Source: Nitrososphaerota archaeon
GTDB lineage: Archaea; Thermoproteota; Nitrososphaeria; Nitrososphaerales; Nitrosopumilaceae
Length of the DNA: 64,000 nucleotides
Assembly (NCBI GenBank): GCA_021325615.1
Contig: JAJPGU010000029.1
Location: forward strand, 1-64,000
Direction of reading: 5' to 3'
Made by a program: the position numbers and the translations under genes. The first letter of the stretch is position 1. Each line of letters begins with the position of its first letter. The notes under the pieces are model-generated. The model searched no databases and had not been told where the DNA came from. It was given only the letters and a program-made list of their open reading frames with translations. Shown piece by piece: positions 1 through 64,000 of the stretch.

Positions 1-74
1 CGCCGCCCGTCAGACTTGAACTGACGACCCGCTGATTAACAGTCAGCTGCTCTACCACGCTGAGCTAGGGCGGC
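1..74 (-). tRNA. tRNA-Asn (GTT anticodon)
   Basis: Read on the minus strand this is a complete cloverleaf: acceptor stem GCCGCCC pairs with GGGCGGC, the D arm has GCTC..GAGC-type pairing, the anticodon stem-loop is CTGACTGTTAATCAG with anticodon GTT (Asn), and the T arm contains GTTCAAGTC. There is no intron in the anticodon loop and no encoded CCA. It lies 44 bp downstream of rpl6 on the same strand, so it may be co-transcribed with or follow the ribosomal operon. Position 1 is the discriminator base, so the gene is intact at the window edge. Confidence 0.97.
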
Positions 75-118
75 AACAGACTTGTTCGTAGGATAAGCCG
101 ATTTAATCCTTGCTGAGG

Positions 119-676
119 TTATTTTTCGATTCCGTCGTGTTTTTCAAAAAGATAGATACCGTCAAGGAAAACTCTCGAGTCCTTGTTCTTCACCTTGGTG
201 TTTTGCTGGAGGCTTGCAGCTGTTTGTGATACATCGGTAAGTACAGGTCCTGTTACTATCACGTCGTCACCTTTTGGAATTACCTTTGTGGTTCCAAAAA
301 TCTTTGAGACCCGCGGCGCGCGCTCCCCTTGGAAGTTTTCCACATGGACGCTGTTGTCCTTTACCTTTACCGTGATTGGAAAGTGGGCATAAACAACCTT
401 CATCTTGAAGGTATACCCCGTTTGGACGCCCTTTATCAGGGTGTTTACAATGGATTCGGCCGTCTTGAATATCGCATAGTCCTTCTTGCGCGTCCCAAGC
501 GACTTTAGCATGATGCTTTTGCCTTCCACCTTTAGGTCAACCGGAATTTTCTTGAAGTTCTTCCTGGTTTTTCCAAGCGGTCCCTCTACGCTTAGGATCC
601 TGTGGCTTTCGCTTACCTTGACCTTGTCCGGAACTTCGATTTTTACCTCGTGAATTTCAACTTGCTCAGTAGACAT
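119..676 (-). CDS. rpl6: 50S ribosomal protein L6
   Basis: 185 residues, normal length for archaeal L6 (uL6), a large-subunit protein near the factor-binding site. The N-terminal half carries the L6 segment VEGPLGKTRKNF, and the C-terminal half ends with the archaeal pattern of a second alpha/beta repeat (VTGPVLTDVSQTAASLQQ). It is the last protein gene of this ribosomal operon in the window and overlaps rps8 by 11 nt (start ATG 676, rps8 stop at 666), which implies translational coupling. The genes that usually follow L6 in archaea (L32e, L19e, L18, S5) are not seen here; a tRNA-Asn gene follows instead. Confidence 0.97.
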   Translation of the reverse strand: MSTEQVEIHEVKIEVPDKVKVSESHRILSVEGPLGKTRKNFKKIPVDLKVEGKSIMLKSLGTRKKDYAIFKTAESIVNTLIKGVQTGYTFKMKVVYAHFPITVKVKDNSVHVENFQGERAPRVSKIFGTTKVIPKGDDVIVTGPVLTDVSQTAASLQQNTKVKNKDSRVFLDGIYLFEKHDGIEK

Positions 677-1058
677 ATCCTATCAATAATCCTCCTATCC
701 CCTTGTTTACGGCTTCATGGTGGGACATTACACCCTGGTTTGTTGTGACAATCAGCATTCCCCTGGAATATGATGGAAGGTATTGTTGCTCCCATTTTGC
801 ATACCCGTCCTTGCTTACCTTGAATCTTGGCGTGATCGCGCCGCACTTGGTTATCTTTGCCAGTAGCTGTATCTTGAACTTGCCTCCTTTCTTGTCATCA
901 ACGTGCTCAAACTCCCCTATGTAATTGTGGTTCTGAAGGGTTCTGAGCACCTCCGTCGCAAGAGTAGATGTCGGCAAGACAACGCATTCGGCCTTCCTCC
1001 TGGCCTCGCTGTTGTACAGGGTCACAAACATGTTTGCTAGAATATTGGTTGCCGGCAT
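666..1058 (-). CDS. rps8: 30S ribosomal protein S8
   Basis: 130 residues, the usual archaeal uS8 length. It begins NILANMFVTLYNSEARRK, a typical S8 N-terminus, and ends with the conserved C-terminal block SRGMLIVTTNQGVMSHHEA..GGLLIGYVY that contacts helix 21 of 16S rRNA. It sits four bases downstream of rps14 and overlaps rpl6. The call is secure. Confidence 0.97.
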   Translation of the reverse strand: MPATNILANMFVTLYNSEARRKAECVVLPTSTLATEVLRTLQNHNYIGEFEHVDDKKGGKFKIQLLAKITKCGAITPRFKVSKDGYAKWEQQYLPSYSRGMLIVTTNQGVMSHHEAVNKGIGGLLIGYVY

Positions 1059-1062
1059 TTTC

Positions 1063-1242
1063 TCACCTAAATTTGTTGAATCCTAACGAAGTAGCCACTT
1101 CTCTAAAACATCTCCTGCATAGTATTAAATCATATTTTTGGATTACCGCATTATAGTCTCCGCACCTCTTGCACCATCTGGAGCCCTTTCCAAACTTGTG
1201 TTCCTTCCTTCCAGTTATCTTGTAATCTCTATTTTTAGCCAA
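1063..1242 (-). CDS. rps14: 30S ribosomal protein S14, zinc-binding type
   Basis: A short zinc-ribbon uS14 with the archaeal core GKGSRWCKRCGDYNAV followed by CRRCF, giving a CxxC...CxxC zinc site, and ending VATSLGFNKFR. An in-frame ATG lies at 1269 but would overlap rpl5 by 26 nt. The TTG at 1242 starts one base after the rpl5 stop and gives MAKNRDYKITGRKEHKFGKG, which matches the usual length of archaeal S14, so the TTG (59 residues) is preferred. The start is an inference; the identity is secure. Confidence 0.93.
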   Translation of the reverse strand: MAKNRDYKITGRKEHKFGKGSRWCKRCGDYNAVIQKYDLILCRRCFREVATSLGFNKFR

Positions 1243-1243
1243 T

Positions 1244-1774
1244 TTATACCACTTGAACTCCAAACTCACGGGTCAGAAAACCTTTTGCATCCTCGGCGGT
1301 TATCTTGTGCTCGTTACCTATGCTTGCCTTGTGCTTGCTTCGTACCCGGATGTTAAATCCTGGCCTTGTAAGCGAGATGGAAACATTCAGTCCCACAATC
1401 CCAATGTTCGGGTCGTATTTTACCCCAGGGATGTCTATGTGCTCCCTGATTCCGAATGATAGGTTTCCAAAGTCGTCAAAGGATGATCCCTTTATCTGGT
1501 TGCCCTTTGCTGCAAAAAGCCTCTTTATCAGATCGATGGCCGGCTGCTTCCTTACGGTCACTGCCACGCCTATCGGCTCTCCCTTGTGTACTCCCCAGTC
1601 CCTCTGGGTAGCCCGAGCATTTCTGGGGGATGGCTGCTGTCCTGAAATCTGCTCCAGAGCGCGTTTTGCCCGCTCTATAGGCTCTCCTGACTTGCCGACT
1701 CCCATGTTCAGCACAACCTTTGCAACTGAGATCTTTTTCATTTGAGATTCTGTTTTTTGCGACATGTTTATCAC
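1244..1774 (-). CDS. rpl5: 50S ribosomal protein L5
   Basis: uL5, 176 residues from the GTG at 1774, or 173 from the ATG at 1765. Recognisable segments are KVVLNMGVGKSGEPIERA near the N-terminus, the middle PIGVAVTVRK, and GISVSLTRPGFN-like C-terminal strands. It binds 5S rRNA in the central protuberance. The GTG start overlaps the rps4e stop by 4 nt (GTGA), typical of the coupled spacing throughout this operon. A third methionine at residue 12 is also possible. Confidence 0.96.
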   Translation of the reverse strand: MINMSQKTESQMKKISVAKVVLNMGVGKSGEPIERAKRALEQISGQQPSPRNARATQRDWGVHKGEPIGVAVTVRKQPAIDLIKRLFAAKGNQIKGSSFDDFGNLSFGIREHIDIPGVKYDPNIGIVGLNVSISLTRPGFNIRVRSKHKASIGNEHKITAEDAKGFLTREFGVQVV

Positions 1775-2487
1775 TGTATTTGTATAACCGGCTTGTCCTT
1801 GCCTACCGCCATGATGGAATCGGACGGTACCTCTATCTGCCTCTCATCGATATCGATTAGTGCCCGCTTTGGAAGTACAAATGTTCCCTCTCGCATCTCA
1901 GCTATTTTTCCCATCTTCCCTGCGTTAACACCGCTCGTCACGATTACTTGGGCCCCCTTCTCCAGTTTCACAATATCAAGAATCTTTGTCTCGGGCACTT
2001 GGACCACACATGTGTCACCTACACTCACCTTTGCATCCGAAATCAAGTTCCTTCCATCATGGAACCCAATCTGTGTTTTCTTGCCTTTGATTGTGACCTT
2101 TTTTGTCACTTTGAGAAGTTTCTTGGTCTTTTCTGATGCGTTTATTGTAATGGGTTTCAATACGGTTAGATCCTTCGGAACAAGCCTGTATATCTCCGGC
2201 ACTCCCTGGAGTTCAACTACATCCATCAGGCCAATCCCGTGGTGAAGTGATTTGCGTGTAATGCCGTCCACTTTTACCTTCCCCCCATAGATGACCGACT
2301 TGGCCTCTCTGAGTGTGGTTGCAAGCTTTAACGTATCCCGCACAAAGACAGCTGACGGTATAGAGTGATCTTTTTTGTGTCCCCCAGGCCTTACTGTAAC
2401 TACAAACCTCTTATCCTTTCTAGTGATTCCCCAGAACATCGGGGCCATCTGTCTTTTTAGTTTCTTACTTCCTGATATGCTAACCAT
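1771..2487 (-). CDS. rps4e: 30S ribosomal protein S4e
   Basis: 238 residues; an archaeal/eukaryal-specific small-subunit protein absent from bacteria. It opens MVSISGSKKLKRQMAPMFWG, then shows an S4-like RNA-binding segment (residues about 40-80), a central domain, and a C-terminal KOW-like stretch (VIVTSGVNAGKMGKIAEM). It sits between rpl24 and rpl5, its standard place in archaeal spc-type clusters. It shares one base with the rpl24 stop and overlaps rpl5 by 4 nt. Confidence 0.97.
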   Translation of the reverse strand: MVSISGSKKLKRQMAPMFWGITRKDKRFVVTVRPGGHKKDHSIPSAVFVRDTLKLATTLREAKSVIYGGKVKVDGITRKSLHHGIGLMDVVELQGVPEIYRLVPKDLTVLKPITINASEKTKKLLKVTKKVTIKGKKTQIGFHDGRNLISDAKVSVGDTCVVQVPETKILDIVKLEKGAQVIVTSGVNAGKMGKIAEMREGTFVLPKRALIDIDERQIEVPSDSIMAVGKDKPVIQIQ

Positions 2488-3002
2488 TATTTCTCATCCT
2501 TCTTTGCCTTTTGGGATTTTTTCTCTCCCTTGTCAGTTTTTTCAGCTGCTTTTGTTTCTTTTTGTTTTGGCTTTTGTTCCTTTGCCGCCTTGGGCTCTTG
2601 CTGCTTGGCTGCCTCTTTTGGTGCCTCCACGGCCTTTGGCTTTTCAGCTCTTGGTTTTTGTCCCTCTAGCCTGTTCTGCCTCCACTTGTCCTCCAGATTT
2701 AGCGCAGTTATCATTACGTTTGACGGGTGAATGTAAATGTCCACGTTTCCTCCCTTTAGTTTTTCACGCTTTATTCCCTCAATTGCGACTCCCCTCCTCA
2801 AAGTCGATACGCTGGTAACCTTCCCCTCTATCCCTTTGAATTCACCCCTGAGAACTTTGACACTGTCACCTTCCACAACCCGTACGCTGCTTTGGCGATA
2901 CTTCTGCTGAAGCTCCTCCGATAGTGGGGAAGCAAGCTGTTTGCTGACAAGGTGCATCGGAGCCACGTACATCATTCGGTTTCTCATGTTAGTTGGCTTC
3001 AT
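2487..3002 (-). CDS. rpl24: 50S ribosomal protein L24 with charged C-terminal tail
   Basis: 171 residues. The first 115 or so are archaeal uL24: a KOW motif around residues 45-75 (GDSVKVLRGEFKGIEGKV) and the block NVDIYIHPSNVMIT. From about residue 115 the protein continues as a Lys/Glu/Ala/Gln-rich low-complexity tail of roughly 55 residues, longer than a minimal archaeal L24. Such basic/acidic tails occur in Nitrososphaerota ribosomal proteins and are expected to be disordered. It starts one base before the rpl14 stop. Confidence 0.96.
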   Translation of the reverse strand: MKPTNMRNRMMYVAPMHLVSKQLASPLSEELQQKYRQSSVRVVEGDSVKVLRGEFKGIEGKVTSVSTLRRGVAIEGIKREKLKGGNVDIYIHPSNVMITALNLEDKWRQNRLEGQKPRAEKPKAVEAPKEAAKQQEPKAAKEQKPKQKETKAAEKTDKGEKKSQKAKKDEK

Positions 3003-3003
3003 A

Positions 3004-3441
3004 TCATACCACCATAGAGGCCAGATTTGCTATCCTTGGCCATTTTTCAGATGCTTCCACTGCGACTGGTCCCTTGATCTCGGTTCCCTTTATTTCTCCC
3101 TCGGGAGTCACCAATACTCCAGCATTGTCTTCAAACGTAACCCTCACCCCGCTGAGCCTGTGAATCGCGTATTTTTGTCTAATTATTACTGCTCCAAATA
3201 TCTGGCCCCTTAGCTCACCCGGACCCTTCTTTACTACAACGTTTACAAAGTCGCCTACCGCCGCAGACGGATATCGGGAAACCCTAGTCTTAGTTTTTTG
3301 CACCATTACAATTTCCAGAATCTTGGCTCCAGTATTGTCCGCACACACGATTTGGGCTCCAAGCGGGAGGGCTCTTGTAACATATGGCCTGAATTCTTGC
3401 ACGCCTTTTGCTGAAACTGCACGACTCTTTGTGGCCGCCAT
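3004..3441 (-). CDS. rpl14: 50S ribosomal protein L14
   Basis: 145 residues from the ATG at 3441. The open frame extends 18 codons further upstream, but that extension lies inside rps17 and is not L14-like; the 3441 ATG overlaps the rps17 stop as TAATG, matching operon spacing. Diagnostic segments are GAQIVCADNTGAKILEI, VVKKGPGELRGQIFGAVII and the C-terminal GPVAVEASEKWPRIANLASMVV. uL14 sits at the subunit interface (bridge B5/B8). Confidence 0.96.
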   Translation of the reverse strand: MAATKSRAVSAKGVQEFRPYVTRALPLGAQIVCADNTGAKILEIVMVQKTKTRVSRYPSAAVGDFVNVVVKKGPGELRGQIFGAVIIRQKYAIHRLSGVRVTFEDNAGVLVTPEGEIKGTEIKGPVAVEASEKWPRIANLASMVV

Positions 3442-3764
3442 TATGACACGACCTCCACAACAACGAATGAAACACTCTTTGACAAGGGCCTGCACTCAGC
3501 CGTCAGGACAACGTCGCCTTCCTTGAGATCGATGCAAAGTGGCTTGTGCGCATGAATCTTGCTCTGGCTTCGCGCGTATCGCTTGTATTTTGGAACAAAT
3601 TTCGGCGCCTCTTGCTGCACCACCACCATTTTTGGAGCCTTGGCACTTACTACCTTTCCCTGAATCAGTTTGCCTCGGATGCTCAACGAGCCATGGAATG
3701 GACAATTGTCGTCCTTGCACTCGCCTTTTGGATTCTGCACTTGAAGCCCTATGTTCCTAGTCAT
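3441..3764 (-). CDS. rps17: 30S ribosomal protein S17
   Basis: 107 residues, the archaeal uS17 length (longer than the bacterial form). It starts MTRNIGLQVQNPKGECKDDNCPFHG and carries the OB-fold core with RGKLIQGKVVSAKAPKMVVV and YARSQSKIHAHKPLCIDLKEGDVVL. The two Cys near the N-terminus (ECKDDNCPFHG) are typical of archaeal S17. It overlaps rnp1 by 4 nt upstream and rpl14 by 1 nt downstream. Confidence 0.96.
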   Translation of the reverse strand: MTRNIGLQVQNPKGECKDDNCPFHGSLSIRGKLIQGKVVSAKAPKMVVVQQEAPKFVPKYKRYARSQSKIHAHKPLCIDLKEGDVVLTAECRPLSKSVSFVVVEVVS

Positions 3765-4027
3765 GCTTTTACTCCCATTCTTTCATGCGGCCTCTTGGTT
3801 AATTTAGTTCCATCTATTTCTGCCTCTCCCCCTTCGAAGGAAAACCTCCAGTGAGCAACCTCCTTTGGGAATTTTTTTATGCCGTTTTTAGTGTCAAGTG
3901 CGAGCATGAACTTTGTTTCGTCTACTACCATTCCCGAGACTCCAATTATCCCCATGTTGCCAGAACCGACAATCGTCGCCCGGGTTCCGATAAGCTCATG
4001 AAATGCCAGATTCTCTTTTGTAATCAT
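3761..4027 (-). CDS. rnp1: Ribonuclease P protein component 1 (Rpp29/Pop4 family)
   Basis: 88 residues. The Sm-like core is visible as LIGTRATIVGSGNMGIIGVSG, then a strand reading KFMLALDTKNGIKKFPKEVAHWRF, the Rpp29 pattern of archaeal RNase P. It stabilises the catalytic RNA that matures tRNA 5' ends. It is embedded between rpl29 and rps17 with 4-nt overlaps on both sides, its known position in many archaeal ribosomal operons, so it is co-expressed with ribosome assembly. Confidence 0.93.
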   Translation of the reverse strand: MITKENLAFHELIGTRATIVGSGNMGIIGVSGMVVDETKFMLALDTKNGIKKFPKEVAHWRFSFEGGEAEIDGTKLTKRPHERMGVKA

Positions 4028-4227
4028 TTTTTCTTCATCTCGTTTAATCTTGTCAGGACTCTCGCAATATCTCTCCTAAGCGGCTTTACTTTCCCGCTGT
4101 CCTTCCTGAGGGTCCCTTTGGAAGACTCTATCCTGAGTTTGGTCAGTTCGGAGCGCAGCTGATCCAGCCTATCCTTGAGGTCGGTTTCGTTAAGCTCGCG
4201 CACTGTCTTCATCTTCAGTCGTGTCAT
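4024..4227 (-). CDS. rpl29: 50S ribosomal protein L29
   Basis: 67 residues, all helical: LNETDLKDRLDQLRSELTKLRIES followed by RRDIARVLTRLNEMKKK. This two-helix pattern is uL29, which lies by the exit tunnel and forms part of the signal-recognition-particle docking site with L23. It overlaps rnp1 by 4 nt and shares one base with the rps3 stop. Confidence 0.96.
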   Translation of the reverse strand: MTRLKMKTVRELNETDLKDRLDQLRSELTKLRIESSKGTLRKDSGKVKPLRRDIARVLTRLNEMKKK

Positions 4228-5000
4228 TACTTGAGTTCCTCCTCTACGTCCTCAAAGGTTTCCACCTTTTCGATTAGCTTCTCCTCCAGTGCGACCTCCT
4301 CGCTTTCAGTTCTTGGTTTACTGTAGTCGATTTTTGGCTCCTCTGGCACCTCATCAGAAGTTTCCTTCTCTTCCAGTTTGGCGGCAGCCCTTCTCGATGC
4401 CATGTCCTTCGCAGTCCTCATTTCAAATTCCGGAATATGCATTTCCTTTCTTGCAATCCTAATCCTAACCCCGATGAGTCCCATCTTGGTTTCCACGTGT
4501 GCGATATCCTCTGCCACAACCACCCCTGCCTGATAACCGGCTCGCGGGAGTATGCCTTTGCTATGTTTTTCAAACGAAGAACGTTCGCCCCTTAGTTTTC
4601 CAGAAATTGTTATCTGCACTCCCATCGCTCCTGCATCCATTATAGTTTGGAGTGTCCACATGACTGCCCTTCTGAACGCTGTCCCTCTGGCAAGATGTTG
4701 CGACATCCTGTTGCACATCACGCTTGGCTCAAGCTCCGGTTTTGGAATCTCTATTACCGATATTTGTGGACTTTTAAGCCCAAAGTCTTTTTCCAAGACC
4801 TTCGTTAGGTCGCGTATTCCGCCACCTTTTCTTCCTATGACAATTCCCGGCCTTGTAACGTGAAGTCCCACCCTAGTTCCAGTCGGGGTTTTCTGAATGT
4901 CGACCTCTGAAAAACCCGCCTCCTTGATGGCGCGTCTAAGATAATCCTTCAAGAGCATGAGTTTGTAGCTGTCTTGAATTACGTTTTTTACAGATGACAT
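4227..5000 (-). CDS. rps3: 30S ribosomal protein S3 (KH domain)
   Basis: 257 residues. The N-terminal KH domain shows LHVTRPGIVIGRKGGGIRDLTKVLE (GxxG = GRKG, residues about 55-60); the C-terminal S3 domain contains GVQITISGKLRGERSSFEK and GLIGVRIRIARK. A Glu-rich acidic tail of about 50 residues follows (EEKETSDEVPEEPK and onward), an archaeal feature. uS3 lines the mRNA entry tunnel. It starts two bases after the rpl22 stop. Confidence 0.97.
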   Translation of the reverse strand: MSSVKNVIQDSYKLMLLKDYLRRAIKEAGFSEVDIQKTPTGTRVGLHVTRPGIVIGRKGGGIRDLTKVLEKDFGLKSPQISVIEIPKPELEPSVMCNRMSQHLARGTAFRRAVMWTLQTIMDAGAMGVQITISGKLRGERSSFEKHSKGILPRAGYQAGVVVAEDIAHVETKMGLIGVRIRIARKEMHIPEFEMRTAKDMASRRAAAKLEEKETSDEVPEEPKIDYSKPRTESEEVALEEKLIEKVETFEDVEEELK

Positions 5001-5001
5001 A

Positions 5002-5466
5002 TCAAATCTCCTGAGCTACAAGCTCCACATGAGTTAAAATGTCGATTTTTGGCGTGGCCCTTCCCTGTGCGCGGGGCGTGAACCTTTCAATCTTCCTGCC
5101 TTTGTGAACCGTAGCATTGATTATTTTCAACCTGTCAAGATCCATTCCCCTATATTCAGCGTTGGATTCCAGATTGTCAAGCAGGCGCGAGAATTCCGTT
5201 GCTGCTTTTTTCGGATATCTTCCCGACATGACTCCAGTATCTGCCTTGTGCCCTACTTCATTATTGTATCTTCGGAACGGTACCGCCCTTTCCTTGTTTA
5301 CAACGGCCTGTAGGAAGTTTCTTGCCTTCTCTATCGACATCCCTTTTATGGCCACGGCGATCTCCCTTGCATGCTTGTGGGAAATTGTCTTTTCCCTAAG
5401 CGATGCCCTGACATGCTTTGTCTTGTCATAGTATTGAAAAGAGTATCCAAAATGCATAACAATCAC
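5002..5466 (-). CDS. rpl22: 50S ribosomal protein L22
   Basis: 154 residues, archaeal uL22. Conserved blocks are RASLREKTISHKHAREIAVAIKG, GRYPKKAATEFSRLLDNLESNA, and the C-terminal beta-hairpin region PRAQGRATPKIDILTHVELV, which lines the nascent-peptide tunnel. The GTG at 5466 overlaps the rps19 stop by 4 nt; an ATG four codons in (5457) is an alternative start. Confidence 0.96.
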   Translation of the reverse strand: MIVMHFGYSFQYYDKTKHVRASLREKTISHKHAREIAVAIKGMSIEKARNFLQAVVNKERAVPFRRYNNEVGHKADTGVMSGRYPKKAATEFSRLLDNLESNAEYRGMDLDRLKIINATVHKGRKIERFTPRAQGRATPKIDILTHVELVAQEI

Positions 5467-5858
5467 TTCAATGGCACGTATAGACTTGACCTTGATGCCC
5501 CCACACCAGGTGCTCCGTGTACGACTCGCTTGTTTGTCATAGAAAACTCGCCTAGATAGTGCCCTACCATGTCAGGTTTTATCTCCACAGCTCGGAATTC
5601 CTTTCCTGAAAACACGTTGATGGTAAGCCCTACCATGTAAGGCAAAATTATCACATCCCTAAGGTGAGTCTTTATCGGGGTCTTCAATTTCCCGGCTTTT
5701 GCAAGTTTGGTCTCCTCGAGCAGTTTTCTTTTTCCGTCTGTTATGCCCCTAGTCAGAGACCTCCTCGCCCTAGCCGGTAGCAGTTCGAACAGCTTTTCAA
5801 GTGAAAGATTCTGCAATTCCTCTATAGATAATCCACGGTACTTAAACTCTTTAACCAA
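5463..5858 (-). CDS. rps19: 30S ribosomal protein S19
   Basis: 131 residues, archaeal uS19. The core segment KTHLRDVIILPYMVGLTINV is followed by FRAVEIKPDMVGHYLGEFSMTNKRVVHG. In most archaeal S10-type clusters rpl2 comes directly before this gene; here 41 bp separate it from rpl23 and no L2 frame is present. The 41-bp gap has no clear terminator, so the operon probably reads through. Confidence 0.96.
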   Translation of the reverse strand: MVKEFKYRGLSIEELQNLSLEKLFELLPARARRSLTRGITDGKRKLLEETKLAKAGKLKTPIKTHLRDVIILPYMVGLTINVFSGKEFRAVEIKPDMVGHYLGEFSMTNKRVVHGAPGVGASRSSLYVPLK

Positions 5859-5899
5859 ATATATGCACCATTGTCTGAGTTGGTTCGCGAACTACCATA

Positions 5900-6166
5900 T
5901 TATAGCATTCCTATCTTGGTGGCAAGATCTCTTGCCTTTTCAATCGATTCAAACTTCACAAAAGCCTTTTTCCCGTAAACAGTCCTACACACATTTACAA
6001 CTGTAGGAGTCTCGTTGTATAGCACCTTGATTGCCTCGGCTATCTTTGGTTTTGAGCTATTTTCTCGCACCAGGAAGCAAATCCTGCTTTCATTTTCAAC
6101 TAGTGCAAACGTCTTTTCTGTCACGTACGGCTTTAGAATGATATGGGTTGCCTCGTCTACGTTCAT
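5900..6166 (-). CDS. rpl23: 50S ribosomal protein L23
   Basis: 88 residues, normal for archaeal uL23. It opens ATHIILKPYVTEKTFALVENE and carries NVCRTVYGKKAFVKFE near the C-terminus. It binds 23S rRNA near the tunnel exit and docks the SRP. It overlaps rpl4 by 4 nt. Confidence 0.96.
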   Translation of the reverse strand: MNVDEATHIILKPYVTEKTFALVENESRICFLVRENSSKPKIAEAIKVLYNETPTVVNVCRTVYGKKAFVKFESIEKARDLATKIGML

Positions 6167-6978
6167 TGCAGTGTCACCATTAGTTCTAGATGGGGTGATT
6201 TTAACTTCCCAATCTCCTCAAGGGCCCCCTTTGAATATGCGGTCAGCCTAGCAGGCCTTGCCCCCGGAGCAAGGTCAAGTACGCTCAGGTTTTTTGCCTC
6301 CACCACGTCGGCCCCAAGAATTGAGCCGCATGCCTTTGACAGGTTCTTTGCGTCCTTTACAACTAGCAGGATGCTCTTGCCAACCTTTGTACTCCTTCCC
6401 CTCAACTGTGGCTTACCCGAGCGCCGCTTGAGCCTGTTTTCAAGTCTTTCAAGGTCTTCAGTAACATGCAATGAATCGAATATCTTTGCAAGTTCCTTTG
6501 ATTTCGAAACTGATTCTATCTGGTCTGAAACTATGATTGGCAATGACTCTATCTTTCCTAAATTGTGGCCTCGCATCTTTACAAATGTTGCAGACGAGGT
6601 TGCAGCAATCGCGGAACACAGTGCAAGCCTGTTTTCCTTTTTGTTGAGCAGTTTGTGCACGACTTTTTCAGCCACAGGGGGATGTGCCTGCCTTCCCTTC
6701 CTCACCATTGCAACTCCTCCTCCTTGGCCCTGTCTCCCTCCACCTCCTCCGCGCATACGAGCAACCCTGGCTGCATGGTGGCCAGTCGGCGGGCTGTTTG
6801 ACTCTGCAACAACATCCATGCCAGCATTTGGATATCTCCCTTGGATCTGGAATCCATGCGATTCGAGATGGATGTATGCCTTGTGGATAAGGTCACTCCT
6901 GATTGGAGTATTGAAGACCAACGGAAGGTCTACTTCGCCTTCTTTTGTACCGGATACTGAAAAGACTTGAGCTTTCAT
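6163..6978 (-). CDS. rpl4: 50S ribosomal protein L4
   Basis: 271 residues, archaeal/eukaryal-type uL4. The N-terminal strand is VFSVSGTKEGEVDLPLVF; the Gly/Arg-rich loop RVARMRGGGGGRQGQGGG (residues about 70-87) is the extension that reaches into the exit tunnel; the C-terminal half has GRSTKVGKSILLVVKDAKNL. It overlaps rpl3 and rpl23 by 4 nt each. A long opposite-strand frame over it is a shadow. Confidence 0.97.
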   Translation of the reverse strand: MKAQVFSVSGTKEGEVDLPLVFNTPIRSDLIHKAYIHLESHGFQIQGRYPNAGMDVVAESNSPPTGHHAARVARMRGGGGGRQGQGGGVAMVRKGRQAHPPVAEKVVHKLLNKKENRLALCSAIAATSSATFVKMRGHNLGKIESLPIIVSDQIESVSKSKELAKIFDSLHVTEDLERLENRLKRRSGKPQLRGRSTKVGKSILLVVKDAKNLSKACGSILGADVVEAKNLSVLDLAPGARPARLTAYSKGALEEIGKLKSPHLELMVTLQ

Positions 6979-7967
6979 ATCATGATCTCCAGAATTTTTG
7001 GTTGTGCAATCTTTGTTACCTTTGGTCTTGCCGGCGCCCTGAGCTTAACAAGCCTACTATAAGTTCCCGGCACTGAACCGCGCAAGATTACATAATCCCC
7101 CTTCACCACGCCGAAGTGTTTGAAGCCGCCGGAGGGATTGATCTTGTAATCTTCACTCCCCGAGTTACCCATTATCATTATTCTGTTGTTGTATTGTATT
7201 CTTTGGTGAAATCCCCTCTGTCCTGCCCTTGGTACAGTGTACATGATGGTTGCTGGGCTGATTGGACCCAATGTACCAAGTGCCCTGACACTTTTTCGTG
7301 ACTTGTGCTGCTTCTTTTTTACTCCCCATCTTGCAATCGGCCCCTCAAACCCTTTCCCTTTCGTGATGGCGGCAACGTCGACCTCCGCTCCCTTTTGGAA
7401 GACTTGATCAATCTTAACTTCCTTGCCTAGGAGTTCCTTGAGATAGGCAAATTGTTTCGGAATGTCACCGCCCTTTACTGCGATTTCGAAAACAAAGGGC
7501 CTTTTTTGCTCGAGCCCTGCATGCCTAGGCAGTACACATGCTAATGCATACAGTTCCTCCGTGTTGCCCAGTGCCTTTTCGGCCCTCACCATGCTTTTCT
7601 CGTCGTGTTTTGTCTTGAAAAGCCTGGAAACTTCCTTTGGAAGGTCCTTTGCATAAACGTCAAAATTCGAATCATATCCGTATCTGTCCTTTGAATATCC
7701 CCTGATACCGATAACCACCATGGGTGGGGTAACGATGATTGTTCCAAGGCTGACTAGCTGCTTTCCAAAGTTCGGGGTCTTTTCCCGGTCATCGATGCTG
7801 GCAATACGCATGCATGCAGCCTTGAATCCCGCGTGCCCCTGAAGTTTTGGCTCGGCGGAATTGACATCGGGCCAAGTACGGATCCTTGCCTCCATGCTCT
7901 TCGCTCTAGCCCTTGGCAAATATGCAAGGCTTCCCCTCCTTGGCTGACTATGCTTCCTATGGCCCAT
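6975..7967 (-). CDS. rpl3: 50S ribosomal protein L3, first gene of the operon
   Basis: 330 residues. The archaeal uL3 start MGHRKHSQPRRGSLAYLPR is exact; further on are FEGPIARWGVKKKQHKSRKS and the peptidyl-transferase-centre loop around GTLGPISPATIMYTVPRAGQ. It is the first gene of a 16-gene minus-strand run down to rpl6, preceded by a TATA-like box about 30 bp upstream of the ATG. Confidence 0.97.
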   Translation of the reverse strand: MGHRKHSQPRRGSLAYLPRARAKSMEARIRTWPDVNSAEPKLQGHAGFKAACMRIASIDDREKTPNFGKQLVSLGTIIVTPPMVVIGIRGYSKDRYGYDSNFDVYAKDLPKEVSRLFKTKHDEKSMVRAEKALGNTEELYALACVLPRHAGLEQKRPFVFEIAVKGGDIPKQFAYLKELLGKEVKIDQVFQKGAEVDVAAITKGKGFEGPIARWGVKKKQHKSRKSVRALGTLGPISPATIMYTVPRAGQRGFHQRIQYNNRIMIMGNSGSEDYKINPSGGFKHFGVVKGDYVILRGSVPGTYSRLVKLRAPARPKVTKIAQPKILEIMI

Positions 7968-7992
7968 TGATAAACGCTAAATGTCGGGTACC

Positions 7993-8003
7993 CCATTATA
8001 AGT
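7993..8003 (-). promoter_or_regulatory. TATA-like box of the ribosomal operon
   Basis: Minus-strand sequence ACTTATAATGG lies about 30 bp upstream of the rpl3 ATG at 7967. That is the archaeal TATA distance for a transcript with little or no 5' leader. No other start intervenes. Inferred from position and base composition only. Confidence 0.55.
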
Positions 8004-8055
8004 CTATTATTAGAAAAGTGAACTTCTGAATAATTTTTTGTAAAACTTTAAGTGT

Positions 8056-8157
8056 TTATAAAAAATGCGCAAGTCGCGTTATGATAACCAGACTTCCGAT
8101 AACAATTCCAGCCAATCCCGCCATTATTGCAAACCTTAAAAATTTTTTTTCCTTCAA
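8056..8157 (-). CDS. Possible small membrane protein (33 aa, TTG start)
   Basis: In the 216-bp space between rpl3 and the SPOUT gene a minus-strand frame from TTG 8157 to TAA 8056 encodes a short basic N-terminus (KEKKFLRF) followed by one hydrophobic helix (AIMAGLAGIVIGSLVIITRL). The frame stays open upstream to the SPOUT stop without an ATG, so either a TTG start just after that gene is used or this is not a gene. The single-pass topology resembles small Sec or quality-control membrane peptides, but no family is recognised. It may be co-transcribed with the SPOUT gene 27 bp upstream. Confidence 0.35.
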   Translation of the reverse strand: MKEKKFLRFAIMAGLAGIVIGSLVIITRLAHFL

Positions 8158-8183
8158 CGCCCATTCACGAGTCTGGCCACTAT

Positions 8184-8999
8184 TTAGTTACGCGAAAGAA
8201 TGTTGATGATCGCAAGGGTGCCAAGAATGGCCTCCTCCAATCTTACCGTCGCAGTGGCCTGCTCTGGGAAGAAGTTTAGGACTTGGGAGTTCTGGATGTT
8301 GGAAAGATCCCGCCCCAATATTTCGTGTACCCCCCTCTTAGGCGACCCAAAGACCACAAGCACTTCCGAATCCGAGAGTTCTTGGAAGTACTTCTGACCC
8401 TTGTGAGCAAGTTTTCCTTTCCTTGATGTGATGATGACTTTGGATTTCCAGTTCGAAAGCAGACTGCTGAGGCTCGAAGATTCCTTGACTTCATACCCCC
8501 AATACTGCTTGATTTCATCCCTTCTTATAGACTTGACAAGAAATTTTGGAAATCCTTCCTTGAATTGAACGATGACCCGCCTTCCTTCCTCTTCTGGCCC
8601 GTGATATGGCACCAACTGATCAAATCCAAGATCAAGGCATTTCAGTCCACGACTAAAGACCACAACGCCGTCACGAATGTCCCCCTGCCTGACTTTTTTT
8701 GGATCTGCAGTCTGCACGTGTGAAGGTATCTTCAGTGGGCTTAGGCTTCCCGCGTATTGCAATTCCTCGGTCTTCCGGTACATTGTCCTTCGGAGATACT
8801 GCGGGGTTTCAAGGTAGCGAAGCAGTGTTCGCATGAGCGACCTGTCCCTATCCCTGCCATCCGCCTCATGATATAGGTAGATTGTTCCGACTCGGAAAAT
8901 CGAGCAGGCGCGTGCTATCTGCGATACCTTCATGGATTTGTCAAGAGCCGATGGTTCCTCCATCAGGGACGAGTCTGGTATGGCAATCGAAATCTTCAA
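8184..8999 (-). CDS. SPOUT-superfamily RNA methyltransferase (COG2106 type)
   Basis: 271 residues. It begins MKISIAIPDSSLMEEPSALDKS and keeps the archaeal COG2106 blocks: SQIARACSIFRVGTIYLYHE, RYLETPQYLRRTMY, LPLxxPSHVQTA-like LKIPSHVQTADPK, and the knot region LVVFGSPKRGVHEILG. An S1/OB-like insertion (residues about 90-165) splits the alpha/beta knot, as in this family. Members are putative rRNA uridine-N3 methyltransferases; the exact target is not shown here. Archaeal genomes often keep it next to rpl3, as here. A TATA-like box sits about 27 bp upstream of the ATG. Confidence 0.88.
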   Translation of the reverse strand: MKISIAIPDSSLMEEPSALDKSMKVSQIARACSIFRVGTIYLYHEADGRDRDRSLMRTLLRYLETPQYLRRTMYRKTEELQYAGSLSPLKIPSHVQTADPKKVRQGDIRDGVVVFSRGLKCLDLGFDQLVPYHGPEEEGRRVIVQFKEGFPKFLVKSIRRDEIKQYWGYEVKESSSLSSLLSNWKSKVIITSRKGKLAHKGQKYFQELSDSEVLVVFGSPKRGVHEILGRDLSNIQNSQVLNFFPEQATATVRLEEAILGTLAIINILSRN

Positions 9000-9021
9000 C
9001 AGTGCAAGTACCCGCGTGCGT

Positions 9022-9032
9022 TATAAAATACT
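9022..9032 (-). promoter_or_regulatory. TATA-like box of the SPOUT gene
   Basis: Minus-strand TATTTTATAAC is centred about 27 bp before the ATG at 8999, a strong archaeal TATA match with leaderless spacing. It lies in the 46-bp space just downstream of psmA, so the SPOUT gene appears to be transcribed separately from psmA. Confidence 0.6.
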
Positions 9033-9045
9033 AGTTACCCGACCC

Positions 9046-9786
9046 CTATTTTTGCTGTCTTTTTGAAAAGTTTTCCTTGGCCTTTGCGGCGTATTTTTCA
9101 ATATCCTTTTCCGGCGTCTTTGCCATCAATTTTGTATCATTTAGTATCTGAGCCATCTTGATGTGCTTAACGCCATCCTTTTCCTCGCTTACAAGATAGA
9201 TGGACTCTATTGCAAGGGCTGCGGCGTCCTCAAATGGCATGTCCTTTTTGTAGAATTTTTCCAGATACTCCGTGACTTGGTCCGAGCCAGCTCCGATAGC
9301 AACGGCATCATATGAAATGTATGTTCCACTTGGATCAGTCAAGAAGATCGTGCTACCGCTCTTGTCAATCCCAGCTATTATCAAGGCCACTCCAAACGGC
9401 CTGACTCCTGCGTATTGCGTAAATTGTTGACACTGATCCGCTAGGTGTTTCGCTACGGATTCCACCTCAATCGGTTCGTCGTAAATCATCCTGTTGCTTT
9501 GTGAGAAGAATCGCGCATTGTCTACTTGCGATCGGGCGTCTGGGATGTAGCCAGCCGCAGCAACTCCAATGTGATCGTCAACTTGGAAAATCTTTTGGGT
9601 TATCTCTGAATTTTGCAGTTTTCTTGGCTTCTCCTCTACTGCCAGCACTATCCCATCCTTGCTTTTTACGCCTATAGCGAGGGTGCCGCGCCTTACGGTC
9701 TCTATGGCATATTCTACTTGGTAAAGTCTCCCGTCAGGAGAAAACACAGTGATTGCTCTATCATAACCCGCTGCTGCTGGAAGCAT
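9046..9786 (-). CDS. psmA: Proteasome alpha subunit
   Basis: 246 residues from the ATG at 9786. The open frame continues 18 codons upstream, but those residues (MIKYLYKLKLNLQ...) come from the AT-rich promoter region and do not fit the family. From MLPAAAGYDRAITVFSPDGR on it is a textbook 20S alpha subunit: the YDRAITVFSPDGRLYQVEYA signature and then the alpha/beta sandwich with FGVALIIAGID and LTDPSGTY. Alpha rings gate the archaeal 20S proteasome; they have no catalytic Thr. Divergent from the DUF371 gene, sharing a 52-bp promoter region. Confidence 0.95.
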   Translation of the reverse strand: MLPAAAGYDRAITVFSPDGRLYQVEYAIETVRRGTLAIGVKSKDGIVLAVEEKPRKLQNSEITQKIFQVDDHIGVAAAGYIPDARSQVDNARFFSQSNRMIYDEPIEVESVAKHLADQCQQFTQYAGVRPFGVALIIAGIDKSGSTIFLTDPSGTYISYDAVAIGAGSDQVTEYLEKFYKKDMPFEDAAALAIESIYLVSEEKDGVKHIKMAQILNDTKLMAKTPEKDIEKYAAKAKENFSKRQQK

Positions 9787-9838
9787 TTCAGAATTCTTCC
9801 TTTGAAGGTTTAATTTAAGTTTATACAAGTACTTGATC

Positions 9839-10255
9839 ATGCGATTTGAGATCCCGTTTCATGGTCATGCAAACATACGGTCACTCCATCCGAAAACCAT
9901 AGAGATCACAACAGAGCCTCACCTTACCGTAAATGGAGATTGTATCATCGGAGTGAGGGCAAGTTCCGGCTGCAATGATTTGCCGGAAAAAATGAAGACA
10001 CTGTTGCGAGATTCAAAATCGACTGTGAGGTGCTCCATACGGGTGAAGGATTTTTCATTCAAAATTACAGGGAGGGGTGACGAGAGGCTTGCCCTGACAA
10101 ACCCCCACGACATAGTAATCAGAAAAAGCTCCTTTGTTTGTCCAAGGACGCTTGCAACCAATTGCGATGCAGCCTCCGACCAGGTCCCAAGAGATATGGT
10201 AAGAGCGTTACAGCATCCAGAATCCCGAGGCGTTTTTGTGATCGAAGTTATGTGA
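9839..10255 (+). CDS. DUF371 domain protein
   Basis: 138 residues from ATG 9839 (a GTG/ATA-type extension of two codons is possible). It matches the archaeal DUF371 family (COG2090): MRFEIPFHGHANIRSLHPKTIEIT at the start, DCIIGVRASSGCNDLP in the middle, and GDERLALTNPHDIVIRKSSFV. Function is unknown; the compact alpha/beta protein is widely conserved in archaea. A TATA-like TTTAATTTA at 9809-9817 gives leaderless spacing. The gene ends immediately against the stop of the convergent ArsR-type gene. Confidence 0.85.
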   Translation: MRFEIPFHGHANIRSLHPKTIEITTEPHLTVNGDCIIGVRASSGCNDLPEKMKTLLRDSKSTVRCSIRVKDFSFKITGRGDERLALTNPHDIVIRKSSFVCPRTLATNCDAASDQVPRDMVRALQHPESRGVFVIEVM

Positions 10256-10789
10256 TTATTTCTGGATGGCGAAGTTGTTGTCTTCGAAGACCCGTGTCAT
10301 GGCCCTGTTCATGATTTCAACCAGCAGGTATTCTTCATAATTGGGATCAGATGTCATTTTTGCGGAGCCCTTTCTTTTCATTTTCTGCCCTGTTGTCTGG
10401 GCAATGTTTTTTATCACTTTTTCAAGTTTTACAGATGCTTCCGTGATTGCTTTGGAAAAGTCGCTATCAAAATTTGGCGGAAGTTTGTGGCCGAGGACCT
10501 TTACCGTGGTTCCGTAATACTTTAGAACCGCACCGCGGATTTCTTCCATTTTGACAATCTCCACCAATCCCGCCTCCTTTAGAACATCAAGATGGTGACG
10601 TATGGTTGTCGTGGCTTTTTTGTATCCCTCCTTTTGTAATTCCTCAACAATCTGTTCCGTGGACAGTTGCTTGTGATATAATATCTGCAGAATCCTCATT
10701 CTCGCATAGTCATCAAGTGCTTTGGCTTGTTCTATGTTGGTGGCAAGAGTTTTGTTTATTTTGATTTCTTTTTGTAGCAAAGTTGACAT
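10256..10789 (-). CDS. ArsR-like winged-helix transcriptional regulator
   Basis: 177 residues. A winged helix occupies residues about 20-95: ALDDYARMRILQILYHKQLS, then EQIVEELQKEGYKKATTTIRHHLDVLKEAGLVEIV, with the wing at RGAVLKYYGTTVK. The C-terminal half (FSKAITEASVKLEKVIKNIA...) is helical and probably dimerises or senses; no metal-binding Cys cluster is seen. The recognition helix ATTTIRHHLDVLKEAG is canonical. The gene has a long 317-bp upstream region with inverted repeats, consistent with autoregulation; targets are unknown. Confidence 0.82.
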   Translation of the reverse strand: MSTLLQKEIKINKTLATNIEQAKALDDYARMRILQILYHKQLSTEQIVEELQKEGYKKATTTIRHHLDVLKEAGLVEIVKMEEIRGAVLKYYGTTVKVLGHKLPPNFDSDFSKAITEASVKLEKVIKNIAQTTGQKMKRKGSAKMTSDPNYEEYLLVEIMNRAMTRVFEDNNFAIQK

Positions 10790-11106
10790 TTCTTATCTTC
10801 ATTTTTAGATCAACCTAAAAGATCACTGGATCATAATTTTTTGCTTCGATACGTAATTTTTTTTCACGTTACAAAGGTCATGAAAGCATTCTAAAACACA
10901 TCCATTTGCTAGAACATTCATACTAACATTATGATTATTTCGATAACATTTGCATATACTTTATACCATTCCTATCAATATTGTAACGTTACGATAAAAC
11001 TGGAAAAATGCAAAATTTTTTGGTTTTCGGTAAAAAATATCCTCCGATAAGGTCAAACGGCTTGCCAGTAGGATAGGAGGGTACAGACCCAGAAACAAAA
11101 TTCGAG
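10790..11106. other. AT-rich intergenic region with GTAACGTTAC palindrome
   Basis: No gene is seen in this 317-bp space between purC (stop 11107) and the regulator (start 10789). It is strongly AT-rich. A perfect 10-bp palindrome GTAACGTTAC lies at 10983-10992 and a matching half site ACGTTAC at 10866-10872. A minus-strand TCTTTTAGG about 30 bp before the regulator start may be its TATA box. The palindrome and half site are candidate operator elements. Confidence 0.4.
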
Positions 11107-11934
11107 TTAAAGGACCATTCCAGTAATGCGCTCGAAGGCAGCAACGTAGCGCGAGGACATTTTCAGGCAGAGTTCGGCTGGAAGTTCCGGTGCAACCGGT
11201 TCCTTGCCTTGCATTCTTTCATCTTCGAATCGTTTTTGTATTCCTTGGCTTGAAAGCCAGTCTCGCAGAAGCTGTTTGTCGTAGCTTTCCTGGGTTTTCC
11301 CAACAGAATAAGATTCCGTTGGCCACATACGGTACTCGTCAGGCCCTATTGAATCGCCAAGAATTATTTCTTCTCCCATCCTTCCAAACTCCATCTTCAG
11401 GTCTGCGAGGATGAACCCTGCCCTGACTGCAATTTCAGACATTTCTTTGAATATGGCAACCGATGTTTCTTCAAGCCAGTCATATTCCCCTGCAGTGACA
11501 AGTTCCATTCGCAAAGCATCTTCCCTCGTAATTGGAACATCGTGCGATTCCGATTTTGTGGTGGGATCAAAATATGGCACCGGCAGCTTGGCTGCCACCC
11601 TGGTATCGGTTCCTTCTGGGAGTTTTACCGAACCTTCCTTCCACCTCTGGATCAGGCTCCCGTAAAAATACCCTCTAACCACGCATTCTATTGGGATCAT
11701 ATCCATTTTTTTTACCACCATCCTGTCCTTCCCCTCGGTTCTTACAAAATGGCTCTTAACCGGAAGATTCTTGAACCAATATTCTGCAAAGCGGCACAAA
11801 ACCTCCCCCTTTCGAGGTATCGGTGTGGGAAATTTGACATCGAACGCTGAAACTCGGTCAGTGAAGTGAAACAAAATGTGATCCGCGTCCACCTCGTAAA
11901 TGTCCTTGACCTTACCTGAGCGTAAGAACCTCAA
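11107..11934 (-). CDS. purC: Phosphoribosylaminoimidazole-succinocarboxamide (SAICAR) synthase
   Basis: 275 residues from TTG 11934. PurC joins aspartate to CAIR with ATP in purine synthesis. Signature segments: RSGKVKDIYEVDADHILFHFTDRVSAFD at the N-terminus (the KVKDIYE nucleotide-binding strand), PIECVVRGYFYGS, the catalytic loop GFILADLKMEFG, and GDSIGPDEYRMWP. A TATA-like ACTTAAATGC about 30 bp upstream points to its own promoter, separate from the purQLF operon upstream. Confidence 0.96.
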   Translation of the reverse strand: MRFLRSGKVKDIYEVDADHILFHFTDRVSAFDVKFPTPIPRKGEVLCRFAEYWFKNLPVKSHFVRTEGKDRMVVKKMDMIPIECVVRGYFYGSLIQRWKEGSVKLPEGTDTRVAAKLPVPYFDPTTKSESHDVPITREDALRMELVTAGEYDWLEETSVAIFKEMSEIAVRAGFILADLKMEFGRMGEEIILGDSIGPDEYRMWPTESYSVGKTQESYDKQLLRDWLSSQGIQKRFEDERMQGKEPVAPELPAELCLKMSSRYVAAFERITGMVL

Positions 11935-12014
11935 TCAGCCGATTTTGGCATGCCTAGCATTTAAGTTGATGGAATTTTGGTCCGGGGGATTCAGGAACTG
12001 ATGCCGGTCTGCAC

Positions 12015-12260
12015 TTACTTCTTCCCTTGACCAGGTATAACCGGAAGGGTTGTGGTCGATATGACGTTTCGAATTTTGCGGATCTCTTTGGTGATAATCC
12101 TTTCGACGTCTTCCCTTGCAGGAACCTGAACTTTTACAAAAACATCATACTGCCCGTAGGTCCCCATTGCCTCCTTCACACCTTCTATCTTTAGAAGGTC
12201 GTGCATTACCTCCATCTCGTGACCCATCTTACTTTTTACAAGTACAAACGCAAGTTCCAA
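12015..12260 (-). CDS. Stand-alone Lrp/AsnC ligand-binding (RAM) domain protein
   Basis: 81 residues with no DNA-binding helix-turn-helix. The whole protein is the AsnC C-terminal beta-alpha-beta fold: AFVLVKSKMGHEMEVMHDLLKIEGVKEAMGTYGQYDVFVKV, ending VISTTTLPVIPGQGKK. Stand-alone RAM proteins oligomerise and bind amino acids or small metabolites, and can act as partners of Lrp regulators. It starts with TTG two bases after the purF stop, so it is probably co-transcribed with purQLF; a metabolite-sensing role for the purine operon is inference. A second one lies at 20653. Confidence 0.85.
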   Translation of the reverse strand: MELAFVLVKSKMGHEMEVMHDLLKIEGVKEAMGTYGQYDVFVKVQVPAREDVERIITKEIRKIRNVISTTTLPVIPGQGKK

Positions 12261-12262
12261 AT

Positions 12263-13699
12263 TTATTCACCCTTTATTTCAGCCCTGCTCTTAAAGGTGG
12301 GCTTGATTCCCAGAGTTGAATAATCGCCGGAATAACATGTGAAACACATGGAACTTCGGTCCATCCCAACCGCACGGGCTAGGTTCTCAGCATCATTGTA
12401 TCCCAGAAAGTCCGCCCCGACCAGCTGTCTTACCCTTTCAGTGATTTCCTCTTCGCTATAGTCATTGCCGTCTCCGAGGTAGGTGACAAGCTCGTCCTGG
12501 GAAGGAAAATCAATCCCCGCATAGCATGGAAACTTTATTGGTGGAAACGTGATGACCATGCTTATCTTTCTGGCACCTGCCCGTCTTAGCGCCTTGATTA
12601 TTGCCTTTGAGCTCGTCCCACGAACAAGACTGTCATCCACTACGACAACATGTTTTCCGCTAATCACTTGAGTGATTGGTATTATCCAACGGTTTATTTC
12701 TACACGGTCACTCTGGTGTGGTTCAATAAAGCTCCTAAGAGGGCCCTTCCTGCTGTATCTGTCCTTTAGTAGTCCCTCCTCGAATGGAACTCGGAGTTCT
12801 TGAGCATAACCAAGAGCGGCTGGTCTTGCCGAGTCTGGGACAGGTACCACGATGTCCGCATCCTTTATCGGGAACTTGCGTGCGAGGAACTGACCGATTC
12901 TTTTCCTAGCAAGGTAAATGTTAGACCCCTCCATAACACTAGACGGGTGCGCAAAATAGGTGAATTCAAAGGAGCAATGTGCCGGCTTTTTTTCATCGGA
13001 GAACATCTCCGATTCCAAACCCGCATTGCTGATTTTTACCAGCTCTCCGGGCTTTACATCCCTAACAAGCTGGGCACCCACCGCGGAAAGTGCGACAGAT
13101 TCCGAAGCCACGATGTAGGAATTGTTGTCCTTCCTGTAACCTATGACCATCGGTCTGAAGCCTCGCGGATCCCTTGCAGCATAAACAGCATTGTCATCTG
13201 AAACAAAGGTGAAACAGAATGAACCTATCATTTCGTTCTTTAGTATTGACAGGGCGTTCCCGAGCTTGCCGTTTTGCGACATGAGTGAAACCAGTCTTTG
13301 TGCTGCTACAAGCGTATCGCTTGCATTCTGAGGAGTAAACGTGCATCCCCCCACCATGCCCGCAAGTTCCTCAACATTTGAGATGGTTCCGTTATGGGCT
13401 ATGCAAAGATCCTTTACCTTTAGGGGTTGGGCATTTTCCAGGTTGCTCTTTCCAATCGTGGAGTACCTGACATGACCTATGGCAGCGGGCGATGTATAAT
13501 CACGCGTGATTTTGTCGAATTCCGAAACTGCTGAGGAAACTAGACCGAGTTGTTTATGGGGTTGTTTTTTCGGCACGGCCACCCCCCATGCTTCCTGCCC
13601 ACGATGTTGAAGTGCCCGCAAGGCATCAATTACCATTGGGATGACGTTTGCGCCATCAAGGCTAAACACCCCGACTACTCCGCAATTTTCCTTAACCAT
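12263..13699 (-). CDS. purF: Amidophosphoribosyltransferase
   Basis: 478 residues; catalyses the first committed step of purine synthesis (PRPP + Gln to phosphoribosylamine). The N-terminus MVKENCGVVGVF shows a five-residue propeptide before the catalytic Cys6 of the class II glutaminase. The PRPP motif VVVVDDSLVRGTSSKAI lies about residue 335-355. The C-terminal CFTCYSGDYSTLG is typical of PurF. It overlaps purL by 8 nt at its start and is followed after two bases by the RAM gene. Confidence 0.97.
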   Translation of the reverse strand: MVKENCGVVGVFSLDGANVIPMVIDALRALQHRGQEAWGVAVPKKQPHKQLGLVSSAVSEFDKITRDYTSPAAIGHVRYSTIGKSNLENAQPLKVKDLCIAHNGTISNVEELAGMVGGCTFTPQNASDTLVAAQRLVSLMSQNGKLGNALSILKNEMIGSFCFTFVSDDNAVYAARDPRGFRPMVIGYRKDNNSYIVASESVALSAVGAQLVRDVKPGELVKISNAGLESEMFSDEKKPAHCSFEFTYFAHPSSVMEGSNIYLARKRIGQFLARKFPIKDADIVVPVPDSARPAALGYAQELRVPFEEGLLKDRYSRKGPLRSFIEPHQSDRVEINRWIIPITQVISGKHVVVVDDSLVRGTSSKAIIKALRRAGARKISMVITFPPIKFPCYAGIDFPSQDELVTYLGDGNDYSEEEITERVRQLVGADFLGYNDAENLARAVGMDRSSMCFTCYSGDYSTLGIKPTFKSRAEIKGE

Positions 13700-15854
13700 G
13701 GCTCACCAGTGACCCCAACGAGTTTAACCATTTTTCTTGTGCCTTATCAACCCTTACGCCTGCAATCAATCGGATTCTATCCCTAAAAGCAATTGTTTTC
13801 CCCGAAAACTTGCCTATGTTAGCATGGACCACGCCGTGGCTTTGAAGTATAGACAATACTCGCCCTGCCTTGGATGGGTCCACCACTAATAGAAACCTAG
13901 AGTGAGTTTCAGAAAACATCAGTTCGTCGTTCTGGATTTTGTCTGACGGGACCTTTTCGAGCATAATGGTAGCGCCCACATCGGATAGCATGCAGATCTC
14001 AGCCACTGTCACGGCCAGGCCTCCTTTTGAGCAATCATGAACGGATTTTGCGAGGTCCTCGCCTATAACTTCAAGTACCGCTCTCTGATTCTTCCTAGAA
14101 ACCTCCAAATTTACCGAGGGGCATATCCCACCAACGATTCCATGGATATACTCGTAATACTCCGAACCCCCCATCTCGTCCTTAGTTATTCCGACAATTA
14201 TTAGGAGATCCTTCCCTCTGGCGGCCTCATGAACAAGGGGTTTCCCTTCGATAAGGCCCAGCACCCCTATCAAAGGAGTGGGCTTGATAGGACCTTTGTC
14301 GGTTTCGTTGTAAAGGCTGACCTTTCCTCCCACGCATGGAATCTCAAAGAATTTGGCGTATTCAATTATCCCTTCTACTGATTCCTTAAACGTCCAGAAA
14401 ATTTCCGGGTCCTCAGGGTTGCCAAACTGGAGATGGTCCACCATGCCAATAGGGGTTGCCCCCGTGCATACCACGTTTCTGCACGCCTCATCAAAGCATC
14501 CCATAACACCCTGTCGTGGATTAAGATAACAATGCTTGGAATTGCCGTCAATTTTTATCGATAAGAATTTCCCATTGTCGAGTCTCAGCACGGGGGCATC
14601 CTGTCCCGGCTTGACAACTGTTCGTATACCCACCTCGTGGTCGTACTGAGTGTACACCCATTGCTTGCTAGCAATATTAGGATTCGAAAGCATTCTTAGG
14701 AGCACTTTCGAAAGTGCGCCGCCCTTGGGCTTCTTTACCGATGCAATAGTCGCAAGGTATTTGGGCACGACAGATGGTCTGTCAAGAAGAGGCGCGTTTG
14801 CAACCACATTGCTAGGGAGTAGCGCCATCATGCCGTTTTCAGATCTCACATGCATCATCTTGTCCTCAGTAACGATTCCTATTACCGAGACAGGCACGCG
14901 GAATTTTCCACATATGCTTTTCAAGGTTTCTAGTTTTTCAGGAGACGTTATCACCAGCATCCTTTCTTGAGATTCGGAAACCATAAGTTCCATCGGAGAC
15001 ATGTCTCCTTCCCTCTTATGGACTGCTGAAAGGTCCATGTCTATCCCTACTGAAAGTGCGTCAGACGTTTCTGAGATTGCACATGAGAGCCCTCCTCCTC
15101 CCAGGTCCTTCATTGCCTTGATGCATCCTTGGTTCCGTGCTTCAAGAATCACTTCAATCAGGAGTTTCTCGATGAAAGGATCTGGGATTTGCACTGCTGA
15201 GCGATTCTCCGACTCCAGCTTGTCCGATGCGAACTGAGAACCCCCTATGCCGTCCCGTCCCGTAGAGCCCCCAATCAAGACAACCCTGTCTCCCTTGTCG
15301 GCCCGGTTCTGAATGAGCCTTTCCCTTCTTCCAAAGCCAACGGAAGCGACGTCAACCAGGGCATAATTGGCAAAGCATTCGTCAAACTCTACCTCGCCGC
15401 CAATTGTCGGGATACCAAGACAGTTACCATAGTCGGCAATCCCCCTAACAGCATTCTTGAATAGCCATCTCGCCTGAGTGTCCTTTTCAATGTCACCAAA
15501 CCGTAATCCGTCTAGAACCGCTATTGGTCTAGTTCCTGCTGACAGGATATCCCGTATCACCCCGCCCACTCCCGTCGCCGCTCCACCATAGGGCTCGACC
15601 GCAGATGGGTGATTATGGCTTTCGATGTGTACCGTTACCACATACCCGTCTCCAACATCCAGCACGCCAGAATCATATCCTTGACCGGAGACAACCCGCT
15701 TGCCCTCGCGTGGAAGCGTTTTCAGATATTTCTTTGAGGATTTGTAGGAACAGTGCTCAGACCACTCGGCGGCAACAATTTGCAATTCCAACGGATTTGG
15801 TTTTCTTCCTATCTTTTTTTCCAAATACTCAGACTCTTGTGGAGTAAGGCTCAT
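13692..15854 (-). CDS. purL: Phosphoribosylformylglycinamidine synthase subunit PurL
   Basis: 720 residues from ATG 15854, which overlaps the purQ stop by 4 nt (ATGA). The open frame extends 45 codons further but that part lies in purQ and is not PurL. The small PurL type has MSLTPQESEYLEKKIGRKPN, the catalytic ESHNHPSAVEPYGGAATGVGG, a second ATP-binding half, and GGLAVTVAEICM near the C-terminus. It works as a complex with PurQ (adjacent) and PurS (encoded at 17996). Confidence 0.97.
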   Translation of the reverse strand: MSLTPQESEYLEKKIGRKPNPLELQIVAAEWSEHCSYKSSKKYLKTLPREGKRVVSGQGYDSGVLDVGDGYVVTVHIESHNHPSAVEPYGGAATGVGGVIRDILSAGTRPIAVLDGLRFGDIEKDTQARWLFKNAVRGIADYGNCLGIPTIGGEVEFDECFANYALVDVASVGFGRRERLIQNRADKGDRVVLIGGSTGRDGIGGSQFASDKLESENRSAVQIPDPFIEKLLIEVILEARNQGCIKAMKDLGGGGLSCAISETSDALSVGIDMDLSAVHKREGDMSPMELMVSESQERMLVITSPEKLETLKSICGKFRVPVSVIGIVTEDKMMHVRSENGMMALLPSNVVANAPLLDRPSVVPKYLATIASVKKPKGGALSKVLLRMLSNPNIASKQWVYTQYDHEVGIRTVVKPGQDAPVLRLDNGKFLSIKIDGNSKHCYLNPRQGVMGCFDEACRNVVCTGATPIGMVDHLQFGNPEDPEIFWTFKESVEGIIEYAKFFEIPCVGGKVSLYNETDKGPIKPTPLIGVLGLIEGKPLVHEAARGKDLLIIVGITKDEMGGSEYYEYIHGIVGGICPSVNLEVSRKNQRAVLEVIGEDLAKSVHDCSKGGLAVTVAEICMLSDVGATIMLEKVPSDKIQNDELMFSETHSRFLLVVDPSKAGRVLSILQSHGVVHANIGKFSGKTIAFRDRIRLIAGVRVDKAQEKWLNSLGSLVSHG

Positions 15855-16531
15855 ACCGTAACACCTAGGGTGTTCAGCAGCGATTCGAAAATCATGGAGG
15901 CCGGCTTGGCATTCCCCGGGTTGAGAATCTGCTCGGCCGACCTTTCGGGATGAGGCATCATCCCAACAACATTGCCCTCCTTGTTGCATATGCCCGCGAT
16001 CTTCATTGTGGCCCCGTTGACATCCTCGCCGTAGGTAAAAACTATCTGGTTGTTTCTCTGCAAGAGGCGTAGGGTGTCCTTGTCGGCATAGTATCGCCCT
16101 TCGCCGTTTGCAATAGCAATTGGAATCCGCTGGTTCAGTTTGAATTTGTTGGTAAAGGGCGTTTTGTTGTTTTTAACAATAATTTCAGTCCACTTGCACA
16201 TGTAGCTAAGAGATGGGTTCCTCAAAAGGGCACCAGGCAGGAGCCCGGATTCAGTAAGTATTTGGAACCCGTTACAGACACCCAGGATAGGCATCCCTTT
16301 CTCAGCCATCTTTTTTACTTGTGCTATGATGGGGCTGTGTGCGGCGATTACCCCGGCCCTAAGCCTATCACCGTATGAGAAACCTCCTGGCAGAACTATA
16401 GCGTCAATATTGCTGGGCATGTCATCAGTATGCCACACCAGTTGGGAGTCCAGTTTGAAGACATCCGTCAGAACATGGTGCATATCTCGATCGCAGTTGC
16501 TACCGGGAAAAACGATTATTGCAACCCTCAC
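15851..16531 (-). CDS. purQ: Phosphoribosylformylglycinamidine synthase subunit PurQ (glutaminase)
   Basis: 226 residues from GTG 16531. A class I glutamine amidotransferase: oxyanion region VLPGGFSYGDRLRAG, nucleophile Cys in GVCNGFQIL, and the His-Pro-Glu of MMPHPERSAEQ near the C-terminus. It supplies ammonia to PurL. First gene of the purQ-purL-purF-RAM operon; a TATA-like ATTTAATAT lies 24-30 bp upstream. Confidence 0.97.
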   Translation of the reverse strand: MRVAIIVFPGSNCDRDMHHVLTDVFKLDSQLVWHTDDMPSNIDAIVLPGGFSYGDRLRAGVIAAHSPIIAQVKKMAEKGMPILGVCNGFQILTESGLLPGALLRNPSLSYMCKWTEIIVKNNKTPFTNKFKLNQRIPIAIANGEGRYYADKDTLRLLQRNNQIVFTYGEDVNGATMKIAGICNKEGNVVGMMPHPERSAEQILNPGNAKPASMIFESLLNTLGVTV

Positions 16532-16550
16532 AAATACCCTTATCTGAAGG

Positions 16551-16561
16551 AGATATTAAAT
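16551..16561 (-). promoter_or_regulatory. TATA-like box of the purQLF operon
   Basis: Minus-strand GATTTAATATC lies 20-30 bp before the GTG at 16531, which supports a leaderless mRNA. A perfect 10-bp palindrome CCCGATCGGG at 16598-16607, about 40 bp further upstream between the divergent purQ and rhomboid promoters, is a possible operator. Confidence 0.55.
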
Positions 16562-16660
16562 CGAATCGCGCTTGCAAGGCATAAATTTTGGCAATTTCCC
16601 GATCGGGGAAGTCAGGCAGAAATCCAGTACATATACCTATGCGGACGGTGCTATCTACCA

Positions 16661-16668
16661 TTTATTAT
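16661..16668 (+). promoter_or_regulatory. TATA-like box of the rhomboid gene
   Basis: TTTATTAT is centred 27 bp before the ATG at 16692, the leaderless spacing seen repeatedly in this window. It supports 16692 as the true start of the rhomboid gene. Confidence 0.5.
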
Positions 16669-16691
16669 GGCTCTAAAACCTTCAAGAGTGA

Positions 16692-17312
16692 ATGCAGAGG
16701 TTCTTCGGACAACCCCCTCCAGCTACAATAATTTTGGTGATAATTAATGGGCTAATCTTTGCCTATGGGATGATAAGCCAGACCCAGCACGGGATAATCA
16801 CTAGATACGGATTTATCCCAAACGAACTCTTCCATTCTAACGGACAATTCTTGCAAGACGGCCTCCTGAGGCTGTTTACGTCGATGTTCATACATGCTAA
16901 CATAGCACACATAGCGTTCAATCTATTTGCCTTGATTTACATGGGTGGGGTTGCCGAAAGGTCACTTGGTGTTCCGAGGTTCATCGTGGTCTATCTTCTT
17001 GCGGGGATTGGTGGCGGGCTCCTCCATGGCATCGTAGCCTCATATCTGCTGACAGAGGGAGATGTCATTCTAATTGGCGCATCAGGGGCAATTTCTGGTG
17101 TCTTGGGTGTGTCTGCTGCCTTGGGCGACGTTCGAGGGTACTATTGGCTTGCAATCCAAGTGCTCTATGTCTTTATCGGCTCCTTCGCCTCGCTATCAAT
17201 AGCATTCATGGCCCATGTTGGCGGGTTCTTGACTGGCCTTTTGCTTACAAAAGCAATGGTAACCCTCGAGCGAAGGAGCAGAGGTTGGCGTTCCGCTGGC
17301 TATTCGGCCTGA
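16692..17312 (+). CDS. Rhomboid-family intramembrane serine protease
   Basis: 206 residues with six hydrophobic segments. Catalytic Ser131 lies in the GASGAISG motif and the partner His175 in AFMAHVGGF. The oxyanion-side HANIAHIAFN (residues about 68-77) is the conserved HxxxxHxxxN motif, with the WR-type loop position occupied by LGVPRF. The N-terminus has little more than a few residues before TM1. It is expected to cleave transmembrane substrates in the cytoplasmic membrane; substrates are unknown. Divergent from the pur operon. Confidence 0.92.
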   Translation: MQRFFGQPPPATIILVIINGLIFAYGMISQTQHGIITRYGFIPNELFHSNGQFLQDGLLRLFTSMFIHANIAHIAFNLFALIYMGGVAERSLGVPRFIVVYLLAGIGGGLLHGIVASYLLTEGDVILIGASGAISGVLGVSAALGDVRGYYWLAIQVLYVFIGSFASLSIAFMAHVGGFLTGLLLTKAMVTLERRSRGWRSAGYSA

Positions 17313-17343
17313 ATTTTTTAGCAGTCAAGAAAACCTAAAGGAA

Positions 17344-17384
17344 ACTGCGGAGTTCTTTTTTTGGTAGGAAGAGTACTCCGCAGT
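17344..17384. repeat. Perfect 10-bp inverted repeat hairpin
   Basis: ACTGCGGAGT (17344-17353) and ACTCCGCAGT (17375-17384) are exact reverse complements with a 21-nt loop. After one T-T mismatch the stem can continue five more pairs inside the loop. It lies 31 bp after the rhomboid stop in an otherwise AT-rich 246-bp space. It could act as a transcription end or RNA-stability hairpin, but no T-run follows directly. Confidence 0.6.
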
Positions 17385-17528
17385 CTCTTAACCAACTAAC
17401 TCCAAGGCCATAATTAAGAAGGGCGTACACTAAGCAAATAACTGCAAACTTGGAAATTTTATGAAGCTCGCCAGTATTTTCAATTTTTTTCAATAAATTT
17501 TTGAATTTCGGATCAATTGAGCAAATCG

Positions 17529-17536
17529 TTTTTATT
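17529..17536 (+). promoter_or_regulatory. TATA-like box of the CBS-domain gene
   Basis: TTTTTATT is centred about 27 bp before the ATG at 17559, so it favours that ATG over the ATG at 17547. Confidence 0.45.
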
Positions 17537-17558
17537 CTAATACTCTTTGATAGTAGCT

Positions 17559-17999
17559 ATGGGTCTTGTTCGCGACATCATGGTAAATAACGTAATCACG
17601 ATCGAGCACGACAGGACCGCAAAGGAGGTAGCAGTACTCATGACTGAAAAGAGCATAAGCTCGCTCGTGGTTGTAAAGGATGGAAATCCCATAGGGCTGG
17701 TAACGGAAAGGGACCTAGCGCGGAAAGTTTCGACAACAGATAGGAAGAGCTCCGAGGTGCCGCTCTCTGAGATCATGTCACCCAACTTTAGATGGGTAGA
17801 ACCCATGACATCCATCGAGGACGCCGTCCAGAAGATGGCGAATAAGAATATCCGCAGACTTTTGGTCTTGGATAACGGTAAGCTCGTGGGAATCATAACA
17901 GAAACGGATCTTGCAAGATACCTAAGGAGCAAATTGCTCATAGATGGAGCCTTAGAGGACATTACTGCCCTGAATAGAAAGGTAGTAACAAAGGGCTAG
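17559..17999 (+). CDS. CBS-domain pair protein
   Basis: 146 residues made only of two CBS motifs: LVRDIMVNNVITIEHDRTAKEVAVLM with ISSLVVVKDGNPIGLVTERDLAR, then PLSEIMSPNFRWVEPMTSIEDAV with IRRLLVLDNGKLVGIITETDLARYL. A tandem CBS pair forms a Bateman module that binds adenosyl nucleotides and usually reports energy state to a partner protein. The partner is not evident; neighbours are rhomboid and purS. It ends with a 4-nt convergent overlap with purS. Confidence 0.9.
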   Translation: MGLVRDIMVNNVITIEHDRTAKEVAVLMTEKSISSLVVVKDGNPIGLVTERDLARKVSTTDRKSSEVPLSEIMSPNFRWVEPMTSIEDAVQKMANKNIRRLLVLDNGKLVGIITETDLARYLRSKLLIDGALEDITALNRKVVTKG

Positions 18000-18256
18000 G
18001 CGTTCAGGGTTTCTACTGAAACCTTACTTACCAGAGGATTGTATATTCGAAATTCGTTGCAAAGGTCCAATACTGCTTTCTGGGCAGATTCCCTGCTTCC
18101 TGCCTCTATTTGGAAACGAAGCATCTTCGCTGACCTTACCTTCTTGACATGGGTCTTTTTGTCTTTTAATATCAGATCGTTCAAAATGGTATCACCTTCG
18201 GGATCTACAAGACCGGGTTTATTCTCTATTGTCACGTTGACAAGAAACAAAGGCAT
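17996..18256 (-). CDS. purS: Phosphoribosylformylglycinamidine synthase subunit PurS
   Basis: 86 residues with the PurS fold pattern: FLVNVTIENKPGLVDPEGDTILNDLI, then VKKVRSAKMLRFQIEAGS and ending NPLVSKVSVETLNA. PurS is the small bridging subunit of the PurLQS complex in organisms with short PurL. Here it is split from purQL by the rhomboid and CBS genes and sits 1.5 kb away on the same strand. Short proteins of this fold can be hard to recognise, but the LVDPEGDTI block is diagnostic. Confidence 0.88.
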   Translation of the reverse strand: MPLFLVNVTIENKPGLVDPEGDTILNDLILKDKKTHVKKVRSAKMLRFQIEAGSRESAQKAVLDLCNEFRIYNPLVSKVSVETLNA

Positions 18257-18307
18257 AAAACTCGTACAAAATGCAAATAATTTAAGCTTTGAGTGATCTA
18301 TAAAGTC

Positions 18308-19159
18308 ATGAAAGTTTTTGATCCAGTAGAATACAAAATGAGTTCAAAGACAAACTGGAACGCCATGGCTGGAGAATATCACCGGAACTGGGCCGACGGA
18401 AGTATTGGGCCGTTCATGTCAACAGCGGAGGTGGTAAGACTTGCAGAAATCAATCCCTCCGACAGAGTACTCGACCTTGCTTGTGGTACCGGGGCACTTT
18501 CCAGGCAGGTGATCCCCCACCTGGGCGATGATGGTAGGGTTTATGGTGTAGATTTTTCAAGGACTGCACTTTCCATTGCACGGAAATTCGTGAACTCCCA
18601 CAAGGCGAATTTTTTTGAAATGGACGCAGAAAACATAGGCTTTGCATTTAGCTTTGACAAGGTAATCTGCCAATACGGGCTCATGTTCTTCCCCGATGTC
18701 GGAAGAGTTTTAAAAGACGCCAAAAATCTACTTAAAAATGAAGGGAGGATTGTCCTTGCAGTTCATGGTACTGCCGAAGAAGTCCCCTACTTTAGTTCAA
18801 TAATGAAGCCAATATTGGAGCATGTCCCAGAAATTAGGCCAAAAGGTTCTCCAAATGTCCACAGGTTTGGAAATCCTCCAGATTTGGAAAAGGAGATCAT
18901 TTCTGCAGGCTTTTCAGATTTGACGATAAAAAAGCATCTTTTTTCATTCGAGGTGGGAACCTTTGATGATTATTGGTATGACTACATGCATTCTACTGCC
19001 AGCTCAATAAGGCACACGATCGAAAGCCTGGGGGAGAAAACTCTCTCATCCATAAAACAAAAGTCAGAAGAGAACATAGCACCTTACCTCCGAGGAAATA
19101 CAATTGTTTTTCCGTGGACGGTGATAATAGCTTCAGGTAGAAAACCCAGATTCGATTAG
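18308..19159 (+). CDS. SAM-dependent methyltransferase, class I (UbiE/methyltransferase-11 like)
   Basis: 283 residues from ATG 18308 (a GTG five codons upstream is possible). The SAM-binding motif I is DRVLDLACGTGALSRQV, followed by an acidic end of strand 2 (VYGVDFSRTALSIARKF) and motif III-like EGRIVLAVHG. The C-terminal third varies and probably binds the substrate, which cannot be assigned. Divergent from purS; its 3' end overlaps the convergent cupin gene by 4 nt. Confidence 0.85.
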   Translation: MKVFDPVEYKMSSKTNWNAMAGEYHRNWADGSIGPFMSTAEVVRLAEINPSDRVLDLACGTGALSRQVIPHLGDDGRVYGVDFSRTALSIARKFVNSHKANFFEMDAENIGFAFSFDKVICQYGLMFFPDVGRVLKDAKNLLKNEGRIVLAVHGTAEEVPYFSSIMKPILEHVPEIRPKGSPNVHRFGNPPDLEKEIISAGFSDLTIKKHLFSFEVGTFDDYWYDYMHSTASSIRHTIESLGEKTLSSIKQKSEENIAPYLRGNTIVFPWTVIIASGRKPRFD

Positions 19160-19617
19160 GAAATTTTTATTGCGTTTGATTTAAGGTCAGAGTCGTACCA
19201 TATTGTCCTTGCTTCTTTCCCTTTCGAGGAAAACCCATTAAATGCCACATGGTCGAGGTTTTTCCCCCTGGCTGCACCATGCCAGTGTAGGGTGTTTTTA
19301 GGTATGTAAGCCACGTCCCCCTTCCATAACATGACTTTTGTATGCAGCCTGATTGAAGTCCTTCCTCCCGAGGTGGATTTCTTTTTGAATAAGACAAGCA
19401 ATCCACTTCCTGCCGTAACCACAAGGACCTGCCCTCCTTCATGATAATGAAGTTTTGTGCGTGCCCCGTTTTTGAATTTCACGAAATATATCTTCTGATC
19501 CCTTGAACCTATTTTATCTGAGATTTCATGGAGATCCACGCGACCCAAGAAATAATTTCTTTTGCTAGAAAGAAGCGCCTTGTCTGGACTGATCTCTCCG
19601 AGATTTTCCTTGTTCAC
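19156..19617 (-). CDS. Cupin-domain protein
   Basis: 153 residues from GTG 19617. A single cupin_2 beta-barrel with motif 1 TKLHYHEGGQVLVVTAG (two His and a Gln in place of the usual Glu) and motif 2 KGDVAYIPKNTLHWHGA. The His residues suggest a bound divalent metal. Substrate and role are unknown. A 15-bp palindrome lies 13 bp upstream of the start. Confidence 0.82.
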   Translation of the reverse strand: MNKENLGEISPDKALLSSKRNYFLGRVDLHEISDKIGSRDQKIYFVKFKNGARTKLHYHEGGQVLVVTAGSGLLVLFKKKSTSGGRTSIRLHTKVMLWKGDVAYIPKNTLHWHGAARGKNLDHVAFNGFSSKGKEARTIWYDSDLKSNAIKIS

Positions 19618-19629
19618 TTTCCATTTTTC

Positions 19630-19644
19630 AATTACATTGTAATT
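19630..19644. promoter_or_regulatory. Palindrome AATTACATTGTAATT upstream of the cupin gene
   Basis: A perfect inverted repeat with 7-bp arms and a 1-bp centre, ending 13 bp before the cupin start codon. Position and symmetry fit an operator for a dimeric regulator overlapping the core promoter. The binding factor is unknown. Confidence 0.4.
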
Positions 19645-19762
19645 AGTAGTTTACTTTTTCAAAACCGGTTCAATATGCATCGCCGTTTCTAAGGGTTGTT
19701 TGCCATATGACAATAAGGAAAGGTCACAACACAAGCCCACATCCCATGCCCCCGTAATAACA

Positions 19763-19770
19763 TTTTAAAC
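19763..19770 (+). promoter_or_regulatory. TATA-like box of tRNA-Thr
   Basis: TTTTAAAC is centred about 29 bp before the mature tRNA 5' end at 19796, the usual archaeal tRNA promoter distance. Confidence 0.55.
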
Positions 19771-19795
19771 CACCCTCTAAATGCCTAAACCTAAC

Positions 19796-19870
19796 GCCAA
19801 TGTAGCTCAGCCTGGCTAGAGCATCTGACTTGTAATCAGAAGGTCGGGGGTCCAAATCCCCTCATTGGCT
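19796..19870 (+). tRNA. tRNA-Thr (TGT anticodon)
   Basis: Acceptor stem GCCAATG pairs with CATTGGC, D arm GCTC..GAGC, anticodon stem-loop CTGACTTGTAATCAG with anticodon TGT (Thr), T arm GGGGGTCCAAATCCCC. No intron and no encoded CCA. It is followed within a few bases by a run of six T, a plausible transcription stop. Confidence 0.97.
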
Positions 19871-19997
19871 CCTTTTTTAAAATAGTCGGTTGGCCGACAG
19901 AATACCGATTTAGCCATTGCCAGTGTGAGAACCATCCATGATTTCGTCGTTTCACTCCAGAGGCATTGTGCCAAGGGCACTACCACATATTTTTTTG

Positions 19998-20108
19998 CTA
20001 TTTTTCCTCTGAAAAGGCCACACACCGGCAGACCAGGCATTTCATACGGTGAAAACCTATGAATTCCGATCCACACCCTGGGCATTTCAGCCTTAACAAC
20101 TGGTTCAT
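19998..20108 (-). CDS. Small zinc-ribbon ORF (36 aa)
   Basis: ATG 20108 to TAG 19998. The 36-residue product has two knuckles, KCPGCGS at residues 8-14 and KCLVCRC at residues 23-29, spaced like a zinc ribbon, with FIGFHRM between. No longer frame exists. Short zinc ribbons of this kind are common in Nitrososphaerota, but this one could also be a remnant of a longer protein. The frame is the only protein-like signal in the 770-bp space after tRNA-Thr. Confidence 0.5.
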   Translation of the reverse strand: MNQLLRLKCPGCGSEFIGFHRMKCLVCRCVAFSEEK

Positions 20109-20159
20109 ACCCAGTCTACATCGTCAGGGAATTTATCATAGAAATTAGATTTTCAAGAG

Positions 20160-20570
20160 TGATTATTAGGTTCGGTAACCATCGCGAGGCTGACGGAATC
20201 GCCTTTAGATGACATCATTATCCTCGCGGGAGGGTGGCATTGAGTAGATCTGAAAATGCATGCGTTATGGAAGGATACTTTTTCACAGGCAGTGCGCCTT
20301 GGCATAAATAGCATTAAACGTCGCAGTGCAACCCCAAGACATCTCCCACACTTGGGCATAGCAGCACGCCGACGTCGAAACCCCCAGATACAGTATTCGA
20401 CCGACCACAGATTCAATCCCTCGGAGTGGGTTAAAAAAACAATTCAATTCCTGAGAATCGAGATACTCCGAATCCGCCTGGCATTATCCAAACAAAAATC
20501 TACTAACAGGCTGGATACTCTTTGCGGTCCTCAGGAGATAGCAACAGCCCCCATGGTCAGGCTAACGTAA
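20160..20570. other. Gene-poor region with stable hairpins, possible structured RNA
   Basis: No convincing protein in this stretch. Exact inverted repeats are CGCGAGG (20183-20189) with CCTCGCG (20222-20228), and CCCAAG (20333-20338) with CTTGGG (20351-20356). Base composition is higher in GC than in neighbouring spacers, as expected for a structured RNA in a moderately AT-rich genome. I could not match it to RNase P RNA or SRP RNA signatures, and strand is undecided. Two frames of about 87-104 codons here look random (Arg- and Ser-rich). Confidence 0.3.
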
Positions 20571-20652
20571 GAAGGAAAGAAATTTAAAAATTATTGGTTT
20601 TATTCCGCTAATGAATCGCAAGGTTAAGTAAGTTGGTCTATTGAATGGATGC

Positions 20653-20892
20653 ATGGAAAAAGGATTTGTTCTGATTAACTGCGACATAGGAGCAGAAGAG
20701 TATGTGGTAGAGGAACTCAAGCTGCTCCCTCAGGTAAAGGGGGCGCACATAACTTTTGGTGCATATGACGTGGTAGCAGAGATCCAGGTGCCTACCTCGG
20801 AAGAGTTTGACAAGACGGTATCACATAAAATACGAAACATTTCCCGCGTGGAAAGCACCATGACCCTTAAGGTCACAAACCCTAACGGTTGA
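20653..20892 (+). CDS. Stand-alone Lrp/AsnC ligand-binding (RAM) domain protein
   Basis: 79 residues from ATG 20653, or 83 from TTG 20641. It is a bare RAM domain: KGFVLINCDIGAEEYVVEELKLLPQVKGAHITFGAYDVVAEI, ending ESTMTLKVTNPNG, with no helix-turn-helix. It is paralogous in architecture to the protein at 12015. A TATA-like GTTAAGTAA lies about 26 bp upstream of the ATG. Ligand unknown. Confidence 0.83.
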   Translation: MEKGFVLINCDIGAEEYVVEELKLLPQVKGAHITFGAYDVVAEIQVPTSEEFDKTVSHKIRNISRVESTMTLKVTNPNG

Positions 20893-20932
20893 TTAGATAG
20901 CTTTAAAAAAACGCTGACTTTGTGATATACAG

Positions 20933-21220
20933 TTGGAAAGGATAGAATACGAAGGTACTGTATGGGCCATAAACCACGGGCTTCCACAGCAGTTGCTAGA
21001 CCACTGCATAAAGAAACTTACCGATTACGGCATCAAGAAGGAGGACATCGCCATCACAGATGCCCCATCAAATGTGAAGGTGGGCACCATAGTGGTCAAT
21101 GTATGGCCATACCATTTGGATGTTGGGCGTGTCAGGACGGTGCGAAATGATTCCTACATCAGTGGAAGCGTGGCAATAATAGAATTGAAGACAGATCCAG
21201 AAGGAAACTACATAGATTAG
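20933..21220 (+). CDS. Conserved-looking hypothetical protein
   Basis: 95 residues from TTG 20933. It has a compact alpha/beta pattern, with segments YEGTVWAINHGLPQQLLDHC and GTIVVNVWPYHLDVGRVRTVR and no cysteine clusters or membrane helix. No family is recognised. It follows the RAM gene by 40 bp on the same strand, so the two may be co-transcribed. Confidence 0.65.
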   Translation: MERIEYEGTVWAINHGLPQQLLDHCIKKLTDYGIKKEDIAITDAPSNVKVGTIVVNVWPYHLDVGRVRTVRNDSYISGSVAIIELKTDPEGNYID

Positions 21221-21285
21221 GTCCTTTCGATACAAATCGTCGCGCCCAGCAAACGGTTATTTTCATCTAACTACCCCAGCGGCTT

Positions 21286-21795
21286 GTGAAGAAGATAAGG
21301 GCTCCAAACCCCAAAAGGCGGGTGCAGATTGCAATCATCGCCGGGATTGCCATTGTAGCATCAGTCATTGCGTTTAGCTACTACCTCGATGAGGCTAGTC
21401 TGCAGGGGCAAAAATTCGGTAATGACCTTGCACTCATACAGTCTGATTTGAAAAATGAAACCGCGTCTTTTGATGCCAACCTTACCCTATATGAAAACGG
21501 TAAGATTTCAAAAGACGACATGTTAAACATTACAGATTCCCACTTGGCAAAGATGCAGAACATTTTGGCAAAGTATGACACCCTTGACGCTCCAGAACCT
21601 TTTGTTCCATCATTACAGCTTTTCAGGCTATCCACCGCGACCCAATTGGAAAGCGACGATGCCCTCAAAGATTGGATCCTCACCGGTGACAACGCTACAC
21701 GTGCCAAGTCAGACCAGCTTCTCCAGCAATCCTTTCAATACGAGATTAACGCACTCGCATCCTACAACAATGCCAAGTCTGGCAATTCACAGTAA
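21286..21795 (+). CDS. Membrane-anchored protein with helical ectodomain
   Basis: 169 residues from GTG 21286. A basic N-terminus (KKIRAPNPKRR) is followed by one transmembrane helix (residues about 14-32) and then a mostly helical exterior region with three N-x-S/T sequons. No enzymatic motif. The arrangement fits an N-anchored surface protein; function unknown. It overlaps the convergent gene at 21787 by 9 nt. Confidence 0.7.
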   Translation: MKKIRAPNPKRRVQIAIIAGIAIVASVIAFSYYLDEASLQGQKFGNDLALIQSDLKNETASFDANLTLYENGKISKDDMLNITDSHLAKMQNILAKYDTLDAPEPFVPSLQLFRLSTATQLESDDALKDWILTGDNATRAKSDQLLQQSFQYEINALASYNNAKSGNSQ

Positions 21796-22251
21796 GCCCA
21801 TCTCCAACAGCGGACTGAGTATTTTACCCATCTCCTCTTGTATTGAATTTTTTTCCAAGGATACAGGATGAGGAAATGCTATGTGTAGTGTTATGCTAAG
21901 CATATCGTGATCAGTGTGGGAAACGGTAATCTTGTGTCGGTTAAGATTCCGGCTAGTAAGAAAATCCTTCCAGTAAGATAAGCGGAGCCTCACCTCATCT
22001 ACTTGCGTTGCGATATAATCCAAGTCCATCTCGTGACCTTCGCTGAATATCCCAAACTTGACCATCGGTATCATAAGGTATCCACTCCCAATCTTCTCAC
22101 CCCTCTTGTGCATCTGCTCGATTATCTCATCAGCTTTCTCTTCCGGGAAGATTTTTCCGTATTCTGGTGCAAAATATCCAGCCAAGTGTTTTTTCTTGTC
22201 ATATATTTTATAATAGTGACTGTCCCTTTCTACCTTCCACGCACTATTCAT
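21787..22251 (-). CDS. Hypothetical protein
   Basis: 154 residues. Soluble alpha/beta pattern beginning MNSAWKVERDSHYYKIYDKKKH, with a stretch rich in charged helices (EEKADEIIEQMHKRGEK) and a His-rich C-terminal strand (ITVSHTDHDMLSITLHIAFPHP). No recognised family. A 43-codon zinc-ribbon gene ends 22 bp upstream on the same strand, so the two probably form an operon. Confidence 0.65.
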   Translation of the reverse strand: MNSAWKVERDSHYYKIYDKKKHLAGYFAPEYGKIFPEEKADEIIEQMHKRGEKIGSGYLMIPMVKFGIFSEGHEMDLDYIATQVDEVRLRLSYWKDFLTSRNLNRHKITVSHTDHDMLSITLHIAFPHPVSLEKNSIQEEMGKILSPLLEMGLL

Positions 22252-22273
22252 AATAAAAACAACCCGCCTGCCA

Positions 22274-22405
22274 CTATACTGTGCTTAAGCATTTGCCACA
22301 GAAATATCCTTTTCCAGTGTTAAATGTTGTGGAATTTTTGCACTTAGGACATTCCCTATTAACGCGGTTTACTTCTATAGGCATACCTAGATCTAGTCCT
22401 GTCAT
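22274..22405 (-). CDS. Small zinc-ribbon protein (43 aa)
   Basis: ATG 22405 to TAG 22274 encodes 43 residues: an N-terminal MTGLDLGMPIEVNRVNRE, then CPKC (residues 19-22) and CGKC (residues 36-39) flanking a typical ribbon turn (FNTGKGYF). The four Cys are spaced for one zinc ion. It is short enough to be missed by length-filtered gene callers. It precedes the gene at 21787 by 22 bp. Possible roles are RNA/DNA or protein binding; nothing more specific can be said. Confidence 0.7.
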   Translation of the reverse strand: MTGLDLGMPIEVNRVNRECPKCKNSTTFNTGKGYFCGKCLSTV

Positions 22406-22472
22406 TACAAAAGAAATCGGGTCAAATTATCTTAGCAAATTCTGTAAAATCAGGTTCGGTCCCAGCATAGTT

Positions 22473-22817
22473 ATGAACTTCGTAATCCGACAAAAGGTAC
22501 TAAACATTATAAAGAATAAGAAGCCAGTCTATTTTGTGATTTCTGCAACGACTCGAAGCTTCATCGAAAGCCTTGTTGATTACTACACAAGCGAAGCAGC
22601 ATCCTACAAGCAAATGGCAAAATCATATTCTGACATGATTGGAGATCCAGCCGACGCGGCCTTTGGAATAATAATTGGCTCGATTTACTCGGCCTTTATC
22701 CAATCCTATACCAACCAACAGCAGAAACCATCCGTCGAGGATATACAAGAGTTTTCACAAATTATCAAAAAAAGAGCCCCTCAGATAAAGCGGAGTATCA
22801 TAGACGCAAAACCCTAG
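22473..22817 (+). CDS. Hypothetical helical protein
   Basis: 114 residues from ATG 22473. The frame is open for 64 codons further upstream, but that part is the shadow of the opposite-strand zinc-ribbon gene. The product has helices around FVISATTRSFIESLVDYYTSEAASYKQMA and a weakly hydrophobic AAFGIIIGSIYSAFIQSY. No family recognised. Confidence 0.6.
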   Translation: MNFVIRQKVLNIIKNKKPVYFVISATTRSFIESLVDYYTSEAASYKQMAKSYSDMIGDPADAAFGIIIGSIYSAFIQSYTNQQQKPSVEDIQEFSQIIKKRAPQIKRSIIDAKP

Positions 22818-22858
22818 AGTCTGACAGCTGACTTTTAATAAACAGTGTTGAGAAGCAA

Positions 22859-23704
22859 ATGCGTTTGACGACGCGATTTTTCACGGCATCACTCTTGGCG
22901 TTCGGAATCGCAATTGCCTCATTGCATTACGCCCTCCCCCAAGATGGCATGCCGTCGGCTTTAGCACAGCCAGAGTTAGGGGACAGCCAACCGCCCCAAT
23001 TGCCCTTCTTGGTACCAATCTGGATAAAAAACAACACGGCATCATGGTCCCAAGGTAAACTTGATGATTCCCAATTCATACTAGGGGTTCGTTATCTTAT
23101 TGCAAACGACATGATGGCTCTCCCACATGAATATTCCAGCATGACACTTGAAAAACCCATACCCGCATGGATTAAAACTGTTGGTTCGTGGTGGGCAGAC
23201 GGTAAAGTATCAGACTACGATTTTCTTGCATCCATCCAATATCTGATCTCCAGTGATGATATCAAGCTAGGACAGGCAGGAAATGTAACTTCCGCATTAG
23301 ATTCTTCCACCCTTAAAAACAACTTTCCCAGAGGAAAGATAATGGTAGACAATGTCACCCTTGAAGTTCAGGTAGCAGAAACCCAAGATCAGATGATCGA
23401 GGGGCTCCAGTTTCAACAGGCCCTTCCGTACAACCAAGGAATGATCTTCGTTTTTGGCGAACCCCAAGTAGTTGCCATGTGGATGAAGGACATGACATTT
23501 CCGCTAGACATGATATGGTTCGATGCCAACGGGAACGTCATACATATAGAAAAAGACTTGCCCCCGTGTACGGAGAATGCTCCATGCCAGGTATATGACG
23601 GCGGCAGGCAAGAGGCAAAGTATGTCCTCGAGGTTACCTCCGGGTTTGCAGAAAAGTTCAATGTGACGGAAAAATCAAAGCTTGCGATATTGAGTTTACC
23701 CTAG
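22859..23704 (+). CDS. Secreted protein with two W-repeat modules and a DUF192 domain
   Basis: 281 residues. Residues 1-36 are a signal peptide or anchor (TASLLAFGIAIASLHYA). Two repeats follow at about 52-83 (PIWIKNNTASWSQGKLDDSQF) and 101-134 (IPAWIKTVGSWWADGKVSDYDF), the WIK..W..G..D..F..G..YLI module common in Nitrososphaerota surface proteins. From about 155 it is DUF192: KIMVDNVTLEVQVAETQDQM, RGLQF-like EGLQFQQALP, MWMKDMTFPLDMIWFD, and VLEVTSGFAEK. DUF192 function is unknown. The same repeat module recurs in the protein at 36274. Confidence 0.85.
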   Translation: MRLTTRFFTASLLAFGIAIASLHYALPQDGMPSALAQPELGDSQPPQLPFLVPIWIKNNTASWSQGKLDDSQFILGVRYLIANDMMALPHEYSSMTLEKPIPAWIKTVGSWWADGKVSDYDFLASIQYLISSDDIKLGQAGNVTSALDSSTLKNNFPRGKIMVDNVTLEVQVAETQDQMIEGLQFQQALPYNQGMIFVFGEPQVVAMWMKDMTFPLDMIWFDANGNVIHIEKDLPPCTENAPCQVYDGGRQEAKYVLEVTSGFAEKFNVTEKSKLAILSLP

Positions 23705-23783
23705 AGAGGATCTTTTAACCGCCTAATTCCTTCCATGCCTGGCAGGCACTACAGATAAATCCCAAGTCAGCAGACCACAAGCA

Positions 23784-24104
23784 ATGTCCGAGGTGGTCCA
23801 GTATCAGATCCAGCAGCTTGTCGACAACGGTCAGACGGTACAGCTATCGCTTGTGGAGGATGTCCAAACGGAGCCGGTTTCCCAAAAACAGCTTATGCTT
23901 GAGGCCATCAACAAAAAGTTGGAACCGGAGCTAAGAGACCAGATATTGCCATTCCTGGAAGCAATATTGCAAGCACAGCCCACCATCGCCATCAAGAGCT
24001 ACGCACAGACTGCCATCGCCATCACAATGCCAAAGCGCCGGTATGAGAGAATGGGAAGTCCTCAGGTGGGACAGAGGCTAGAAATCAACATCAAAAAGGC
24101 CTAA
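23784..24104 (+). CDS. Hypothetical protein
   Basis: 106 residues, soluble, with an acidic helical N-terminal half ([20 protein letters not shown]) and a basic C-terminus ([24 protein letters not shown]). No Cys, no membrane segment, no recognised family. It overlaps the convergent DUF255 gene by 4 nt. Confidence 0.6.
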
Positions 24105-26128
24105 ATGAGTGCCTCTACGTCCCTCATGTTCTCAAGAGGAAGCGAACACGCGAAATCCTTACACACGTATACCTTGGCCTTGACATCAAATTCCTTGCCA
24201 GAAAAAAATGGAATTCCCTGAAGTTCCCTTAACACTTCCTGATTCCCCACCGTGACAAGAATTGATTCTGGAATGAACTTTTTCTCAAGTTGTGAGCCGA
24301 GGTCGCCGCAGGAGTTGTTGACAACAGTAATTTCAACTGGTTTCTTGACATACATGTAGATGACGTTAAGAAGTTGTCCAAAACCGAAGGGATTTTCTGC
24401 GGCCATGGCTGATAGCGATTCCATTATTTTCGTGCTAGTGTCAAGATATCGGCTTTCCTGTGTGAGGTGATAAAGGCGTAAAAGTGCACCTGCCGCGACG
24501 GAATTCCCAGATGGGACAGATAGATCATAGATGTTTTTGGTTCGGATGATCAGCCGCTCATGGTTGTCAGCGGTAAAAAAGAAGCATTTCTCTTTTCCAT
24601 CCCAGAAATGATCTATCATATAGTCTGCATAATACTTGGCAAGATCTATGGATTTTTTTGATGGTTTGATTTCAAAGTAGTCTATAAGTGCGCTGACAAA
24701 ATACGCGTAGTCGTCAAGATACCCACGCAGTTTTGCCATGCCGTCCTTGTAGGTATGGAGTAGCTCTCCATCCTTTGACAGTTTTTCCTCGATAAAACCA
24801 ATGCATTTTTCAGCCGCCTCAAGATAGACCGCATTTTTTGTTACGCGGTAACCTCGTAAAAGGCCCGATACCATCATTGCGTTCCAGCTAACAAGAACCT
24901 TTTCGTCCCTACCTGGTTTTACTCGCTTTTCTCGCTCCTCAGAAAGTTTCGTCCTTCCCCTTTCCAGAATTGCCCTTGCCTCAGGCTCGGTCTTTCCAGA
25001 ATGAAAGGCTGCAGATGACAGGTTAATGTCGTTATGCAGGATGTTATGCCCTTCGAAATTGCCACCGTCGGTGACATCATAGTAAAGGGAGAACAAGTCA
25101 GATTCAGGTCCCAATATGTCGCGTATCTCAGATTTTTTCCATACATAGTATTTTCCCTCCTCCCCCTCGGAATCAGCATCCTGTGCAGAGTAGAATCCAC
25201 CCTCTGGAGAGGTCATCTCCTTTAGGACGTATTCAAGGGTCTGGTTAACCACCTCGAGGTACCTAGGATCCTTTGTCAATTGGTATGCCTCCGAGTACAC
25301 TACCGGAAGCAAGGCGTTGTCATAAAGCATCTTTTCAAAGTGCGGTACCAGCCACCTAGAATCAGTCGAGTACCGGTGGAATCCACCACCTACCTGGTCA
25401 TAGATCCCGCCGTTTGCCATCTTTGTGAGGGATTTCAGAACAAACTCCGTGAATTTCGATATGCCAGAGAGCCTCGAATACCTAAGCATGAAGGCCAAGT
25501 TTGAGGCATTTGGGAACTTTGGCGCATGGCCAAACCCTCCGTTGGTCGGATCACCCAGCGACATCAAATTCATAGCGGCCTCGTCGAGGATCGACTTGTC
25601 AAGTTTGGACGGAGTGGGTAGAATTTCAGTTTTTTTGAGGGTGCTTACAAAGTTCTCAGCCGCGAGCTCGACATCGCGTGGCTTTTCCCTCCAAGCTTGT
25701 GCAAGCTGTCGTACGACGCTTCCAAATCCTGGCCGCCCATAGCTGTCAAGTGGCGGAAAGTATGTGCCCACATAGAAAGGCCTCTGGTCCGGTGTCAAAA
25801 AAACACTAAGGGGCCATCCCCCGCTTCCCGTTGTCATCTGGCATACCTTCTGGTAGATGTCATCAATGTCAGGCCTCTCCTCCCTGTCTACCTTTATGTT
25901 GACGAAGTTTTCATTCATTATCTTGGCAATCTCCTCGTTTTCGAAGGACTCATGTGCCATAACATGACACCAATGACAGGCGCTATATCCAACACTGAGG
26001 AAAATGGGTTTGTTTTCGCTTACTGCCCTCTTCAGCGCCTCCTCGCCCCAGGCATACCAATTTACTGGGTTGTAGGCATGTTGTAATAGGTAAGGACTTG
26101 ACTCATGAGCTAAACGGTTGGGTTCCAC
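24101..26128 (-). CDS. DUF255 thioredoxin-like / YyaL family protein
   Basis: About 675 residues from GTG 26128; a TTG five codons upstream is possible. The family start [20 protein letters not shown] is plain. A thioredoxin-like domain carries CHWC (in [14 protein letters not shown], about residue 51-54 from the GTG) and [14 protein letters not shown]; the remainder is the alpha/alpha six-barrel typical of the family (human homologue SPATA20). Substrate is unknown. A TATA-like AAACAAATAC lies about 26 bp before the GTG. Confidence 0.92.
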
Positions 26129-26190
26129 AGCCTTCAGAATCAAAAATGAGTATTTGTTTCTTCCACCGCGTCAGCCATATTTTTCAAGCA

Positions 26191-26198
26191 TTAAATAC
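26191..26198 (+). promoter_or_regulatory. TATA-like box of the small zinc-finger gene
   Basis: TTAAATAC lies 21-28 bp before the GTG at 26219, giving leaderless spacing and independent support that the 50-codon frame downstream is a gene. Confidence 0.55.
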
Positions 26199-26218
26199 GC
26201 GTAGAGAAGCTGCCAAGT

Positions 26219-26371
26219 GTGAATTGCAGAAGATGCCACCACATAGATGCTGCCCACGAGCCTTCTGGAAAAGGGCCATCAGTATTACTAGTGGGCAAGT
26301 GCCTAATACCAAATTGCTCCTGCAGCCAGTATCTTGATCCAATAGAAGAGATTGACGAAGACCTGATTTAG
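26219..26371 (+). CDS. Small Cys/His-rich zinc-finger protein (50 aa)
   Basis: GTG 26219 to TAG 26371. The 50-residue product starts NCRRCHHIDAAHEPSGKG, then has KCLIPNCSCSQYLDPI and an acidic end EEIDEDLI. The spacing (CxxCHH ... C....CxC) fits a compact zinc-binding fold. It has a well-placed TATA-like box and ends 4 bp before the stop of the convergent gene at 26375. It is below the length cut-off of many gene callers. Function unknown. Confidence 0.72.
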   Translation: MNCRRCHHIDAAHEPSGKGPSVLLVGKCLIPNCSCSQYLDPIEEIDEDLI

Positions 26372-26374
26372 CGA

Positions 26375-27469
26375 CTACTTTCCGGTGGCGTTTATGCCGA
26401 TCTTTTCGCTGATAATTACTGATTTCGAAACTTTAGTTGTCGCAGTCGCATTCAATGTCGCATTCTCAGAATTTGTCTGGTTAGCTTTTTGCACGCCAGT
26501 ATGATTGGAAGCTGCCATGGTCATGTTCGTCTTAGGTAAAGTATTCTGAGTGACTGCTTTTGTGACGTTTGTATTTGAGGGTAATGTTTGATTCGCTTTT
26601 CCCCCTCCCAAAGTCTTGGAAGCAATGGTTTGGTCGCTAGTAGTAGAGGATTGGTTTGTAACGGCGATTGATGTTTTGTTAGATCCTGTAAAGTTGGCCA
26701 GTGTTGCATTTGTATTATTGTTAACAGTCGTACTAGCCGTGATAGTTTGGTTGCCAGTTGCGGAGACAGTCTGGTTTACAGCCTCTTGAGGTGCCGTCTG
26801 GTTTACAACGCTATTTGTAACATTAGCATAATCCCCAACAGGAGTACTTGACCCAGTAATCATTTTCAAGTCATCTCTGAAGTTAGGCGTGAATATTAGA
26901 ACCTTAATTTCTTGACCTTTCAAGTTATCCTCCTGTGTCTTCTGATAGTCCGTCGCATTTGCTAGTAGGTCTTCGTGTATGCCCAGGGCTAGCTTTTGTC
27001 CCACGGGGAGAGGATAGCTGAAAAGCACGACATTGTATCCAGTCTTAGGAGTTTGCAAGTAAACTTCGGCGTCTGCCATAAGCTGTGTGTTGTATGAGGC
27101 CGAACCGTTAAAGACCAGAACTTGCAAAGTGGTTCCAACGTTTTGTTTTGCGTCTTGGGTTTGTAGCACCCGGGCCTCGTCAAGAGAGCCAGATTCATCC
27201 AACAACTTGAGCTTTGCGCCTACAGGCTGCGATGCATCAAAAAGCACAATATTGTATCCCGATTTTGGCGTCATGGCGTCTACTTCTTGAGCTGCCATGA
27301 TATTGGTAGAGAAATGATAATCATCTCCAATGGCCCACACGAGCAATCCAATTGCCACCAATGAAACCGATATCACAATCATCGAGTAGCCGACCTTTCT
27401 GTAATTGTGTGGGTTTTTGTCTTTTACAACAGGTTTTGGATTGCTGGCAGGTTCAGGGGGCGAAGACAT
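26375..27469 (-). CDS. Membrane-anchored protein with duplicated module and sequon-rich tail
   Basis: 364 residues. A cytoplasmic N-terminus of about 27 residues is followed by one transmembrane helix (about 28-48). The exterior has an internal duplication, with TPKSGYNIVLFDASQPVGAK (from about 67) matching TPKTGYNVVLFSYPLPVGQK (from about 140). From about residue 205 the chain is Asn/Thr/Ser-rich with about 17 N-x-S/T sequons, so it is probably a heavily N-glycosylated stalk or tail. No enzyme motif; probably a cell-surface protein of unknown function. Confidence 0.78.
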   Translation of the reverse strand: MSSPPEPASNPKPVVKDKNPHNYRKVGYSMIVISVSLVAIGLLVWAIGDDYHFSTNIMAAQEVDAMTPKSGYNIVLFDASQPVGAKLKLLDESGSLDEARVLQTQDAKQNVGTTLQVLVFNGSASYNTQLMADAEVYLQTPKTGYNVVLFSYPLPVGQKLALGIHEDLLANATDYQKTQEDNLKGQEIKVLIFTPNFRDDLKMITGSSTPVGDYANVTNSVVNQTAPQEAVNQTVSATGNQTITASTTVNNNTNATLANFTGSNKTSIAVTNQSSTTSDQTIASKTLGGGKANQTLPSNTNVTKAVTQNTLPKTNMTMAASNHTGVQKANQTNSENATLNATATTKVSKSVIISEKIGINATGK

Positions 27470-27554
27470 TTGTTGTCCAAAAAATAGGTGCTGAATTTAA
27501 TCTTTTATTAGTAAATAGGCCGTATATCGAATCGTCTGGCTTGGAAACAGTCCC

Positions 27555-27887
27555 TCAGTCGAGTCTGCCTTCAACCTTAAAGATCTGAAGTGTTATCAGA
27601 TCTATTGCCTTTCTCAGATGGTCAGACTCGTCTATGAGATGGCGCTGATTTTGAACCATCCCCTTAAGGACACCCAGAAGAGATTTTTGGAATCCGTCCG
27701 CGGTAGACGCCTCCAAAGCGTTTATCCTTGATTCTAGAACATCGAGATCCTTCTGCATCTTCTTGCCGTGTGATTTCTCCATGAATTGGTTAACCCTCTC
27801 GCATATATCAAGATAGATTGGTTTGCAGGAGCCGGATTGGACATGTCGAATCCATATCCAGAAAAATTTCACAGAGGAATCGTTCAA
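27555..27887 (-). CDS. Hypothetical coiled-coil protein
   Basis: 110 residues from TTG 27887. A GTG at 27872 gives better spacing from the AT-rich element at 27891-27900, and an ATG at 27782 is also in frame. The C-terminal two thirds are helical with heptad-like spacing (KMQKDLDVLESRINALEAS ... DHLRKAIDLITLQIF). Divergent from the histidine kinase gene across 37 bp, so a linked regulatory role is possible. No family recognised. Confidence 0.6.
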   Translation of the reverse strand: MNDSSVKFFWIWIRHVQSGSCKPIYLDICERVNQFMEKSHGKKMQKDLDVLESRINALEASTADGFQKSLLGVLKGMVQNQRHLIDESDHLRKAIDLITLQIFKVEGRLD

Positions 27888-27924
27888 ACGACATATCTAA
27901 TTCGAAGTTGGTTGTAAGAACGGA

Positions 27925-29226
27925 TTGTCCAAGGATTTTGCCATCAACCCGGAAACTGATGGAATCCAAGTTATAACTCAACCGAGCAGCACCAAGCAGG
28001 TTTACCTGAACCTTATCAGGACCGCAAATATCGAGATTCTCCTGGTCTTTCCAACTATAAACGCGATTCGCAGGGAGGAGAAAATCGGAGTGTTGGACGA
28101 ATTGATTAGGGCTGCAAAGAGAGGCGTAAACATAAGGATGCTTTCCCCTGAGGATGATTTTATCAAGATACAGACGAGCATCCTCAAAGAAAACAACATC
28201 ATGGTACAGAAGATCGAGACATCAGCCGAAACCAAATTCAAGTTGCTCGTCGCTGACAAGAGACTGGTGTTGGTTGTCGAGACCCAAGACGATACAAGAT
28301 CTGAGTTCACAGAGGCAATAGGGCTTGCAACAATATCCAACAGCAAGGCGAGTGTCCAACCATATGTTTCCATATTCGAAAGTTTTTGGCGCGAAGCGCA
28401 GCTATATGAAAAGGCAAGGGATGCAGAGAGAGTAAAAGACGAATTCATCAACATTGCCGCACATGAATTGAGGAATCCCCTCATGCCCATAATAGCCAGC
28501 ATTGAGAATCTTAAGGACGACATTGGGGAGATCTTTATGATAGACCGGGGACAGAAAATGAAAGAGATAAGGGAAAGCTTGGATTCCAGCCTAAGCATCA
28601 TATTAAGAAATTCCATGAGGCTGCTTCAGCTTTCTGAAGACATATTGCAGGTTAGCAAGATAGAATCCGGCACTTTCAAGATGAACATGGAGTCCGTCGA
28701 CATGAATTCCCTAATCGACCAAGTTTTATCTGACATCAAGAAAAAATACACGGGACAAAAGCCAGAAGTTCGGTACAGTTTCGAATCCCAACTTGGGAAG
28801 AACAATTCCGGGTCGGGTCTGGTATGCGACAGATCAAAACTCACCCAGGCATTGTTCAACCTACTTGACAATGCAAGTAAATTCACCTCTAGTGGCGAGA
28901 TAGAGATAATAGCATCCCGCCGCAACGACGAAATCCTTCTCGAGGTGAAGGATTGCGGTCCAGGCATAGACCCCATGATAAAGAAAAGGCTTTTTGAGAA
29001 GTTTGCCAGCGGGTCGGAAAAAGGAACCGGCCTTGGGCTTTACATCACCCGGAAGATAATAGAAGCACATGGGGGAAGAATATGGGCTTTAAACAACATG
29101 TCCGGAAAGGGCGCAACTTTTTCCATATCCTTGCCTTCCAACCTGCATCATAAAGACTCAGGACTTGACAATATCCCACCGGAAAATCTCGGAATGAAAA
29201 AATCAATGCAGTTCTACGGAAGTTAA
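27925..29226 (+). CDS. Sensor histidine kinase, soluble
   Basis: 433 residues from TTG 27925. No transmembrane helix. Residues about 20-160 form an N-terminal sensor resembling the PLD-like/TrmB effector fold (VYLNLIRTANIEILLVFPTINAIRR...). The HisKA dimerisation helix carries His180 in INIAAHELRNPL. HATPase_c shows N box (ALFNLLDNASKF), G1 (VKDCGPGID), F (LFEKFASG) and G2 (GTGLGLYITRKI). It precedes a stand-alone receiver gene by 75 bp, a likely cognate pair. Confidence 0.94.
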   Translation: MSKDFAINPETDGIQVITQPSSTKQVYLNLIRTANIEILLVFPTINAIRREEKIGVLDELIRAAKRGVNIRMLSPEDDFIKIQTSILKENNIMVQKIETSAETKFKLLVADKRLVLVVETQDDTRSEFTEAIGLATISNSKASVQPYVSIFESFWREAQLYEKARDAERVKDEFINIAAHELRNPLMPIIASIENLKDDIGEIFMIDRGQKMKEIRESLDSSLSIILRNSMRLLQLSEDILQVSKIESGTFKMNMESVDMNSLIDQVLSDIKKKYTGQKPEVRYSFESQLGKNNSGSGLVCDRSKLTQALFNLLDNASKFTSSGEIEIIASRRNDEILLEVKDCGPGIDPMIKKRLFEKFASGSEKGTGLGLYITRKIIEAHGGRIWALNNMSGKGATFSISLPSNLHHKDSGLDNIPPENLGMKKSMQFYGS

Positions 29227-29301
29227 AATGGCCCAGTTTCTTTTTGGACGACAAGGTTTTGCAGTTATACCTAGATGGCTCCGTGGGAGGCATAGCCGTT
29301 A

Positions 29302-29685
29302 ATGCTTGCCAGAATCCTCATCCTAGACGATGAAAGAGACATCTTGGAATCCCTCAAGACAGGCTTGGAAAGACGGGGCTATGATGTAGAGATCTCTTGC
29401 GACCCAAAGACAATGCTTGCCAAATTCAGGCCTCAAAAATACGACCTTGTATTCTTGGACATGAAGATGCCCACAATGGGCGGTTTTGAGATATACAGGG
29501 AGATAAAACAGAAAGATCCAACTGCCAGAGTCGTATTTCTTACTGCGTTTGAAATTCATCATGGCAGCATCACAAAGACCTTTCCAGACTTGACCGAAAA
29601 AAACTTCATCCAGAAACCCATATCCATTTCGAGACTGGTCGACCTAATCAAGGGGATACTATACGATAGCCCACATGGCCCATAG
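29302..29685 (+). CDS. Stand-alone response-regulator receiver
   Basis: 127 residues, only a receiver domain. Acidic pocket Asp9/Asp10 in ILILDDERDI, phosphoacceptor Asp53 in LVFLDMKMP, Thr81 in VVFLTAF, and Lys105 in FIQKPIS are all present. No output domain, so it signals through protein contacts (CheY-like). Adjacent to the histidine kinase. Confidence 0.94.
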   Translation: MLARILILDDERDILESLKTGLERRGYDVEISCDPKTMLAKFRPQKYDLVFLDMKMPTMGGFEIYREIKQKDPTARVVFLTAFEIHHGSITKTFPDLTEKNFIQKPISISRLVDLIKGILYDSPHGP

Positions 29686-29738
29686 GTGAAACCCGCGGAT
29701 TTGTACCCCCTCTTTCCCTCACTGACAAACCGTCCAAA

Positions 29739-30074
29739 TCAGGCAAAGCCCGGGTTTTCAAGCGTGGACACAAACCGCATTATTTCTCGATCCCAGAGCA
29801 GGTCATCGAGGCACATTTTTGCCTCGTTTATAACGGATTGGTAATTATCCCCGTATACCTCCTTCAGAGTGAGGCGCAGGTATTCAGGATGGTCATAACA
29901 ATCTGCAAGTCCTGCTTCGTAAAGGGCATTTAGCTTCGCTAAAACTGCATTGTATTTCTCGTTTCCGCTCTTCATCAGCACTAATTCTATGCACGAAATA
30001 AGGGCCAGCTTGTTCTGGGCGGCCGAATCCATGTGCCTGACGGCTACTCGTTCATTTTTATAATTTTGTATCAC
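29739..30074 (-). CDS. Hypothetical helical protein
   Basis: 111 residues, or 97 from the ATG 14 codons in (MDSAAQNKLALISCIELVL). Helical throughout with LDALYEAGLADCYDHPEY-like middle and CLDDLLWDREIMRFVSTLENPG end. No recognised domain. Convergent with the receiver gene across about 53 bp. Confidence 0.6.
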   Translation of the reverse strand: MIQNYKNERVAVRHMDSAAQNKLALISCIELVLMKSGNEKYNAVLAKLNALYEAGLADCYDHPEYLRLTLKEVYGDNYQSVINEAKMCLDDLLWDREIMRFVSTLENPGFA

Positions 30075-30165
30075 AATATACCTAAAACAGGATACACGTG
30101 AATTGTCAGTAGCACAAAGTCAAAGGCTGGGCTTTGGATAAGGTTAAAAGAATTACGGATTAACG

Positions 30166-30627
30166 ATGGATATGATCGAGGAAAAAATCGAGTCACTTAA
30201 GATTTCCATTCCCGTACCTCCCAAACCAGCCGGTTCCTATGTACCGACCGTAAGAACGGGGAACTTGGTCTTCGTGTCAGGACAGATTCCAATCAAGGAT
30301 GGCAAGGTCGAGTTCCAGGGCAAGGTGCCCACTGAGATCTCGGTGGACATGGCACAAAATGCTGCCAGGCTCTGCGCCATCAACATCCTGGCACAATTGC
30401 GTGCAGAAATTGGTAGTCTAGACAATGTTTCAAGAATCGTCAGGCTTTCCGGCTTTGTGAACAGCGCCTCCGATTTTGTTGAACAGCCCAAAGTCATCAA
30501 CGCCGCATCAGACCTGCTGTTCGAGATATTTGGGGAGAAGGGAAGACATTCCAGAGTGGCATTAGGCGTGGCTAGCCTTCCGTTAAACTCCGCTGTAGAA
30601 ATAGACCTTGTGGCAGAGGTCAGATGA
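30166..30627 (+). CDS. RidA/YjgF/YER057c/UK114 family protein
   Basis: 153 residues. Trimeric RidA fold segments: PPKPAGSYVPTVRTGNLVFVSGQIP, VDMAQNAARLCAINILAQL, IVRLSGFVNSASDF and RVALGVASLPLNSAVEIDLVAEV. Members hydrolyse reactive enamine/imine intermediates, but this one lies in the longer subfamily (YjgH/DUF1969-like), where activity is less certain. Its 3' end overlaps the convergent DHH gene by 8 nt. Confidence 0.88.
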   Translation: MDMIEEKIESLKISIPVPPKPAGSYVPTVRTGNLVFVSGQIPIKDGKVEFQGKVPTEISVDMAQNAARLCAINILAQLRAEIGSLDNVSRIVRLSGFVNSASDFVEQPKVINAASDLLFEIFGEKGRHSRVALGVASLPLNSAVEIDLVAEVR

Positions 30628-31600
30628 GCTTAGAATTGAATTTTTTAATGAACTGAGCTATCTTGTCTTTTGGGATTACGGCGCCGCATGCCTTGTCATG
30701 ACCACCTCCCGAACCTCCCAAGTCGGTAGCAAGTTGGTTTACGATTCTTCCAAGATGAAGTTTGCACGATCTGGAACCTCGAATGGAGACTGCGTAAATG
30801 CCCTTTTCCTCCCGGAGTTTATAGGAAACTCCAACGTCCTTTCCGGATAATCCCAAAACAAAGTTAACCACCATGCTTGCGCCAGAATCGGTAACTTCCA
30901 TGTAGGCAAGATTTTTCATTTTTTTCATGTTATCTTTGACTTTTTGAATAACGCCCGAGATTCGTTCTGCTTGAATTCGAGCAAATTCGAATGTGTTTGG
31001 GATGTCATGCGGATATTTTGATTGGCTCAGCTCATCCACTAGGTAGAGCAGGTATTCATTGTCCTTTTGATGGCTCACGATGGTGAATGTGAGGACTGTC
31101 GCCTCAAGCAGGATAAACTGCCTGTCGAATCTCTGGAGAAGTTTAGATCCCATGGGCCTGTCTTCCATATAGTCAGTAACCGCTGAACAGGCAGCAAGGA
31201 GTGAGCTATGATCATTTAGTTTCGATTTGAATGCATTGTATACTTGGACTGTCGTGCATTCATCAACAGTATGAATTAATTTTACTTTGAGTGCTTCTAT
31301 CTTCTTCTTTATAGATTCGTCAAGATCATGATGATCAACATAGGTGACAGATACCCGCTTCTTCCTCAAATTCTTCAAGAGATCGACGAATTGGTCCTGA
31401 TTAGTCTTACTCAGTCCAAGGTCGCAGATGAAAACAGATTTTATCGAATCGTCATTCCCTATCTGTTCAAGTTCAGTCATCAAGCCTGGGTAGTCGACAA
31501 GCCTTGTATCCCCTCCGAATGCCTGTCTGACAAGTGATGCCGCACCTATTCCATCTGCATCTTCCTTGTGTGAAATACAAACAACCTTGGTCCTTGCCAT
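30620..31600 (-). CDS. DHH-family phosphoesterase
   Basis: 326 residues. Metal-binding motifs of the DHH superfamily are present: HKEDADGIGAAS (motif I), FICDLGLS (motif II), VDHHDLD (motif III, DHH), and the C-terminal DHHA1 glycine-rich GGSGGGHDKACGAVI. The family includes oligonucleotide/cyclic-dinucleotide phosphodiesterases and RecJ-like nucleases; the archaeal subgroup has no fixed role. Single gene, convergent with ridA. Confidence 0.87.
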   Translation of the reverse strand: MARTKVVCISHKEDADGIGAASLVRQAFGGDTRLVDYPGLMTELEQIGNDDSIKSVFICDLGLSKTNQDQFVDLLKNLRKKRVSVTYVDHHDLDESIKKKIEALKVKLIHTVDECTTVQVYNAFKSKLNDHSSLLAACSAVTDYMEDRPMGSKLLQRFDRQFILLEATVLTFTIVSHQKDNEYLLYLVDELSQSKYPHDIPNTFEFARIQAERISGVIQKVKDNMKKMKNLAYMEVTDSGASMVVNFVLGLSGKDVGVSYKLREEKGIYAVSIRGSRSCKLHLGRIVNQLATDLGGSGGGHDKACGAVIPKDKIAQFIKKFNSKLI

Positions 31601-31658
31601 AGAACTAACAAGGCAGAATAACCCTCATTTAAACTAAAAACGACTTTGGCAATGGAAT

Positions 31659-31892
31659 CTACACCGCAAATGGCACGTGTTTTTTCAGTGTCATGTAATT
31701 TTTGAATTCCGAAACTAGGTGCTTGTGCTTCATCCCGTCCTGAATTACCACGCAGTACATGTCATAAAACGAGATCCCAAGGAGCCTGGATTCCCTGTCA
31801 AGCTGAGAGATTTCATCGAGTATTTTTGGGTCACTAGTCTCAACGACAAAGTTATCCACCAACCTTATGAAATCCTCCTCTAGTTGAGCCAA
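31659..31892 (-). CDS. Small hypothetical protein, paralogue of the gene at 33927
   Basis: 77 residues. Helical, with LVDNFVVETSDPKILDEI followed by RLLGISFYDMYCVVIQDG. The block ISFYDM and the spacing of the helices match the protein at 33927-34133, so the two are paralogues separated by about 2 kb around citrate synthase. Function unknown. Confidence 0.65.
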   Translation of the reverse strand: MAQLEEDFIRLVDNFVVETSDPKILDEISQLDRESRLLGISFYDMYCVVIQDGMKHKHLVSEFKNYMTLKKHVPFAV

Positions 31893-31986
31893 TTCGCCTG
31901 TTCCTTTGAAAATTTTCCTATATGTAGGAGAGTTGTCAGATTAGACCAAGTGCTTAAATTTTTACCCGCTTTGGTTCTTAGCAATA

Positions 31987-31995
31987 ATTTAATAC
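31987..31995 (+). promoter_or_regulatory. TATA-like box of the citrate synthase gene
   Basis: ATTTAATAC is centred 27 bp before the GTG at 32019. It supports the GTG, not the earlier in-frame ATG, as the true citrate synthase start. Confidence 0.55.
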
Positions 31996-32018
31996 GTATT
32001 TTTTGCAGTATACTTTGG

Positions 32019-33191
32019 GTGCAAACAAAAAACATCGGGCTTCGCAACATCGAGGTGGCCGATACAAAGATCTGTGCGATAGATGGGATTAATGGCAAAT
32101 TAATCTATAGAGGATACGACATTTTAGATCTAGTCAAGAAATCCAACTTTGAGGAAACAGCATGCCTTCTTTTAAACGACGATCTTCCTACACCGAAGAT
32201 TCTTTCAGAATTCTCAAACAAGCTGGTGGAGGCAAGAAGCATCCCAGACGGGGTCGAAAAGAACCTCAAAAACCTCCCCAAATCAGCAAACCCGATGGAT
32301 GTCATCCAATCCAAGGTATCCGAGCTTGCCGTCCATGACCTCGAAAAAGGAGACGACAGGAACGCCAATTATGGAAGGGCAATCAGCCTGATTTCGAAGA
32401 TGCCAATAGTCATAGCGTACTGGGATAGAATAAGAAATGGTAAGGATGTAATTCCCCCATCGGCAAAACTTGGGCACGCAGGAAACTTCCTTTATATGCT
32501 CACAGGAAAAGAGCCGGATTCGGAAATTGCCCGTATTTTCGACATTTGCCTCATTCTTCATGCAGAACATAGTTTTAACGCATCGACCTTTGCGGCAAGA
32601 GAGGTGGCATCAACTCGTGCCCACATGTTTGCTGCAGTCAGTGCTGCGATTGGTGCGCTTAGTGGAGAACTGCATGGTGGAGCGAATTTCCAGGTGATGA
32701 AAATGTTGCTTGAGATAGGATCCGAGGAGGCCGTGGAACAATGGGTCAAGACTAAACTTGCCAAGGGTGAGCGAATAATGGGAATGGGTCATGCAGTGTA
32801 CAAAACCTTCGACCCCCGTGCAGAGGTTTTACGGGAACTTTCAAGAAGGCTATCGGAGAAGACAGGACAGCCTTGGTTCAAGATCACAAAAAAGATCGAG
32901 GATGTGACGGAAGAGGAGATGAAGAAGGTCAGAGGTTCTGACATTTTTCCAAACGTCGACTTGTATAGTGCTTCCACCTACTACATGTTAGGCATACCGA
33001 TGGACCTTAACACGCCCATATTTGCGGTGTCAAGAGTGGCAGGCTGGACAGCCCATGTAATCGAGGAGAAGTTCGCCGAAGCCCAACCAAAACCAATGCT
33101 TTATCGTCCAAAGGCGGTTTATGTCGGAAAGTACTGCGGACCATCAGGGTGCGAGTACGTTCCAATCGATAAACGAGTGGTTCCACACTAA
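32019..33191 (+). CDS. gltA: Citrate synthase
   Basis: 390 residues from GTG 32019. The frame is open for another 45 codons upstream, but those are not citrate-synthase-like and lie across the promoter. Catalytic-region blocks: LHAEHSFNASTFAAREVAST, GALSGELHGGANF, and MGMGHAVYKTFDPRA. It condenses oxaloacetate and acetyl-CoA; in these autotrophs it feeds a partial TCA pathway for glutamate synthesis. The TATA-like box is in place. Confidence 0.95.
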   Translation: MQTKNIGLRNIEVADTKICAIDGINGKLIYRGYDILDLVKKSNFEETACLLLNDDLPTPKILSEFSNKLVEARSIPDGVEKNLKNLPKSANPMDVIQSKVSELAVHDLEKGDDRNANYGRAISLISKMPIVIAYWDRIRNGKDVIPPSAKLGHAGNFLYMLTGKEPDSEIARIFDICLILHAEHSFNASTFAAREVASTRAHMFAAVSAAIGALSGELHGGANFQVMKMLLEIGSEEAVEQWVKTKLAKGERIMGMGHAVYKTFDPRAEVLRELSRRLSEKTGQPWFKITKKIEDVTEEEMKKVRGSDIFPNVDLYSASTYYMLGIPMDLNTPIFAVSRVAGWTAHVIEEKFAEAQPKPMLYRPKAVYVGKYCGPSGCEYVPIDKRVVPH

Positions 33192-33242
33192 AATTGAAAA
33201 TAGATAAATGCTTATTATAACGGCCCATAGAAAAGCCATTCC

Positions 33243-33425
33243 ATGAAAGTCCCATGGGGCATAATCATTTTGGTTAGCTGTTTGCTCCTTGCAGTATACG
33301 TCATGGCTGATTTTCTGATACCGGACGTGATATGCAAAATAATCCCCCCTGAAACCAATGTGAAGCAATATGCAGGGCAGTACAACCCCGACGTATTTGG
33401 CGACATTTGTTCAGCATTGACCTGA
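33243..33425 (+). CDS. Small membrane or secreted protein (60 aa)
   Basis: 60 residues. An N-terminal hydrophobic segment (GIIILVSCLLLAVYVMADFLI) acts as an anchor or signal; the remaining about 35 residues contain two Cys (VICKI and DICSA) and could form a disulphide outside the cell. A TATA-like TTATTATAAC lies about 26-32 bp upstream of the ATG. The 3' end overlaps the convergent Nudix gene by 15 nt. Function unknown. Confidence 0.6.
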   Translation: MKVPWGIIILVSCLLLAVYVMADFLIPDVICKIIPPETNVKQYAGQYNPDVFGDICSALT

Positions 33426-33869
33426 TCCTAGACTTTTAGCAAACTTGTTCGCGGCACTCATGATCTTTTTCTGATACGGAACCATATCCTTAGGCGGTCT
33501 TTTGAAGAGTTTTACCTCGCTGCTCTGAAAATCTCGTACAATGTTACCAGTTTTTACAGATGCGACAAACACGTGAGAAATATCATGTCTCGTACGCATC
33601 GTGTTCTCATATACGCCTAGGAACCCATCCAATTTTACGACTAGGTTCAGCTCCTCCTTTGCAACCCTTATTGCAGCATCCGAGAGTTTCTCTCTCTTGA
33701 ATACCACCCCTCCGGGCAGATTCCATTTATGCCGATAAGGAGGTATAGTCCTTTTTGCAAGAATGATCGAATTGTGTTCTCTTATCACCACGTCGACAGT
33801 CGAATAGGGAAAATAGGTTGAAAACTTGTCAAACAGCTTGTTCGGAGCTTTTACGAATTTTCCCTTCAT
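33411..33869 (-). CDS. Nudix hydrolase
   Basis: 152 residues. The Nudix box is GGVVFKREKLSDAAIRVAKEEL, with the Gx5E spacing and the EE metal ligands kept, but the usual RE dipeptide is RV and the Gly after EEL is Asn, so the box is slightly degenerate. The N-terminal strand VDVVIREHNSIILAKR and HKWNLPGG are typical. It hydrolyses a nucleoside-diphosphate-linked compound; substrate unknown. Homologues include GDP-mannose hydrolase-like proteins. Confidence 0.87.
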   Translation of the reverse strand: MKGKFVKAPNKLFDKFSTYFPYSTVDVVIREHNSIILAKRTIPPYRHKWNLPGGVVFKREKLSDAAIRVAKEELNLVVKLDGFLGVYENTMRTRHDISHVFVASVKTGNIVRDFQSSEVKLFKRPPKDMVPYQKKIMSAANKFAKSLGSGQC

Positions 33870-33926
33870 GTATGAGTCATAATTCGGGCAACCTTAAAGA
33901 TTTGTCATAAGTGACATCTATGCAGT

Positions 33927-34133
33927 TCAGTTTCTTTTTGCTAGCCAGTCTTTTGCCTTGGTGTCAATGTCATATCGATGAAGCACGTGGAAAACCATAT
34001 CGTAGAAGGAAATTCCTCGCCTTTGAGCCTCTCCGTCTATCCATCTCAGACCTTCAGCAAGCTCCGGGTCATACGCCGAGAACTCAACCAGTTCATCCAC
34101 CATGTTTGTAAAAAAAGAATTTGCCTCTAGCAC
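33927..34133 (-). CDS. Small hypothetical protein, paralogue of the gene at 31659
   Basis: 68 residues from GTG 34133; an ATG at codon 11 is possible. Segments VDELVEFSAYDPELAEGL and RRGISFYDMVFHVLHR align with the protein at 31659. No known domain. The AT-rich region upstream is consistent with a promoter. Confidence 0.62.
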   Translation of the reverse strand: MLEANSFFTNMVDELVEFSAYDPELAEGLRWIDGEAQRRGISFYDMVFHVLHRYDIDTKAKDWLAKRN

Positions 34134-34485
34134 GTAAACAAATTTTCATTTTTGTTATTCAGGTATATATTCAAAATATATAGACAATCGCATCAATTTA
34201 GTTGAGTGGTTTTCTTGCCCTTCATGTCAAAAGGATCTCGAAAATGATTCTACCGTCCAAATACACATGCGGTGATCCAGATTGATTGAACCCGTACCAT
34301 TTGTAGAAGATCTTGTTCCCCAAAGTCACAGCCCAAAGTTTGGTATTGTTGATTTTCAAACTTTCCGAATGTCCAATCTATGCACAAATGAATCCGGGGA
34401 CTAGTTGTTTCGGACATTCCAAATTAGCATCGCTTGGATACCATCTCGAAATAAATATGTATGACATGATATTTTTGATCGTTGC
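34134..34485. other. 352-bp spacer, one weak minus-strand frame
   Basis: AT-rich spacer holding the promoter of the gene at 33927 and a TATA-like AAATAAATATG (34450-34460) for the gene at 34486. The only protein-like signal is a 45-codon minus-strand frame at 34222-34359, described separately. No repeats or RNA genes seen. Confidence 0.5.
34222..34359 (-). CDS. Possible 45-codon small protein or gene fragment
   Basis: TTG 34359 to TGA 34222. The product reads like a beta-rich domain end (TKLWAVTLGNKIFYKWYG ... GSPHVYLDGRIIFEI). The aromatic/glycine pattern is more protein-like than a random frame, but there is no ATG and an in-frame stop lies just upstream. It may be a remnant of a larger gene. 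Confidence 0.25.
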   Translation of the reverse strand: MKINNTKLWAVTLGNKIFYKWYGFNQSGSPHVYLDGRIIFEILLT

Positions 34486-34869
34486 GTGGATCACACCTAT
34501 TATTCTGACGGTAGTAAAACAAAGATCGCATGGACAATTGAAAGTGGTTCCACAAGCGCGGATCAAGTAAGAACTCATATCGATGACTATTATGACAAGT
34601 TGACAATTGAGCAGTCAAAGTACGTTGCTCTTCACGTAGGATTGTTTTGGGGAATCGGCAGATTCATTATAAAAAATGGCGACAAGGTAAACATGATGCT
34701 TGATCTTCACTCCATGTTTGAAAACCTCGCTGAAGACAAGACTAGTCAAGACGGTTTTGTAAACCACAGAATCAGATTCATACGGCAACTGATAAGCCAA
34801 CGAAAATTGAATGTGAAATTTGTCATGATAAAACCCGAACAAAACAAGTCGAGTCTGCTACTTTCGTAG
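34486..34869 (+). CDS. Hypothetical protein
   Basis: 127 residues from GTG 34486. Mixed helical protein (DYYDKLTIEQSKYVALHVGLFWG, NMMLDLHSMFENLAEDK) without Cys motifs or a clear membrane span. A TATA-like box ends about 26 bp upstream. The last 12 nt overlap the convergent glycerate kinase gene. No family recognised. Confidence 0.55.
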   Translation: MDHTYYSDGSKTKIAWTIESGSTSADQVRTHIDDYYDKLTIEQSKYVALHVGLFWGIGRFIIKNGDKVNMMLDLHSMFENLAEDKTSQDGFVNHRIRFIRQLISQRKLNVKFVMIKPEQNKSSLLLS

Positions 34870-36159
34870 TATCACGCCAATATCCATCAAGTTAGTATGA
34901 GTGTGCCCTGTAAAGATCGCCCCATCATACTTCCTCATGTAATAAAATGAATTGTTATCCTCCAAGCACTCATCCAGATCCGCTTGCGGCATGCCAGATG
35001 TCATAATGCCGCCTGCCGCTTTAGTATTACCATCGATGCCATCAGTACCTACCGAAGCGACCACAGTTTCAAGCCCATAGTTTTGCAATTTCTTCAATAT
35101 GTGAAGAACCAATTCCTGGTTCCTGCCCCCCTTGCCGCGCCCAGTAACCTTAACCGTGGTTTCCCCCCCGAATACAATGCAAGAGTTTTTTCTAAGAGGA
35201 AACAATTTCGACAACTTTAACGCTGCCCCCCTTACGTCACCATAAACAGGCCATAACATCCGGGTTTTATATCCAAGTTTTCTTGCCTTCGATCTCATCG
35301 CAACCACCGGATCCCTATTGGTTAGGATTATGTGATTTTCTATCCTTGGTTTTTTTGGAGTTTCAGGGATCAACCGCTTTTCCCCCATGAGGATCCTATC
35401 CCAAACAGGTTTTGGAGTATCTTTTCTCAGGTCGTACTTTAGCAGGATACGCTTTGCGTCAGAAAAGGTAGATTTGTCACAATATGTAATTCCCGAAGCA
35501 ATTACTGAAAGGTCGTCACCCACTACGTCAGACATTACAAGAGAAACTGCGTGGCAGGCAAGATTCTCGATAAGCCTGCCTCCTTTTACCTGTGAAAGGT
35601 GCTTTCTCACGCAATTTATTTCCTTAATGCTAGCGCCTGATTTTATGAGCGATGTGTTTATCCGCTGTTTGTCTCCCAGGGAAATCCCATCAGGCAAAGA
35701 AACGAGGGATGAGGTTCCTCCGGATATTAAAAACATGACAAGTGCTGTTGGCTCAAGACCGTTTAGGAATTGCAGTATCTTGTGGGCCGCCAAAACACTC
35801 TTCTTGGTAGGCACGGGATGGCCTGCGCGTATCACGGTAACTCTTTTTGAATGAATCAGTGATGCCATGCCTTCCGGAATCACTACAATCCCAGATCGTA
35901 TGCGGGTACGCTCATTTACCACCTTTGCCATTAGATCGGCCGACTTGCCAATCGACACCACGTTTACGCTTGAGTATCTATCAAGTTCGAGATTCTTACC
36001 ATTCAATCTAAGGCGATTCCCACTAAAAATATCAGAAATGGCGTCTTTGGGAAGGGATTTTTTGAGGCCATGTTCTAGTATGGAAAGCGTATCTTTTTTT
36101 TCGCGGCTTGTTGCCAATTCATCGTAATTCAATATTTTCGGTTCAATTTTCAAACACAA
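34858..36159 (-). CDS. Glycerate 2-kinase, MOFRL/DUF4147 type
   Basis: 433 residues. An N-terminal DUF4147 (Rossmann-like) domain contains VVSIGKSADLMA, RAGHPVPTKKSV and FLISGGTSSLVSLP; the C-terminal MOFRL domain contains VFGGETTVKVTGRGKGGRNQEL and SVGTDGIDGNTKAAGG. Archaeal members phosphorylate D-glycerate to 2-phosphoglycerate, as in the non-phosphorylating/semi-phosphorylating Entner-Doudoroff branch or glycerate salvage. Single gene. Confidence 0.93.
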   Translation of the reverse strand: MCLKIEPKILNYDELATSREKKDTLSILEHGLKKSLPKDAISDIFSGNRLRLNGKNLELDRYSSVNVVSIGKSADLMAKVVNERTRIRSGIVVIPEGMASLIHSKRVTVIRAGHPVPTKKSVLAAHKILQFLNGLEPTALVMFLISGGTSSLVSLPDGISLGDKQRINTSLIKSGASIKEINCVRKHLSQVKGGRLIENLACHAVSLVMSDVVGDDLSVIASGITYCDKSTFSDAKRILLKYDLRKDTPKPVWDRILMGEKRLIPETPKKPRIENHIILTNRDPVVAMRSKARKLGYKTRMLWPVYGDVRGAALKLSKLFPLRKNSCIVFGGETTVKVTGRGKGGRNQELVLHILKKLQNYGLETVVASVGTDGIDGNTKAAGGIMTSGMPQADLDECLEDNNSFYYMRKYDGAIFTGHTHTNLMDIGVILRK

Positions 36160-36273
36160 AGTTGTCGATTTACAAATCTTTGAACCTTTTCCAACACAAC
36201 ACGGATCTAGATTTAAAAGGGATGCGGACCCTTGTTACAGTTTTTTTATATATGGTATGGATTAAGGAACATC

Positions 36274-37011
36274 ATGGTTAGTTTCGATTTCAAATCGAAA
36301 GGCAAACTTTCGGTCTTCGTTGGGCTTTCAGTCATTGTCGCAATCATCATAATTCCAGCATTTGGCGACCCCGAGGTCAAGCCAACAAGCGGTGGGACCA
36401 TAGACGTCAGTTTTGCAACAGATCCTGCAACCCCCACACCGGGAGGACAGACCAACCTAAACATTGCCTTCATCAACAAATCCACTCACGCCACTCAGCA
36501 GCATATTGATTATAAAATTTCAGTAATGGAAGGAAGCAATCAGATTTGTGGGACTTCAGTTTTGCATACTGCTGAAGGGTCTATAAGCTTCCCATGTCAA
36601 TTCCCCGATGCCGCCACATACCAAGTAGTTGTCGAGGTGGATGGGATTTTGTTCCAACCAATCCCTCCTGAAACCGCCACGTTTACCGTAAACCTAGGCG
36701 GGGGAACAGCTCCGGCCACAAACTCGACCGGGATGGTAATACCTTCATGGATAAAGAAAACAGCGGGCTGGTGGGCAAGCGGTCAGGTAGGTGACCAGGA
36801 CTTTGTCAAGGGCATCCAATATATGATTCAAAATGGGATAATGCAGATCCCCGCGCAGTCAAGTCAGACTCCATCCTCGGCCTCCTCCGGAATCCCCTCA
36901 TGGGTCAAGAAAACAGCGGGCTGGTGGGCAAGCGGTCAGGTAGGTGACCAAGACTTTGTCAAGGGCATCGAATGGCTCATATCCAACAACATAATAGTTC
37001 TTTCCCAGTAG
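36274..37011 (+). CDS. Secreted surface protein with two near-identical W-repeats
   Basis: 245 residues from ATG 36274 (an ATG 14 codons upstream is less likely). Signal/anchor at residues about 10-30 (VFVGLSVIVAIIIIPAFG), a beta-sandwich-like middle with a Cys pair (QICGTS, SFPCQF), then two 35-residue repeats at about 156-190 and 207-240 beginning IPSWIKKTAGWWASGQVGDQ and IPSWVKKTAGWWASGQVGDQ. The repeat is the same module as in the DUF192 protein at 22859. At DNA level the repeat cores are almost identical, which implies recent duplication or gene conversion. Confidence 0.8.
   Translation: MVSFDFKSKGKLSVFVGLSVIVAIIIIPAFGDPEVKPTSGGTIDVSFATDPATPTPGGQTNLNIAFINKSTHATQQHIDYKISVMEGSNQICGTSVLHTAEGSISFPCQFPDAATYQVVVEVDGILFQPIPPETATFTVNLGGGTAPATNSTGMVIPSWIKKTAGWWASGQVGDQDFVKGIQYMIQNGIMQIPAQSSQTPSSASSGIPSWVKKTAGWWASGQVGDQDFVKGIEWLISNNIIVLSQ
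36754..36816 (+). repeat. Direct repeat copy 1 (63 bp, one mismatch to copy 2)
   Basis: These 63 bases match 36907-36969 with one difference (GACCAGGAC versus GACCAAGAC), at an offset of 153 bp. Both lie in frame inside the W-repeats of the secreted protein. The surrounding linker differs, so only the repeat core has been homogenised. Confidence 0.9.
36907..36969 (+). repeat. Direct repeat copy 2 (63 bp)
   Basis: Second copy of the repeat at 36754-36816; see that entry. Confidence 0.9.
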
Positions 37012-37078
37012 ACTGCATTGTAACTCATGAATATTGTTACGCAACCCTTAAGCGATCGAGGCGTGTGATTTCAACCAT

Positions 37079-37621
37079 ATGTCTGGAACACCAGATCTAA
37101 GAGACAAAGTTGTAGAAAGTCGCGGATTCCTAAAAAAACTGCAGCTTTCAATTCCAGGATTGCGCGAATATCGAAAATTAGAGGACATAAGAGCAGCAGA
37201 CGAGCTTCTGCGCAAACAGGTTTTTGACAAGATGGATGGCGCCAAAAGCAGGCTAGAGGCATTGAGGAAGGCCATGGCAGACAAGGGAGATTTTGCAAGC
37301 CTCACACAGATAGGTTCTGCAATATCACAATTACAGCAGATATCGGGCGAGGTATTACATGCACAGCAGGGAGCGGCTGGCATCTCGCCGAACATACGCA
37401 TAGATGAAAATGCCTTAAACAAACTTTACGAGTATGATTATAATTTCGTCAACAGTGCAGAACAGGTGTTTTCTGTCACAGATGCCGCTGTAAGTGAATA
37501 CATGGGAGGAACCACAACCTCTCAGGCCATAGCCATCAAGGTTAGCCAAATACTAGATGATTTCAAACATGCATGGCAGGTACGCATGGAATCGGTAGAA
37601 AATATACTGGTAACAAAATAA
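37079..37621 (+). CDS. Hypothetical helical protein of the SPFH cassette
   Basis: 180 residues, nearly all helical with coiled-coil-like spacing (RAADELLRKQVFDKMDGAKSR, ALRKAMADKGDFASLTQIG). No membrane segment. It starts a three-gene plus-strand run with 46- and 8-bp gaps to the SPFH and zinc-ribbon genes, so it is probably a partner of the SPFH protein. Function unknown. Confidence 0.65.
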   Translation: MSGTPDLRDKVVESRGFLKKLQLSIPGLREYRKLEDIRAADELLRKQVFDKMDGAKSRLEALRKAMADKGDFASLTQIGSAISQLQQISGEVLHAQQGAAGISPNIRIDENALNKLYEYDYNFVNSAEQVFSVTDAAVSEYMGGTTTSQAIAIKVSQILDDFKHAWQVRMESVENILVTK

Positions 37622-37667
37622 GATGATGAAAATGATAATAAGCAGAAAAGAGCCAAGTGAATAGCAG

Positions 37668-38750
37668 ATGTTTGGCCATAAAAAAGATCCCAATTTTGGC
37701 GGCGGTAGCGCAATTGGTTCTACTACTATAGAGTGGGATTCGCAGTACAAGGAAGGGAACATAATGTGGAAAGTCCCACGACTAATAAGGCTCAACGATA
37801 ACATTGTCGTAAGGGAGGATGAGATTGCCGTCTTTTTCAGGGACGGAAAGGTACTCACATATTTCGACAAGCCCAACAGATACGCTCTAACGGATTTCAA
37901 CGCACCCATCGTAGGAGGACTTTTGAAGTTCTTTACCGGAGTGCAGCAAGCCGCAGAAGTTTACTATCTTCAGAACAGATTCATCGACGGCAAGTTCGGG
38001 TCAACTCAGCCATACCAATTTGTCGACCCCGTCTTTGGCATCGTCAACCTTAGAATCTTTGGCGAATACAGATGGAAGATATCCCAGCCTGAAAACTTTG
38101 TCAACCAATTCGTAGGGACGTTCGCCGTTCAGACATCGGATGAAATTGAATCCAGACTAAAGGAGCAGATGGTCCTCTTGGCGTTTAATGCAATTGGCAA
38201 AATGAAGGACAATGGGTTGAAGGTAACCGACCTAGCAGCAAACCTCCAAAATATAGAACAGGTCGTCCTTGCAAACTCCACCTCTAATTTCGGCCAATAC
38301 GGCATAGAAATCAACAAGATATCAGGTCTGACTATAAGCCTCCCAGACGAAGTACAAAAGGCAATAGACACAAGATCCCAAATGTCGGTTCTCGGGGTAA
38401 ACTACCTGCAGTATCAAGCAGGGCAGGCTATGACTGATGCAGCCAAGAACCCAAGCGGGATAGCCGGTGCAGGTGCCGGTCTTGGCGTAGGCTTTGGTGC
38501 GGGTACAGGACTTGGATACGTAATGGCTGGCCAGATGGCTCAAGGAATGTACCAGCCTCCGATGAGACAATGCTCCAAATGCGGCATGATGATGCCGGTT
38601 TCAAACAATTTCTGCCCTAATTGCGGTGCGAGCCAGCAACAGATCCAGCAACCAAAACCTCAGGAGGGCATACTATGCCCACAATGCGGATCCCACATCG
38701 CCACTGATTCCAAATTCTGTCCCAGCTGCGGCAAGCAGTTGAAAACTTAG
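37668..38750 (+). CDS. SPFH-domain protein with C-terminal double zinc ribbon
   Basis: 360 residues. Residues about 25-240 match the SPFH/virion-core-like (YdjI-type) subfamily: NIMWKVPRLIRLNDNIVVREDEIAVFF at the start, then VDPVFGIVNLRIFGEYRWKI. A Gly/Ala-rich linker (GAGAGLGVGFGAGTGLGY, about 265-285) leads to two zinc ribbons, CSKCG..CPNCG and CPQCG..CPSCG. No transmembrane helix is evident, unlike classical stomatins. Membrane-associated scaffolding is likely; the partner proteins are its neighbours. Confidence 0.85.
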   Translation: MFGHKKDPNFGGGSAIGSTTIEWDSQYKEGNIMWKVPRLIRLNDNIVVREDEIAVFFRDGKVLTYFDKPNRYALTDFNAPIVGGLLKFFTGVQQAAEVYYLQNRFIDGKFGSTQPYQFVDPVFGIVNLRIFGEYRWKISQPENFVNQFVGTFAVQTSDEIESRLKEQMVLLAFNAIGKMKDNGLKVTDLAANLQNIEQVVLANSTSNFGQYGIEINKISGLTISLPDEVQKAIDTRSQMSVLGVNYLQYQAGQAMTDAAKNPSGIAGAGAGLGVGFGAGTGLGYVMAGQMAQGMYQPPMRQCSKCGMMMPVSNNFCPNCGASQQQIQQPKPQEGILCPQCGSHIATDSKFCPSCGKQLKT

Positions 38751-38758
38751 GTGATATC

Positions 38759-39772
38759 ATGTATTGCATTAAATGCGGCCACCAACTTCCAGATGACGCC
38801 TCTTTTTGCCTTAATTGCGGAGCTAAACAAGAAATCCAAAACTCCACAACAACCCCTCAGGCTGAAACCCAAGAACAGCCAGCGGGAGCCAAGGAAATAA
38901 AATGCCCCAGTTGCGGGGCGCCTATCGCTCCAAAGTTTGGCGAGATGGTAATAACCTGCGAATATTGTGGAAGCAGCGTCACCCTAGAAAACACAGGTTG
39001 GAAGAACATCGCAAAACATACCATGCTTCCCATCAATGTTGTGGACAAGGACGACATCACTGCGAGACTACGGAAAATGATGGACAGGGGCCTACTTCAC
39101 AGACATCTCCAAGAATCCTCGCAACTTGAGGAGATCAGCCTTAGCATGGTGCCTTACTGGATCATACCGGTTGCCGCACGTACCAACCTTGTTGCAGTCG
39201 ATATGGCTGCAGAAGTAGGAAACATTGCTACAACCGCAGCCTTGTTTGGCGTCATGGGAGGAGCAATGGACGGCGGGTTTGGTGGAAATAGGGGAGGAGG
39301 GTTTGGCGGCGGAATGATGGACGGTATGCTCATGGGATCCGTGCTTGGCGGCGGCGGAATGATGGGTTCAGGAAACACAAAAAAGGCATACACCATAGAT
39401 GCCAACTACAACTGCCCCGTAGTAGCTCTAAAGGCGTTAACAATGTACCAGCCGCATGACTACGAGTTTTCTCTAGACGGCAGGGTTGATTTTGACCCCA
39501 AGTCCATACCAAAATCTATCAAAATTTTAAACGGAGACATAAACGAAGATGCCGCGAAGAATCAAGCCAAAACTTTGGCCGACAGACTCCAATCAGAAAA
39601 GGCCCATTCCAAATACCACATGATCCAGCAGATAGAAACTCAGGAGGATGTCTCAAGTGGCGAGCTCCTACACGTTCCGATTTGGTTTGCAAAATACGAC
39701 CACAAGGGGAAGAAGATAATCTTGGTTGTGGATGCCAACTCTGGCGCAGCAATAAACAGCATCGGAGTCTAA
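38759..39772 (+). CDS. Zinc-ribbon protein with glycine-rich centre
   Basis: 337 residues. Starts with a ribbon CIKCG..CLNCG at residues 3-21, a second CPSCG..CEYCG at about 49-70 (TFIIS/RPA-like), then a mixed domain. The middle is a Gly/Met-rich stretch (GGAMDGGFGGNRGGGFGGG and onward) that may sit in or on a membrane. The C-terminal 110 residues form an alpha/beta domain (LDGRVDFDPKSIPKSIKIL ... VVDANSGAAINSIGV). It follows the SPFH gene by 8 bp; the two share ribbon style, so they probably work together. Confidence 0.75.
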   Translation: MYCIKCGHQLPDDASFCLNCGAKQEIQNSTTTPQAETQEQPAGAKEIKCPSCGAPIAPKFGEMVITCEYCGSSVTLENTGWKNIAKHTMLPINVVDKDDITARLRKMMDRGLLHRHLQESSQLEEISLSMVPYWIIPVAARTNLVAVDMAAEVGNIATTAALFGVMGGAMDGGFGGNRGGGFGGGMMDGMLMGSVLGGGGMMGSGNTKKAYTIDANYNCPVVALKALTMYQPHDYEFSLDGRVDFDPKSIPKSIKILNGDINEDAAKNQAKTLADRLQSEKAHSKYHMIQQIETQEDVSSGELLHVPIWFAKYDHKGKKIILVVDANSGAAINSIGV

Positions 39773-40078
39773 CTACTTCTTCAGGAAATACGCCTTTACC
39801 GCATCCAGTGCTTCCCGCACTGGTTTGACATGCCCGAATTCATCCATTACCAAGTCGTGTGCCTCCAAGATTTTCCTTTTGTTGTCAGGTTCATCCTTGA
39901 GTAGGACTATCATATCTTCAAGTCTGTCAGCAAGCTTTAGTTGGTCTTCAGAGTCGACATTATTCAAAGCGTTAACATCATCCTGTCCCAAGACATCCTT
40001 ATGGGGCGCGGCCTTTGAGAGTACTCTTATGATTGAATCAATCTCGGATATGGCATCATCGGGATTCTTGGGATTCAT
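39773..40078 (-). CDS. Hypothetical acidic helical protein
   Basis: 101 residues, acidic and helical (DAISEIDSIIRVLSKAAPHKDV, QLKLADRLEDMIVLLKDEPDNK). No recognised domain. Its stop abuts the stop of the convergent zinc-ribbon gene (39772/39773). Confidence 0.62.
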   Translation of the reverse strand: MNPKNPDDAISEIDSIIRVLSKAAPHKDVLGQDDVNALNNVDSEDQLKLADRLEDMIVLLKDEPDNKRKILEAHDLVMDEFGHVKPVREALDAVKAYFLKK

Positions 40079-40294
40079 TTTCTTAATACCCTCCAGTATT
40101 TAGATATAAAAATCACACCCTTTTTCTCTTGGGACGTGGATATAACAATGCCTGTTTTTACTACCGAGTGCTGACAAATCAAATCCTTTTCTCTTCCTAA
40201 GATGCAGACTTGAAAAGATGGATGCCGATAGTCGACCTTTTCCGGATTACAAAAAAGCAAATAGTATAATAATAATAAAAAATCTAAGTTTGTT

Positions 40295-41239
40295 ATGTAC
40301 ACAGTAAGAATTCCCAAAACAATTAACTTTGGTAAAGATGCTTTATCGGAAACACAATATCCAAAAAACGCCCTAGTCGTGACAACGGCACCTCCAGAAG
40401 TCTCCAAGAAATGGCTTGCAAGGATGAAAATTACAGACTATATGCTATATGACAAGGTGGAACCCGAGCCATCCATCGAAACCGTAAGCAAAGTTATTGC
40501 AGAATTCAAGCCTAAGAATCCCTCTGCAATAATTGGGTTGGGAGGTGGAAGTTCCCTCGATGTTGCAAAATATGCGAGTACCGAGATGAAGATACCGAAA
40601 ATACTCATACCTACAACCTTTGGGACCGGGGCCGAGATGACCACCTATTGCGTGCTCAAATTTGAAGGTAAGAAGAAACTCCTACAGGACGAGCGATTCC
40701 TAGCAGATGTGTCCGTCATAGATTCGTATTTTATGGAGGGGACGCCGGAGGCAATCGTCAAAAACTCGGTCTGCGATGCATGTGCACAGGCTACCGAGGG
40801 GTACGACAGTAAGCGCGGGAACGAGTTTACAAAGATGTTGTGCAAGTCTGCCTTCGATGTTTTGTATGACGCCATAATGAACAACAAACCAGAGAATTAT
40901 CCCTTTGGGTCCATGCTCTCTGGAATTGGTTTTGGCAACGCTTCGACTACGCTGGGGCACGCATTGTCATACGTTTTCTCAAACGAAGGAGTCCCACACG
41001 GATACTCGTTGTCATCCTGCACCACAGTTGCACATAAGTTCAACAAGTCCATATTTTACGACCAGTTCAAGGAGGTAATAGAGAAGCTCAAGTTTGACAA
41101 GCTTGCTCTCAAGACACCAATCGACCAAGCTGCAGATGTCGTCATGACAGACAAGGGACATTTGGATCCAAATCCCATCCCGGTAACAAAACAGGATGTA
41201 ATGGGTCTTCTGCAGGACATCGTAAACGGCAAACTGTAG
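40295..41239 (+). CDS. Iron-containing alcohol dehydrogenase family, candidate malonic/succinic semialdehyde reductase
   Basis: 314 residues, short for the family. Nucleotide loop IGLGGGSSLDVAKY (about residue 78-90) and PTTFGTGAEMT are present; metal ligands are likely in DACAQATEGY and the His residues of TLGHALSYVF and VPHGYS. In Nitrosopumilus maritimus a protein of this family is a characterised malonic semialdehyde reductase of the 3-hydroxypropionate/4-hydroxybutyrate cycle; the same role here is inference. A run of AATAATAATAAAAAA upstream is the probable promoter. Confidence 0.85.
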   Translation: MYTVRIPKTINFGKDALSETQYPKNALVVTTAPPEVSKKWLARMKITDYMLYDKVEPEPSIETVSKVIAEFKPKNPSAIIGLGGGSSLDVAKYASTEMKIPKILIPTTFGTGAEMTTYCVLKFEGKKKLLQDERFLADVSVIDSYFMEGTPEAIVKNSVCDACAQATEGYDSKRGNEFTKMLCKSAFDVLYDAIMNNKPENYPFGSMLSGIGFGNASTTLGHALSYVFSNEGVPHGYSLSSCTTVAHKFNKSIFYDQFKEVIEKLKFDKLALKTPIDQAADVVMTDKGHLDPNPIPVTKQDVMGLLQDIVNGKL

Positions 41240-41324
41240 AAGTCACCATTCCCCTGACAACTTGATGGGTTGGGCGCCCAGATCAACCTTTTATGCAACC
41301 GACCCCAACATATTGAAAGCCCCA

Positions 41325-42650
41325 ATGCAAGAGCTATTTAGCACCAACGATCTACGGGAGAAAATACTCAACATCCTTCATGAGGAAGGGTTCGACTCGT
41401 CGTGCTATTCCAAAATATTGGATTATACCATAGATTTGTTCCATCAAAAAGGTCTTGGCATAGACTACTACGGTTACCACAACATAATCCATGAACTTGA
41501 GGTGACCTACGTCACCTTAGTAGCCTCCCAATGGCAGAACCAGCAGGGCCTAATATCAAAAGACGACATCAAGTATCTGTTTGCCTCCGCTCTTTTTCAT
41601 GATTATGATCCGCAGAAACGAGTCGACAAACCACATGAACCCGACGCGGTGAACTTTGTTAAGACGGATAAGACACTCGGCATCCTCTTCAAGGAGGCAA
41701 ACATAGACACCAATGTGGTTGCCGCATTAATTCTACGCACTACATATCCGTGGAATGGGGAGAAAAAAGAAAATGCCGAGTTGCTAATTGACAACTTTTA
41801 TTCCATGGCAGACATTACAAGAGAGAACACCGCAGTCATCGATCATTTCAAAAAGCTTGGCTGGTTCCTTTCTGTGTCCGACAGGATTGGGGGGTACGCC
41901 CTTGGGAACTTTTCATACGCGCTAGAAATGGCAAAAAAGAACGCTCATTCACTTGCATGGCACCCGAACCTAATTGCGATGAGATCCGTGGCTTATTTTG
42001 AAGACCTTCTGAACAGCGAATCTGAAATGTGCAATCAGATCCTGGGTTCGTTGCCAAGGGCTATGCGCAAGTCTTTCATGGAGAACGTGTTGGGATTTAT
42101 GAAACTACGGGAAACAGAAATTCAAAACCAGGCTTCGGTAATTTATGACAAGGTCCACCTTGTGCCCATCATAGACCCAATGAAGACAAGGGAGAAGGAC
42201 GAATTCGTCGAGGCACTTTTTGAGATCTACCAAGAATTACCTTCGCCTTTGCAATTCAACAGGACTGGTTTTGCAGAGTCAGTACGCAACCCAGGCGTTT
42301 TGCTCAACACTTTGAGGTATGGAGATGAACACGGTCCCATCGTTGGTTTTGTGAAAGGAAGGTCGCTTGAAAACTACAAGCTCAGGACAGGAATTGATGA
42401 TCCACAATTTGGCAAGGGAGATACCATTTTCCTGGAACCCATCGCCTTAAAGATGGGGTTTTGGGGTCTTGGAGGAGGCAGAGAAATGCGGCTGATGTTT
42501 CTCATGCAGGCCCAGTCCAAGGGGTACAAATATCTATCAAGTTTTGCCTTGAGGGATGTGATCAATGAAAGGATGAGGCGGAATGAAAGGATTGAGTTTG
42601 TAAAACAGTTTGATCCCGAGAGATGGGACTATTACAGGGTAAAATTGTAG
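41325..42650 (+). CDS. HD-domain protein fused to a GNAT-like C-terminal domain
   Basis: 441 residues from ATG 41325; an ATG 21 codons upstream is possible. The N-terminal half has an HD-type metal site: His in YHNIIHELEV, His-Asp in ALFHDYD, and a later Asp in FLSVSDRIGG. The C-terminal 120 residues (GPIVGFVKGRSLENY, DTIFLEPIALKMGFWGLGGGREM, AQSKGYKYLSSFALRDVINERM) look like an N-acyltransferase fold, with a glycine-rich acyl-CoA loop. HD enzymes hydrolyse phosphate esters, often of nucleotides. The combination is unusual; substrate unknown. Confidence 0.7.
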   Translation: MQELFSTNDLREKILNILHEEGFDSSCYSKILDYTIDLFHQKGLGIDYYGYHNIIHELEVTYVTLVASQWQNQQGLISKDDIKYLFASALFHDYDPQKRVDKPHEPDAVNFVKTDKTLGILFKEANIDTNVVAALILRTTYPWNGEKKENAELLIDNFYSMADITRENTAVIDHFKKLGWFLSVSDRIGGYALGNFSYALEMAKKNAHSLAWHPNLIAMRSVAYFEDLLNSESEMCNQILGSLPRAMRKSFMENVLGFMKLRETEIQNQASVIYDKVHLVPIIDPMKTREKDEFVEALFEIYQELPSPLQFNRTGFAESVRNPGVLLNTLRYGDEHGPIVGFVKGRSLENYKLRTGIDDPQFGKGDTIFLEPIALKMGFWGLGGGREMRLMFLMQAQSKGYKYLSSFALRDVINERMRRNERIEFVKQFDPERWDYYRVKL

Positions 42651-42780
42651 CCCCATATCCCCAAGTCGACATCCTTCCAATTCTTTGCCCCGTTTGCCCC
42701 AAAAGCCGGTGTAGTCGGTCTTTTTACTAGACTTAAATAGCGCTTCTTAATGACCAAATTGCAACAGGTTTCAAGATAAA

Positions 42781-43866
42781 ATGATCAAGTTTGGAATTCA
42801 ACAGGGGTTGAATGTTGCCCGACTTGGGCTGACAGAAGATCAGATCCTCACAGCATGTGTTCTGGCAGACAAAGTGGGCTACGACTCAATCTGGTACATG
42901 GACCACAGTAATGTTCCTCAGTGGAACCACGCCATTGTAAATGATCCATGGGTCATGCTTTCGGCTATCGCTTCGATTACTAACAAGGTAGAGCTCGGAA
43001 CTTGCGTTACCGACGCTGTCAGGAGACATCCTTCCAATATCGCCCTTGCCACCATCACCTTGGACAGAGTTTCCCATGGCAGAGGAGCGCTCGGCATTGG
43101 CGCTGGGGAAGCACAAAATATCAAGGAATTCAAGATCCAATGGGACAAGCCGGTAGGAAGATTCGAGGAACAGCTCCAGATAATAAAACTGCTCTTTGGC
43201 TCATCACCCGACCACAGGGTTAGTTTTAATGGCGAGTTTTACCAACTCGAGGAGGCTTGTCTCCAAGCCAAACCCATACGAGCGCCTCATCCACCAATTT
43301 ACATGGCAGCAGGAGCACCTAGAACCCTGGCCCTTTGTGGCAAGTATGGCGACGGTTGGATTCCCATAGGCTACACTCCCGAACTATACGAGGAACACGT
43401 AAAATCAATCAAACAATCCATGAAGGAGAATGGCAGAGATGGCTCCAATTTCCAGTATGGTGTAGACATAGATGTCTATTTTTCCGATGATGCAGAGGCA
43501 GCATGGGCAAAGATGAAAACTGCTGTGAAAGTCAGCCTTTTCAAACCAGAGGTCCTGAAAGTACATGGAATAAAGGACATTGCAGGGTTCGACTTCAAGA
43601 AATACTTTACAGAGTATTCAATGTCCAACCAAGAATGGATAGTAAAGATGAGGGAGGCCGCCCAGACAATTCCTGACAAGGTTGCGCGATCCTCCATAGG
43701 TATGGGAACTCCAGACGACATCATCCCGGTATTTGAAAGGTTCATCAAGGCAGGGGTGAATCACTTTATCGTGAGATTCTGGGGATCAGGATATTTTGGC
43801 TCCATTGACAAGTTTGCATCCACCGTGATGCCATACTTCAAAGATCAGAACAATCCCAGAAAATAG
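42781..43866 (+). CDS. LLM-class F420-dependent oxidoreductase (Mer-like)
   Basis: 361 residues, luciferase-like monooxygenase TIM barrel. Segments IWYMDHSNVPQWNHA, VELGTCVTDAVRRHPSNIALATITLD and GRGALGIGAGEAQNIKEF are characteristic of the F420-dependent branch that includes methylene-tetrahydromethanopterin reductase. Nitrososphaerota encode many such paralogues, and the specific substrate is open. A TATA-like CTTAAATAGC at about 42731 leaves a leader of about 20 nt. Confidence 0.87.
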   Translation: MIKFGIQQGLNVARLGLTEDQILTACVLADKVGYDSIWYMDHSNVPQWNHAIVNDPWVMLSAIASITNKVELGTCVTDAVRRHPSNIALATITLDRVSHGRGALGIGAGEAQNIKEFKIQWDKPVGRFEEQLQIIKLLFGSSPDHRVSFNGEFYQLEEACLQAKPIRAPHPPIYMAAGAPRTLALCGKYGDGWIPIGYTPELYEEHVKSIKQSMKENGRDGSNFQYGVDIDVYFSDDAEAAWAKMKTAVKVSLFKPEVLKVHGIKDIAGFDFKKYFTEYSMSNQEWIVKMREAAQTIPDKVARSSIGMGTPDDIIPVFERFIKAGVNHFIVRFWGSGYFGSIDKFASTVMPYFKDQNNPRK

Positions 43867-43872
43867 CCAAAG

Positions 43873-44283
43873 TTAGAGATACCTGAAAATAGTCATCTTT
43901 TCCGAGTTTGGAAGTTCTGACACTAGTGCAAAATTGTAAAGCGGGTATGATTTTTTGTAGTTCTTCATGAACGACCACGCCACGTCATGTGTCTTGAATT
44001 CCGTCCTTATCCCTTCTATTGAAAACTCTCGACCAAAAACATCGAACACCTTTATCATGTATTTTTGAGGGCGCTTGTGAGGCTTTGCTTTTAAAAGCCA
44101 TGCAACCGCAAACACAAAGACTGCGAGCATTACCAGAGCCGCGCCTATCTCTTTCAGGTGGACCCAGAAGATCGACGGTATAGTGCTGCCAAACAAGTTG
44201 TAGACAAAGCTTGAAAACCCCGCAACGGAGGAGCCAATCATCAGGAAGGCCTTAAAATTCGACTGATCGATCCCAGATTTCAT
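43873..44283 (-). CDS. Two-helix membrane protein
   Basis: 136 residues from ATG 44283; an ATG eight codons upstream is possible. Two membrane helices (FLMIGSSVAGFSSFVYNLFG and IGAALVMLAVFVFAVAWLL) are followed by a basic soluble domain of about 65 residues (KVFDVFGREFSIEGIRTEF ...). Function unknown. It converges on the LLM gene. Confidence 0.65.
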   Translation of the reverse strand: MKSGIDQSNFKAFLMIGSSVAGFSSFVYNLFGSTIPSIFWVHLKEIGAALVMLAVFVFAVAWLLKAKPHKRPQKYMIKVFDVFGREFSIEGIRTEFKTHDVAWSFMKNYKKSYPLYNFALVSELPNSEKMTIFRYL

Positions 44284-44356
44284 GCCAGAGGATATCAATG
44301 CCCCCAATTTAACTATTAATCCATACGCAAAAATATCAAAGGTTGTAATCTAGAGT

Positions 44357-44989
44357 ATGCAGCTGCTTGGAAGGCTCGAGATAAAGTCAAAGGATCGTAT
44401 CGTCGGGTTCCTAAACAGTCAGGAGACCGGCAGGGTCAGCAGCATAGACAAGGATGGCTACCCGCAAATAATCCCAATGAACTTCGTTTATGCAAGAGAT
44501 GCCATATTCATGCACTCCCATATCAGGGGAGAGAAGCTTGAAAACATTACAAGAAATCCACTGGTAGGATTCGAAGTGGACAAAAGCTTGGGGTTCTTGC
44601 CATCATATTTTAGTCACCCCACCGATGCCTCTCAGGCAGACACCCTCTACATAAGCGTGGTCATAAAGGGCGAGGCGTCGATTGTAACCGACAAGAAGGA
44701 AAAGGCATTCGCCCTTAACTCTCTCATGGAAAAGTATCAACCCGAAGGAAGGTATGAAAAGATAACGCCTGAGATGCATGTAGTGGACGAGGTGGCCATC
44801 ATCAAGGTCGTTCCAAAGACAATGCGGGGCAAGTACAAGGTGGGCCAACACCTAGACCAAAAAACCAGGCTTGAGTTAGCAAGGCGCATACTGGAAAGAG
44901 GCGCCCCCACAGCAGGAGAAACCCTAGAGGCAATGGGCATAAAGAGGACGAGCGCAGGGCTTGAGGCGTCAGATGATATAAGATGGTAG
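44357..44989 (+). CDS. Pyridoxamine 5'-phosphate oxidase-like FMN-binding protein
   Basis: 210 residues. Split-barrel pattern: VGFLNSQETGRVSSIDKDGYPQIIPMNFVY, MHSHIRGEKLENITRNPLVGFEV and the strand GEASIVTDKKEKAFAL. Family members bind FMN, F420 or heme; which one is used here is not shown. The C-terminal about 45 residues (LARRILERGAPTAGETLEAM) form a helical extension beyond the barrel. Confidence 0.82.
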   Translation: MQLLGRLEIKSKDRIVGFLNSQETGRVSSIDKDGYPQIIPMNFVYARDAIFMHSHIRGEKLENITRNPLVGFEVDKSLGFLPSYFSHPTDASQADTLYISVVIKGEASIVTDKKEKAFALNSLMEKYQPEGRYEKITPEMHVVDEVAIIKVVPKTMRGKYKVGQHLDQKTRLELARRILERGAPTAGETLEAMGIKRTSAGLEASDDIRW

Positions 44990-45062
44990 GAATCCCTCCC
45001 ATAGATACTCTACAGTTTCTAAGGTTTCATGCCAATTCGGTAAGACATAGAACTCAAAGTTT

Positions 45063-47030
45063 TTGTTAGGAATACACCGCTTTAAGGTCGTCTTGCTCCA
45101 GAACCAAGGCTTTGAACTGGTATCCGATTTTGCCCCGACAGGGGACCAGCCACAGGCCATCAAGGTCATCTCTGACGGCATAATGACGAAAAAAATTCAG
45201 ACGCTACTAGGAGTAACAGGGAGCGGTAAGACGTTTACTATGGCAAACGCCATCCAAAGGACTGGTAAGAACACCCTTGTGATATCCCACAACAAGACCC
45301 TTGCTGCACAGCTGTACTCGGAGCTTAAACAATTCTTCCCCAAGAATAACGTAGGATATTTTGTAAGCTATTACGACTATTACCAACCAGAGAGCTACAT
45401 ACCTCAGACTGATACCTATATTGAGAAAGACACGCAGATAAACGAAAAGATTGAAAAAATGAGGCTCGAGGCTACTGCCATGCTGCTCTCAGGGGAGCCC
45501 ACAATCATAGTTGCGACCGTATCATGCATCTATTCACTCGGTTCTCCCAGAGACTGGGAGGTCATGTCGATTACCGTGGAAAAAGGGATGGAAATAGGGC
45601 GGCTTTTGTTGATCAAGCAGTTTGTGAATGCAAGGTATGAAAGAAATGACCTCGAGCTTGCACCAGGCAGGTTCCGAATAAAGGGCGACACACTGGACAT
45701 AATTCCAGCCTACTCGGATTCCGTCGTCAGGATTTCCATGTTTGGGGATGAAGTTGAGAAGATATCCATATGCGATCCTGTAACGCTCAAGGAAAAAAAA
45801 CAAGTCCCAAAAATAAAGATCTATCCTGCCAAACACTACCTAGTCGCCTCCGACGTGAGGAAGAAGGCAACCGAATCAATCAAGGCCGAACTCAAGCAAA
45901 GGCTGACTGAGCTGCCCGAGCTTGAGAAACAAAGACTTGAGATGAGAACAAAATATGATTTGGAAATGATTGAGGAGCTTGGCTATTGCTCAGGCATTGA
46001 GAATTATTCTAGACATTTTGACGGAAGGCTTCCGGGCGAGCCTCCGTTTTGCCTTCTTGATTTTTTTGGAAATGATTTTTTGCTTGTAATCGACGAGTCT
46101 CATGTGACTCTTCCACAGCTCCACGGCATGTACAATGGGGACCATACCCGCAAAAAATCCCTCATCGATTATGGTTTCAGGCTACCTAGTGCATTTGACA
46201 ACAGGCCTCTGAAGTTCGACGAGTTTGAGAGGTATGTCAGAAACACTGTTTTCGTCTCCGCTACCCCCGGAGAGTATGAAAGGAAGAGGAGTTTTCAGAT
46301 TGTGGAACAGTTGATTAGGCCAACAGGACTTGTGGACCCTACAGTTGAGGTAAGAAAGACAGAGAATCAAATGGATGACCTGATAACAGAAATAAAGAAG
46401 AGAACTGAGAAAAATCAGCGCGTCCTTGTTACAACCCTTACCAAGAGAATGGCAGAAGACCTTGCTGAGTACCTATCAAAGAACAAGATAAAGGTAAGAT
46501 ACCTCCATTCCGAGATTGAAAATCTCCAAAGGACGGAGCTAATAAGACAGCTCAGGCTTGGCGAGTTTGACGTCATGGTGGGGATCAACTTGCTGAGGGA
46601 GGGACTCGACATCCCTGAAGTTTCACTTGTGGCGATACTTGATGCCGACAAGGAGGGATTTCTCAGAAACGTCACAAGCCTAATCCAGACTTTCGGAAGG
46701 GCGGCAAGAAATGTAGACGGTGCGGTGATAATGTATTCCGATGGAATCACGGATTCCATGCGACAAGCCATTCTTGAAACCGAACGAAGGCGGAAAAAGC
46801 AAAAGGAGTACAACTTAAAGATGGGCATCACCCCAACGACCATTATCAAGGCGATTCCAAAGCAATCAGTCCAGTTGGACGAAACAAAGCACATGTCTCG
46901 CCACGATCTGGAGACATATGCAATAGAACTCGAATCAGCCATGAAGCGATTTGCTGAGGAGCTTGACTTTGAGCGTGCAATAGAATATAGAGACAAACTG
47001 ACAAGGATCCAAAAAGAACTTGCAAAATGA
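45063..47030 (+). CDS. uvrB: Excinuclease ABC subunit UvrB
   Basis: 655 residues from TTG 45063; a TTG ten codons in (45093) gives a start closer to the usual [17 protein letters not shown]. Helicase motifs: Walker [13 protein letters not shown], the beta-hairpin [24 protein letters not shown]-like [12 protein letters not shown], and the C-terminal motifs around [14 protein letters not shown] and QTFGRAARN. The UvrC-interacting domain ([21 protein letters not shown]) closes the protein. Loads at lesions with UvrA. Bacterial-type repair, so presumably transferred into this lineage. Confidence 0.97.
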
Positions 47031-49846
47031 ACAACAAACTCATAATCCGCGGCGCAAGGCACCATAACCTGAAAAATGTCAACTTGGATATTCCCAAGAA
47101 CAAGCTGGTAGTGATAACTGGACTCTCAGGCTCGGGGAAATCCACCCTTGCGTTTGACACGATTTATGCTGAAGGTCAGAGGAGGTATGTGGAATCTCTT
47201 TCTGCATATGCAAGGCAGTTCTTGGAGATGATGGACAAGCCCGACGTCGATTCAATAGAAGGCCTCTCACCTGCCATCTCCATTCAACAGAAGACCACCA
47301 GTAGAAACCCAAGATCCACAGTGGGTACGATAACTGAGATTTACGACTACCTCAGGTTACTATATGCAAGGATAGGCACCCCCCATTGCCCCAAATGCGG
47401 CAGGAAGATATCAAACCAGTCAATCGAGTCAATATGCGAGTCCATCCTGAAGGAATCAGATGGCCAGAAGATAATGATTCTTGCACCGCTCATACAGAGG
47501 AAAAAGGGCACTTACGAGAAACTTTTCGAACAGGTTAAAAAACTAGGCTACTCCCGCATCAGAGTAGATGGGGATGTCATCGAGCTAAATGGCGAGATCC
47601 CCGTACTTGACAAGCAGAAATGGCACAGCATAGAGATAGTCGTAGACAGGCTCAAGGCATCCTGGGAAGAAAAGAGCAGGCTTTTTGAGTCCATCCAAAC
47701 CGCCACCAAGGCAAGCAGGGGCACCGTCATGGTTCTAAACGGAAAGGAGAAAATTTTTTCCCAGAATAATGCATGTCCGCATTGCGGCCTGACAATAGGC
47801 GAGCTTGAGCCGAGAGCATTCTCGTTTAACTCGCCCTTTGGGGCCTGCAAGACATGTCATGGCCTAGGGGTGAAAATGGAGTTTGATCCTGATTTACTCA
47901 TCCCTGACAAATCAAAATCAATACTTGACGGTGCAATAGTGCCGTGGTCTGGAAGATTTTCATCGTTTAGGAGGCAGACACTGCGCGATGTAGGCAAAAA
48001 ATTTGGATTCAATCTTATGACACCTATAGAAAAAATGACACAAAGACAACTCAATGTAATCCTTTACGGCACGGAGGAGTTGGTGCAGTTCTCCTACGAG
48101 GCCAAGACAACAGACTCCAGGTGGGAATACACGAATACTTTCAGCGGCGTCATTCCAAGCCTACAAAAGAATTTTGCCGAGACAGATTCCGAAGCGAAAC
48201 GTGAAGAGCTCAGTAAATTCATGAGAGAGACGCCTTGCACATCCTGTAATGGAAGACGGCTCAGAAAGGAGACTCTTTCCGTGATGATCAGTTCCAAGTC
48301 AATCATGGATGTCTGTGACCTATCCATAGATTCTTGTTACGAGTTCTTTACTACGCTCAATCTTTCAGACACTGAAAAATACATTGCCAAGTCAATTCTG
48401 AAGGAGATTCTATCAAGACTTGAATTTTTAAAAAATGTCGGATTGAACTATCTCACCTTAAACAGAGTCAGCGCTACACTCTCAGGCGGCGAATCGCAAA
48501 GAATACGCCTTGCAACCCAGATCGGTTCAAACCTAACCGGCGTTCTCTATGTCCTTGACGAGCCAACAATTGGACTGCATCAAAGGGACAATGCGAAACT
48601 CATCAAGACACTCCTCAAGCTTAGGGATCTGGGCAACACAATCCTTGTGGTAGAACACGATGAAGAGGTCATGCGGAATTCTGATTGGATAGTGGATCTT
48701 GGGCCTGGAGCGGGGGTTCATGGTGGAAATGTGGTCTACTCAGGCCCCGTGACAGGCATCCTAAAAAGCCGAGATTCCGTCACTGGGCAGTATCTCAGAA
48801 ACCATAACGCCATACGTCTTGAGAACAGGACTAGAAAAAGGGCCGGAGTCTTAACGGTTCGAAAGGCATCTGAAAACAACCTCAAGGAAATCGATGTCGA
48901 GTTTCCACTGGGGCTAATGATTTGTGTCACAGGAGTTTCAGGCTCTGGCAAGTCAACCCTTGTAAATGACGTACTTTTCAATGCCCTCTCTGCTCACTTT
49001 TATGGCTCGATTGAAAGGCCGGGAAAACACAGGGGCCTGGAGGGAATAAAGAACATAGACAAGGTGATAGGAATTGACCAATCACCCATAGGAAGGACGC
49101 CGCGTTCAAACCCAGCAACCTACATTGGGGCATTTACCCCAATCAGGGAGCTTTACGCAAGCACCGAGATCGCAAAGGAAAGGGGATACAGTCCAGGTCA
49201 GTTCTCGTTTAACGTGCCGGACGGAAGGTGCTTTGCATGTGAGGGTGACGGGGTAAAAAAAATAGAAATGCAGTTCCTCTCCGACGTCTATGTGGTATGT
49301 GATGAATGCAAGGGCAAGAGATACAACTCCGAAACGCTTGCGGTCATGTATAAAGGAAAGAACGTCTCAGATGTCCTCGCCATGACGGTGGATGAAGCGT
49401 TGGAATTTTTTGAAAACATTCCCACAATCCAAAGAAAGCTCAAGACCATAGCAGATGTGGGCTTGGGTTATGTCAAGCTCGGGCAGCCCGCCACCACACT
49501 CTCCGGGGGGGAGGCACAGCGGGTAAAGCTTGCCTCTGAGCTCTCAAAGAGAGACACTGGGAGAACCCTTTACATTCTTGACGAACCTACGACCGGACTC
49601 CATTTTGCCGATGTTCAAAAATTGCTCGAGGTCTTAAACAGACTTGTTAACCTCGGTAACACCGTCATAATCATAGAACACAACATGGACGTCATCAAAA
49701 ACTCCGACTGGATTATAGATTTAGGTCCCGAGGGTGGGCATGGGGGAGGAACGGTCGTTGCGGCGGGCACCCCAGCAGATGTTTCGCAAAATCCGAAAAG
49801 TTACACCGGGCAATATCTAAAGCCGTTGTTGAAAAATGGCGTTTGA
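47027..49846 (+). CDS. uvrA: Excinuclease ABC subunit UvrA
   Basis: 939 residues, full length. Two ABC ATPase modules: Walker [16 protein letters not shown] (about 31-45) and [14 protein letters not shown] (about 640), signature sequences [12 protein letters not shown] and [12 protein letters not shown], Walker [11 protein letters not shown] and [10 protein letters not shown]. Zinc modules CPKCG..CPHCG and [17 protein letters not shown] are kept. Overlaps uvrB by 4 nt (ATGA). Confidence 0.98.
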
Positions 49847-51419
49847 TGTTGCAAAACTGAGCATTCCGTCGCATTCTGGCATCTACATAATGAAAGATTC
49901 CGGAGGCCTCATCCTTTACATCGGAAAGGCAAAAAACCTCAAAAATCGGGTTAGATCTTATTTTGTACGGAATCAGAACTACAAAACACAGAAACTCGTT
50001 GCAAAGATATCAGACATAGAGTTTGTCCTTACCGACAATGAGGAGGAGGCCTTCCTTCTAGAATCCAACCTCATAAAACGATACAGGCCTCCCTACAACA
50101 TAGAGCTAAAGGACCAGCAGAGGTATACCTATCTTAGGATTACAAATGAGGAATTTCCGCGCCTCATGGTTGCAAGAAGGACTAGGACCGGCGAATTTCT
50201 CGGGAGTGGAAGGGTCTACGGCCCATTTACTCATGGAAGCTCAAAACTCCTTTCCATAGGGCTCCTGAGAAAGACATTCAAGATAAGAATTTGCAAGAAA
50301 CTGCCAAAAGAAGCATGTCTTGAATACCATTTGGGCAACTGCGAGGCGCCGTGCCAGTTTGATGAGGGAAAAAGAAGGTATGGTGGGCATGTGGCAGAAC
50401 TAGAATCAATTCTGAAAGGCAGGCAGAAGCTTACAGATTTTGTAAGTAGGCTCGAGCGCGAGATGAAAAGCGCATCGTCCAGTCTCCAGTACGAAAAGGC
50501 CATGGAGATTCATGAGACCTTGAGGAGATTGCAAAATCTCAGGACAAGACAGAAGATGGAAAAGGTGAGCGATTCTGACGAGGAATATTTCGGGATAAGG
50601 AGCTTGGCCCAGTCGGTTTACATCATGTCCTTTAGACAGACCAAGGGCGTGATAAAGGAAAGGAGTAAATTTGAGTTTGATCTTGTCGGAGACAATTCCT
50701 TTTCAAACTTCCTGTCCCAATACTATTCCACACATCCAGTTCCGAAATTCATAGTGGTAAGCGAAATGCCAGACAAGAAAGAGGTATTGGAGGAAATATT
50801 TTCCCGTGCCGCTGGCTTCAAGGTCACCATCCTAGTGCCCACCTCAGGAAAACGGAAGGATATGATCCACCTCATACTTAGAAATATCGACCTATCACTT
50901 TCTGGCGGGGCCGACCATGCCTTGGTGGAGTTACAAGCCTCGCTAAACCTTGGAAGCATACCAAAAACAATAGAATGTTTTGATATTTCAAACCACGGGA
51001 CAGACTACGCAGTTGGGGCTATGTCATGCCTAGTAGACGGCAGGCCTGCCAAACATGGGTACCGTCGATTCAAGATAAGGACGGTAGAAGGGAGAGATGA
51101 TTTCGCCATGATAAACGAGATAGTAAGACGAAGATACATCAGATTGCGCCTTGAGAAGCGGCCTCTGCCAGATCTCGTACTAATCGACGGTGGTCGCGGC
51201 CAACTGAATGCGGCAAGACATGCCCTCAGGGCGGCAGGTGCTAAAATACCAGTAGTGTCTCTTGCAAAAGAAAACGAGGAGATTTATCATCCGGACCTAG
51301 AAAAACCTATTGTACTTCCCAAAACAAGCTCGGCTCTCAAGGTCTTGCAGTTTGCAAGAGATGAGGCGCACAGGTTTGGAGTCGCCTACAACAGGTCCCT
51401 ACGCAGAATTCAGAAGTAA
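49836..51419 (+). CDS. uvrC: Excinuclease ABC subunit UvrC
   Basis: 527 residues, a little short of bacterial UvrC (about 600). The N-terminal GIY-YIG nuclease is visible as SGIYIMKDSGGLILYIGKAKNLKNRV, followed by the Cys-rich GNCEAPCQFDEG, a UVR motif (KAMEIHETLRRLQ) and the C-terminal RNase H-like endonuclease (IECFDISNHGTDYAVGAM, LVLIDGGRGQLNAA). The C-terminal tandem HhH domain of bacterial UvrC appears absent or reduced, which explains the shorter length. Overlaps uvrA by 11 nt and the convergent MBL gene by 10 nt. Confidence 0.96.
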   Translation: MAFDVAKLSIPSHSGIYIMKDSGGLILYIGKAKNLKNRVRSYFVRNQNYKTQKLVAKISDIEFVLTDNEEEAFLLESNLIKRYRPPYNIELKDQQRYTYLRITNEEFPRLMVARRTRTGEFLGSGRVYGPFTHGSSKLLSIGLLRKTFKIRICKKLPKEACLEYHLGNCEAPCQFDEGKRRYGGHVAELESILKGRQKLTDFVSRLEREMKSASSSLQYEKAMEIHETLRRLQNLRTRQKMEKVSDSDEEYFGIRSLAQSVYIMSFRQTKGVIKERSKFEFDLVGDNSFSNFLSQYYSTHPVPKFIVVSEMPDKKEVLEEIFSRAAGFKVTILVPTSGKRKDMIHLILRNIDLSLSGGADHALVELQASLNLGSIPKTIECFDISNHGTDYAVGAMSCLVDGRPAKHGYRRFKIRTVEGRDDFAMINEIVRRRYIRLRLEKRPLPDLVLIDGGRGQLNAARHALRAAGAKIPVVSLAKENEEIYHPDLEKPIVLPKTSSALKVLQFARDEAHRFGVAYNRSLRRIQK

Positions 51420-52402
51420 CCGTCCAGTGCGCTTTCAACCAGCGGTTGGGCGTCAAACCCCATCCGTACCAAGTCGGAGGCAAACTCGTCGACAAACCCG
51501 TGGACAGTATAGATTTTTTCCGGATTGCAGTCCTTAACAAGCTGCACCAATTCATTATAGTCGCAATGGTCGCTAAGCGGAATAGAGTAGTCATGCTGCC
51601 GGGCAAAGCTAAACCTTGGAGATTGTGCCCAACCGCTAAAGCCTACAGTAATGGCGCCATATTTTGACTTCATGTGCTGGACAAACGCATTTTTTCCACT
51701 GAGATTTGGGGCTATCATAACCCATGGCTTTTTATCAAGCAGTCCGGCGGCCTCTGCCTCGGAATGGCCCGGTGAATCGTGAAGGCCAACGCCAAATCTT
51801 CGGTACAGGTCATTCACCATTTTTACCGAATCATGATAGTAGGGTTCCCAGTGTGAAAACAGGTAGGAGAGAATTTGGGCCTTGCCAAGCTCGTATCCGA
51901 GCAATATTACGGGCCTGCCTCTCGAGTAAGAATCGGATATGATTTCATTGACCTTTTTTACTGTTTCCTCTATTTTTGGAAATACGTATTCAGGCATGCC
52001 AAAGGTGCATTCGGTAATCAAGGTCCTGCACTTTGGAACCTTGGCTCCTTTCATGAATGCGCGTTCCCTTATGCTTATGTCTCCGGTATAGAAAATTCCA
52101 TCCCCAAACAAGAGCCCTTTTGCTCCCAAAATGTGTCCAGCATCAATAAGGCTGAAATCCTTGTATTCCTCGCTGTAGTTTTCGAGTAGATACCCCCGGA
52201 GCTTTGCAATCTCGCTCGTCTGCCTCGACGTAAGAACAAGCCCTCCTGTTTTCTTATGAAGATGGTCGATGTGGGCATGCGATACAAAGGTAATGCCCCT
52301 TTCAACTCCTTTTTTTGGATCAAGATTTACTTGCATGTCATCATATTCCGCGACTATGCCGTTCGAGGTCATCTTTACAACTTGCTTCAAGGACAGTCTC
52401 AC
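51410..52402 (-). CDS. MBL-fold hydrolase, mRNA 3'-end processing factor-like
   Basis: 330 residues from GTG 52402; an ATG ten codons in is possible. The metallo-beta-lactamase motif is VSHAHIDHLHKK (HxHxDH), with DAGHILGAKGLLF as the next metal-binding His and GDISIRERAF holding the Asp ligand. The beta-CASP-like part is short (SGWAQSPRFSF, LSDHCDYNELVQLV). Closest in style to archaeal COG1236 proteins annotated as exonucleases or RNA-processing factors. Activity on RNA or DNA is not shown. Confidence 0.83.
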   Translation of the reverse strand: MRLSLKQVVKMTSNGIVAEYDDMQVNLDPKKGVERGITFVSHAHIDHLHKKTGGLVLTSRQTSEIAKLRGYLLENYSEEYKDFSLIDAGHILGAKGLLFGDGIFYTGDISIRERAFMKGAKVPKCRTLITECTFGMPEYVFPKIEETVKKVNEIISDSYSRGRPVILLGYELGKAQILSYLFSHWEPYYHDSVKMVNDLYRRFGVGLHDSPGHSEAEAAGLLDKKPWVMIAPNLSGKNAFVQHMKSKYGAITVGFSGWAQSPRFSFARQHDYSIPLSDHCDYNELVQLVKDCNPEKIYTVHGFVDEFASDLVRMGFDAQPLVESALDGYF

Positions 52403-52519
52403 GTAAGACGCATCTGATATAAGTTGCTAGATTGATCCACCGTTACCCCAAGTCTAAGGAGATTTTGAGCAACCCCGCGCCAAAGAGGTTTATTTAGACA
52501 CAGACCAAGCAAAGGTAAG

Positions 52520-53161
52520 ATGATAAGCCTTGCAATATTGATATCAGGGAGGGGATCGAATATGGAGTCGATTCTTCGTGCAATAAAAAAGAACAGAATT
52601 CCCGTAAAACCTGCAATCGTAATATCCAACAAGCCGGATGCCAAAGGGTTAAAGATCGCTCACAAGCTAGGAGTGCCCACCGCTATCGTAGAAAGCGGAG
52701 GACAGAAGGGCGGGAGCTGGGAATACGACAAGAAGCTAGTTTCCACCCTTGAAGAAAACGGGGTAACCCCTTCCAATGGGCTAGTTTGTCTTGCGGGTTT
52801 TATGAGAATAATGAGTCCAGAGTTTATCAGAAAGTACAGGGGTCGGATTCTCAACATACATCCTGCCATCCTGCCATCTTTTCCCGGGTTGCATTCCCAG
52901 AGACAGGCGCTTGAATACGGCGTAAAGTACTCTGGCTGCACAGTTCATTTTGTAGACGAAGGAGTCGATACCGGACCCATATTACTTCAGGCCGTAGTAA
53001 AGGTACATGAAAATGACACGGAGGAGACGCTCTCGAAGCGCATACTTAGACAGGAGCACAAGATATACCCGGAGGCAGTAAGGCTCTTTGCAGAGGGCAG
53101 GATAAAGACTACCGGGAGAAAGACTACCGTAGCCTATGAGTCGCGGCCGCTGAAAAAGTAA
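52520..53161 (+). CDS. purN: Phosphoribosylglycinamide formyltransferase PurN
   Basis: 213 residues. 10-formyl-THF-dependent type: LAILISGRGSNMESILRAI at the N-terminus, the catalytic loop GRILNIHPAILPSFPGLHSQ (Asn and His), and CTVHFVDEGVDTGPILLQ carrying the Asp. It formylates GAR in purine synthesis. Together with folD and the formate-THF ligase-side gene downstream it marks a one-carbon/purine cluster. Confidence 0.96.
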   Translation: MISLAILISGRGSNMESILRAIKKNRIPVKPAIVISNKPDAKGLKIAHKLGVPTAIVESGGQKGGSWEYDKKLVSTLEENGVTPSNGLVCLAGFMRIMSPEFIRKYRGRILNIHPAILPSFPGLHSQRQALEYGVKYSGCTVHFVDEGVDTGPILLQAVVKVHENDTEETLSKRILRQEHKIYPEAVRLFAEGRIKTTGRKTTVAYESRPLKK

Positions 53162-53475
53162 ACCACCACTAGGTCTTTTGTGTTCCCATGGAAATGATGC
53201 TTCAGATCTTTTTCAACAAAGTACGACATGGCGGGTTGGATGGGATGGTCTATTCCTTCCACATTTAGGAAACCATCACCTCTCACGACATAATATACCT
53301 CGTCGTTTTCATGTGGGTCCTGGGTATCCTCTTCACCAGGCCTAAGCATGAGAATGCCAGCAGCCATGTTGTCCCTGTCTAGGAAGGTGTAGAAATATGA
53401 ATTCGATTTGGAGATTTTTTTCAAGTACTTGTTGGTGTCAAATGTCGTCTTCAACATCTTAGGATTTTTGGTCAT
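53134..53475 (-). CDS. Cupin-domain protein
   Basis: 113 residues, a single cupin_2 barrel: motif 1 DPHENDEVYYVVRGDGFL with two metal-ligand candidates (His and Glu), motif 2 YFVEKDLKHHFHGN. Single-domain cupins have many roles; none is indicated. Its 3' end overlaps the convergent purN by 28 nt. Confidence 0.8.
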   Translation of the reverse strand: MTKNPKMLKTTFDTNKYLKKISKSNSYFYTFLDRDNMAAGILMLRPGEEDTQDPHENDEVYYVVRGDGFLNVEGIDHPIQPAMSYFVEKDLKHHFHGNTKDLVVVYFFSGRDS

Positions 53476-53486
53476 AGTTTATGATT

Positions 53487-54044
53487 TTAACTTATATCAT
53501 CTGTTTTCCTTATCTTTTCCTCGAATTTAGCAATCAAATGTGCAATCTTAGAGTTTTTGCCCTCATCCTTTCGGAGAAGGTAGTATAGTTCCTCAGTTGC
53601 GGCATGGTAGTCCACGCCAATCGTCTGGGCAAGATAGAGGGAAAGATAGCTTAGTAGCAGTTTCCTTAAAATGACATCATGCGAGGAAAAGGTCAAATCG
53701 GAAGTTAGCTCATCCAGCACGTTTGAAAAGTATGCCTCTAGATAACTATCCTTTGATTCTCTTTCCCGGGTGGGAAAGGCTCCTCCCAATCCCCTTTCCT
53801 TCATGTGAATCTGCTCCACTACCTCTATGAATTCTGAATTCAACCCATGATCACGGGTAAGAATCTCAGATAGCAGGTCGGCCGCATCCTGTTCAGACCT
53901 TCCAGATTTTTCTTTTATGGAGAAGATCACATGGCATGCCACACATCCCCCGTGTAATTCAGCCTCATGGTGTCGTATCACGTCAAGAGTTTTTCGCACC
54001 AACTGATCCCCTTCCTTATGGTTCACCATGTTGTTCCACCGCAC
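53487..54044 (-). CDS. Hypothetical helical protein with conserved-looking His/Cys patch
   Basis: 185 residues, all helical. The N-terminal HHEAELHGGCVACHVIFS has two Cys and three His spaced in a way that could bind metal or heme, although no true heme motif (CxxCH) is complete except CVACH, which does match CxxCH. There is no signal peptide, so a cytochrome role is not supported. It lies 11 bp upstream of the cupin gene on the same strand and probably shares its transcript. Confidence 0.6.
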   Translation of the reverse strand: MRWNNMVNHKEGDQLVRKTLDVIRHHEAELHGGCVACHVIFSIKEKSGRSEQDAADLLSEILTRDHGLNSEFIEVVEQIHMKERGLGGAFPTRERESKDSYLEAYFSNVLDELTSDLTFSSHDVILRKLLLSYLSLYLAQTIGVDYHAATEELYYLLRKDEGKNSKIAHLIAKFEEKIRKTDDIS

Positions 54045-54080
54045 TGTGAAATAAAAGTGTCCCCTCTCAAAGTTTCATAG

Positions 54081-54088
54081 AATAAATA
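54081..54088 (+). promoter_or_regulatory. TATA-like box of folD
   Basis: ATAAATAT is centred about 27 bp before the TTG at 54112, giving leaderless spacing. A perfect 12-bp palindrome TTGACCGGTCAA lies at 54112-54123, starting at the first base of the folD start codon. Confidence 0.55.
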
Positions 54089-54111
54089 TCGAGCATGACA
54101 TCCAAAAATGT

Positions 54112-54981
54112 TTGACCGGTCAAAAAATTGATGGAGTTCTTGTTGCCAATTCTGTAAAGGATAGGACTAGAGCGGCGGTGGCCGAACTGAAAAAGGAAGG
54201 AATTGAACCCTGCCTTGCCACTGTTTTGGTTGGCGATGATCCTGCTTCTGCCTCATATGTTTCAAGCAAGCAGAGAGATTGTTCCGAGGTTGGCATTGCC
54301 ACTAAAGACCATAGGCTTCCAAAGGATTTTTCCCAGAAGGAGCTCGAGGCACTAATAGGCCTTTTGAATGATGATTCCTCTGTCCATGGAATTTTGGTGC
54401 AGCTTCCCCTTCCAGAGCAGATAGATGAGTTTTCAACAATATCCAAGATCTCGCCACTAAAGGATGTAGATGGTCTCACCCCATACAACATGGGACTACT
54501 GGCGTCTGGAAGAGCCTTACTGAAGCCTTGCACGCCATCTGGCATCATGGAACTCCTTGATTTTTACAAGATAGACGTGTCTGGCAAACACGTCGTAATA
54601 ATAAATCGAAGCAACCTAGTAGGCAAGCCCCTATACTACCTTCTTCTGGAAAAAAACGCGACTGTTACCACGTGCCATTCAAAGACTCGGGATTTGGGAT
54701 CATTTTGTCGTACCGCAGATGTGGTTATCACAGCCGTTGGAAACCGCGCCAAGTTTACCCTCTCAGGTGACATGATAAAGGAAGGGGCAATAGTAATAGA
54801 CGTAGGTACGAGCAGGCTTGAAGGCAGACTGGCCGGTGATGCCGACTATGAAGCGATCATCAAAAAAGCATCGTATGCCACCCCCGTCCCCGGAGGCGTT
54901 GGGCCCATGACAAGAGCGATGCTTTTAAAAAACACCGTCACAGCAGCTTCAATCAGTAAAGGAATTGGAAAATACAGTTGA
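54112..54981 (+). CDS. folD: Methylene-THF dehydrogenase / methenyl-THF cyclohydrolase
   Basis: 289 residues from TTG 54112. Characteristic: SYVSSKQRDCSEVGI (Lys of the active site in KQRDC), GILVQLPLPEQID, DVDGLTPYNMG, the dinucleotide loop VVIINRSNLVGKPLYYLL and PVPGGVGPMTRAMLL at the C-terminus. Produces 10-formyl-THF for PurN. Followed by the cyclo-ligase gene with a 17-nt overlap. Confidence 0.96.
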   Translation: MTGQKIDGVLVANSVKDRTRAAVAELKKEGIEPCLATVLVGDDPASASYVSSKQRDCSEVGIATKDHRLPKDFSQKELEALIGLLNDDSSVHGILVQLPLPEQIDEFSTISKISPLKDVDGLTPYNMGLLASGRALLKPCTPSGIMELLDFYKIDVSGKHVVIINRSNLVGKPLYYLLLEKNATVTTCHSKTRDLGSFCRTADVVITAVGNRAKFTLSGDMIKEGAIVIDVGTSRLEGRLAGDADYEAIIKKASYATPVPGGVGPMTRAMLLKNTVTAASISKGIGKYS

Positions 54982-55531
54982 AAAGGCAAGGTTCCGCAAG
55001 CAGCTTTTGGACCAGCGCGACAGCTTATCCCCGGATCTTGTGAAGATAGCAAGCAGTAAGATACAAGAAAATCTCAGAAAGGTGGAATATTATAGAAATG
55101 CCCGATTGGTCGGAGGCTATTCCGCAGTGGGAAGCGAAGTACGCACCCAAGACATCCTAAAGGAAATCCTCAGTGCCGGTAAGGAGTTATCGCTGCCGAA
55201 GGTTGAGAAAAACGACCTTGTTTTCAAAAGGATTACGACGTTTTCAGACCTCGAGGTAGGGAATTTTTCAGTAATGGAGCCAAAGGAGCGCTGTGAAACG
55301 GTAAAAAAACTAGACGTCATCCTAGTGCCTGCCATAGCCCTCACTAGGGAAGGATACAGGCTCGGCTACGGATTTGGCTACTACGACAGGTACCTTCACA
55401 ACAAACGGGCAAAAAAAATCGCCCTCTCATATTCCAAGCAGATTGTGAAATCAATCCCACATGATAGCCACGATGTAAAGGTGGACTGTATCGTAACCGA
55501 AGACGAGATAGCATACCCAGAAAAACTGTAG
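54965..55531 (+). CDS. 5-formyltetrahydrofolate cyclo-ligase
   Basis: 188 residues from TTG 54965. Family marks are the basic N-terminus KARFRKQLLDQRDSLSP, the strand LVGGYSAVGSEVRT, and the C-terminal loop EGYRLGYGFGYYDRYLHN, which is the ATP-binding GxGxGYYDR motif. It converts 5-formyl-THF to methenyl-THF. The 17-nt overlap with folD indicates translational coupling. Confidence 0.93.
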   Translation: MENTVEKARFRKQLLDQRDSLSPDLVKIASSKIQENLRKVEYYRNARLVGGYSAVGSEVRTQDILKEILSAGKELSLPKVEKNDLVFKRITTFSDLEVGNFSVMEPKERCETVKKLDVILVPAIALTREGYRLGYGFGYYDRYLHNKRAKKIALSYSKQIVKSIPHDSHDVKVDCIVTEDEIAYPEKL

Positions 55532-55794
55532 GCCTCTCTGCCAAGTCGTCCAAATTTATCATCCCCCTTAACCGTCTATGCTGATAAGGATAGTCAAATG
55601 TCGAATTTTTTTATCGTCATATCTGGCCCAGAAAGACAACTCTCAAGTTTTTTCAGTTTGCCGATAGTTCATTGTAAATTTTCTATGGATTTGTGCGGAT
55701 AGGGGTATAGTTTATTTCAAAACTAATACCGGAACTATATTGATCATCTTTTTATCTTTTGGTGCCGAATTAATTATCCCAGATAGTATCGGCA
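55532..55794. other. AT-rich spacer upstream of the candidate RNA
   Basis: No coding frame is supported. It contains T-rich tracts (55610s, 55650s) that could end the folD transcript and, at 55768-55776, a TATA-like AATTAATTA about 27 bp before the apparent 5' end of the structured RNA. Confidence 0.45.
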
Positions 55795-56113
55795 AACGAA
55801 CGCCACCAATCTCTTGCGAGGGCGGTGGTCTGACAGTCATAGGATTGTCATGCGTGCCGCGTGCCATCTGGGGAAAAACCATCCGACCGGCACAGGTGAC
55901 GATATGCCTGCCGAATTTGGAGATAGGGCGAAGGCTCCATTTCCTGGCCAGACAGGCGTCCGCCAGCGCTCAAACACGGGAGACTTTGCCTCAAGGCTTG
56001 GGAATCCCAAAGAATGTTGGCGAGGGCAAACCGAGCGGCGACTGGGATGCAAAACCGTGATGTCGCTCCAGAGGAAAGCCACATCCCACCGAATGTCGGG
56101 TGGTGGATTTTTT
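55795..56113 (+). ncRNA. Candidate structured non-coding RNA, about 315 nt
   Basis: A GC-rich island without a credible protein, bounded by a TATA-like box upstream and a hairpin plus T6 downstream. Self-complementary stems, in order: CCACC/GGTGG (55803-55807/55824-55828), TGACA/TGTCA (55831-55835/55846-55850), GTGCC/GGCAC (55861-55865/55889-55893), CAGG/CCTG (55893-55896/55907-55910), GCGAC/GTCGC (56038-56042/56062-56066), TGGGATG/CATCCCA (56043-56049/56082-56088, overlapping alternatives), then a CCACC/GGTGG end hairpin (56086-56090/56099-56103) and TTTTTT at 56108-56113. Size fits SRP or RNase P RNA, but I could not find their conserved boxes; identity is open. Strand is inferred from the terminator. 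Confidence 0.45.
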
Positions 56114-56225
56114 ATCACCGTATTTCTAAATTGGGTTGAAACCATAATTGCCTGCCTTGAGCAAGACCCTGCATCTTCTGGTTCAGAAAATCAGGCGATT
56201 TTTTAATGATTTAGCAAGGATTGCG

Positions 56226-57491
56226 TTACGTGTAGGAAAGGCCTTTTTGGCCGATATCAGACCTGCAGTACTTGCTTGGCCAGGTAATTTTTTCCGCCCT
56301 CGCATAGGCGTTCGAAATTGCCTCCTGAAGGGTTCTCCCGGTTGCAGTGACACCAAAGACCCTGCCCCCGCTGGTCAATATCCTGCCGTCTACCTTACGT
56401 GTCCCGGCATGAAAGACAATTGATTCCTTTTGCATGACATCAAGGCCAAGGACCTCCTCGTCCTTTGGAAAAGATTCCGGATATCCTTTTGCCGCAAGTA
56501 CAACGCAGACCGCGCTCTTGGCACTCCATGAAATTTTTGGAAGGCTGGAAAGAGTACCACGTATGCAGGCAGTGATGTAATCAATAAGATCCGACTCCAT
56601 TCGTACCATTATCGGCTGACACTCCGGATCTCCCATCCTTGCGTTAAACTCCAAGACGTACGGCCTGTCGTTTTTGATCATAATTCCCGCATAGATGAAG
56701 CCCTTGAACTGCATCCCCTCCCTTTTCATTGCCCCGATGGTCTTTTCTATTACATTTTTTTGTATTACCTCAGCCATTTCATTGGAAATCACCGGTGTCG
56801 GTGAATAGGCTCCCATTCCACCCGTGTTCGGACCCTTGTCACCATCTAGAATTCTCTTGTGATCTTGACTTGTTGCCATTGGATAAGCGGTTTCACCGTC
56901 GGATATGGCAATATAAGACGCCTCTATCCCATCGATTCTTTCTTCCAGTATTATCTTAGATCCAGCATTACCGAAATTTTTCTCGTTCATTATTTTATCT
57001 ATGGCAACTACTGCCCCCTCCAAGTCGTCGCACACAATTACGCCCTTGCCCGCGGCCAGTCCATCTGCCTTGACAACCAGCGGATATCCTACAGACTCGG
57101 CATATTTCTTTGCCTCTTCCCGGTCATCAAATACCTCAAAACGTGCAGTTGGTATGCCGTTTCTTTTCATGAAATTTTTTGACCATACCTTGCTTGATTC
57201 TAACTGTGCTGCCTCCTTTGTAGGACCGAATATTTCAAGCCCCTTACTTGTAAAGAAGTTCACTATGCCTGCGGCAAGCGGGACCTCAGGACCTACGACC
57301 GTAAGACATTTTTGTTCTGTGGCAAACTTGGCAAGTTTTTCTATCTCATCTACACCGATATTGACATTGTTTGCCGTTCCGCCGTTTCCAGGTGCATGGA
57401 AGACCTTGCCCACCTTTGGGCTCATGCCTAGTTTCCAGCCGAGAGCATGCTCCCTAGCTCCTGAACCCACCACAAGAATATCCGTCAACAA
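56226..57491 (-). CDS. purD: Phosphoribosylamine-glycine ligase
   Basis: 421 residues from TTG 57491 (a second TTG follows). ATP-grasp enzyme: ILVVGSGAREHALGWKL at the N-terminus, PLVVKADGLAAGKGVIVC (ATP-grasp P-loop-like), GPNTGGMGAYSPTP, and EFNARMGDPECQPIM at the metal site. Second step of purine synthesis. A TATA-like TATAAAA at 57511-57517 is well placed. Confidence 0.96.
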   Translation of the reverse strand: MLTDILVVGSGAREHALGWKLGMSPKVGKVFHAPGNGGTANNVNIGVDEIEKLAKFATEQKCLTVVGPEVPLAAGIVNFFTSKGLEIFGPTKEAAQLESSKVWSKNFMKRNGIPTARFEVFDDREEAKKYAESVGYPLVVKADGLAAGKGVIVCDDLEGAVVAIDKIMNEKNFGNAGSKIILEERIDGIEASYIAISDGETAYPMATSQDHKRILDGDKGPNTGGMGAYSPTPVISNEMAEVIQKNVIEKTIGAMKREGMQFKGFIYAGIMIKNDRPYVLEFNARMGDPECQPIMVRMESDLIDYITACIRGTLSSLPKISWSAKSAVCVVLAAKGYPESFPKDEEVLGLDVMQKESIVFHAGTRKVDGRILTSGGRVFGVTATGRTLQEAISNAYARAEKITWPSKYCRSDIGQKGLSYT

Positions 57492-57510
57492 ATTTCTTTT
57501 TTTCGACTGC

Positions 57511-57517
57511 TATAAAA
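57511..57517 (-). promoter_or_regulatory. TATA-like box of purD
   Basis: The plus strand reads TATAAAA here (minus strand TTTTATA), centred about 25 bp upstream of the TTG starts at 57491 and 57488. Fits a leaderless purD mRNA. Confidence 0.5.
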
Positions 57518-57583
57518 GCTAAAGACCCTCAGGTTGCACTCGCCTCCGTAACCTTGATTAGTCATTACGGGACCCAACTAGGT

Positions 57584-57880
57584 ATGAGTCAAATAGATAC
57601 CGCCAGATCCGTATACCTTTTTGTTCATGGCAGAAGAGATCTCGAGCAAAAGGCAATGGACGCATTGATATCAAATGGGTTTTCAAAGGAAAAGATAGTT
57701 TCTGCGAAGCCTGATTCGGTCGGAACCATAGGTGATTACATGGCTATGCTGTGGATGCCACCCAATCCGGACCACATCAAGATTCAAAAGATTACAAAAG
57801 TTGAACAAGTCAAGCCAGAAGGCATGATAGGACTCTGGAAGGGAGTCTCTAAAGAAGATCTCTTCACGGTCAAGCTCTGA
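57584..57880 (+). CDS. Hypothetical protein
   Basis: 98 residues from ATG 57584; ten more in-frame codons exist upstream. Alpha/beta pattern with SVYLFVHGRRDLEQKAMDAL at the start and MIGLWKGVSKEDLFTVKL at the end. No membrane segment or metal motif. No family recognised. Divergent from purD. Confidence 0.6.
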   Translation: MSQIDTARSVYLFVHGRRDLEQKAMDALISNGFSKEKIVSAKPDSVGTIGDYMAMLWMPPNPDHIKIQKITKVEQVKPEGMIGLWKGVSKEDLFTVKL

Positions 57881-58039
57881 ATAGCAAAGCTGCCGGGAAA
57901 TCCCATGCGCCAGCGACATGGCGTCTCGCCAGATTTGAGAATGCCTGAGCCTCACCCATACCATTTTTGCTGAAATTGCCCTATGGTCAACATGTCAATC
58001 GAGAGTAGAACATAACATGAGTTCAGACCGCGGCTTTCT

Positions 58040-58342
58040 TTAGACGAGATCCCTTACAAGGGCCGAAACGAAGTTGTCGAATTCCGAGTCTGAAAATCTA
58101 ACCGTTTCCACCTTGCCGAGTTTCTGCGAGGCTCGGACTGCCTTAAGGTGGTAGCATTCACCCCCGGCGCTTATGGCATTAAAGTAATAGTCTTCGCAAG
58201 AGCAGAATCCCATTTCAGGTTCTAGCCAATGCTCATTATCCTTTCCCACAACTGTCCAAACCTTCCTGCCACTCGGTTCAAACAGGTGAAGTTTTACCCC
58301 TTTGGAATCCACTATTGCGTCAATGTCTCCGTGGCCTTTCAC
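58040..58342 (-). CDS. SWIM zinc-finger protein
   Basis: 100 residues. The SWIM pattern CxCx(n)CxH is seen as FCSCEDYYFNAISAGGECYHLKAV (CSC...CYH). Before it are short beta strands (VKLHLFEPSGRKVWTVVG). In archaea, small SWIM proteins accompany Rad51-type recombination complexes, and this may be such a partner, but no such gene is adjacent. Divergent from the phosphoesterase gene, sharing a 35-bp promoter region. Confidence 0.85.
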   Translation of the reverse strand: MKGHGDIDAIVDSKGVKLHLFEPSGRKVWTVVGKDNEHWLEPEMGFCSCEDYYFNAISAGGECYHLKAVRASQKLGKVETVRFSDSEFDNFVSALVRDLV

Positions 58343-58377
58343 AAGAATTTAATTTAAAACATAGCGTATAACCTTTA

Positions 58378-59124
58378 ATGGCATCAACTAGGCTTGCAAG
58401 GTCACGGCCAGCCCTTCTCTTGGAGGCCTCCAAGTGCTACCTCTTGGTGACGGATCTCCACATAGGCTTCGAGAATAGGCTTGTTGCCAACGACATTCAC
58501 CTAAATCCCAGTGATGTCATTAGCGAGACTGTCCAACATCTTGATGAAATAATACGGGAGGAAAAGCCCGACAAATTGATTTTGCTAGGAGATGTGAAAT
58601 CCGGCACGGATTCCATATCAAAGCTTGAATGGCTCACAGTACCACGATTTTTTGACATAGGCAAAAAAATAGAAACCATAGTGATTCCTGGAAACCACGA
58701 CGGCAACCTGCAAAGGCTCGTTCCCGAGTGGATAACCATTTCAAGTCCCTCAGGAATTGTGATTGACGACGTATTGCTAACACATGGTCATGTCATGCCG
58801 TCGGAAAATCTTTCCAATGTAAACAAGATAATCATGGGTCATGTCCACCCCGTTTATTTCAATGGGGGCTCGGTTCTTGATGGTGAAAGGGTATGGGTTT
58901 CCATCAAGGCCGAGAAAAATATGATCTTCCCCTCCTCCTACGGCGAGATCGAAATTACAATCATGCCTTCTTTTAACAGATATTTTTATGCCACCTCAAA
59001 GAAAAGCCACAAGAGGTCAATTTCTCCGATACTTGAGTCCATCAAGTCGGTTAAGTCAGCCAAGATCGCCACCTTGGATGGCTCCATAATAGGTGACGAA
59101 TCTCTCCTATCAAAAGTCCTTTGA
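58378..59124 (+). CDS. Metallophosphoesterase (COG1407 type)
   Basis: 248 residues. All calcineurin-like motifs are present: VTDLHIGF (Asp26, His28), LLGDVKSG, IPGNHDGN, LLTHGHV and MGHVHPVY. COG1407 members are archaeal/bacterial phosphoesterases linked to DNA repair (ligase-associated family); the partner ligase is not here. The C-terminal about 45 residues are basic and unstructured-looking (TSKKSHKRSISP). Confidence 0.9.
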   Translation: MASTRLARSRPALLLEASKCYLLVTDLHIGFENRLVANDIHLNPSDVISETVQHLDEIIREEKPDKLILLGDVKSGTDSISKLEWLTVPRFFDIGKKIETIVIPGNHDGNLQRLVPEWITISSPSGIVIDDVLLTHGHVMPSENLSNVNKIIMGHVHPVYFNGGSVLDGERVWVSIKAEKNMIFPSSYGEIEITIMPSFNRYFYATSKKSHKRSISPILESIKSVKSAKIATLDGSIIGDESLLSKVL

Positions 59125-59253
59125 ATCTCAAATTCCAAACACATTCTACCCCAAGATGTTGATCCGCGTGGGTCAGTCGGCAAAGAAGAGCAACGGGATT
59201 AACTTGCTTATCCCCTTGAGAGAGAGAACCGGATTTGACCCTTCATCCCGAGT

Positions 59254-59286
59254 CTGAACCTGGTGTCAATACCGGTTCAGGATTTT
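59254..59286 (+). terminator. Hairpin terminator with T-run
   Basis: CTGAACC (59254-59260) pairs with GGTTCAG (59274-59280) across a 13-nt loop and is followed by GATTTTTT. It lies 130 bp after the phosphoesterase stop on the same strand. It could end that transcript or mark the end of a small RNA in the intervening space. The 262-bp spacer shows no other coding signal. Confidence 0.6.
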
Positions 59287-59386
59287 TTACTATGGGAAGA
59301 TTTTTACCATATTCTAAAAGATGCCTAATGCAAAAAAGACGATGCTGGCAGTTATTCCAGGGTTTTATGCTTGGCGGATTCTCAGG

Positions 59387-62300
59387 TTAGTCGAATTTTT
59401 CGTATGGATCAAGGGGTTTTTTGGTTGTCTCGTTGTTCCTAAGCCATTCCAAGGTCTTTGCAAACGAGTCTGCCAGCTCTGTGGTTATCAGAACAGGTAC
59501 GCCAAGTTCCACTGCCTTTCGTCTTATCTGGTATTCATCATAAAGCATTCCCACATATTTTTCCAGCGTCGAGGTGCTTGGCACGTTGATTATAAAGTCT
59601 ATCTTGCGCTCATACAAAAGGTCGGCTATGTTGGGCTTTCTTTCAGGCTCACTTATCTTGTAAACTACCTCAACGTCCCCTATCCTTTTGTCAGAGAGGA
59701 ATTCCGCGGTATGCTCCGTCGCCAATATTTTGTATCCCAGACTTTTTAGAAGAAGCGCAGTCTGCAAGAGTTTCTCCTTGTTTTCCGACCCTCCTGCAGT
59801 GATTAGAACCGAGCCCTCCCTTGGTAGCGCGTAACCAGACGACATCAGCCCCTTTGCGAGGGCGTCGTAAAACGATTCCCCAAAACAGGCTGCCTCTCCG
59901 GTGGACTGCATCTCCACCCCCAGGATGATATCGGCCCCTTCAAGTTGCATGAATGAAAACTGCGGAACCTTCACACCATACGAATGGATCTTCTGCCAAC
60001 GATCCTTCGGTACGGCAGGCAGAGTTTTTCCAAGCACGGCACGGGCCGCAAGCGATATCAGATTCATCCTTACGAATTTCGAAACAAATGGCATGGATCT
60101 CGAGGCCCTTATGTTGAGCTCAATCACATAGACTTGGTTGGCATTTATCAGGAACTGTAGGTTGAACGGTCCTTTAATCTTGAAGGCTGTGGCAATCTTG
60201 TTCGTGTATTCAAGTATTGTTTCTATTATTTTGTTTGAAAGACTCCAAGGTGGTATGCACATCATCGAGTCCCCCGAATGAATTCCTGCCCCCTCTATGT
60301 GTTCTATGACGGCGCCAATTACGACATTTTTTCCATCGGAAACACCGTCTACCTCGGCTTCAAGTGAGTTTAGCATGAATTTTGTAATCACAACAGGATA
60401 GTCCGGGGATACGTTTGTTGCCTCCTCGAGGTATTTCTTCAGTTGCTCTTCCGACCAGACCACCTTCATTGCAGCCCCGCTCAGGACGTATGAAGGCCTT
60501 ACTAGGACAGGATAGCCTACCTTTAACGCAAATTTTTTTGCGTCGACAAGTTTTGAGAATGCCTGCCAAGGCGGCTGCCTTATGTGAAGGTCGTCTAGCA
60601 CCTTACTAAAATTCGACCTGTTTTCTGCCCTATCAATGTCTTCAAACGAAGTTCCTACAATCTTTATCCCGTTCTTTGCAAGCTTTGGCGTAAGGTTGTT
60701 CGCGGTCTGCCCCCCCACCGCAGTCACTACCCCCGAAAGTTTTTCAAATTCGGCAATGTCCAGAACCCTCTCAAGGGTAAGCTCCTCAAAATAGAGCCTG
60801 TCACAAATGTCATAATCCGTCGAGACCGTTTCTGGATTACAGTTTATCACAGAAACTTCCTTCACGCCGTTTTCCTTGAGACCCCAAACCATGTTTACCG
60901 TTCCCCAGTCAAACTCGACACTACTACCTATTCGGTATGGTCCCGCCCCAAGGACTGCCACCTTCTCATTGGTCGAGTTTACCTCAAAATCATTTGATTT
61001 TCCACCGTATGTCATGTACAGATAGTTCGTCTGGGCAGGCCATTCTGCTGCAAGGGTATCGATCCTCTTTACAACCGGTACTATTCCAAGGTCTTTCCTC
61101 CTCTTCCGTATTTCCATGTCATCCTTGCCCACAATCCTTCCGATTTGCTTATCAGAAAACCCAATTTCCTTTGCCGTACCAAGCAATTTTACATCCAATT
61201 CTCCGTCCTTGAGCTCGCTTTCTTTTTTGACAATGTTTTCAATCTTCTCTATAAACCACGGATCGATTGCGGATAACTTGTAAATCCTTTCCACCGAGAT
61301 GCCTTGCTTTAACGCGGCCGCCACATGATACAGAATTTTGTCATCAGGTTTTTGCAGTTTGTTCTCTATTTCCTCCACGTCGTAGACTTCCTCTTGCTTC
61401 CGGTTTGCCACCAGGCCGTCGTTTCCAATCTCAAGCATTCGTATGGCCTTTTGAAGCGATTCCTCAAAGCACCTACCAACCGCCATAACCTCCCCCACAG
61501 ATTTCATGGTAGGCCCCAAGTTGCGGTTGGCCAGCTCGAATTTGCTAAAATCCCACCTCGGATGTTTACAAACTATATAGTCAAGCGAAGGCTCAAAGCA
61601 GGCAGTAGTTGTCTTTGTAATCCTGTTAACTAGTTCAGGCAGTTTGTAACCCATGCCGATTTTTGCCGCCATATAGGCAATTGGGTATCCCGTAGCTTTC
61701 GAGGCAAGTGCCGACGAGCGAGATAATCTCGGGTTCATCTCTATTGCCACATACTTGTCAGAATCCATGTCCATCGCAAATTGGATGTTGCATTCGCCCA
61801 CTATGCCAACATGTCTTGCTGCCCTAAGGGCGGCAGACCTGAGCATCTGATACTCATGATTGTCAAGAGTCTGGGAGGGAGCTACTACTATGTTGTCTCC
61901 AGTGTGAACCCTCATCGAGAGGACATTTTCCATGTTGCAGATTATGATGTTGTTGCCGTCATAGTCTGCCATTACCTCATATTCTATCTGCTTCCAGTGT
62001 CCCACATATTCTTCAATGAGCACTTGCCCTACAAGACTGGCATTTAGGCCACGCGTCACTATCTCGTGTAGTTCGATCTCATTGTGTGCAACGCCCCCGC
62101 CCTTACCCCCAAGAGTGTACGCCACCCGTATTATCACAGGATAACCAAGATCCGTTGCAACTTCCTTGGCCTGTTCAAAGTTGTAGACCGTCTTGCTCTT
62201 GAGTACAGGTACATTGCATTCTATCATGGAATCCTTGAAAAGCTGCCTGTCCTCCGTTGCCTTGATGCCCTCCACTTGAGTGCCAAGGACGCGTATTCCA

Positions 62301-62652
62301 TATTTTTTCAACGCCTCCATCTCGTCAAGCTTTACCCCACAGTTCAGGGCCGTCTGACCTCCGAATCCCAACATCAAACCGTCAGGCCTTTCAGACTCCA
62401 ATATTGAAGACACGTATTGAGGATTCACAGGAATTGAATACACCTTGTCGGCAAATCTCGTATCCGTTTGTATGGTGGCAATGTTAGGATTGACAAGAAT
62501 GCTTTTAATTCCTTCTTCCTTTATGGCCTTGAGGCATTGAGAACCGGAGTAGTCGAACTGGCGGTCACTATGTGACTCTCGCCTGCTTCTCCGATTTTTA
62601 TTGCCCCACTGCCAAGGACTAGAATCTTCTTTAGCGCCTCATCTTTTGGCAT
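59387..62652 (-). CDS. carB: Carbamoyl-phosphate synthase large subunit, interrupted by a 20-nt insertion
   Basis: Start ATG 62652 (RBS-like GGGGAGG just upstream), 14-nt overlap with carA. Exon 1, 62652-62578, encodes 25 residues ending GSGAIKIGEAGE. A 20-nt insertion (62577-62558) then shifts the frame; exon 2, 62557-59387, resumes at FDYSGSQCLKAIKEEG. Without removal of the 20 nt, translation stops about 18 codons later, and the first in-frame ATG downstream (62443) would lose the first ATP-grasp strand. Joined, the protein has 1081 residues, normal for CarB: first ATP-grasp half with RVAYTLGGKGGGVAHN, second half with RPSYVLSGAAMKVV, and a C-terminal MGS-like domain. The insertion folds like an archaeal bulge-helix-bulge splice site. 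Essential for pyrimidine and arginine synthesis. Confidence 0.9.
62558..62577 (-). other. Putative 20-nt mRNA intron in carB with bulge-helix-bulge fold
   Basis: Minus-strand order across the site: GGCG, AGA, GTCAC, ATA, GTGAC, CGCC, AGT. GGCG pairs with CGCC (4-bp central helix), GTCAC pairs with GTGAC (inner helix, ATA loop), leaving 3-nt bulges AGA on the 5' strand and AGT on the 3' strand, which is the core of an archaeal splice motif. Cutting each bulge after its second base removes exactly 20 nt and joins GAG to TTC, restoring CarB. The outer helix next to the core is weak, but CGGAG (upstream) and CTCCG (downstream) can pair a few nucleotides out. This is a relaxed-type BHB; processing is inference. 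Confidence 0.75.
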
Positions 62653-63811
62653 TTTCCTCCCCTATTAGCTTCTTGAGTTCTTCAAAAACAAACATGCAAT
62701 CAAAAGGTCCCGGAGACGCTTCCGGATGGAATTGTACAGCGATTATCTTTTTTTCCTTGTGCCTTATTCCTTCTACAGTGTTGTCGTCGGTATTTGAGAA
62801 CCAAAGCTTGAAATCAGTTTTTTTGAGAGATTCAGGATCAATGCAATAACCGTGGTTTTGGCTTGTGACGTAAACCTGTTTGTTCTCAAGGTCGATGCAG
62901 GATTTGTTTTGGCCGCGGTGTCCATACTTTAATTTGTAGGTACTTGCCCCTCCCGCTAGTCCCAGTATTTGGGCTCCCAGGCATATTCCAAGGGTTGGTA
63001 TGTTCTTGTCAATAAGTTGCCTCGCAGTATCCATGGTTTTTTTGCATTTTATGGGATCACCCGGGCCGTTGGACAGGACGACGCCCTTTGGATTGTAACT
63101 GAGGATTTTTTCTATCGAATAGTTCCACGGCACTCGCACCACCTTATACCCCAGCCTTCGCACGTTTCTCAAAATTGCGTTCTTTACGCCCGTGTCCACA
63201 ACAACGACAGACTCTCCTTCAGTGCCGTAGAGCTGAGGCTCCTTTACGGAAACTACGTCCATGAATTCCTCATCATTGTATTTTTTTGCAACAGCGAGTT
63301 CCCTCATTATCTCCTGCTCGTCTATTTCATTTTCGGATACTACAAGAGATGCCATCATTACACCTTTGGTACGTAATTTAGTGGTAAGTGCCCTGGTGTC
63401 AATGCCAGATATTCCCGGGACCTTTTCCTCATAGAGCCACTCGTCAAGGGTCATGGCAAGGTTCCAATGGCTCGCAGTCTGCGAGAGTTCGTGCACCACA
63501 AGCCCCCTAGCCTGGATCCGTTCAGATTCAAAGTGCGTCTTCAGGCCATCCGAGTCCTTCGATGCAGGATCAGGCACCCCGTAATTTCCCACAAGAGGGT
63601 ATGTAAGGGTCAATATCTGCCCGCTATAGGAAGGATCAGTGAGTGCCTCCGTATATCCCACCATTCCAGTATTGAAAACTGCCTCTCCGAAAACTTTGGT
63701 CGAGTACCCAAAACCCATCCCTTCAAAAACCGTGCCATCTTCCAAAACAAGCTTACCAAACTTTCCTACATGTTTGGCTTTCTTTGTTGGAATTTCTGTG
63801 ACCCTCACCAA
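62639..63811 (-). CDS. carA: Carbamoyl-phosphate synthase small subunit
   Basis: 390 residues from TTG 63811 (GTG 63808 follows). N-terminal CPSase domain (GKLVLEDGTVFEGMGFGYS, GMVGYTEALTDPSYSGQIL) and C-terminal class I glutaminase: nucleophile Cys in GICLGAQILGLAGG, where the His common in GICLGHQ is Ala, and the HPE pair in VQFHPEASPGPFD. Channels glutamine ammonia to CarB. Overlaps carB by 14 nt. TATA-like box about 26 bp upstream. Confidence 0.96.
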   Translation of the reverse strand: MVRVTEIPTKKAKHVGKFGKLVLEDGTVFEGMGFGYSTKVFGEAVFNTGMVGYTEALTDPSYSGQILTLTYPLVGNYGVPDPASKDSDGLKTHFESERIQARGLVVHELSQTASHWNLAMTLDEWLYEEKVPGISGIDTRALTTKLRTKGVMMASLVVSENEIDEQEIMRELAVAKKYNDEEFMDVVSVKEPQLYGTEGESVVVVDTGVKNAILRNVRRLGYKVVRVPWNYSIEKILSYNPKGVVLSNGPGDPIKCKKTMDTARQLIDKNIPTLGICLGAQILGLAGGASTYKLKYGHRGQNKSCIDLENKQVYVTSQNHGYCIDPESLKKTDFKLWFSNTDDNTVEGIRHKEKKIIAVQFHPEASPGPFDCMFVFEELKKLIGEENAKR

Positions 63812-63831
63812 CTGCAGAATAATGAGAATTT

Positions 63832-63841
63832 AAGTTTTATG
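63832..63841 (-). promoter_or_regulatory. TATA-like box of the carAB operon
   Basis: Minus-strand CATAAAACTT is centred about 26 bp before the TTG/GTG starts at 63811/63808. Suggests a leaderless carAB transcript. Confidence 0.5.
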
Positions 63842-63883
63842 ACGATTTCAGTACCGATGTCTGTTTGGTCCGCCCGGTTATTG

Positions 63884-64000
63884 TTAGCAAGCACACATAG
63901 GATCGTTGCAAACCGTCGCCATTTTTTCTCCCGCCTTTGTGATATCGTCAATAAGTTTTGAGATCTCTTTATTCTGGATGAAATAAAATGTGGACTTGCC
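63884..64000 (-). CDS. C-terminal fragment of a gene cut by the window edge, ArsR-like
   Basis: 39 codons open to the window end on the minus strand, stop TAA at 63884. The visible end KSTFYFIQNKEISKLIDDI, followed by KAGEKMATVCNDPMCAC, resembles the wing and last helix of an ArsR/winged-helix regulator with a Cys-containing tail. The start lies beyond 64000, so size and identity cannot be confirmed. Confidence 0.5.
   Translation of the reverse strand, partial: GKSTFYFIQNKEISKLIDDITKAGEKMATVCNDPMCAC

Follow-up and report, generated by a model that had tools for sequence, protein, structure and literature searches.

A structured noncoding RNA with a covarying 227-nt core in thirteen archaeal families, and a candidate protein partner

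It is rare for a large RNA to have an elaborate conserved fold, and most of the examples that are understood are ribozymes, scaffolds of essential complexes, or riboswitches. Two reported RNAs can be compared with the one described here. Thalassoarchaea ncRNA 1 (Tan1) is an abundant noncoding RNA of 229 nt from marine group II Euryarchaeota; its function is unknown, and a complex conserved secondary structure has been proposed for it from six homologues (PMC5069720). The raiA-motif RNA (ModT) is a widespread structured RNA of bacteria, conserved in many species (PMC11706538).

Here we analyse a locus of a Nitrososphaerota archaeon, within a stretch of 64,000 nt (contig JAJPGU010000029.1) that we call the window. 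Our preferred reading, to which we give a probability of about 0.75, is that the locus encodes, as a gene of its own, a structured noncoding RNA that acts in trans as part of a ribonucleoprotein, with the product of an unannotated gene, c0, as its likeliest partner. Transcription and function are inferred. What the analysis shows is a conserved fold, a broad distribution, promoter-like signals in many loci, the absence of a protein and the absence of a matching catalogued family.

Extent and conserved fold of the RNA

The RNA lies between the gene for 5-formyltetrahydrofolate cyclo-ligase (54965-55531, plus strand) and purD (56226-57491, minus strand), as assigned with Pfam. Its conserved core of 227 nt (Table 1) is contained in a full unit of about 335 nt in the source organism and has a GC content of 0.586, against 0.358 immediately upstream, 0.409 immediately downstream and 0.461 for the whole window. 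Core length ranges from 219 to 234 nt among homologues, with differences that are out of frame, and no reading frame stays open throughout all ten homologues tested; three frames that are open in the window copy are interrupted in other homologues. The out-of-frame variation and the lack of a frame kept open in the ten homologues together argue that no protein is encoded. That positions 55778-56113 (plus strand) are a stand-alone structured-RNA gene without protein product is, in our judgement, close to certain, with transcription inferred in the absence of transcript data.

The core consists of a 10-bp closing stem (P1), a purine-rich asymmetric internal loop, an inner stem (P1b) and the arms P2, P3 and P4. 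Single-sequence folding energy was not significant (z -1.34 on the plus strand, -0.57 on the minus strand), so relatives were needed and the proof of the fold rests on covariation. Six copies, from the window and same-genus genomes, could be aligned over the core from end to end, with conserved blocks, and RNAalifold predicted 64 pairs from them, 15 with compensated double changes. Across 35 homologues (34 distinct), 92.4% of cells were paired, compared with 67.3% in shuffles and at most 40.1% when slid; changes on both sides were seen in 58 of the 65 pairs, and the covariation score was 0.664, compared with 0.228 in shuffles and at most 0.107 when slid. The structure used in this test was derived from the alignment itself. 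With 44 homologues, 91.4% of cells were paired (63.5% in shuffles), 63 of the 65 pairs had both-side changes, and the covariation score was 0.763 (0.249 in shuffles). Both alignments had been fitted to the covariance-model structure, and the analysis was therefore repeated on a sequence-only alignment: MAFFT on 16 homologues gave compensated double changes in 40 of 50 predicted pairs and recovered the same P1, P1b, P2, base of P3 and base of P4. Covariation on both kinds of alignment shows that the conserved fold of the core is real.

The initial annotation had described the segment that separates the folate genes from purD as an unidentified structured RNA, GC-rich relative to its flanks, without a credible protein and with at least six local stems. 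All of these claims held. The RNA is supported by covariation and matches no catalogued family; the stems are real, with 62 of the 65 consensus pairs formed in the window copy, and in relatives they are kept and covary, no loss of them having been found.

Table 1. Features of the RNA gene in window coordinates
Feature	Position	Strand	Evidence and details
Proposed TATA box TTTTTATC	55749..55756	+	Sequence and spacing, ~25 bp before proposed start 55778
Lineage-specific 5′ domain, 100 nt	55778..55877	+	P0 55778-55784/55866-55872; hairpins 55803-55807/55824-55828 and 55831-55838/55843-55850
Conserved core, 227 nt	55878..56104	+	Covariance-model match over all positions, 246.3 bits (R1), 197.6 bits (R2); covariation
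Closing stem P1, 5′ strand	55878..55887	+	Pairs with 56095-56104; both-side changes in 10/10 pairs, 95.0% of cells paired (35 homologues)
Purine-rich internal loop, 5′ side CGGCACA	55888..55894	+	Family pattern ~CCRGRAAAAG (52-match alignment and raw sequences)
Inner stem P1b, 5′ strand	55895..55903	+	Pairs with 56083-56090; 94.1% and 93.9% paired (two helices); both-side changes in 6/7 pairs
Arm P2: internal loop, apical hairpin loop of RAAG type	55905..55958	+	Two helices; both-side changes in 15/17 pairs
Arm P3: long hairpin, internal loops, most variable arm	55961..56022	+	Both-side changes in 20/20 pairs (four helices)
Arm P4	56025..56080	+	Base GGC-AAA-CC (56025-56032) opposite GG-AAA-GCC (56073-56080); upper stem 56037-56042 with 56062-56067
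GGAAAGCCACAU, longest invariant motif in most families	56073..56084	+	Alignments; differs in same-genus type-B copies and family f25
Purine-rich internal loop, opposite side GAAU	56091-56094	+	Family pattern GARA
Closing stem P1, 3′ strand	56095..56104	+	Partner of 55878-55887
Six-T run, proposed transcription end	56108..56113	+	Sequence

The GGC/GCC base of P4 is invariant in the 35 homologues and so carries no information there; in the wider set of 44 it does vary, and its pairing is kept. The upper stem of this arm covaries in both sets. The apical loop of P2 reads GAAG in the window copy, within GGGCGAAGGCUC at 55926-55937. A group of same-genus copies that we call type B (L017, L018, L025, L087-L091) is very divergent and lacks GGAAAGCCACAU, which implies that the RNA is fast-evolving or has been replaced within one genus.

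The widely conserved unit is the core alone, and the 100 nt that precede it form a separate 5′ domain present in close relatives only. This domain is kept in four same-genus copies (that of the window and three others), and 4 of the 23 pairs predicted in it show compensatory changes. It is missing in G011 and G024, whose cores begin about 25 bp downstream of a TATA-like TTTTTTATC; about 25 bp is the usual spacing between TATA box and start in archaea. By our reading of the sequences, same-genus relatives have CTTTTTATC or TTTTTTATC about 25 bp upstream of the RNA. More broadly, 27 of 54 loci have a TATA-like hexamer 15-45 nt before the core, compared with 8.0 expected, with a peak at 21-40 nt; the window copy falls outside these 27, since the promoter proposed for it precedes the 5′ domain. 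T5 runs at most 40 nt downstream are present in 20 of 54 loci, compared with 12.9 expected, which is a weak signal.

These data revise the ends of the RNA in part. A start at 55795, about 27 bp after a TATA-like box, had been suggested; TTTTTATC is the likelier box, and the RNA probably starts near 55778, a position inferred from sequence and relatives without transcript data, the exact start being itself an inference. The terminal hairpin followed by six T held partly: the T run is there, and the hairpin is mostly the 3′ strand of P1 (56095-56103, pairing with 55879-55887). As an alternative to P1 pairing, this end could form a local hairpin with the CCCACC that precedes it. The length of about 315 nt given earlier becomes a unit of about 335 nt with its 227-nt core.

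Distribution of homologues

A credible copy of the RNA was found in 61 genomes from 13 archaeal families of one phylum (f1, f2, f3, f7, f8, f9, f10, f13, f17, f25, f31, f33 and f45; manual count over all searches). Full-length homologues across 13 families make the finding larger than the initial annotation had stated. By blastn, a 351-base query matched 6 of 61 genomes, namely the window copy and five same-genus genomes at 71-80% identity; one of these (G030) has the RNA at the same location between the cyclo-ligase gene and purD, and the other same-genus relatives have it at different locations. A covariance model built from the six same-genus copies (R1) matched over the full length in 33 of the 201 genomes searched in the order; leaving the window copy aside, these matches were far more divergent than the blastn relatives, with a best E-value per genome of 2e-31 to 1e-12. 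A second model (R2) matched 12 of the 121 genomes searched in the family and 15 of the 398 searched in the phylum. A third (R3), run on 40 chosen genomes, added one match (G048), found G052 again and gave one false match. This false positive (G039; 25.6 bits, E 1.6e-4) lies inside an ORF that we take to be ABC-transporter-like and indicates the level of noise; R3 matches with an E-value of 0.1-0.3 (G304, G051 and a second in G052) were left out of the count. Eight of the 61 genomes with a credible copy were found through the flanks of c0 (six in f25, one in f33, one in f45). R2 and R3 did not detect the RNA in most of the remaining genera of the family to which the window belongs. The large model searches scored merely 5 to 18 candidates per genome, and absence is weak evidence.

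A sequence-pattern scan of genome contigs returned 41 stretches. At 28 loci the match was strong, and each of these lay in a record named Thaumarchaeota, Nitrososphaeria-type or "archaeon". The 13 other stretches, in records named as bacteria, had no strong match, and three weak matches (E 0.15-0.37; one in L069, two in L059) were discarded. Of the 33 R1-positive genomes, 30 carry a single copy, G038 and G103 two each, and G208 four. The four copies of this last genome, a Nitrososphaeraceae-type assembly (L044, L048, L051), are divergent; they may be paralogues or reflect a mixed assembly.

The distribution bears on a mobile-element explanation, in which the RNA would be the guide (omega) RNA or a remnant of an IS200/IS605-type TnpB element. 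In its favour, a TnpB-like gene with a Cas12f1-like TNB domain by Pfam (G018, L007:1885-3054, minus strand) ends 152 nt upstream of the RNA on the same strand. However, this is the sole TnpB neighbour identified, among selected neighbours that were the only ones scanned with Pfam, and the criterion of tnpB linkage was not met. Most genomes hold a single copy, viral contigs gave no match to the motif pattern, and phage records no blastn match. We regard this explanation as very unlikely.

Gene neighbourhood and the candidate partner c0

Most neighbours of the RNA vary between families. The notion that it is a cis-acting element, a riboswitch or leader for a neighbouring gene, draws support from f10, where in most loci a phosphoribosyltransferase gene on the same strand begins 20-49 nt downstream of the RNA. 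Against it, the criterion of a conserved downstream gene on the same strand was not met, since the genes differ and are often on the opposite strand (purD here); moreover, a TATA-like signal lies upstream and P1 closes the RNA at its 3′ end. A cis-acting role is thus very improbable. Because of the conserved fold, the promoter-like signals, the changing neighbours and the absence of a protein, we favour an RNA gene whose product very likely acts in trans, a function that is untested.

The neighbour that recurs is c0, found in the fetched flank of 27 of the 58 RNA loci. These 27 loci are not independent, as f10 supplies many of them, and two (L081, L082) were fetched through c0, though their genomes also surfaced in the phylum-wide R2 search for the RNA. 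The two genes are near each other in f1, f2, f3, f7, f8 (1.3 kb apart), f9, f10 and f25, in four arrangements: the RNA downstream of c0 on the same strand (f2, f3); convergent at the 3′ end of c0 (f1, f7, f9, f25); followed by the phosphoribosyltransferase gene and then c0 (f10); or divergent from c0 (f8). A scan of c0 flanks located the RNA at the 3′ end of c0 in f33 and f45 (44.4 and 35.5 bits; next best 14.0). Among the nearest protein-coding neighbours of c0, only three of the 14 largest clusters were common to more than one family. In a manual tally of 61 genomes, c0 was present in 23 of 24 relatives with the RNA, compared with 20 of 37 without detected RNA. The link is suggestive because closeness is kept as orientation changes, few other neighbours of c0 are shared, and the RNA is rarely without c0.

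It is not proof, because the RNA and c0 are apart in the window's own genome (contigs C8 and C30, respectively). They are likewise not adjacent in most same-genus genomes, nor in f13, f17 and f31. Scans of the c0 flanks of f18, f22, f27, f28, f32, f34, f35, f40 and others gave no match to the RNA; in f28, f32, f35 and f56 most c0 genes have little or no 3′ space, and no locus matched. A hidden RNA in the 3′ gap of c0 in other f1 genera (about 195 nt in many) was considered and rejected, the space holding a small cysteine-rich ORF. This ORF, of MICAACETRKHFECIDC type, was observed in the spacer of f1 genomes at L115-L117, L121-L124, L127, L128 and L130-L134.

The RNA could instead be a trans-acting noncoding RNA unrelated to c0, such as a ribozyme, a regulatory RNA, an RNA that sequesters a protein, or a component of some other complex, with closeness reflecting inherited gene order. 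Supporting this, c0 occurs more widely than the RNA (180 of 398 genomes of the phylum, many without detected RNA) and is non-adjacent in many genomes, and the RNA of f13 follows the same upstream gene in all three loci compared. Against it, the RNA stays as the other neighbours of c0 mostly change from one family to another, and its orientation relative to c0 changes with proximity kept. We hold this account to be a serious contender that nonetheless falls a little short of probable; inherited gene order remains a possible cause of the near-adjacency. Still, c0 is the best candidate for a protein partner, and the partnership itself, suggestive and without binding data, is one we would not quite bet on.

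The c0 product is about 220 residues long, and 37 positions are invariant across 20 sequences, among them H49, S50, E53, D80, E93 and E95 (H-S-x-x-E, D, E-x-E). The criterion of acidic residues in the order E...D...(E)xK/E was met in the 20 sequences, and the E...D...ExE motif is one that we take, by our own reading, to be PD-(D/E)XK nuclease-like. No significant match was found in Pfam, NCBIfam, PADLOC or PDB, and the AlphaFold model was poor (mean pLDDT 51.3). A nuclease identity thus rests on the motif reading only and is no more than possible, inferred from sequence alone with activity untested. Separately, f10 loci (L019 and others) carry an ORF of cluster c3 placed 29-86 nt before the RNA, with the stretch RPDLLGY...EIVLVECET and no Pfam match; by our own reading, we take this stretch to resemble the PD-(D/E)XK pattern of c0.

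In our preferred reading, transcription would be driven by the TATA box at 55749 and end at the T run at 56108, yielding the RNA component of a ribonucleoprotein. P1 and the arms may form a scaffold, while the P1/P1b internal loop and the AAA/AAA internal loop of P4 may be protein-binding or active sites. The c0 product would be the partner, and the complex an RNA-dependent nucleic-acid processing enzyme or an RNA-controlled nuclease. A bolder version, which we consider unlikely, sees an undescribed archaeal ribonucleoprotein of the 227-nt RNA and a PD-(D/E)XK-like nuclease c0, acting as an RNA-dependent or RNA-guided processing enzyme; equally unlikely is its placement outside the RNase P, SRP, snoRNP, CRISPR and TnpB systems.

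An RNA spread across 13 archaeal families, together with a candidate protein partner, provides an entry point to an unknown RNA machine, and it is testable in any cultured thaumarchaeon that carries the gene. Genome annotation of these archaea, which are important in the nitrogen cycle, misses a conserved noncoding RNA.

Comparison with known RNAs

At gathering thresholds, Rfam 15 found nothing in the whole window but two tRNAs. A tRNA at window positions 1-74 (minus strand; 66.2 bits with Rfam) was missed by ARAGORN. When matches with E up to 10 were admitted, four unrelated ones appeared in and around the segment, at E 0.74 or worse. Nor did an Rfam 15 scan of 25 homologue loci reveal a related family for the RNA; its matches were SRP RNA and a tRNA (L011), rRNA (L100) and a chance match to Xist in the f33 copy (E 0.41; 19.2 bits, the gathering score being 50).

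We also weighed whether the RNA is a very divergent member of a known family (RNase P, SRP or H/ACA guide RNA). The size favours this, as do GGAAAGCC, which recalls an RNase P motif, and an ACA after arm P4, as in H/ACA RNAs. Against it stands, besides the Rfam scan of homologues, the separate presence of RNase P RNA (G000:C1:50382, 166.9 bits) and SRP RNA (G000:C16:144619, 114.1 bits) in the genome. A circularly permuted RNase P RNA, prompted by GGAAAGCC, was dropped once the true RNase P gene had been located elsewhere. H/ACA guide RNAs are defined by a conserved unpaired ACA 3′ of a hairpin, and this criterion was not met: the ACA is absent in type-B copies and in f25, and its last base pairs and covaries in P1b. 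Membership of a known family is very unlikely. A size like that of SRP or RNase P RNA, with their boxes unrecognised, had been remarked on earlier; the RNA belongs to neither, and a search for a high-scoring known family in Rfam returned none. We think it likely that the RNA is a new archaeal structured noncoding RNA family without counterpart in Rfam 15, its relation to Tan1 being open. No description of it was found in the open-access literature searched, most subscription papers being outside that scope.

Set beside described systems, the RNA resembles archaeal RNase P RNA (RF00373) in its similar size, own gene and multi-helix fold, and archaeal SRP RNA (RF01857) in the size of the whole 335-nt unit. 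Unlike the RNA studied here, both are encoded by the separate genes located above, and neither model matched the RNA at its gathering score or at E up to 10. Like a TnpB omega RNA, one homologue (G018) sits just downstream of a TnpB-like gene; unlike one, the RNA is mostly single copy, ends in its own closing stem and has no other identified TnpB neighbour. With the raiA-motif RNA it shares being a widespread, conserved, structured RNA, an analogy only; that RNA is bacterial (PMC11706538). Tan1 is alike in being an archaeal noncoding RNA of unknown role, 229 nt long, with a complex conserved structure, but was reported from Euryarchaeota, another phylum (PMC5069720). Should Tan1 prove to be a relative, the RNA would be a new branch of an already reported, unexplained RNA.

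Follow-up and report, generated by a model that had tools for sequence, protein, structure and literature searches.

The window (the whole stretch of 64,000 nucleotides that was analysed) encodes both subunits of carbamoyl-phosphate synthase on its minus strand. The two genes overlap by 14 nt at the carB start, making carB the downstream member of an overlapping gene pair, and carB is interrupted 25 codons past its start by a 20-nt insertion that lies within a predicted bulge-helix-bulge (BHB) structure. The features of the locus are as follows.

62639–63811, minus strand: carA, small subunit, sharing 14 nt with the carB start
59387–62652, minus strand: carB, carbamoyl-phosphate synthase large subunit, exons 62652–62578 (25 codons) and 62557–59387
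62558–62577, minus strand: putative 20-nt intron AGTCACATAGTGACCGCCAG, found at one and the same position across 178 parsed loci, in 84 sequence variants
62585–62594, minus strand: exon 1 arm of the outer helix, TCGGAGAAGC, pairing with 62544–62554; silent sites frozen in intron carriers
62580–62583, minus strand: 5′ strand of the central helix, GGCG, in exon 1; double compensatory change to GGTG/CACC in locus L148
62577–62579, minus strand: 5′ bulge AGA, with the predicted cut after 62578, between its second and third nucleotides
62564–62576, minus strand: inner stem-loop GTCAC-ATA-GTGAC, with covarying pairs
62560–62563, minus strand: 3′ strand of the central helix, CGCC, in the intron, placed from parsed introns and alignment pairing
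62557–62559, minus strand: 3′ splice-site AGT, with the predicted cut after 62558 (AG↓T), placed from parsed introns
62544–62554, minus strand: exon 2 arm of the outer helix, GACTACTCCGG; silent sites frozen in intron carriers

Read along the minus strand from the ATG at 62652, carB runs through GGAGAAGCAGGCGAG to 62578, then AGTCACATAGTGACCGCCAG from 62577 to 62558, and continues as TTCGACTACTCCGG from 62557. The insert falls between the codon that ends the conserved GEAGE segment (62578) and the codon that begins FDYSG (62557). Reading straight through the 20 nt loses the frame, while joining 62578 to 62557 yields a CarB of 25 + 1056 = 1081 residues, for which the predicted junction-spanning peptide in the window species is IGEAGEFDYSGSQCLK. 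An alignment with E. coli CarB (1bxr; residues 1–401 to 1–403) covers the whole of the N-terminal 401 residues of the joined protein, and that with human CPS1 (5dot) has no gap at the junction. Against the TIGR01369 profile, the match of exon 2 alone starts at position 25 (1387 bits) and that of the joined N-terminal part at position 1. An earlier sequence-only reading had claimed a 20-nt insertion at this point and an in-frame join giving a 1081-residue CarB; the insertion, the GEAGE and FDYSG coordinates and the product all proved right, the first to the base. A second intact carB, which that reading had named as a finding that would overturn the claim, was looked for across the genome (1.83 Mb, 32 contigs, 95.9% complete). 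The single CPSase_L_D3 match lies at the carB locus, and hence the genome contains no spare carB.

The element reads GGCG-AGA-GTCAC-ATA-GTGAC-CGCC-AGT, and RNA folding of the site was more stable than 200 of 200 shuffled sequences (z −4.5 for an 83-nt folding window and −3.9 for a 145-nt one). The RNAalifold consensus independently gives an outer helix formed by the exons, TCGGAG(A)AGC / G(A)CTACTCCGG. At the 3′ splice site, the consensus has approximately 5 unpaired nt opposite 1 nt, which identifies the structure as a relaxed BHB. A strict canonical BHB at both sites is therefore rejected, strictness being confined to the 5′ side. Thus, of the fold with two 3-nt bulges proposed by the sequence-only reading, the element itself and the strict 5′ bulge stand, but the 3′ side is looser than was supposed. 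Minimum-energy folds contain the bulge and both full arms in 43 of the 84 distinct introns, a further 14 lack only the outermost 3′ pair, and 20 prefer a rearranged pairing. The comparative evidence for a BHB described below outweighs this single-sequence folding. No match to the element was found at E ≤ 1 among 4227 Rfam families, on which basis a group I or group II intron or other Rfam RNA was rejected. Moreover, 20 nt is too short for a ribozyme core.

Parsing of 178 loci gave the 84 distinct intron sequences on which all structure counts are based. They range from 20 to 40 nt in length, and the exon junction and the length of the 5′ bulge are invariant while stem sequences, loops and overall lengths vary. 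The 5′ bulge is exactly 3 nt (A, then R, then A or T) between the exon strand and the inner stem in 84 of 84, the exon strand is GGCG in all but one (GGTG), and in every case the intron ends 2 nt past the partner strand of the central helix, immediately upstream of TTY GAY. All four pairs of the central helix are standard in 68 of the 84, and the other 16 have one G-A mismatch, at the outermost pair. The inner stem comprises 3–10 bp, and its pairs covary: UA (54) or CG (24) at pair 2; CG (68), UA (13) or AU (1) at pair 3; AU (51), GC (25), UA (3) or CG (1) at pair 4; and GC (32), CG (17), UA (10) or AU (2) at pair 5. In tool-made alignments 95–96% of cells pair, compared with 21–51% when the partner strand is slid by 1–3 columns. 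Compensatory stem changes, which the sequence-only reading had proposed to seek in relatives, therefore occur in the inner stem and also in the central helix of L148, where both strands are altered (GGUG/CACC). Some introns of family f8 (L192, L206) are enlarged to 34–40 nt only in the apical loop or inner stem, with the splice-site region unchanged.

When 60 relatives were searched with the joined protein, the match in most genomes of the same genus either broke off at the junction residue or continued through a single TAA there. The sequence-only reading had also suggested comparing close relatives for presence or absence of the insert: within the genus, each of the 28 loci whose site was parsed (L002–L029) has 20, 21 or 22 extra nucleotides at this codon boundary, and in an order-level relative (L030) the exons are joined directly. 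Closed genomes with the intron include those of Ca. Nitrosotalea devanaterra (LN890280.1, L051), of the same genus, and Ca. Nitrososphaera evergladensis (the single-contig f8 genome G122), whose intron is 22 nt long (L151). Records of Nitrosotenuis and Nitrosarchaeum have the insert, as do some of Nitrosopumilus and some of Marine Group I; those of Nitrosopelagicus, and most of the Nitrosopumilus records retrieved, lack it cleanly. Strong matches to a covariance model (R1) were obtained in family codes f1, f3, f5, f8, f10, f11 and f12, and sequences from each were read and confirmed, so that within the order carriers come from the Nitrosopumilaceae and no fewer than six further families. Weak matches (∼1e-3 to 1e-10) were intron-free carB genes where inspected (for example, L197). 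Among 398 phylum-wide genomes there were no strong matches outside the order, and 46 of 46 strong matches lay inside it. One genome of a different order (G424, family f20; L195/L235) has an intron-bearing carB, and the position of its CarB within the f10 clade suggests horizontal transfer or a misbinned contig.

In a tree of CarB (95 rows, exon 2 only) the presence and absence of the intron requires at least 10 changes, 7 of them imposed by branches with good support. Read most simply, the intron would have arisen early in the order and then been lost exactly several times, although the change count alone fits gain or loss. An exact and recent natural loss is seen in Marine Group I strain G13 (L083:2300–2450): the intron is still present in its close kin L079, L090 and L102, and silent changes have already arisen in the 3′ exon arm of G13. 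A contig binned as ‘Candidatus Anammoxibacter’ (L111) has a Nitrosopumilus-type carB and the bin is probably contaminated. Genome G284 (L164) has two carB model matches, one with the same start region as that of G389 (L163), suggesting MAG redundancy or contamination. A record titled Nitrososphaeraceae SCK_bin.6 (L071) has a Nitrosarchaeum-like carB start region, and its name may be wrong.

The exon arms of the structure also encode protein, and their silent sites differ sharply between loci with and without the intron. The codons GGA (80/84 with intron versus 7/47 without), GGC (83/84 versus 3/47), ATC (77/84 versus 12/47), TCC (71/84 versus 5/47), TAC (80/84 versus 21/47) and GAC (77/84 versus 15/47) are near-fixed in carriers and free in non-carriers, which indicates that selection on the exon for RNA structure is confined to intron-bearing loci. 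Adjacent control codons showed no difference between carriers and non-carriers (AAA, 54/84 versus 30/47; CAA, 68/84 versus 34/47). Intron lengths fall into all three residue classes modulo 3 (32, 26 and 26 of the 84), and simple frameshifting is rejected on this basis. An in-frame stop is present in 32 of 32 frame-preserving introns and in 35 of the 52 others, a difference for which the Fisher p of 1e-4 is indicative only, since phylogeny is ignored and kin sequences are treated as independent; the same caveat applies to the Fisher tests on the silent sites. In every case an unspliced reading meets a stop within 28 codons.

The genome contains two tRNA_int_endo paralogs (EndA) and one RtcB. 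One EndA paralog matches the catalytic EndA chain of Aeropyrum pernix with 156 bits and has a His where chain 3p1z has His and the variant 3ajv has Ala, both of which we take to be Aeropyrum pernix chains. The second paralog aligns best to archaeal EndA chains and is without that His. The two would fit a heteromer of a catalytic and a structural subunit, its assembly into a tetramer being surmised from their sequences. The catalytic EndA gene (G000:C8:118903–119142) is on the same contig as carB, ∼56 kb away, and the second paralog is on contig C10. Relaxed BHB motifs, and cbf5 pre-mRNA, have been associated with the heteromeric class of EndA, and the canonical EndA cut falls between the second and third bulge residues (PMC2738675).

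We conclude that the 20 nt are very probably a genuine BHB intron of the EndA/RtcB type in the carB mRNA, and we infer that this RNA is cut, ligated and then translated. The proposal made from the window alone, that a protein gene contains a minimal BHB intron excised by the tRNA-splicing machinery, has thus gained support from the order-wide presence of the insert, the compensatory changes, the frame-independent lengths, the constraint on exon-arm silent sites, the single carB and the presence of EndA and RtcB in the genome. In the mechanism that we propose, the exon segments TCGGAGAAGC, GACTACTCCGG and GGCG would fold with the intron into the outer, central and inner helices. A heteromeric EndA of catalytic and non-catalytic paralogs would cut at GGCGAG↓A and AG↓TTC, between the second and third nucleotides of both bulges, and RtcB would ligate the exons in frame to give the 1081-residue CarB. 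Transcripts left unspliced would be frameshifted or stopped within 28 codons and would give no CarB. The intron would have been gained early in the order, with several exact losses thereafter.

A spliced intron might in addition serve as a regulatory switch, whereby splicing efficiency sets CarB output and EndA and RtcB control the supply of carbamoyl-phosphate, arginine and pyrimidines. The long retention of the intron across the order, the stops in all frame-preserving introns and the location 25 codons past the start, downstream of carA, are in line with such a role. However, no ligand-binding architecture is visible in the 20-nt element and it has no Rfam match, the independent exact losses suggest dispensability and a low loss rate can account for the retention, and hence we regard a switch as unlikely, if worth considering. 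The same low likelihood attaches to a more specific speculation about ammonia-oxidising archaea, namely that CarB might be made only from transcripts that the tRNA machinery has spliced ahead of the ribosomes, which would tie nucleotide and arginine precursors to tRNA-splicing capacity, with selection keeping stops in frame-preserving introns so that unspliced RNA never yields protein.

Two explanations that leave the RNA uncut are far less probable than either of these. Translational bypassing of the kind known from phage T4 gene 60, in which the ribosome hops over a hairpin, would account for a conserved hairpin in a coding gap of variable length, and stops within the gap would be harmless to the hop. 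Bypassing needs matched take-off and landing codons. Here the take-off codon is GAA or GAG, and the resume site is preceded by any of nine different codons (CAA, 36; TAA, 16; AAA, 13; CAG, 7; TAT, 4; CAT, 4; AAG, 2; TAG, 1; AAT, 1), none of them matching, which disfavours bypassing. The gap also spans 20–40 nt, and the 3-nt bulge, the 4-bp central helix and their exon partners are conserved in EndA geometry that a hop does not require. We therefore consider bypassing very improbable. No more credible is a reading in which the locus makes a conserved short leader peptide and, separately, a CarB whose translation begins within exon 2, and the hairpin has a regulatory function. It is true that exon 1, in its overlapping gene pair, forms a short open frame and that the unspliced frame soon reaches a stop. 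However, exon 1 encodes the N-terminal GSGAIKIGEAGE, which is continuous with FDYSG in the solved CarB and CPS1 chains and unchanged as protein in intron-free relatives, and this part of the conserved CarB N-terminus argues against a leader peptide. The first listed start in exon 2, a GTG at 62443, is moreover 38 codons in and would forfeit the start of the first domain. Lastly, although frameshifts are common in drafts such as this one of 32 contigs, a sequencing or assembly error (the other finding named as capable of overturning the intron) or a decaying pseudogene has a negligible probability and is ruled out: the same insert, with substitutions that preserve its structure, recurs in isolates of independent origin, in closed genomes and in many MAGs, and CarB is otherwise intact and single-copy.

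A BHB intron in carB would place this type of mRNA intron in an archaeal class different from those with the cbf5 intron, where most members of an order containing abundant ammonia oxidisers share it, where it is as small as 20 nt and where it has been retained over several families. It would imply that the annotation of carB in such genomes needs correction and that EndA has essential messenger substrates. The many exact losses, together with the 84 variants, amount to a rich natural experiment on the limits that a structured exon sets to its coding sequence. No description of a carB intron, of mRNA introns in Thaumarchaeota or of an intron or splicing in Nitrosotalea or Nitrososphaera was found in the open literature. 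Since subscription journals lay outside this search, novelty is provisional: as far as searchable papers go, carB would be the second archaeal protein gene with a BHB mRNA intron, besides cbf5.

The closest known system is the intron in the cbf5 pre-mRNA of Crenarchaeota (Watanabe 2002; Yoshinari 2006; Yokobori 2009, PMC2738675), for which relaxed BHB forms have been reported and which as of 2009 was the only such gene with confirmed splicing (PMC2738675). Like cbf5, carB would have a BHB-type intron within a protein-coding gene, with a relaxed motif, a predicted cut between the second and third bulge residues, a link to heteromeric EndA, an apparently common origin and loss in some lineages. 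The two differ in gene and class (carB, Nitrososphaeria) and in size, the four cbf5 introns sized in PMC2738675 being 33, 36 and 39 bp, whereas that of carB is 20 nt here and 20–40 nt overall; and cbf5 splicing is backed by cDNA while that of carB is read from genomic sequence. A 2020 study of EndA cites, apart from its own case in the 5′ UTR of HVO_1309, only cbf5 as reported with an additional archaeal BHB mRNA intron (PMC7714728). HVO_1309 and carB would share an EndA-processed BHB in an mRNA, presumptively so for carB, but that of carB interrupts coding sequence. The putative 12-bp introns of rudivirus SIRV1 variants, as cited in PMC2738675, preserve the frame and their splicing was not demonstrated; they resemble the carB inserts in being very small and in archaeal protein genes, but the carB inserts break the frame or carry stops. 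With the BHB introns of archaeal tRNA and rRNA, the carB intron has in common the structural logic and the candidate enzymes, EndA and RtcB. Unlike those, its host RNA is a messenger, and its exon arms must also encode protein, a dual role that is seen as frozen silent sites.
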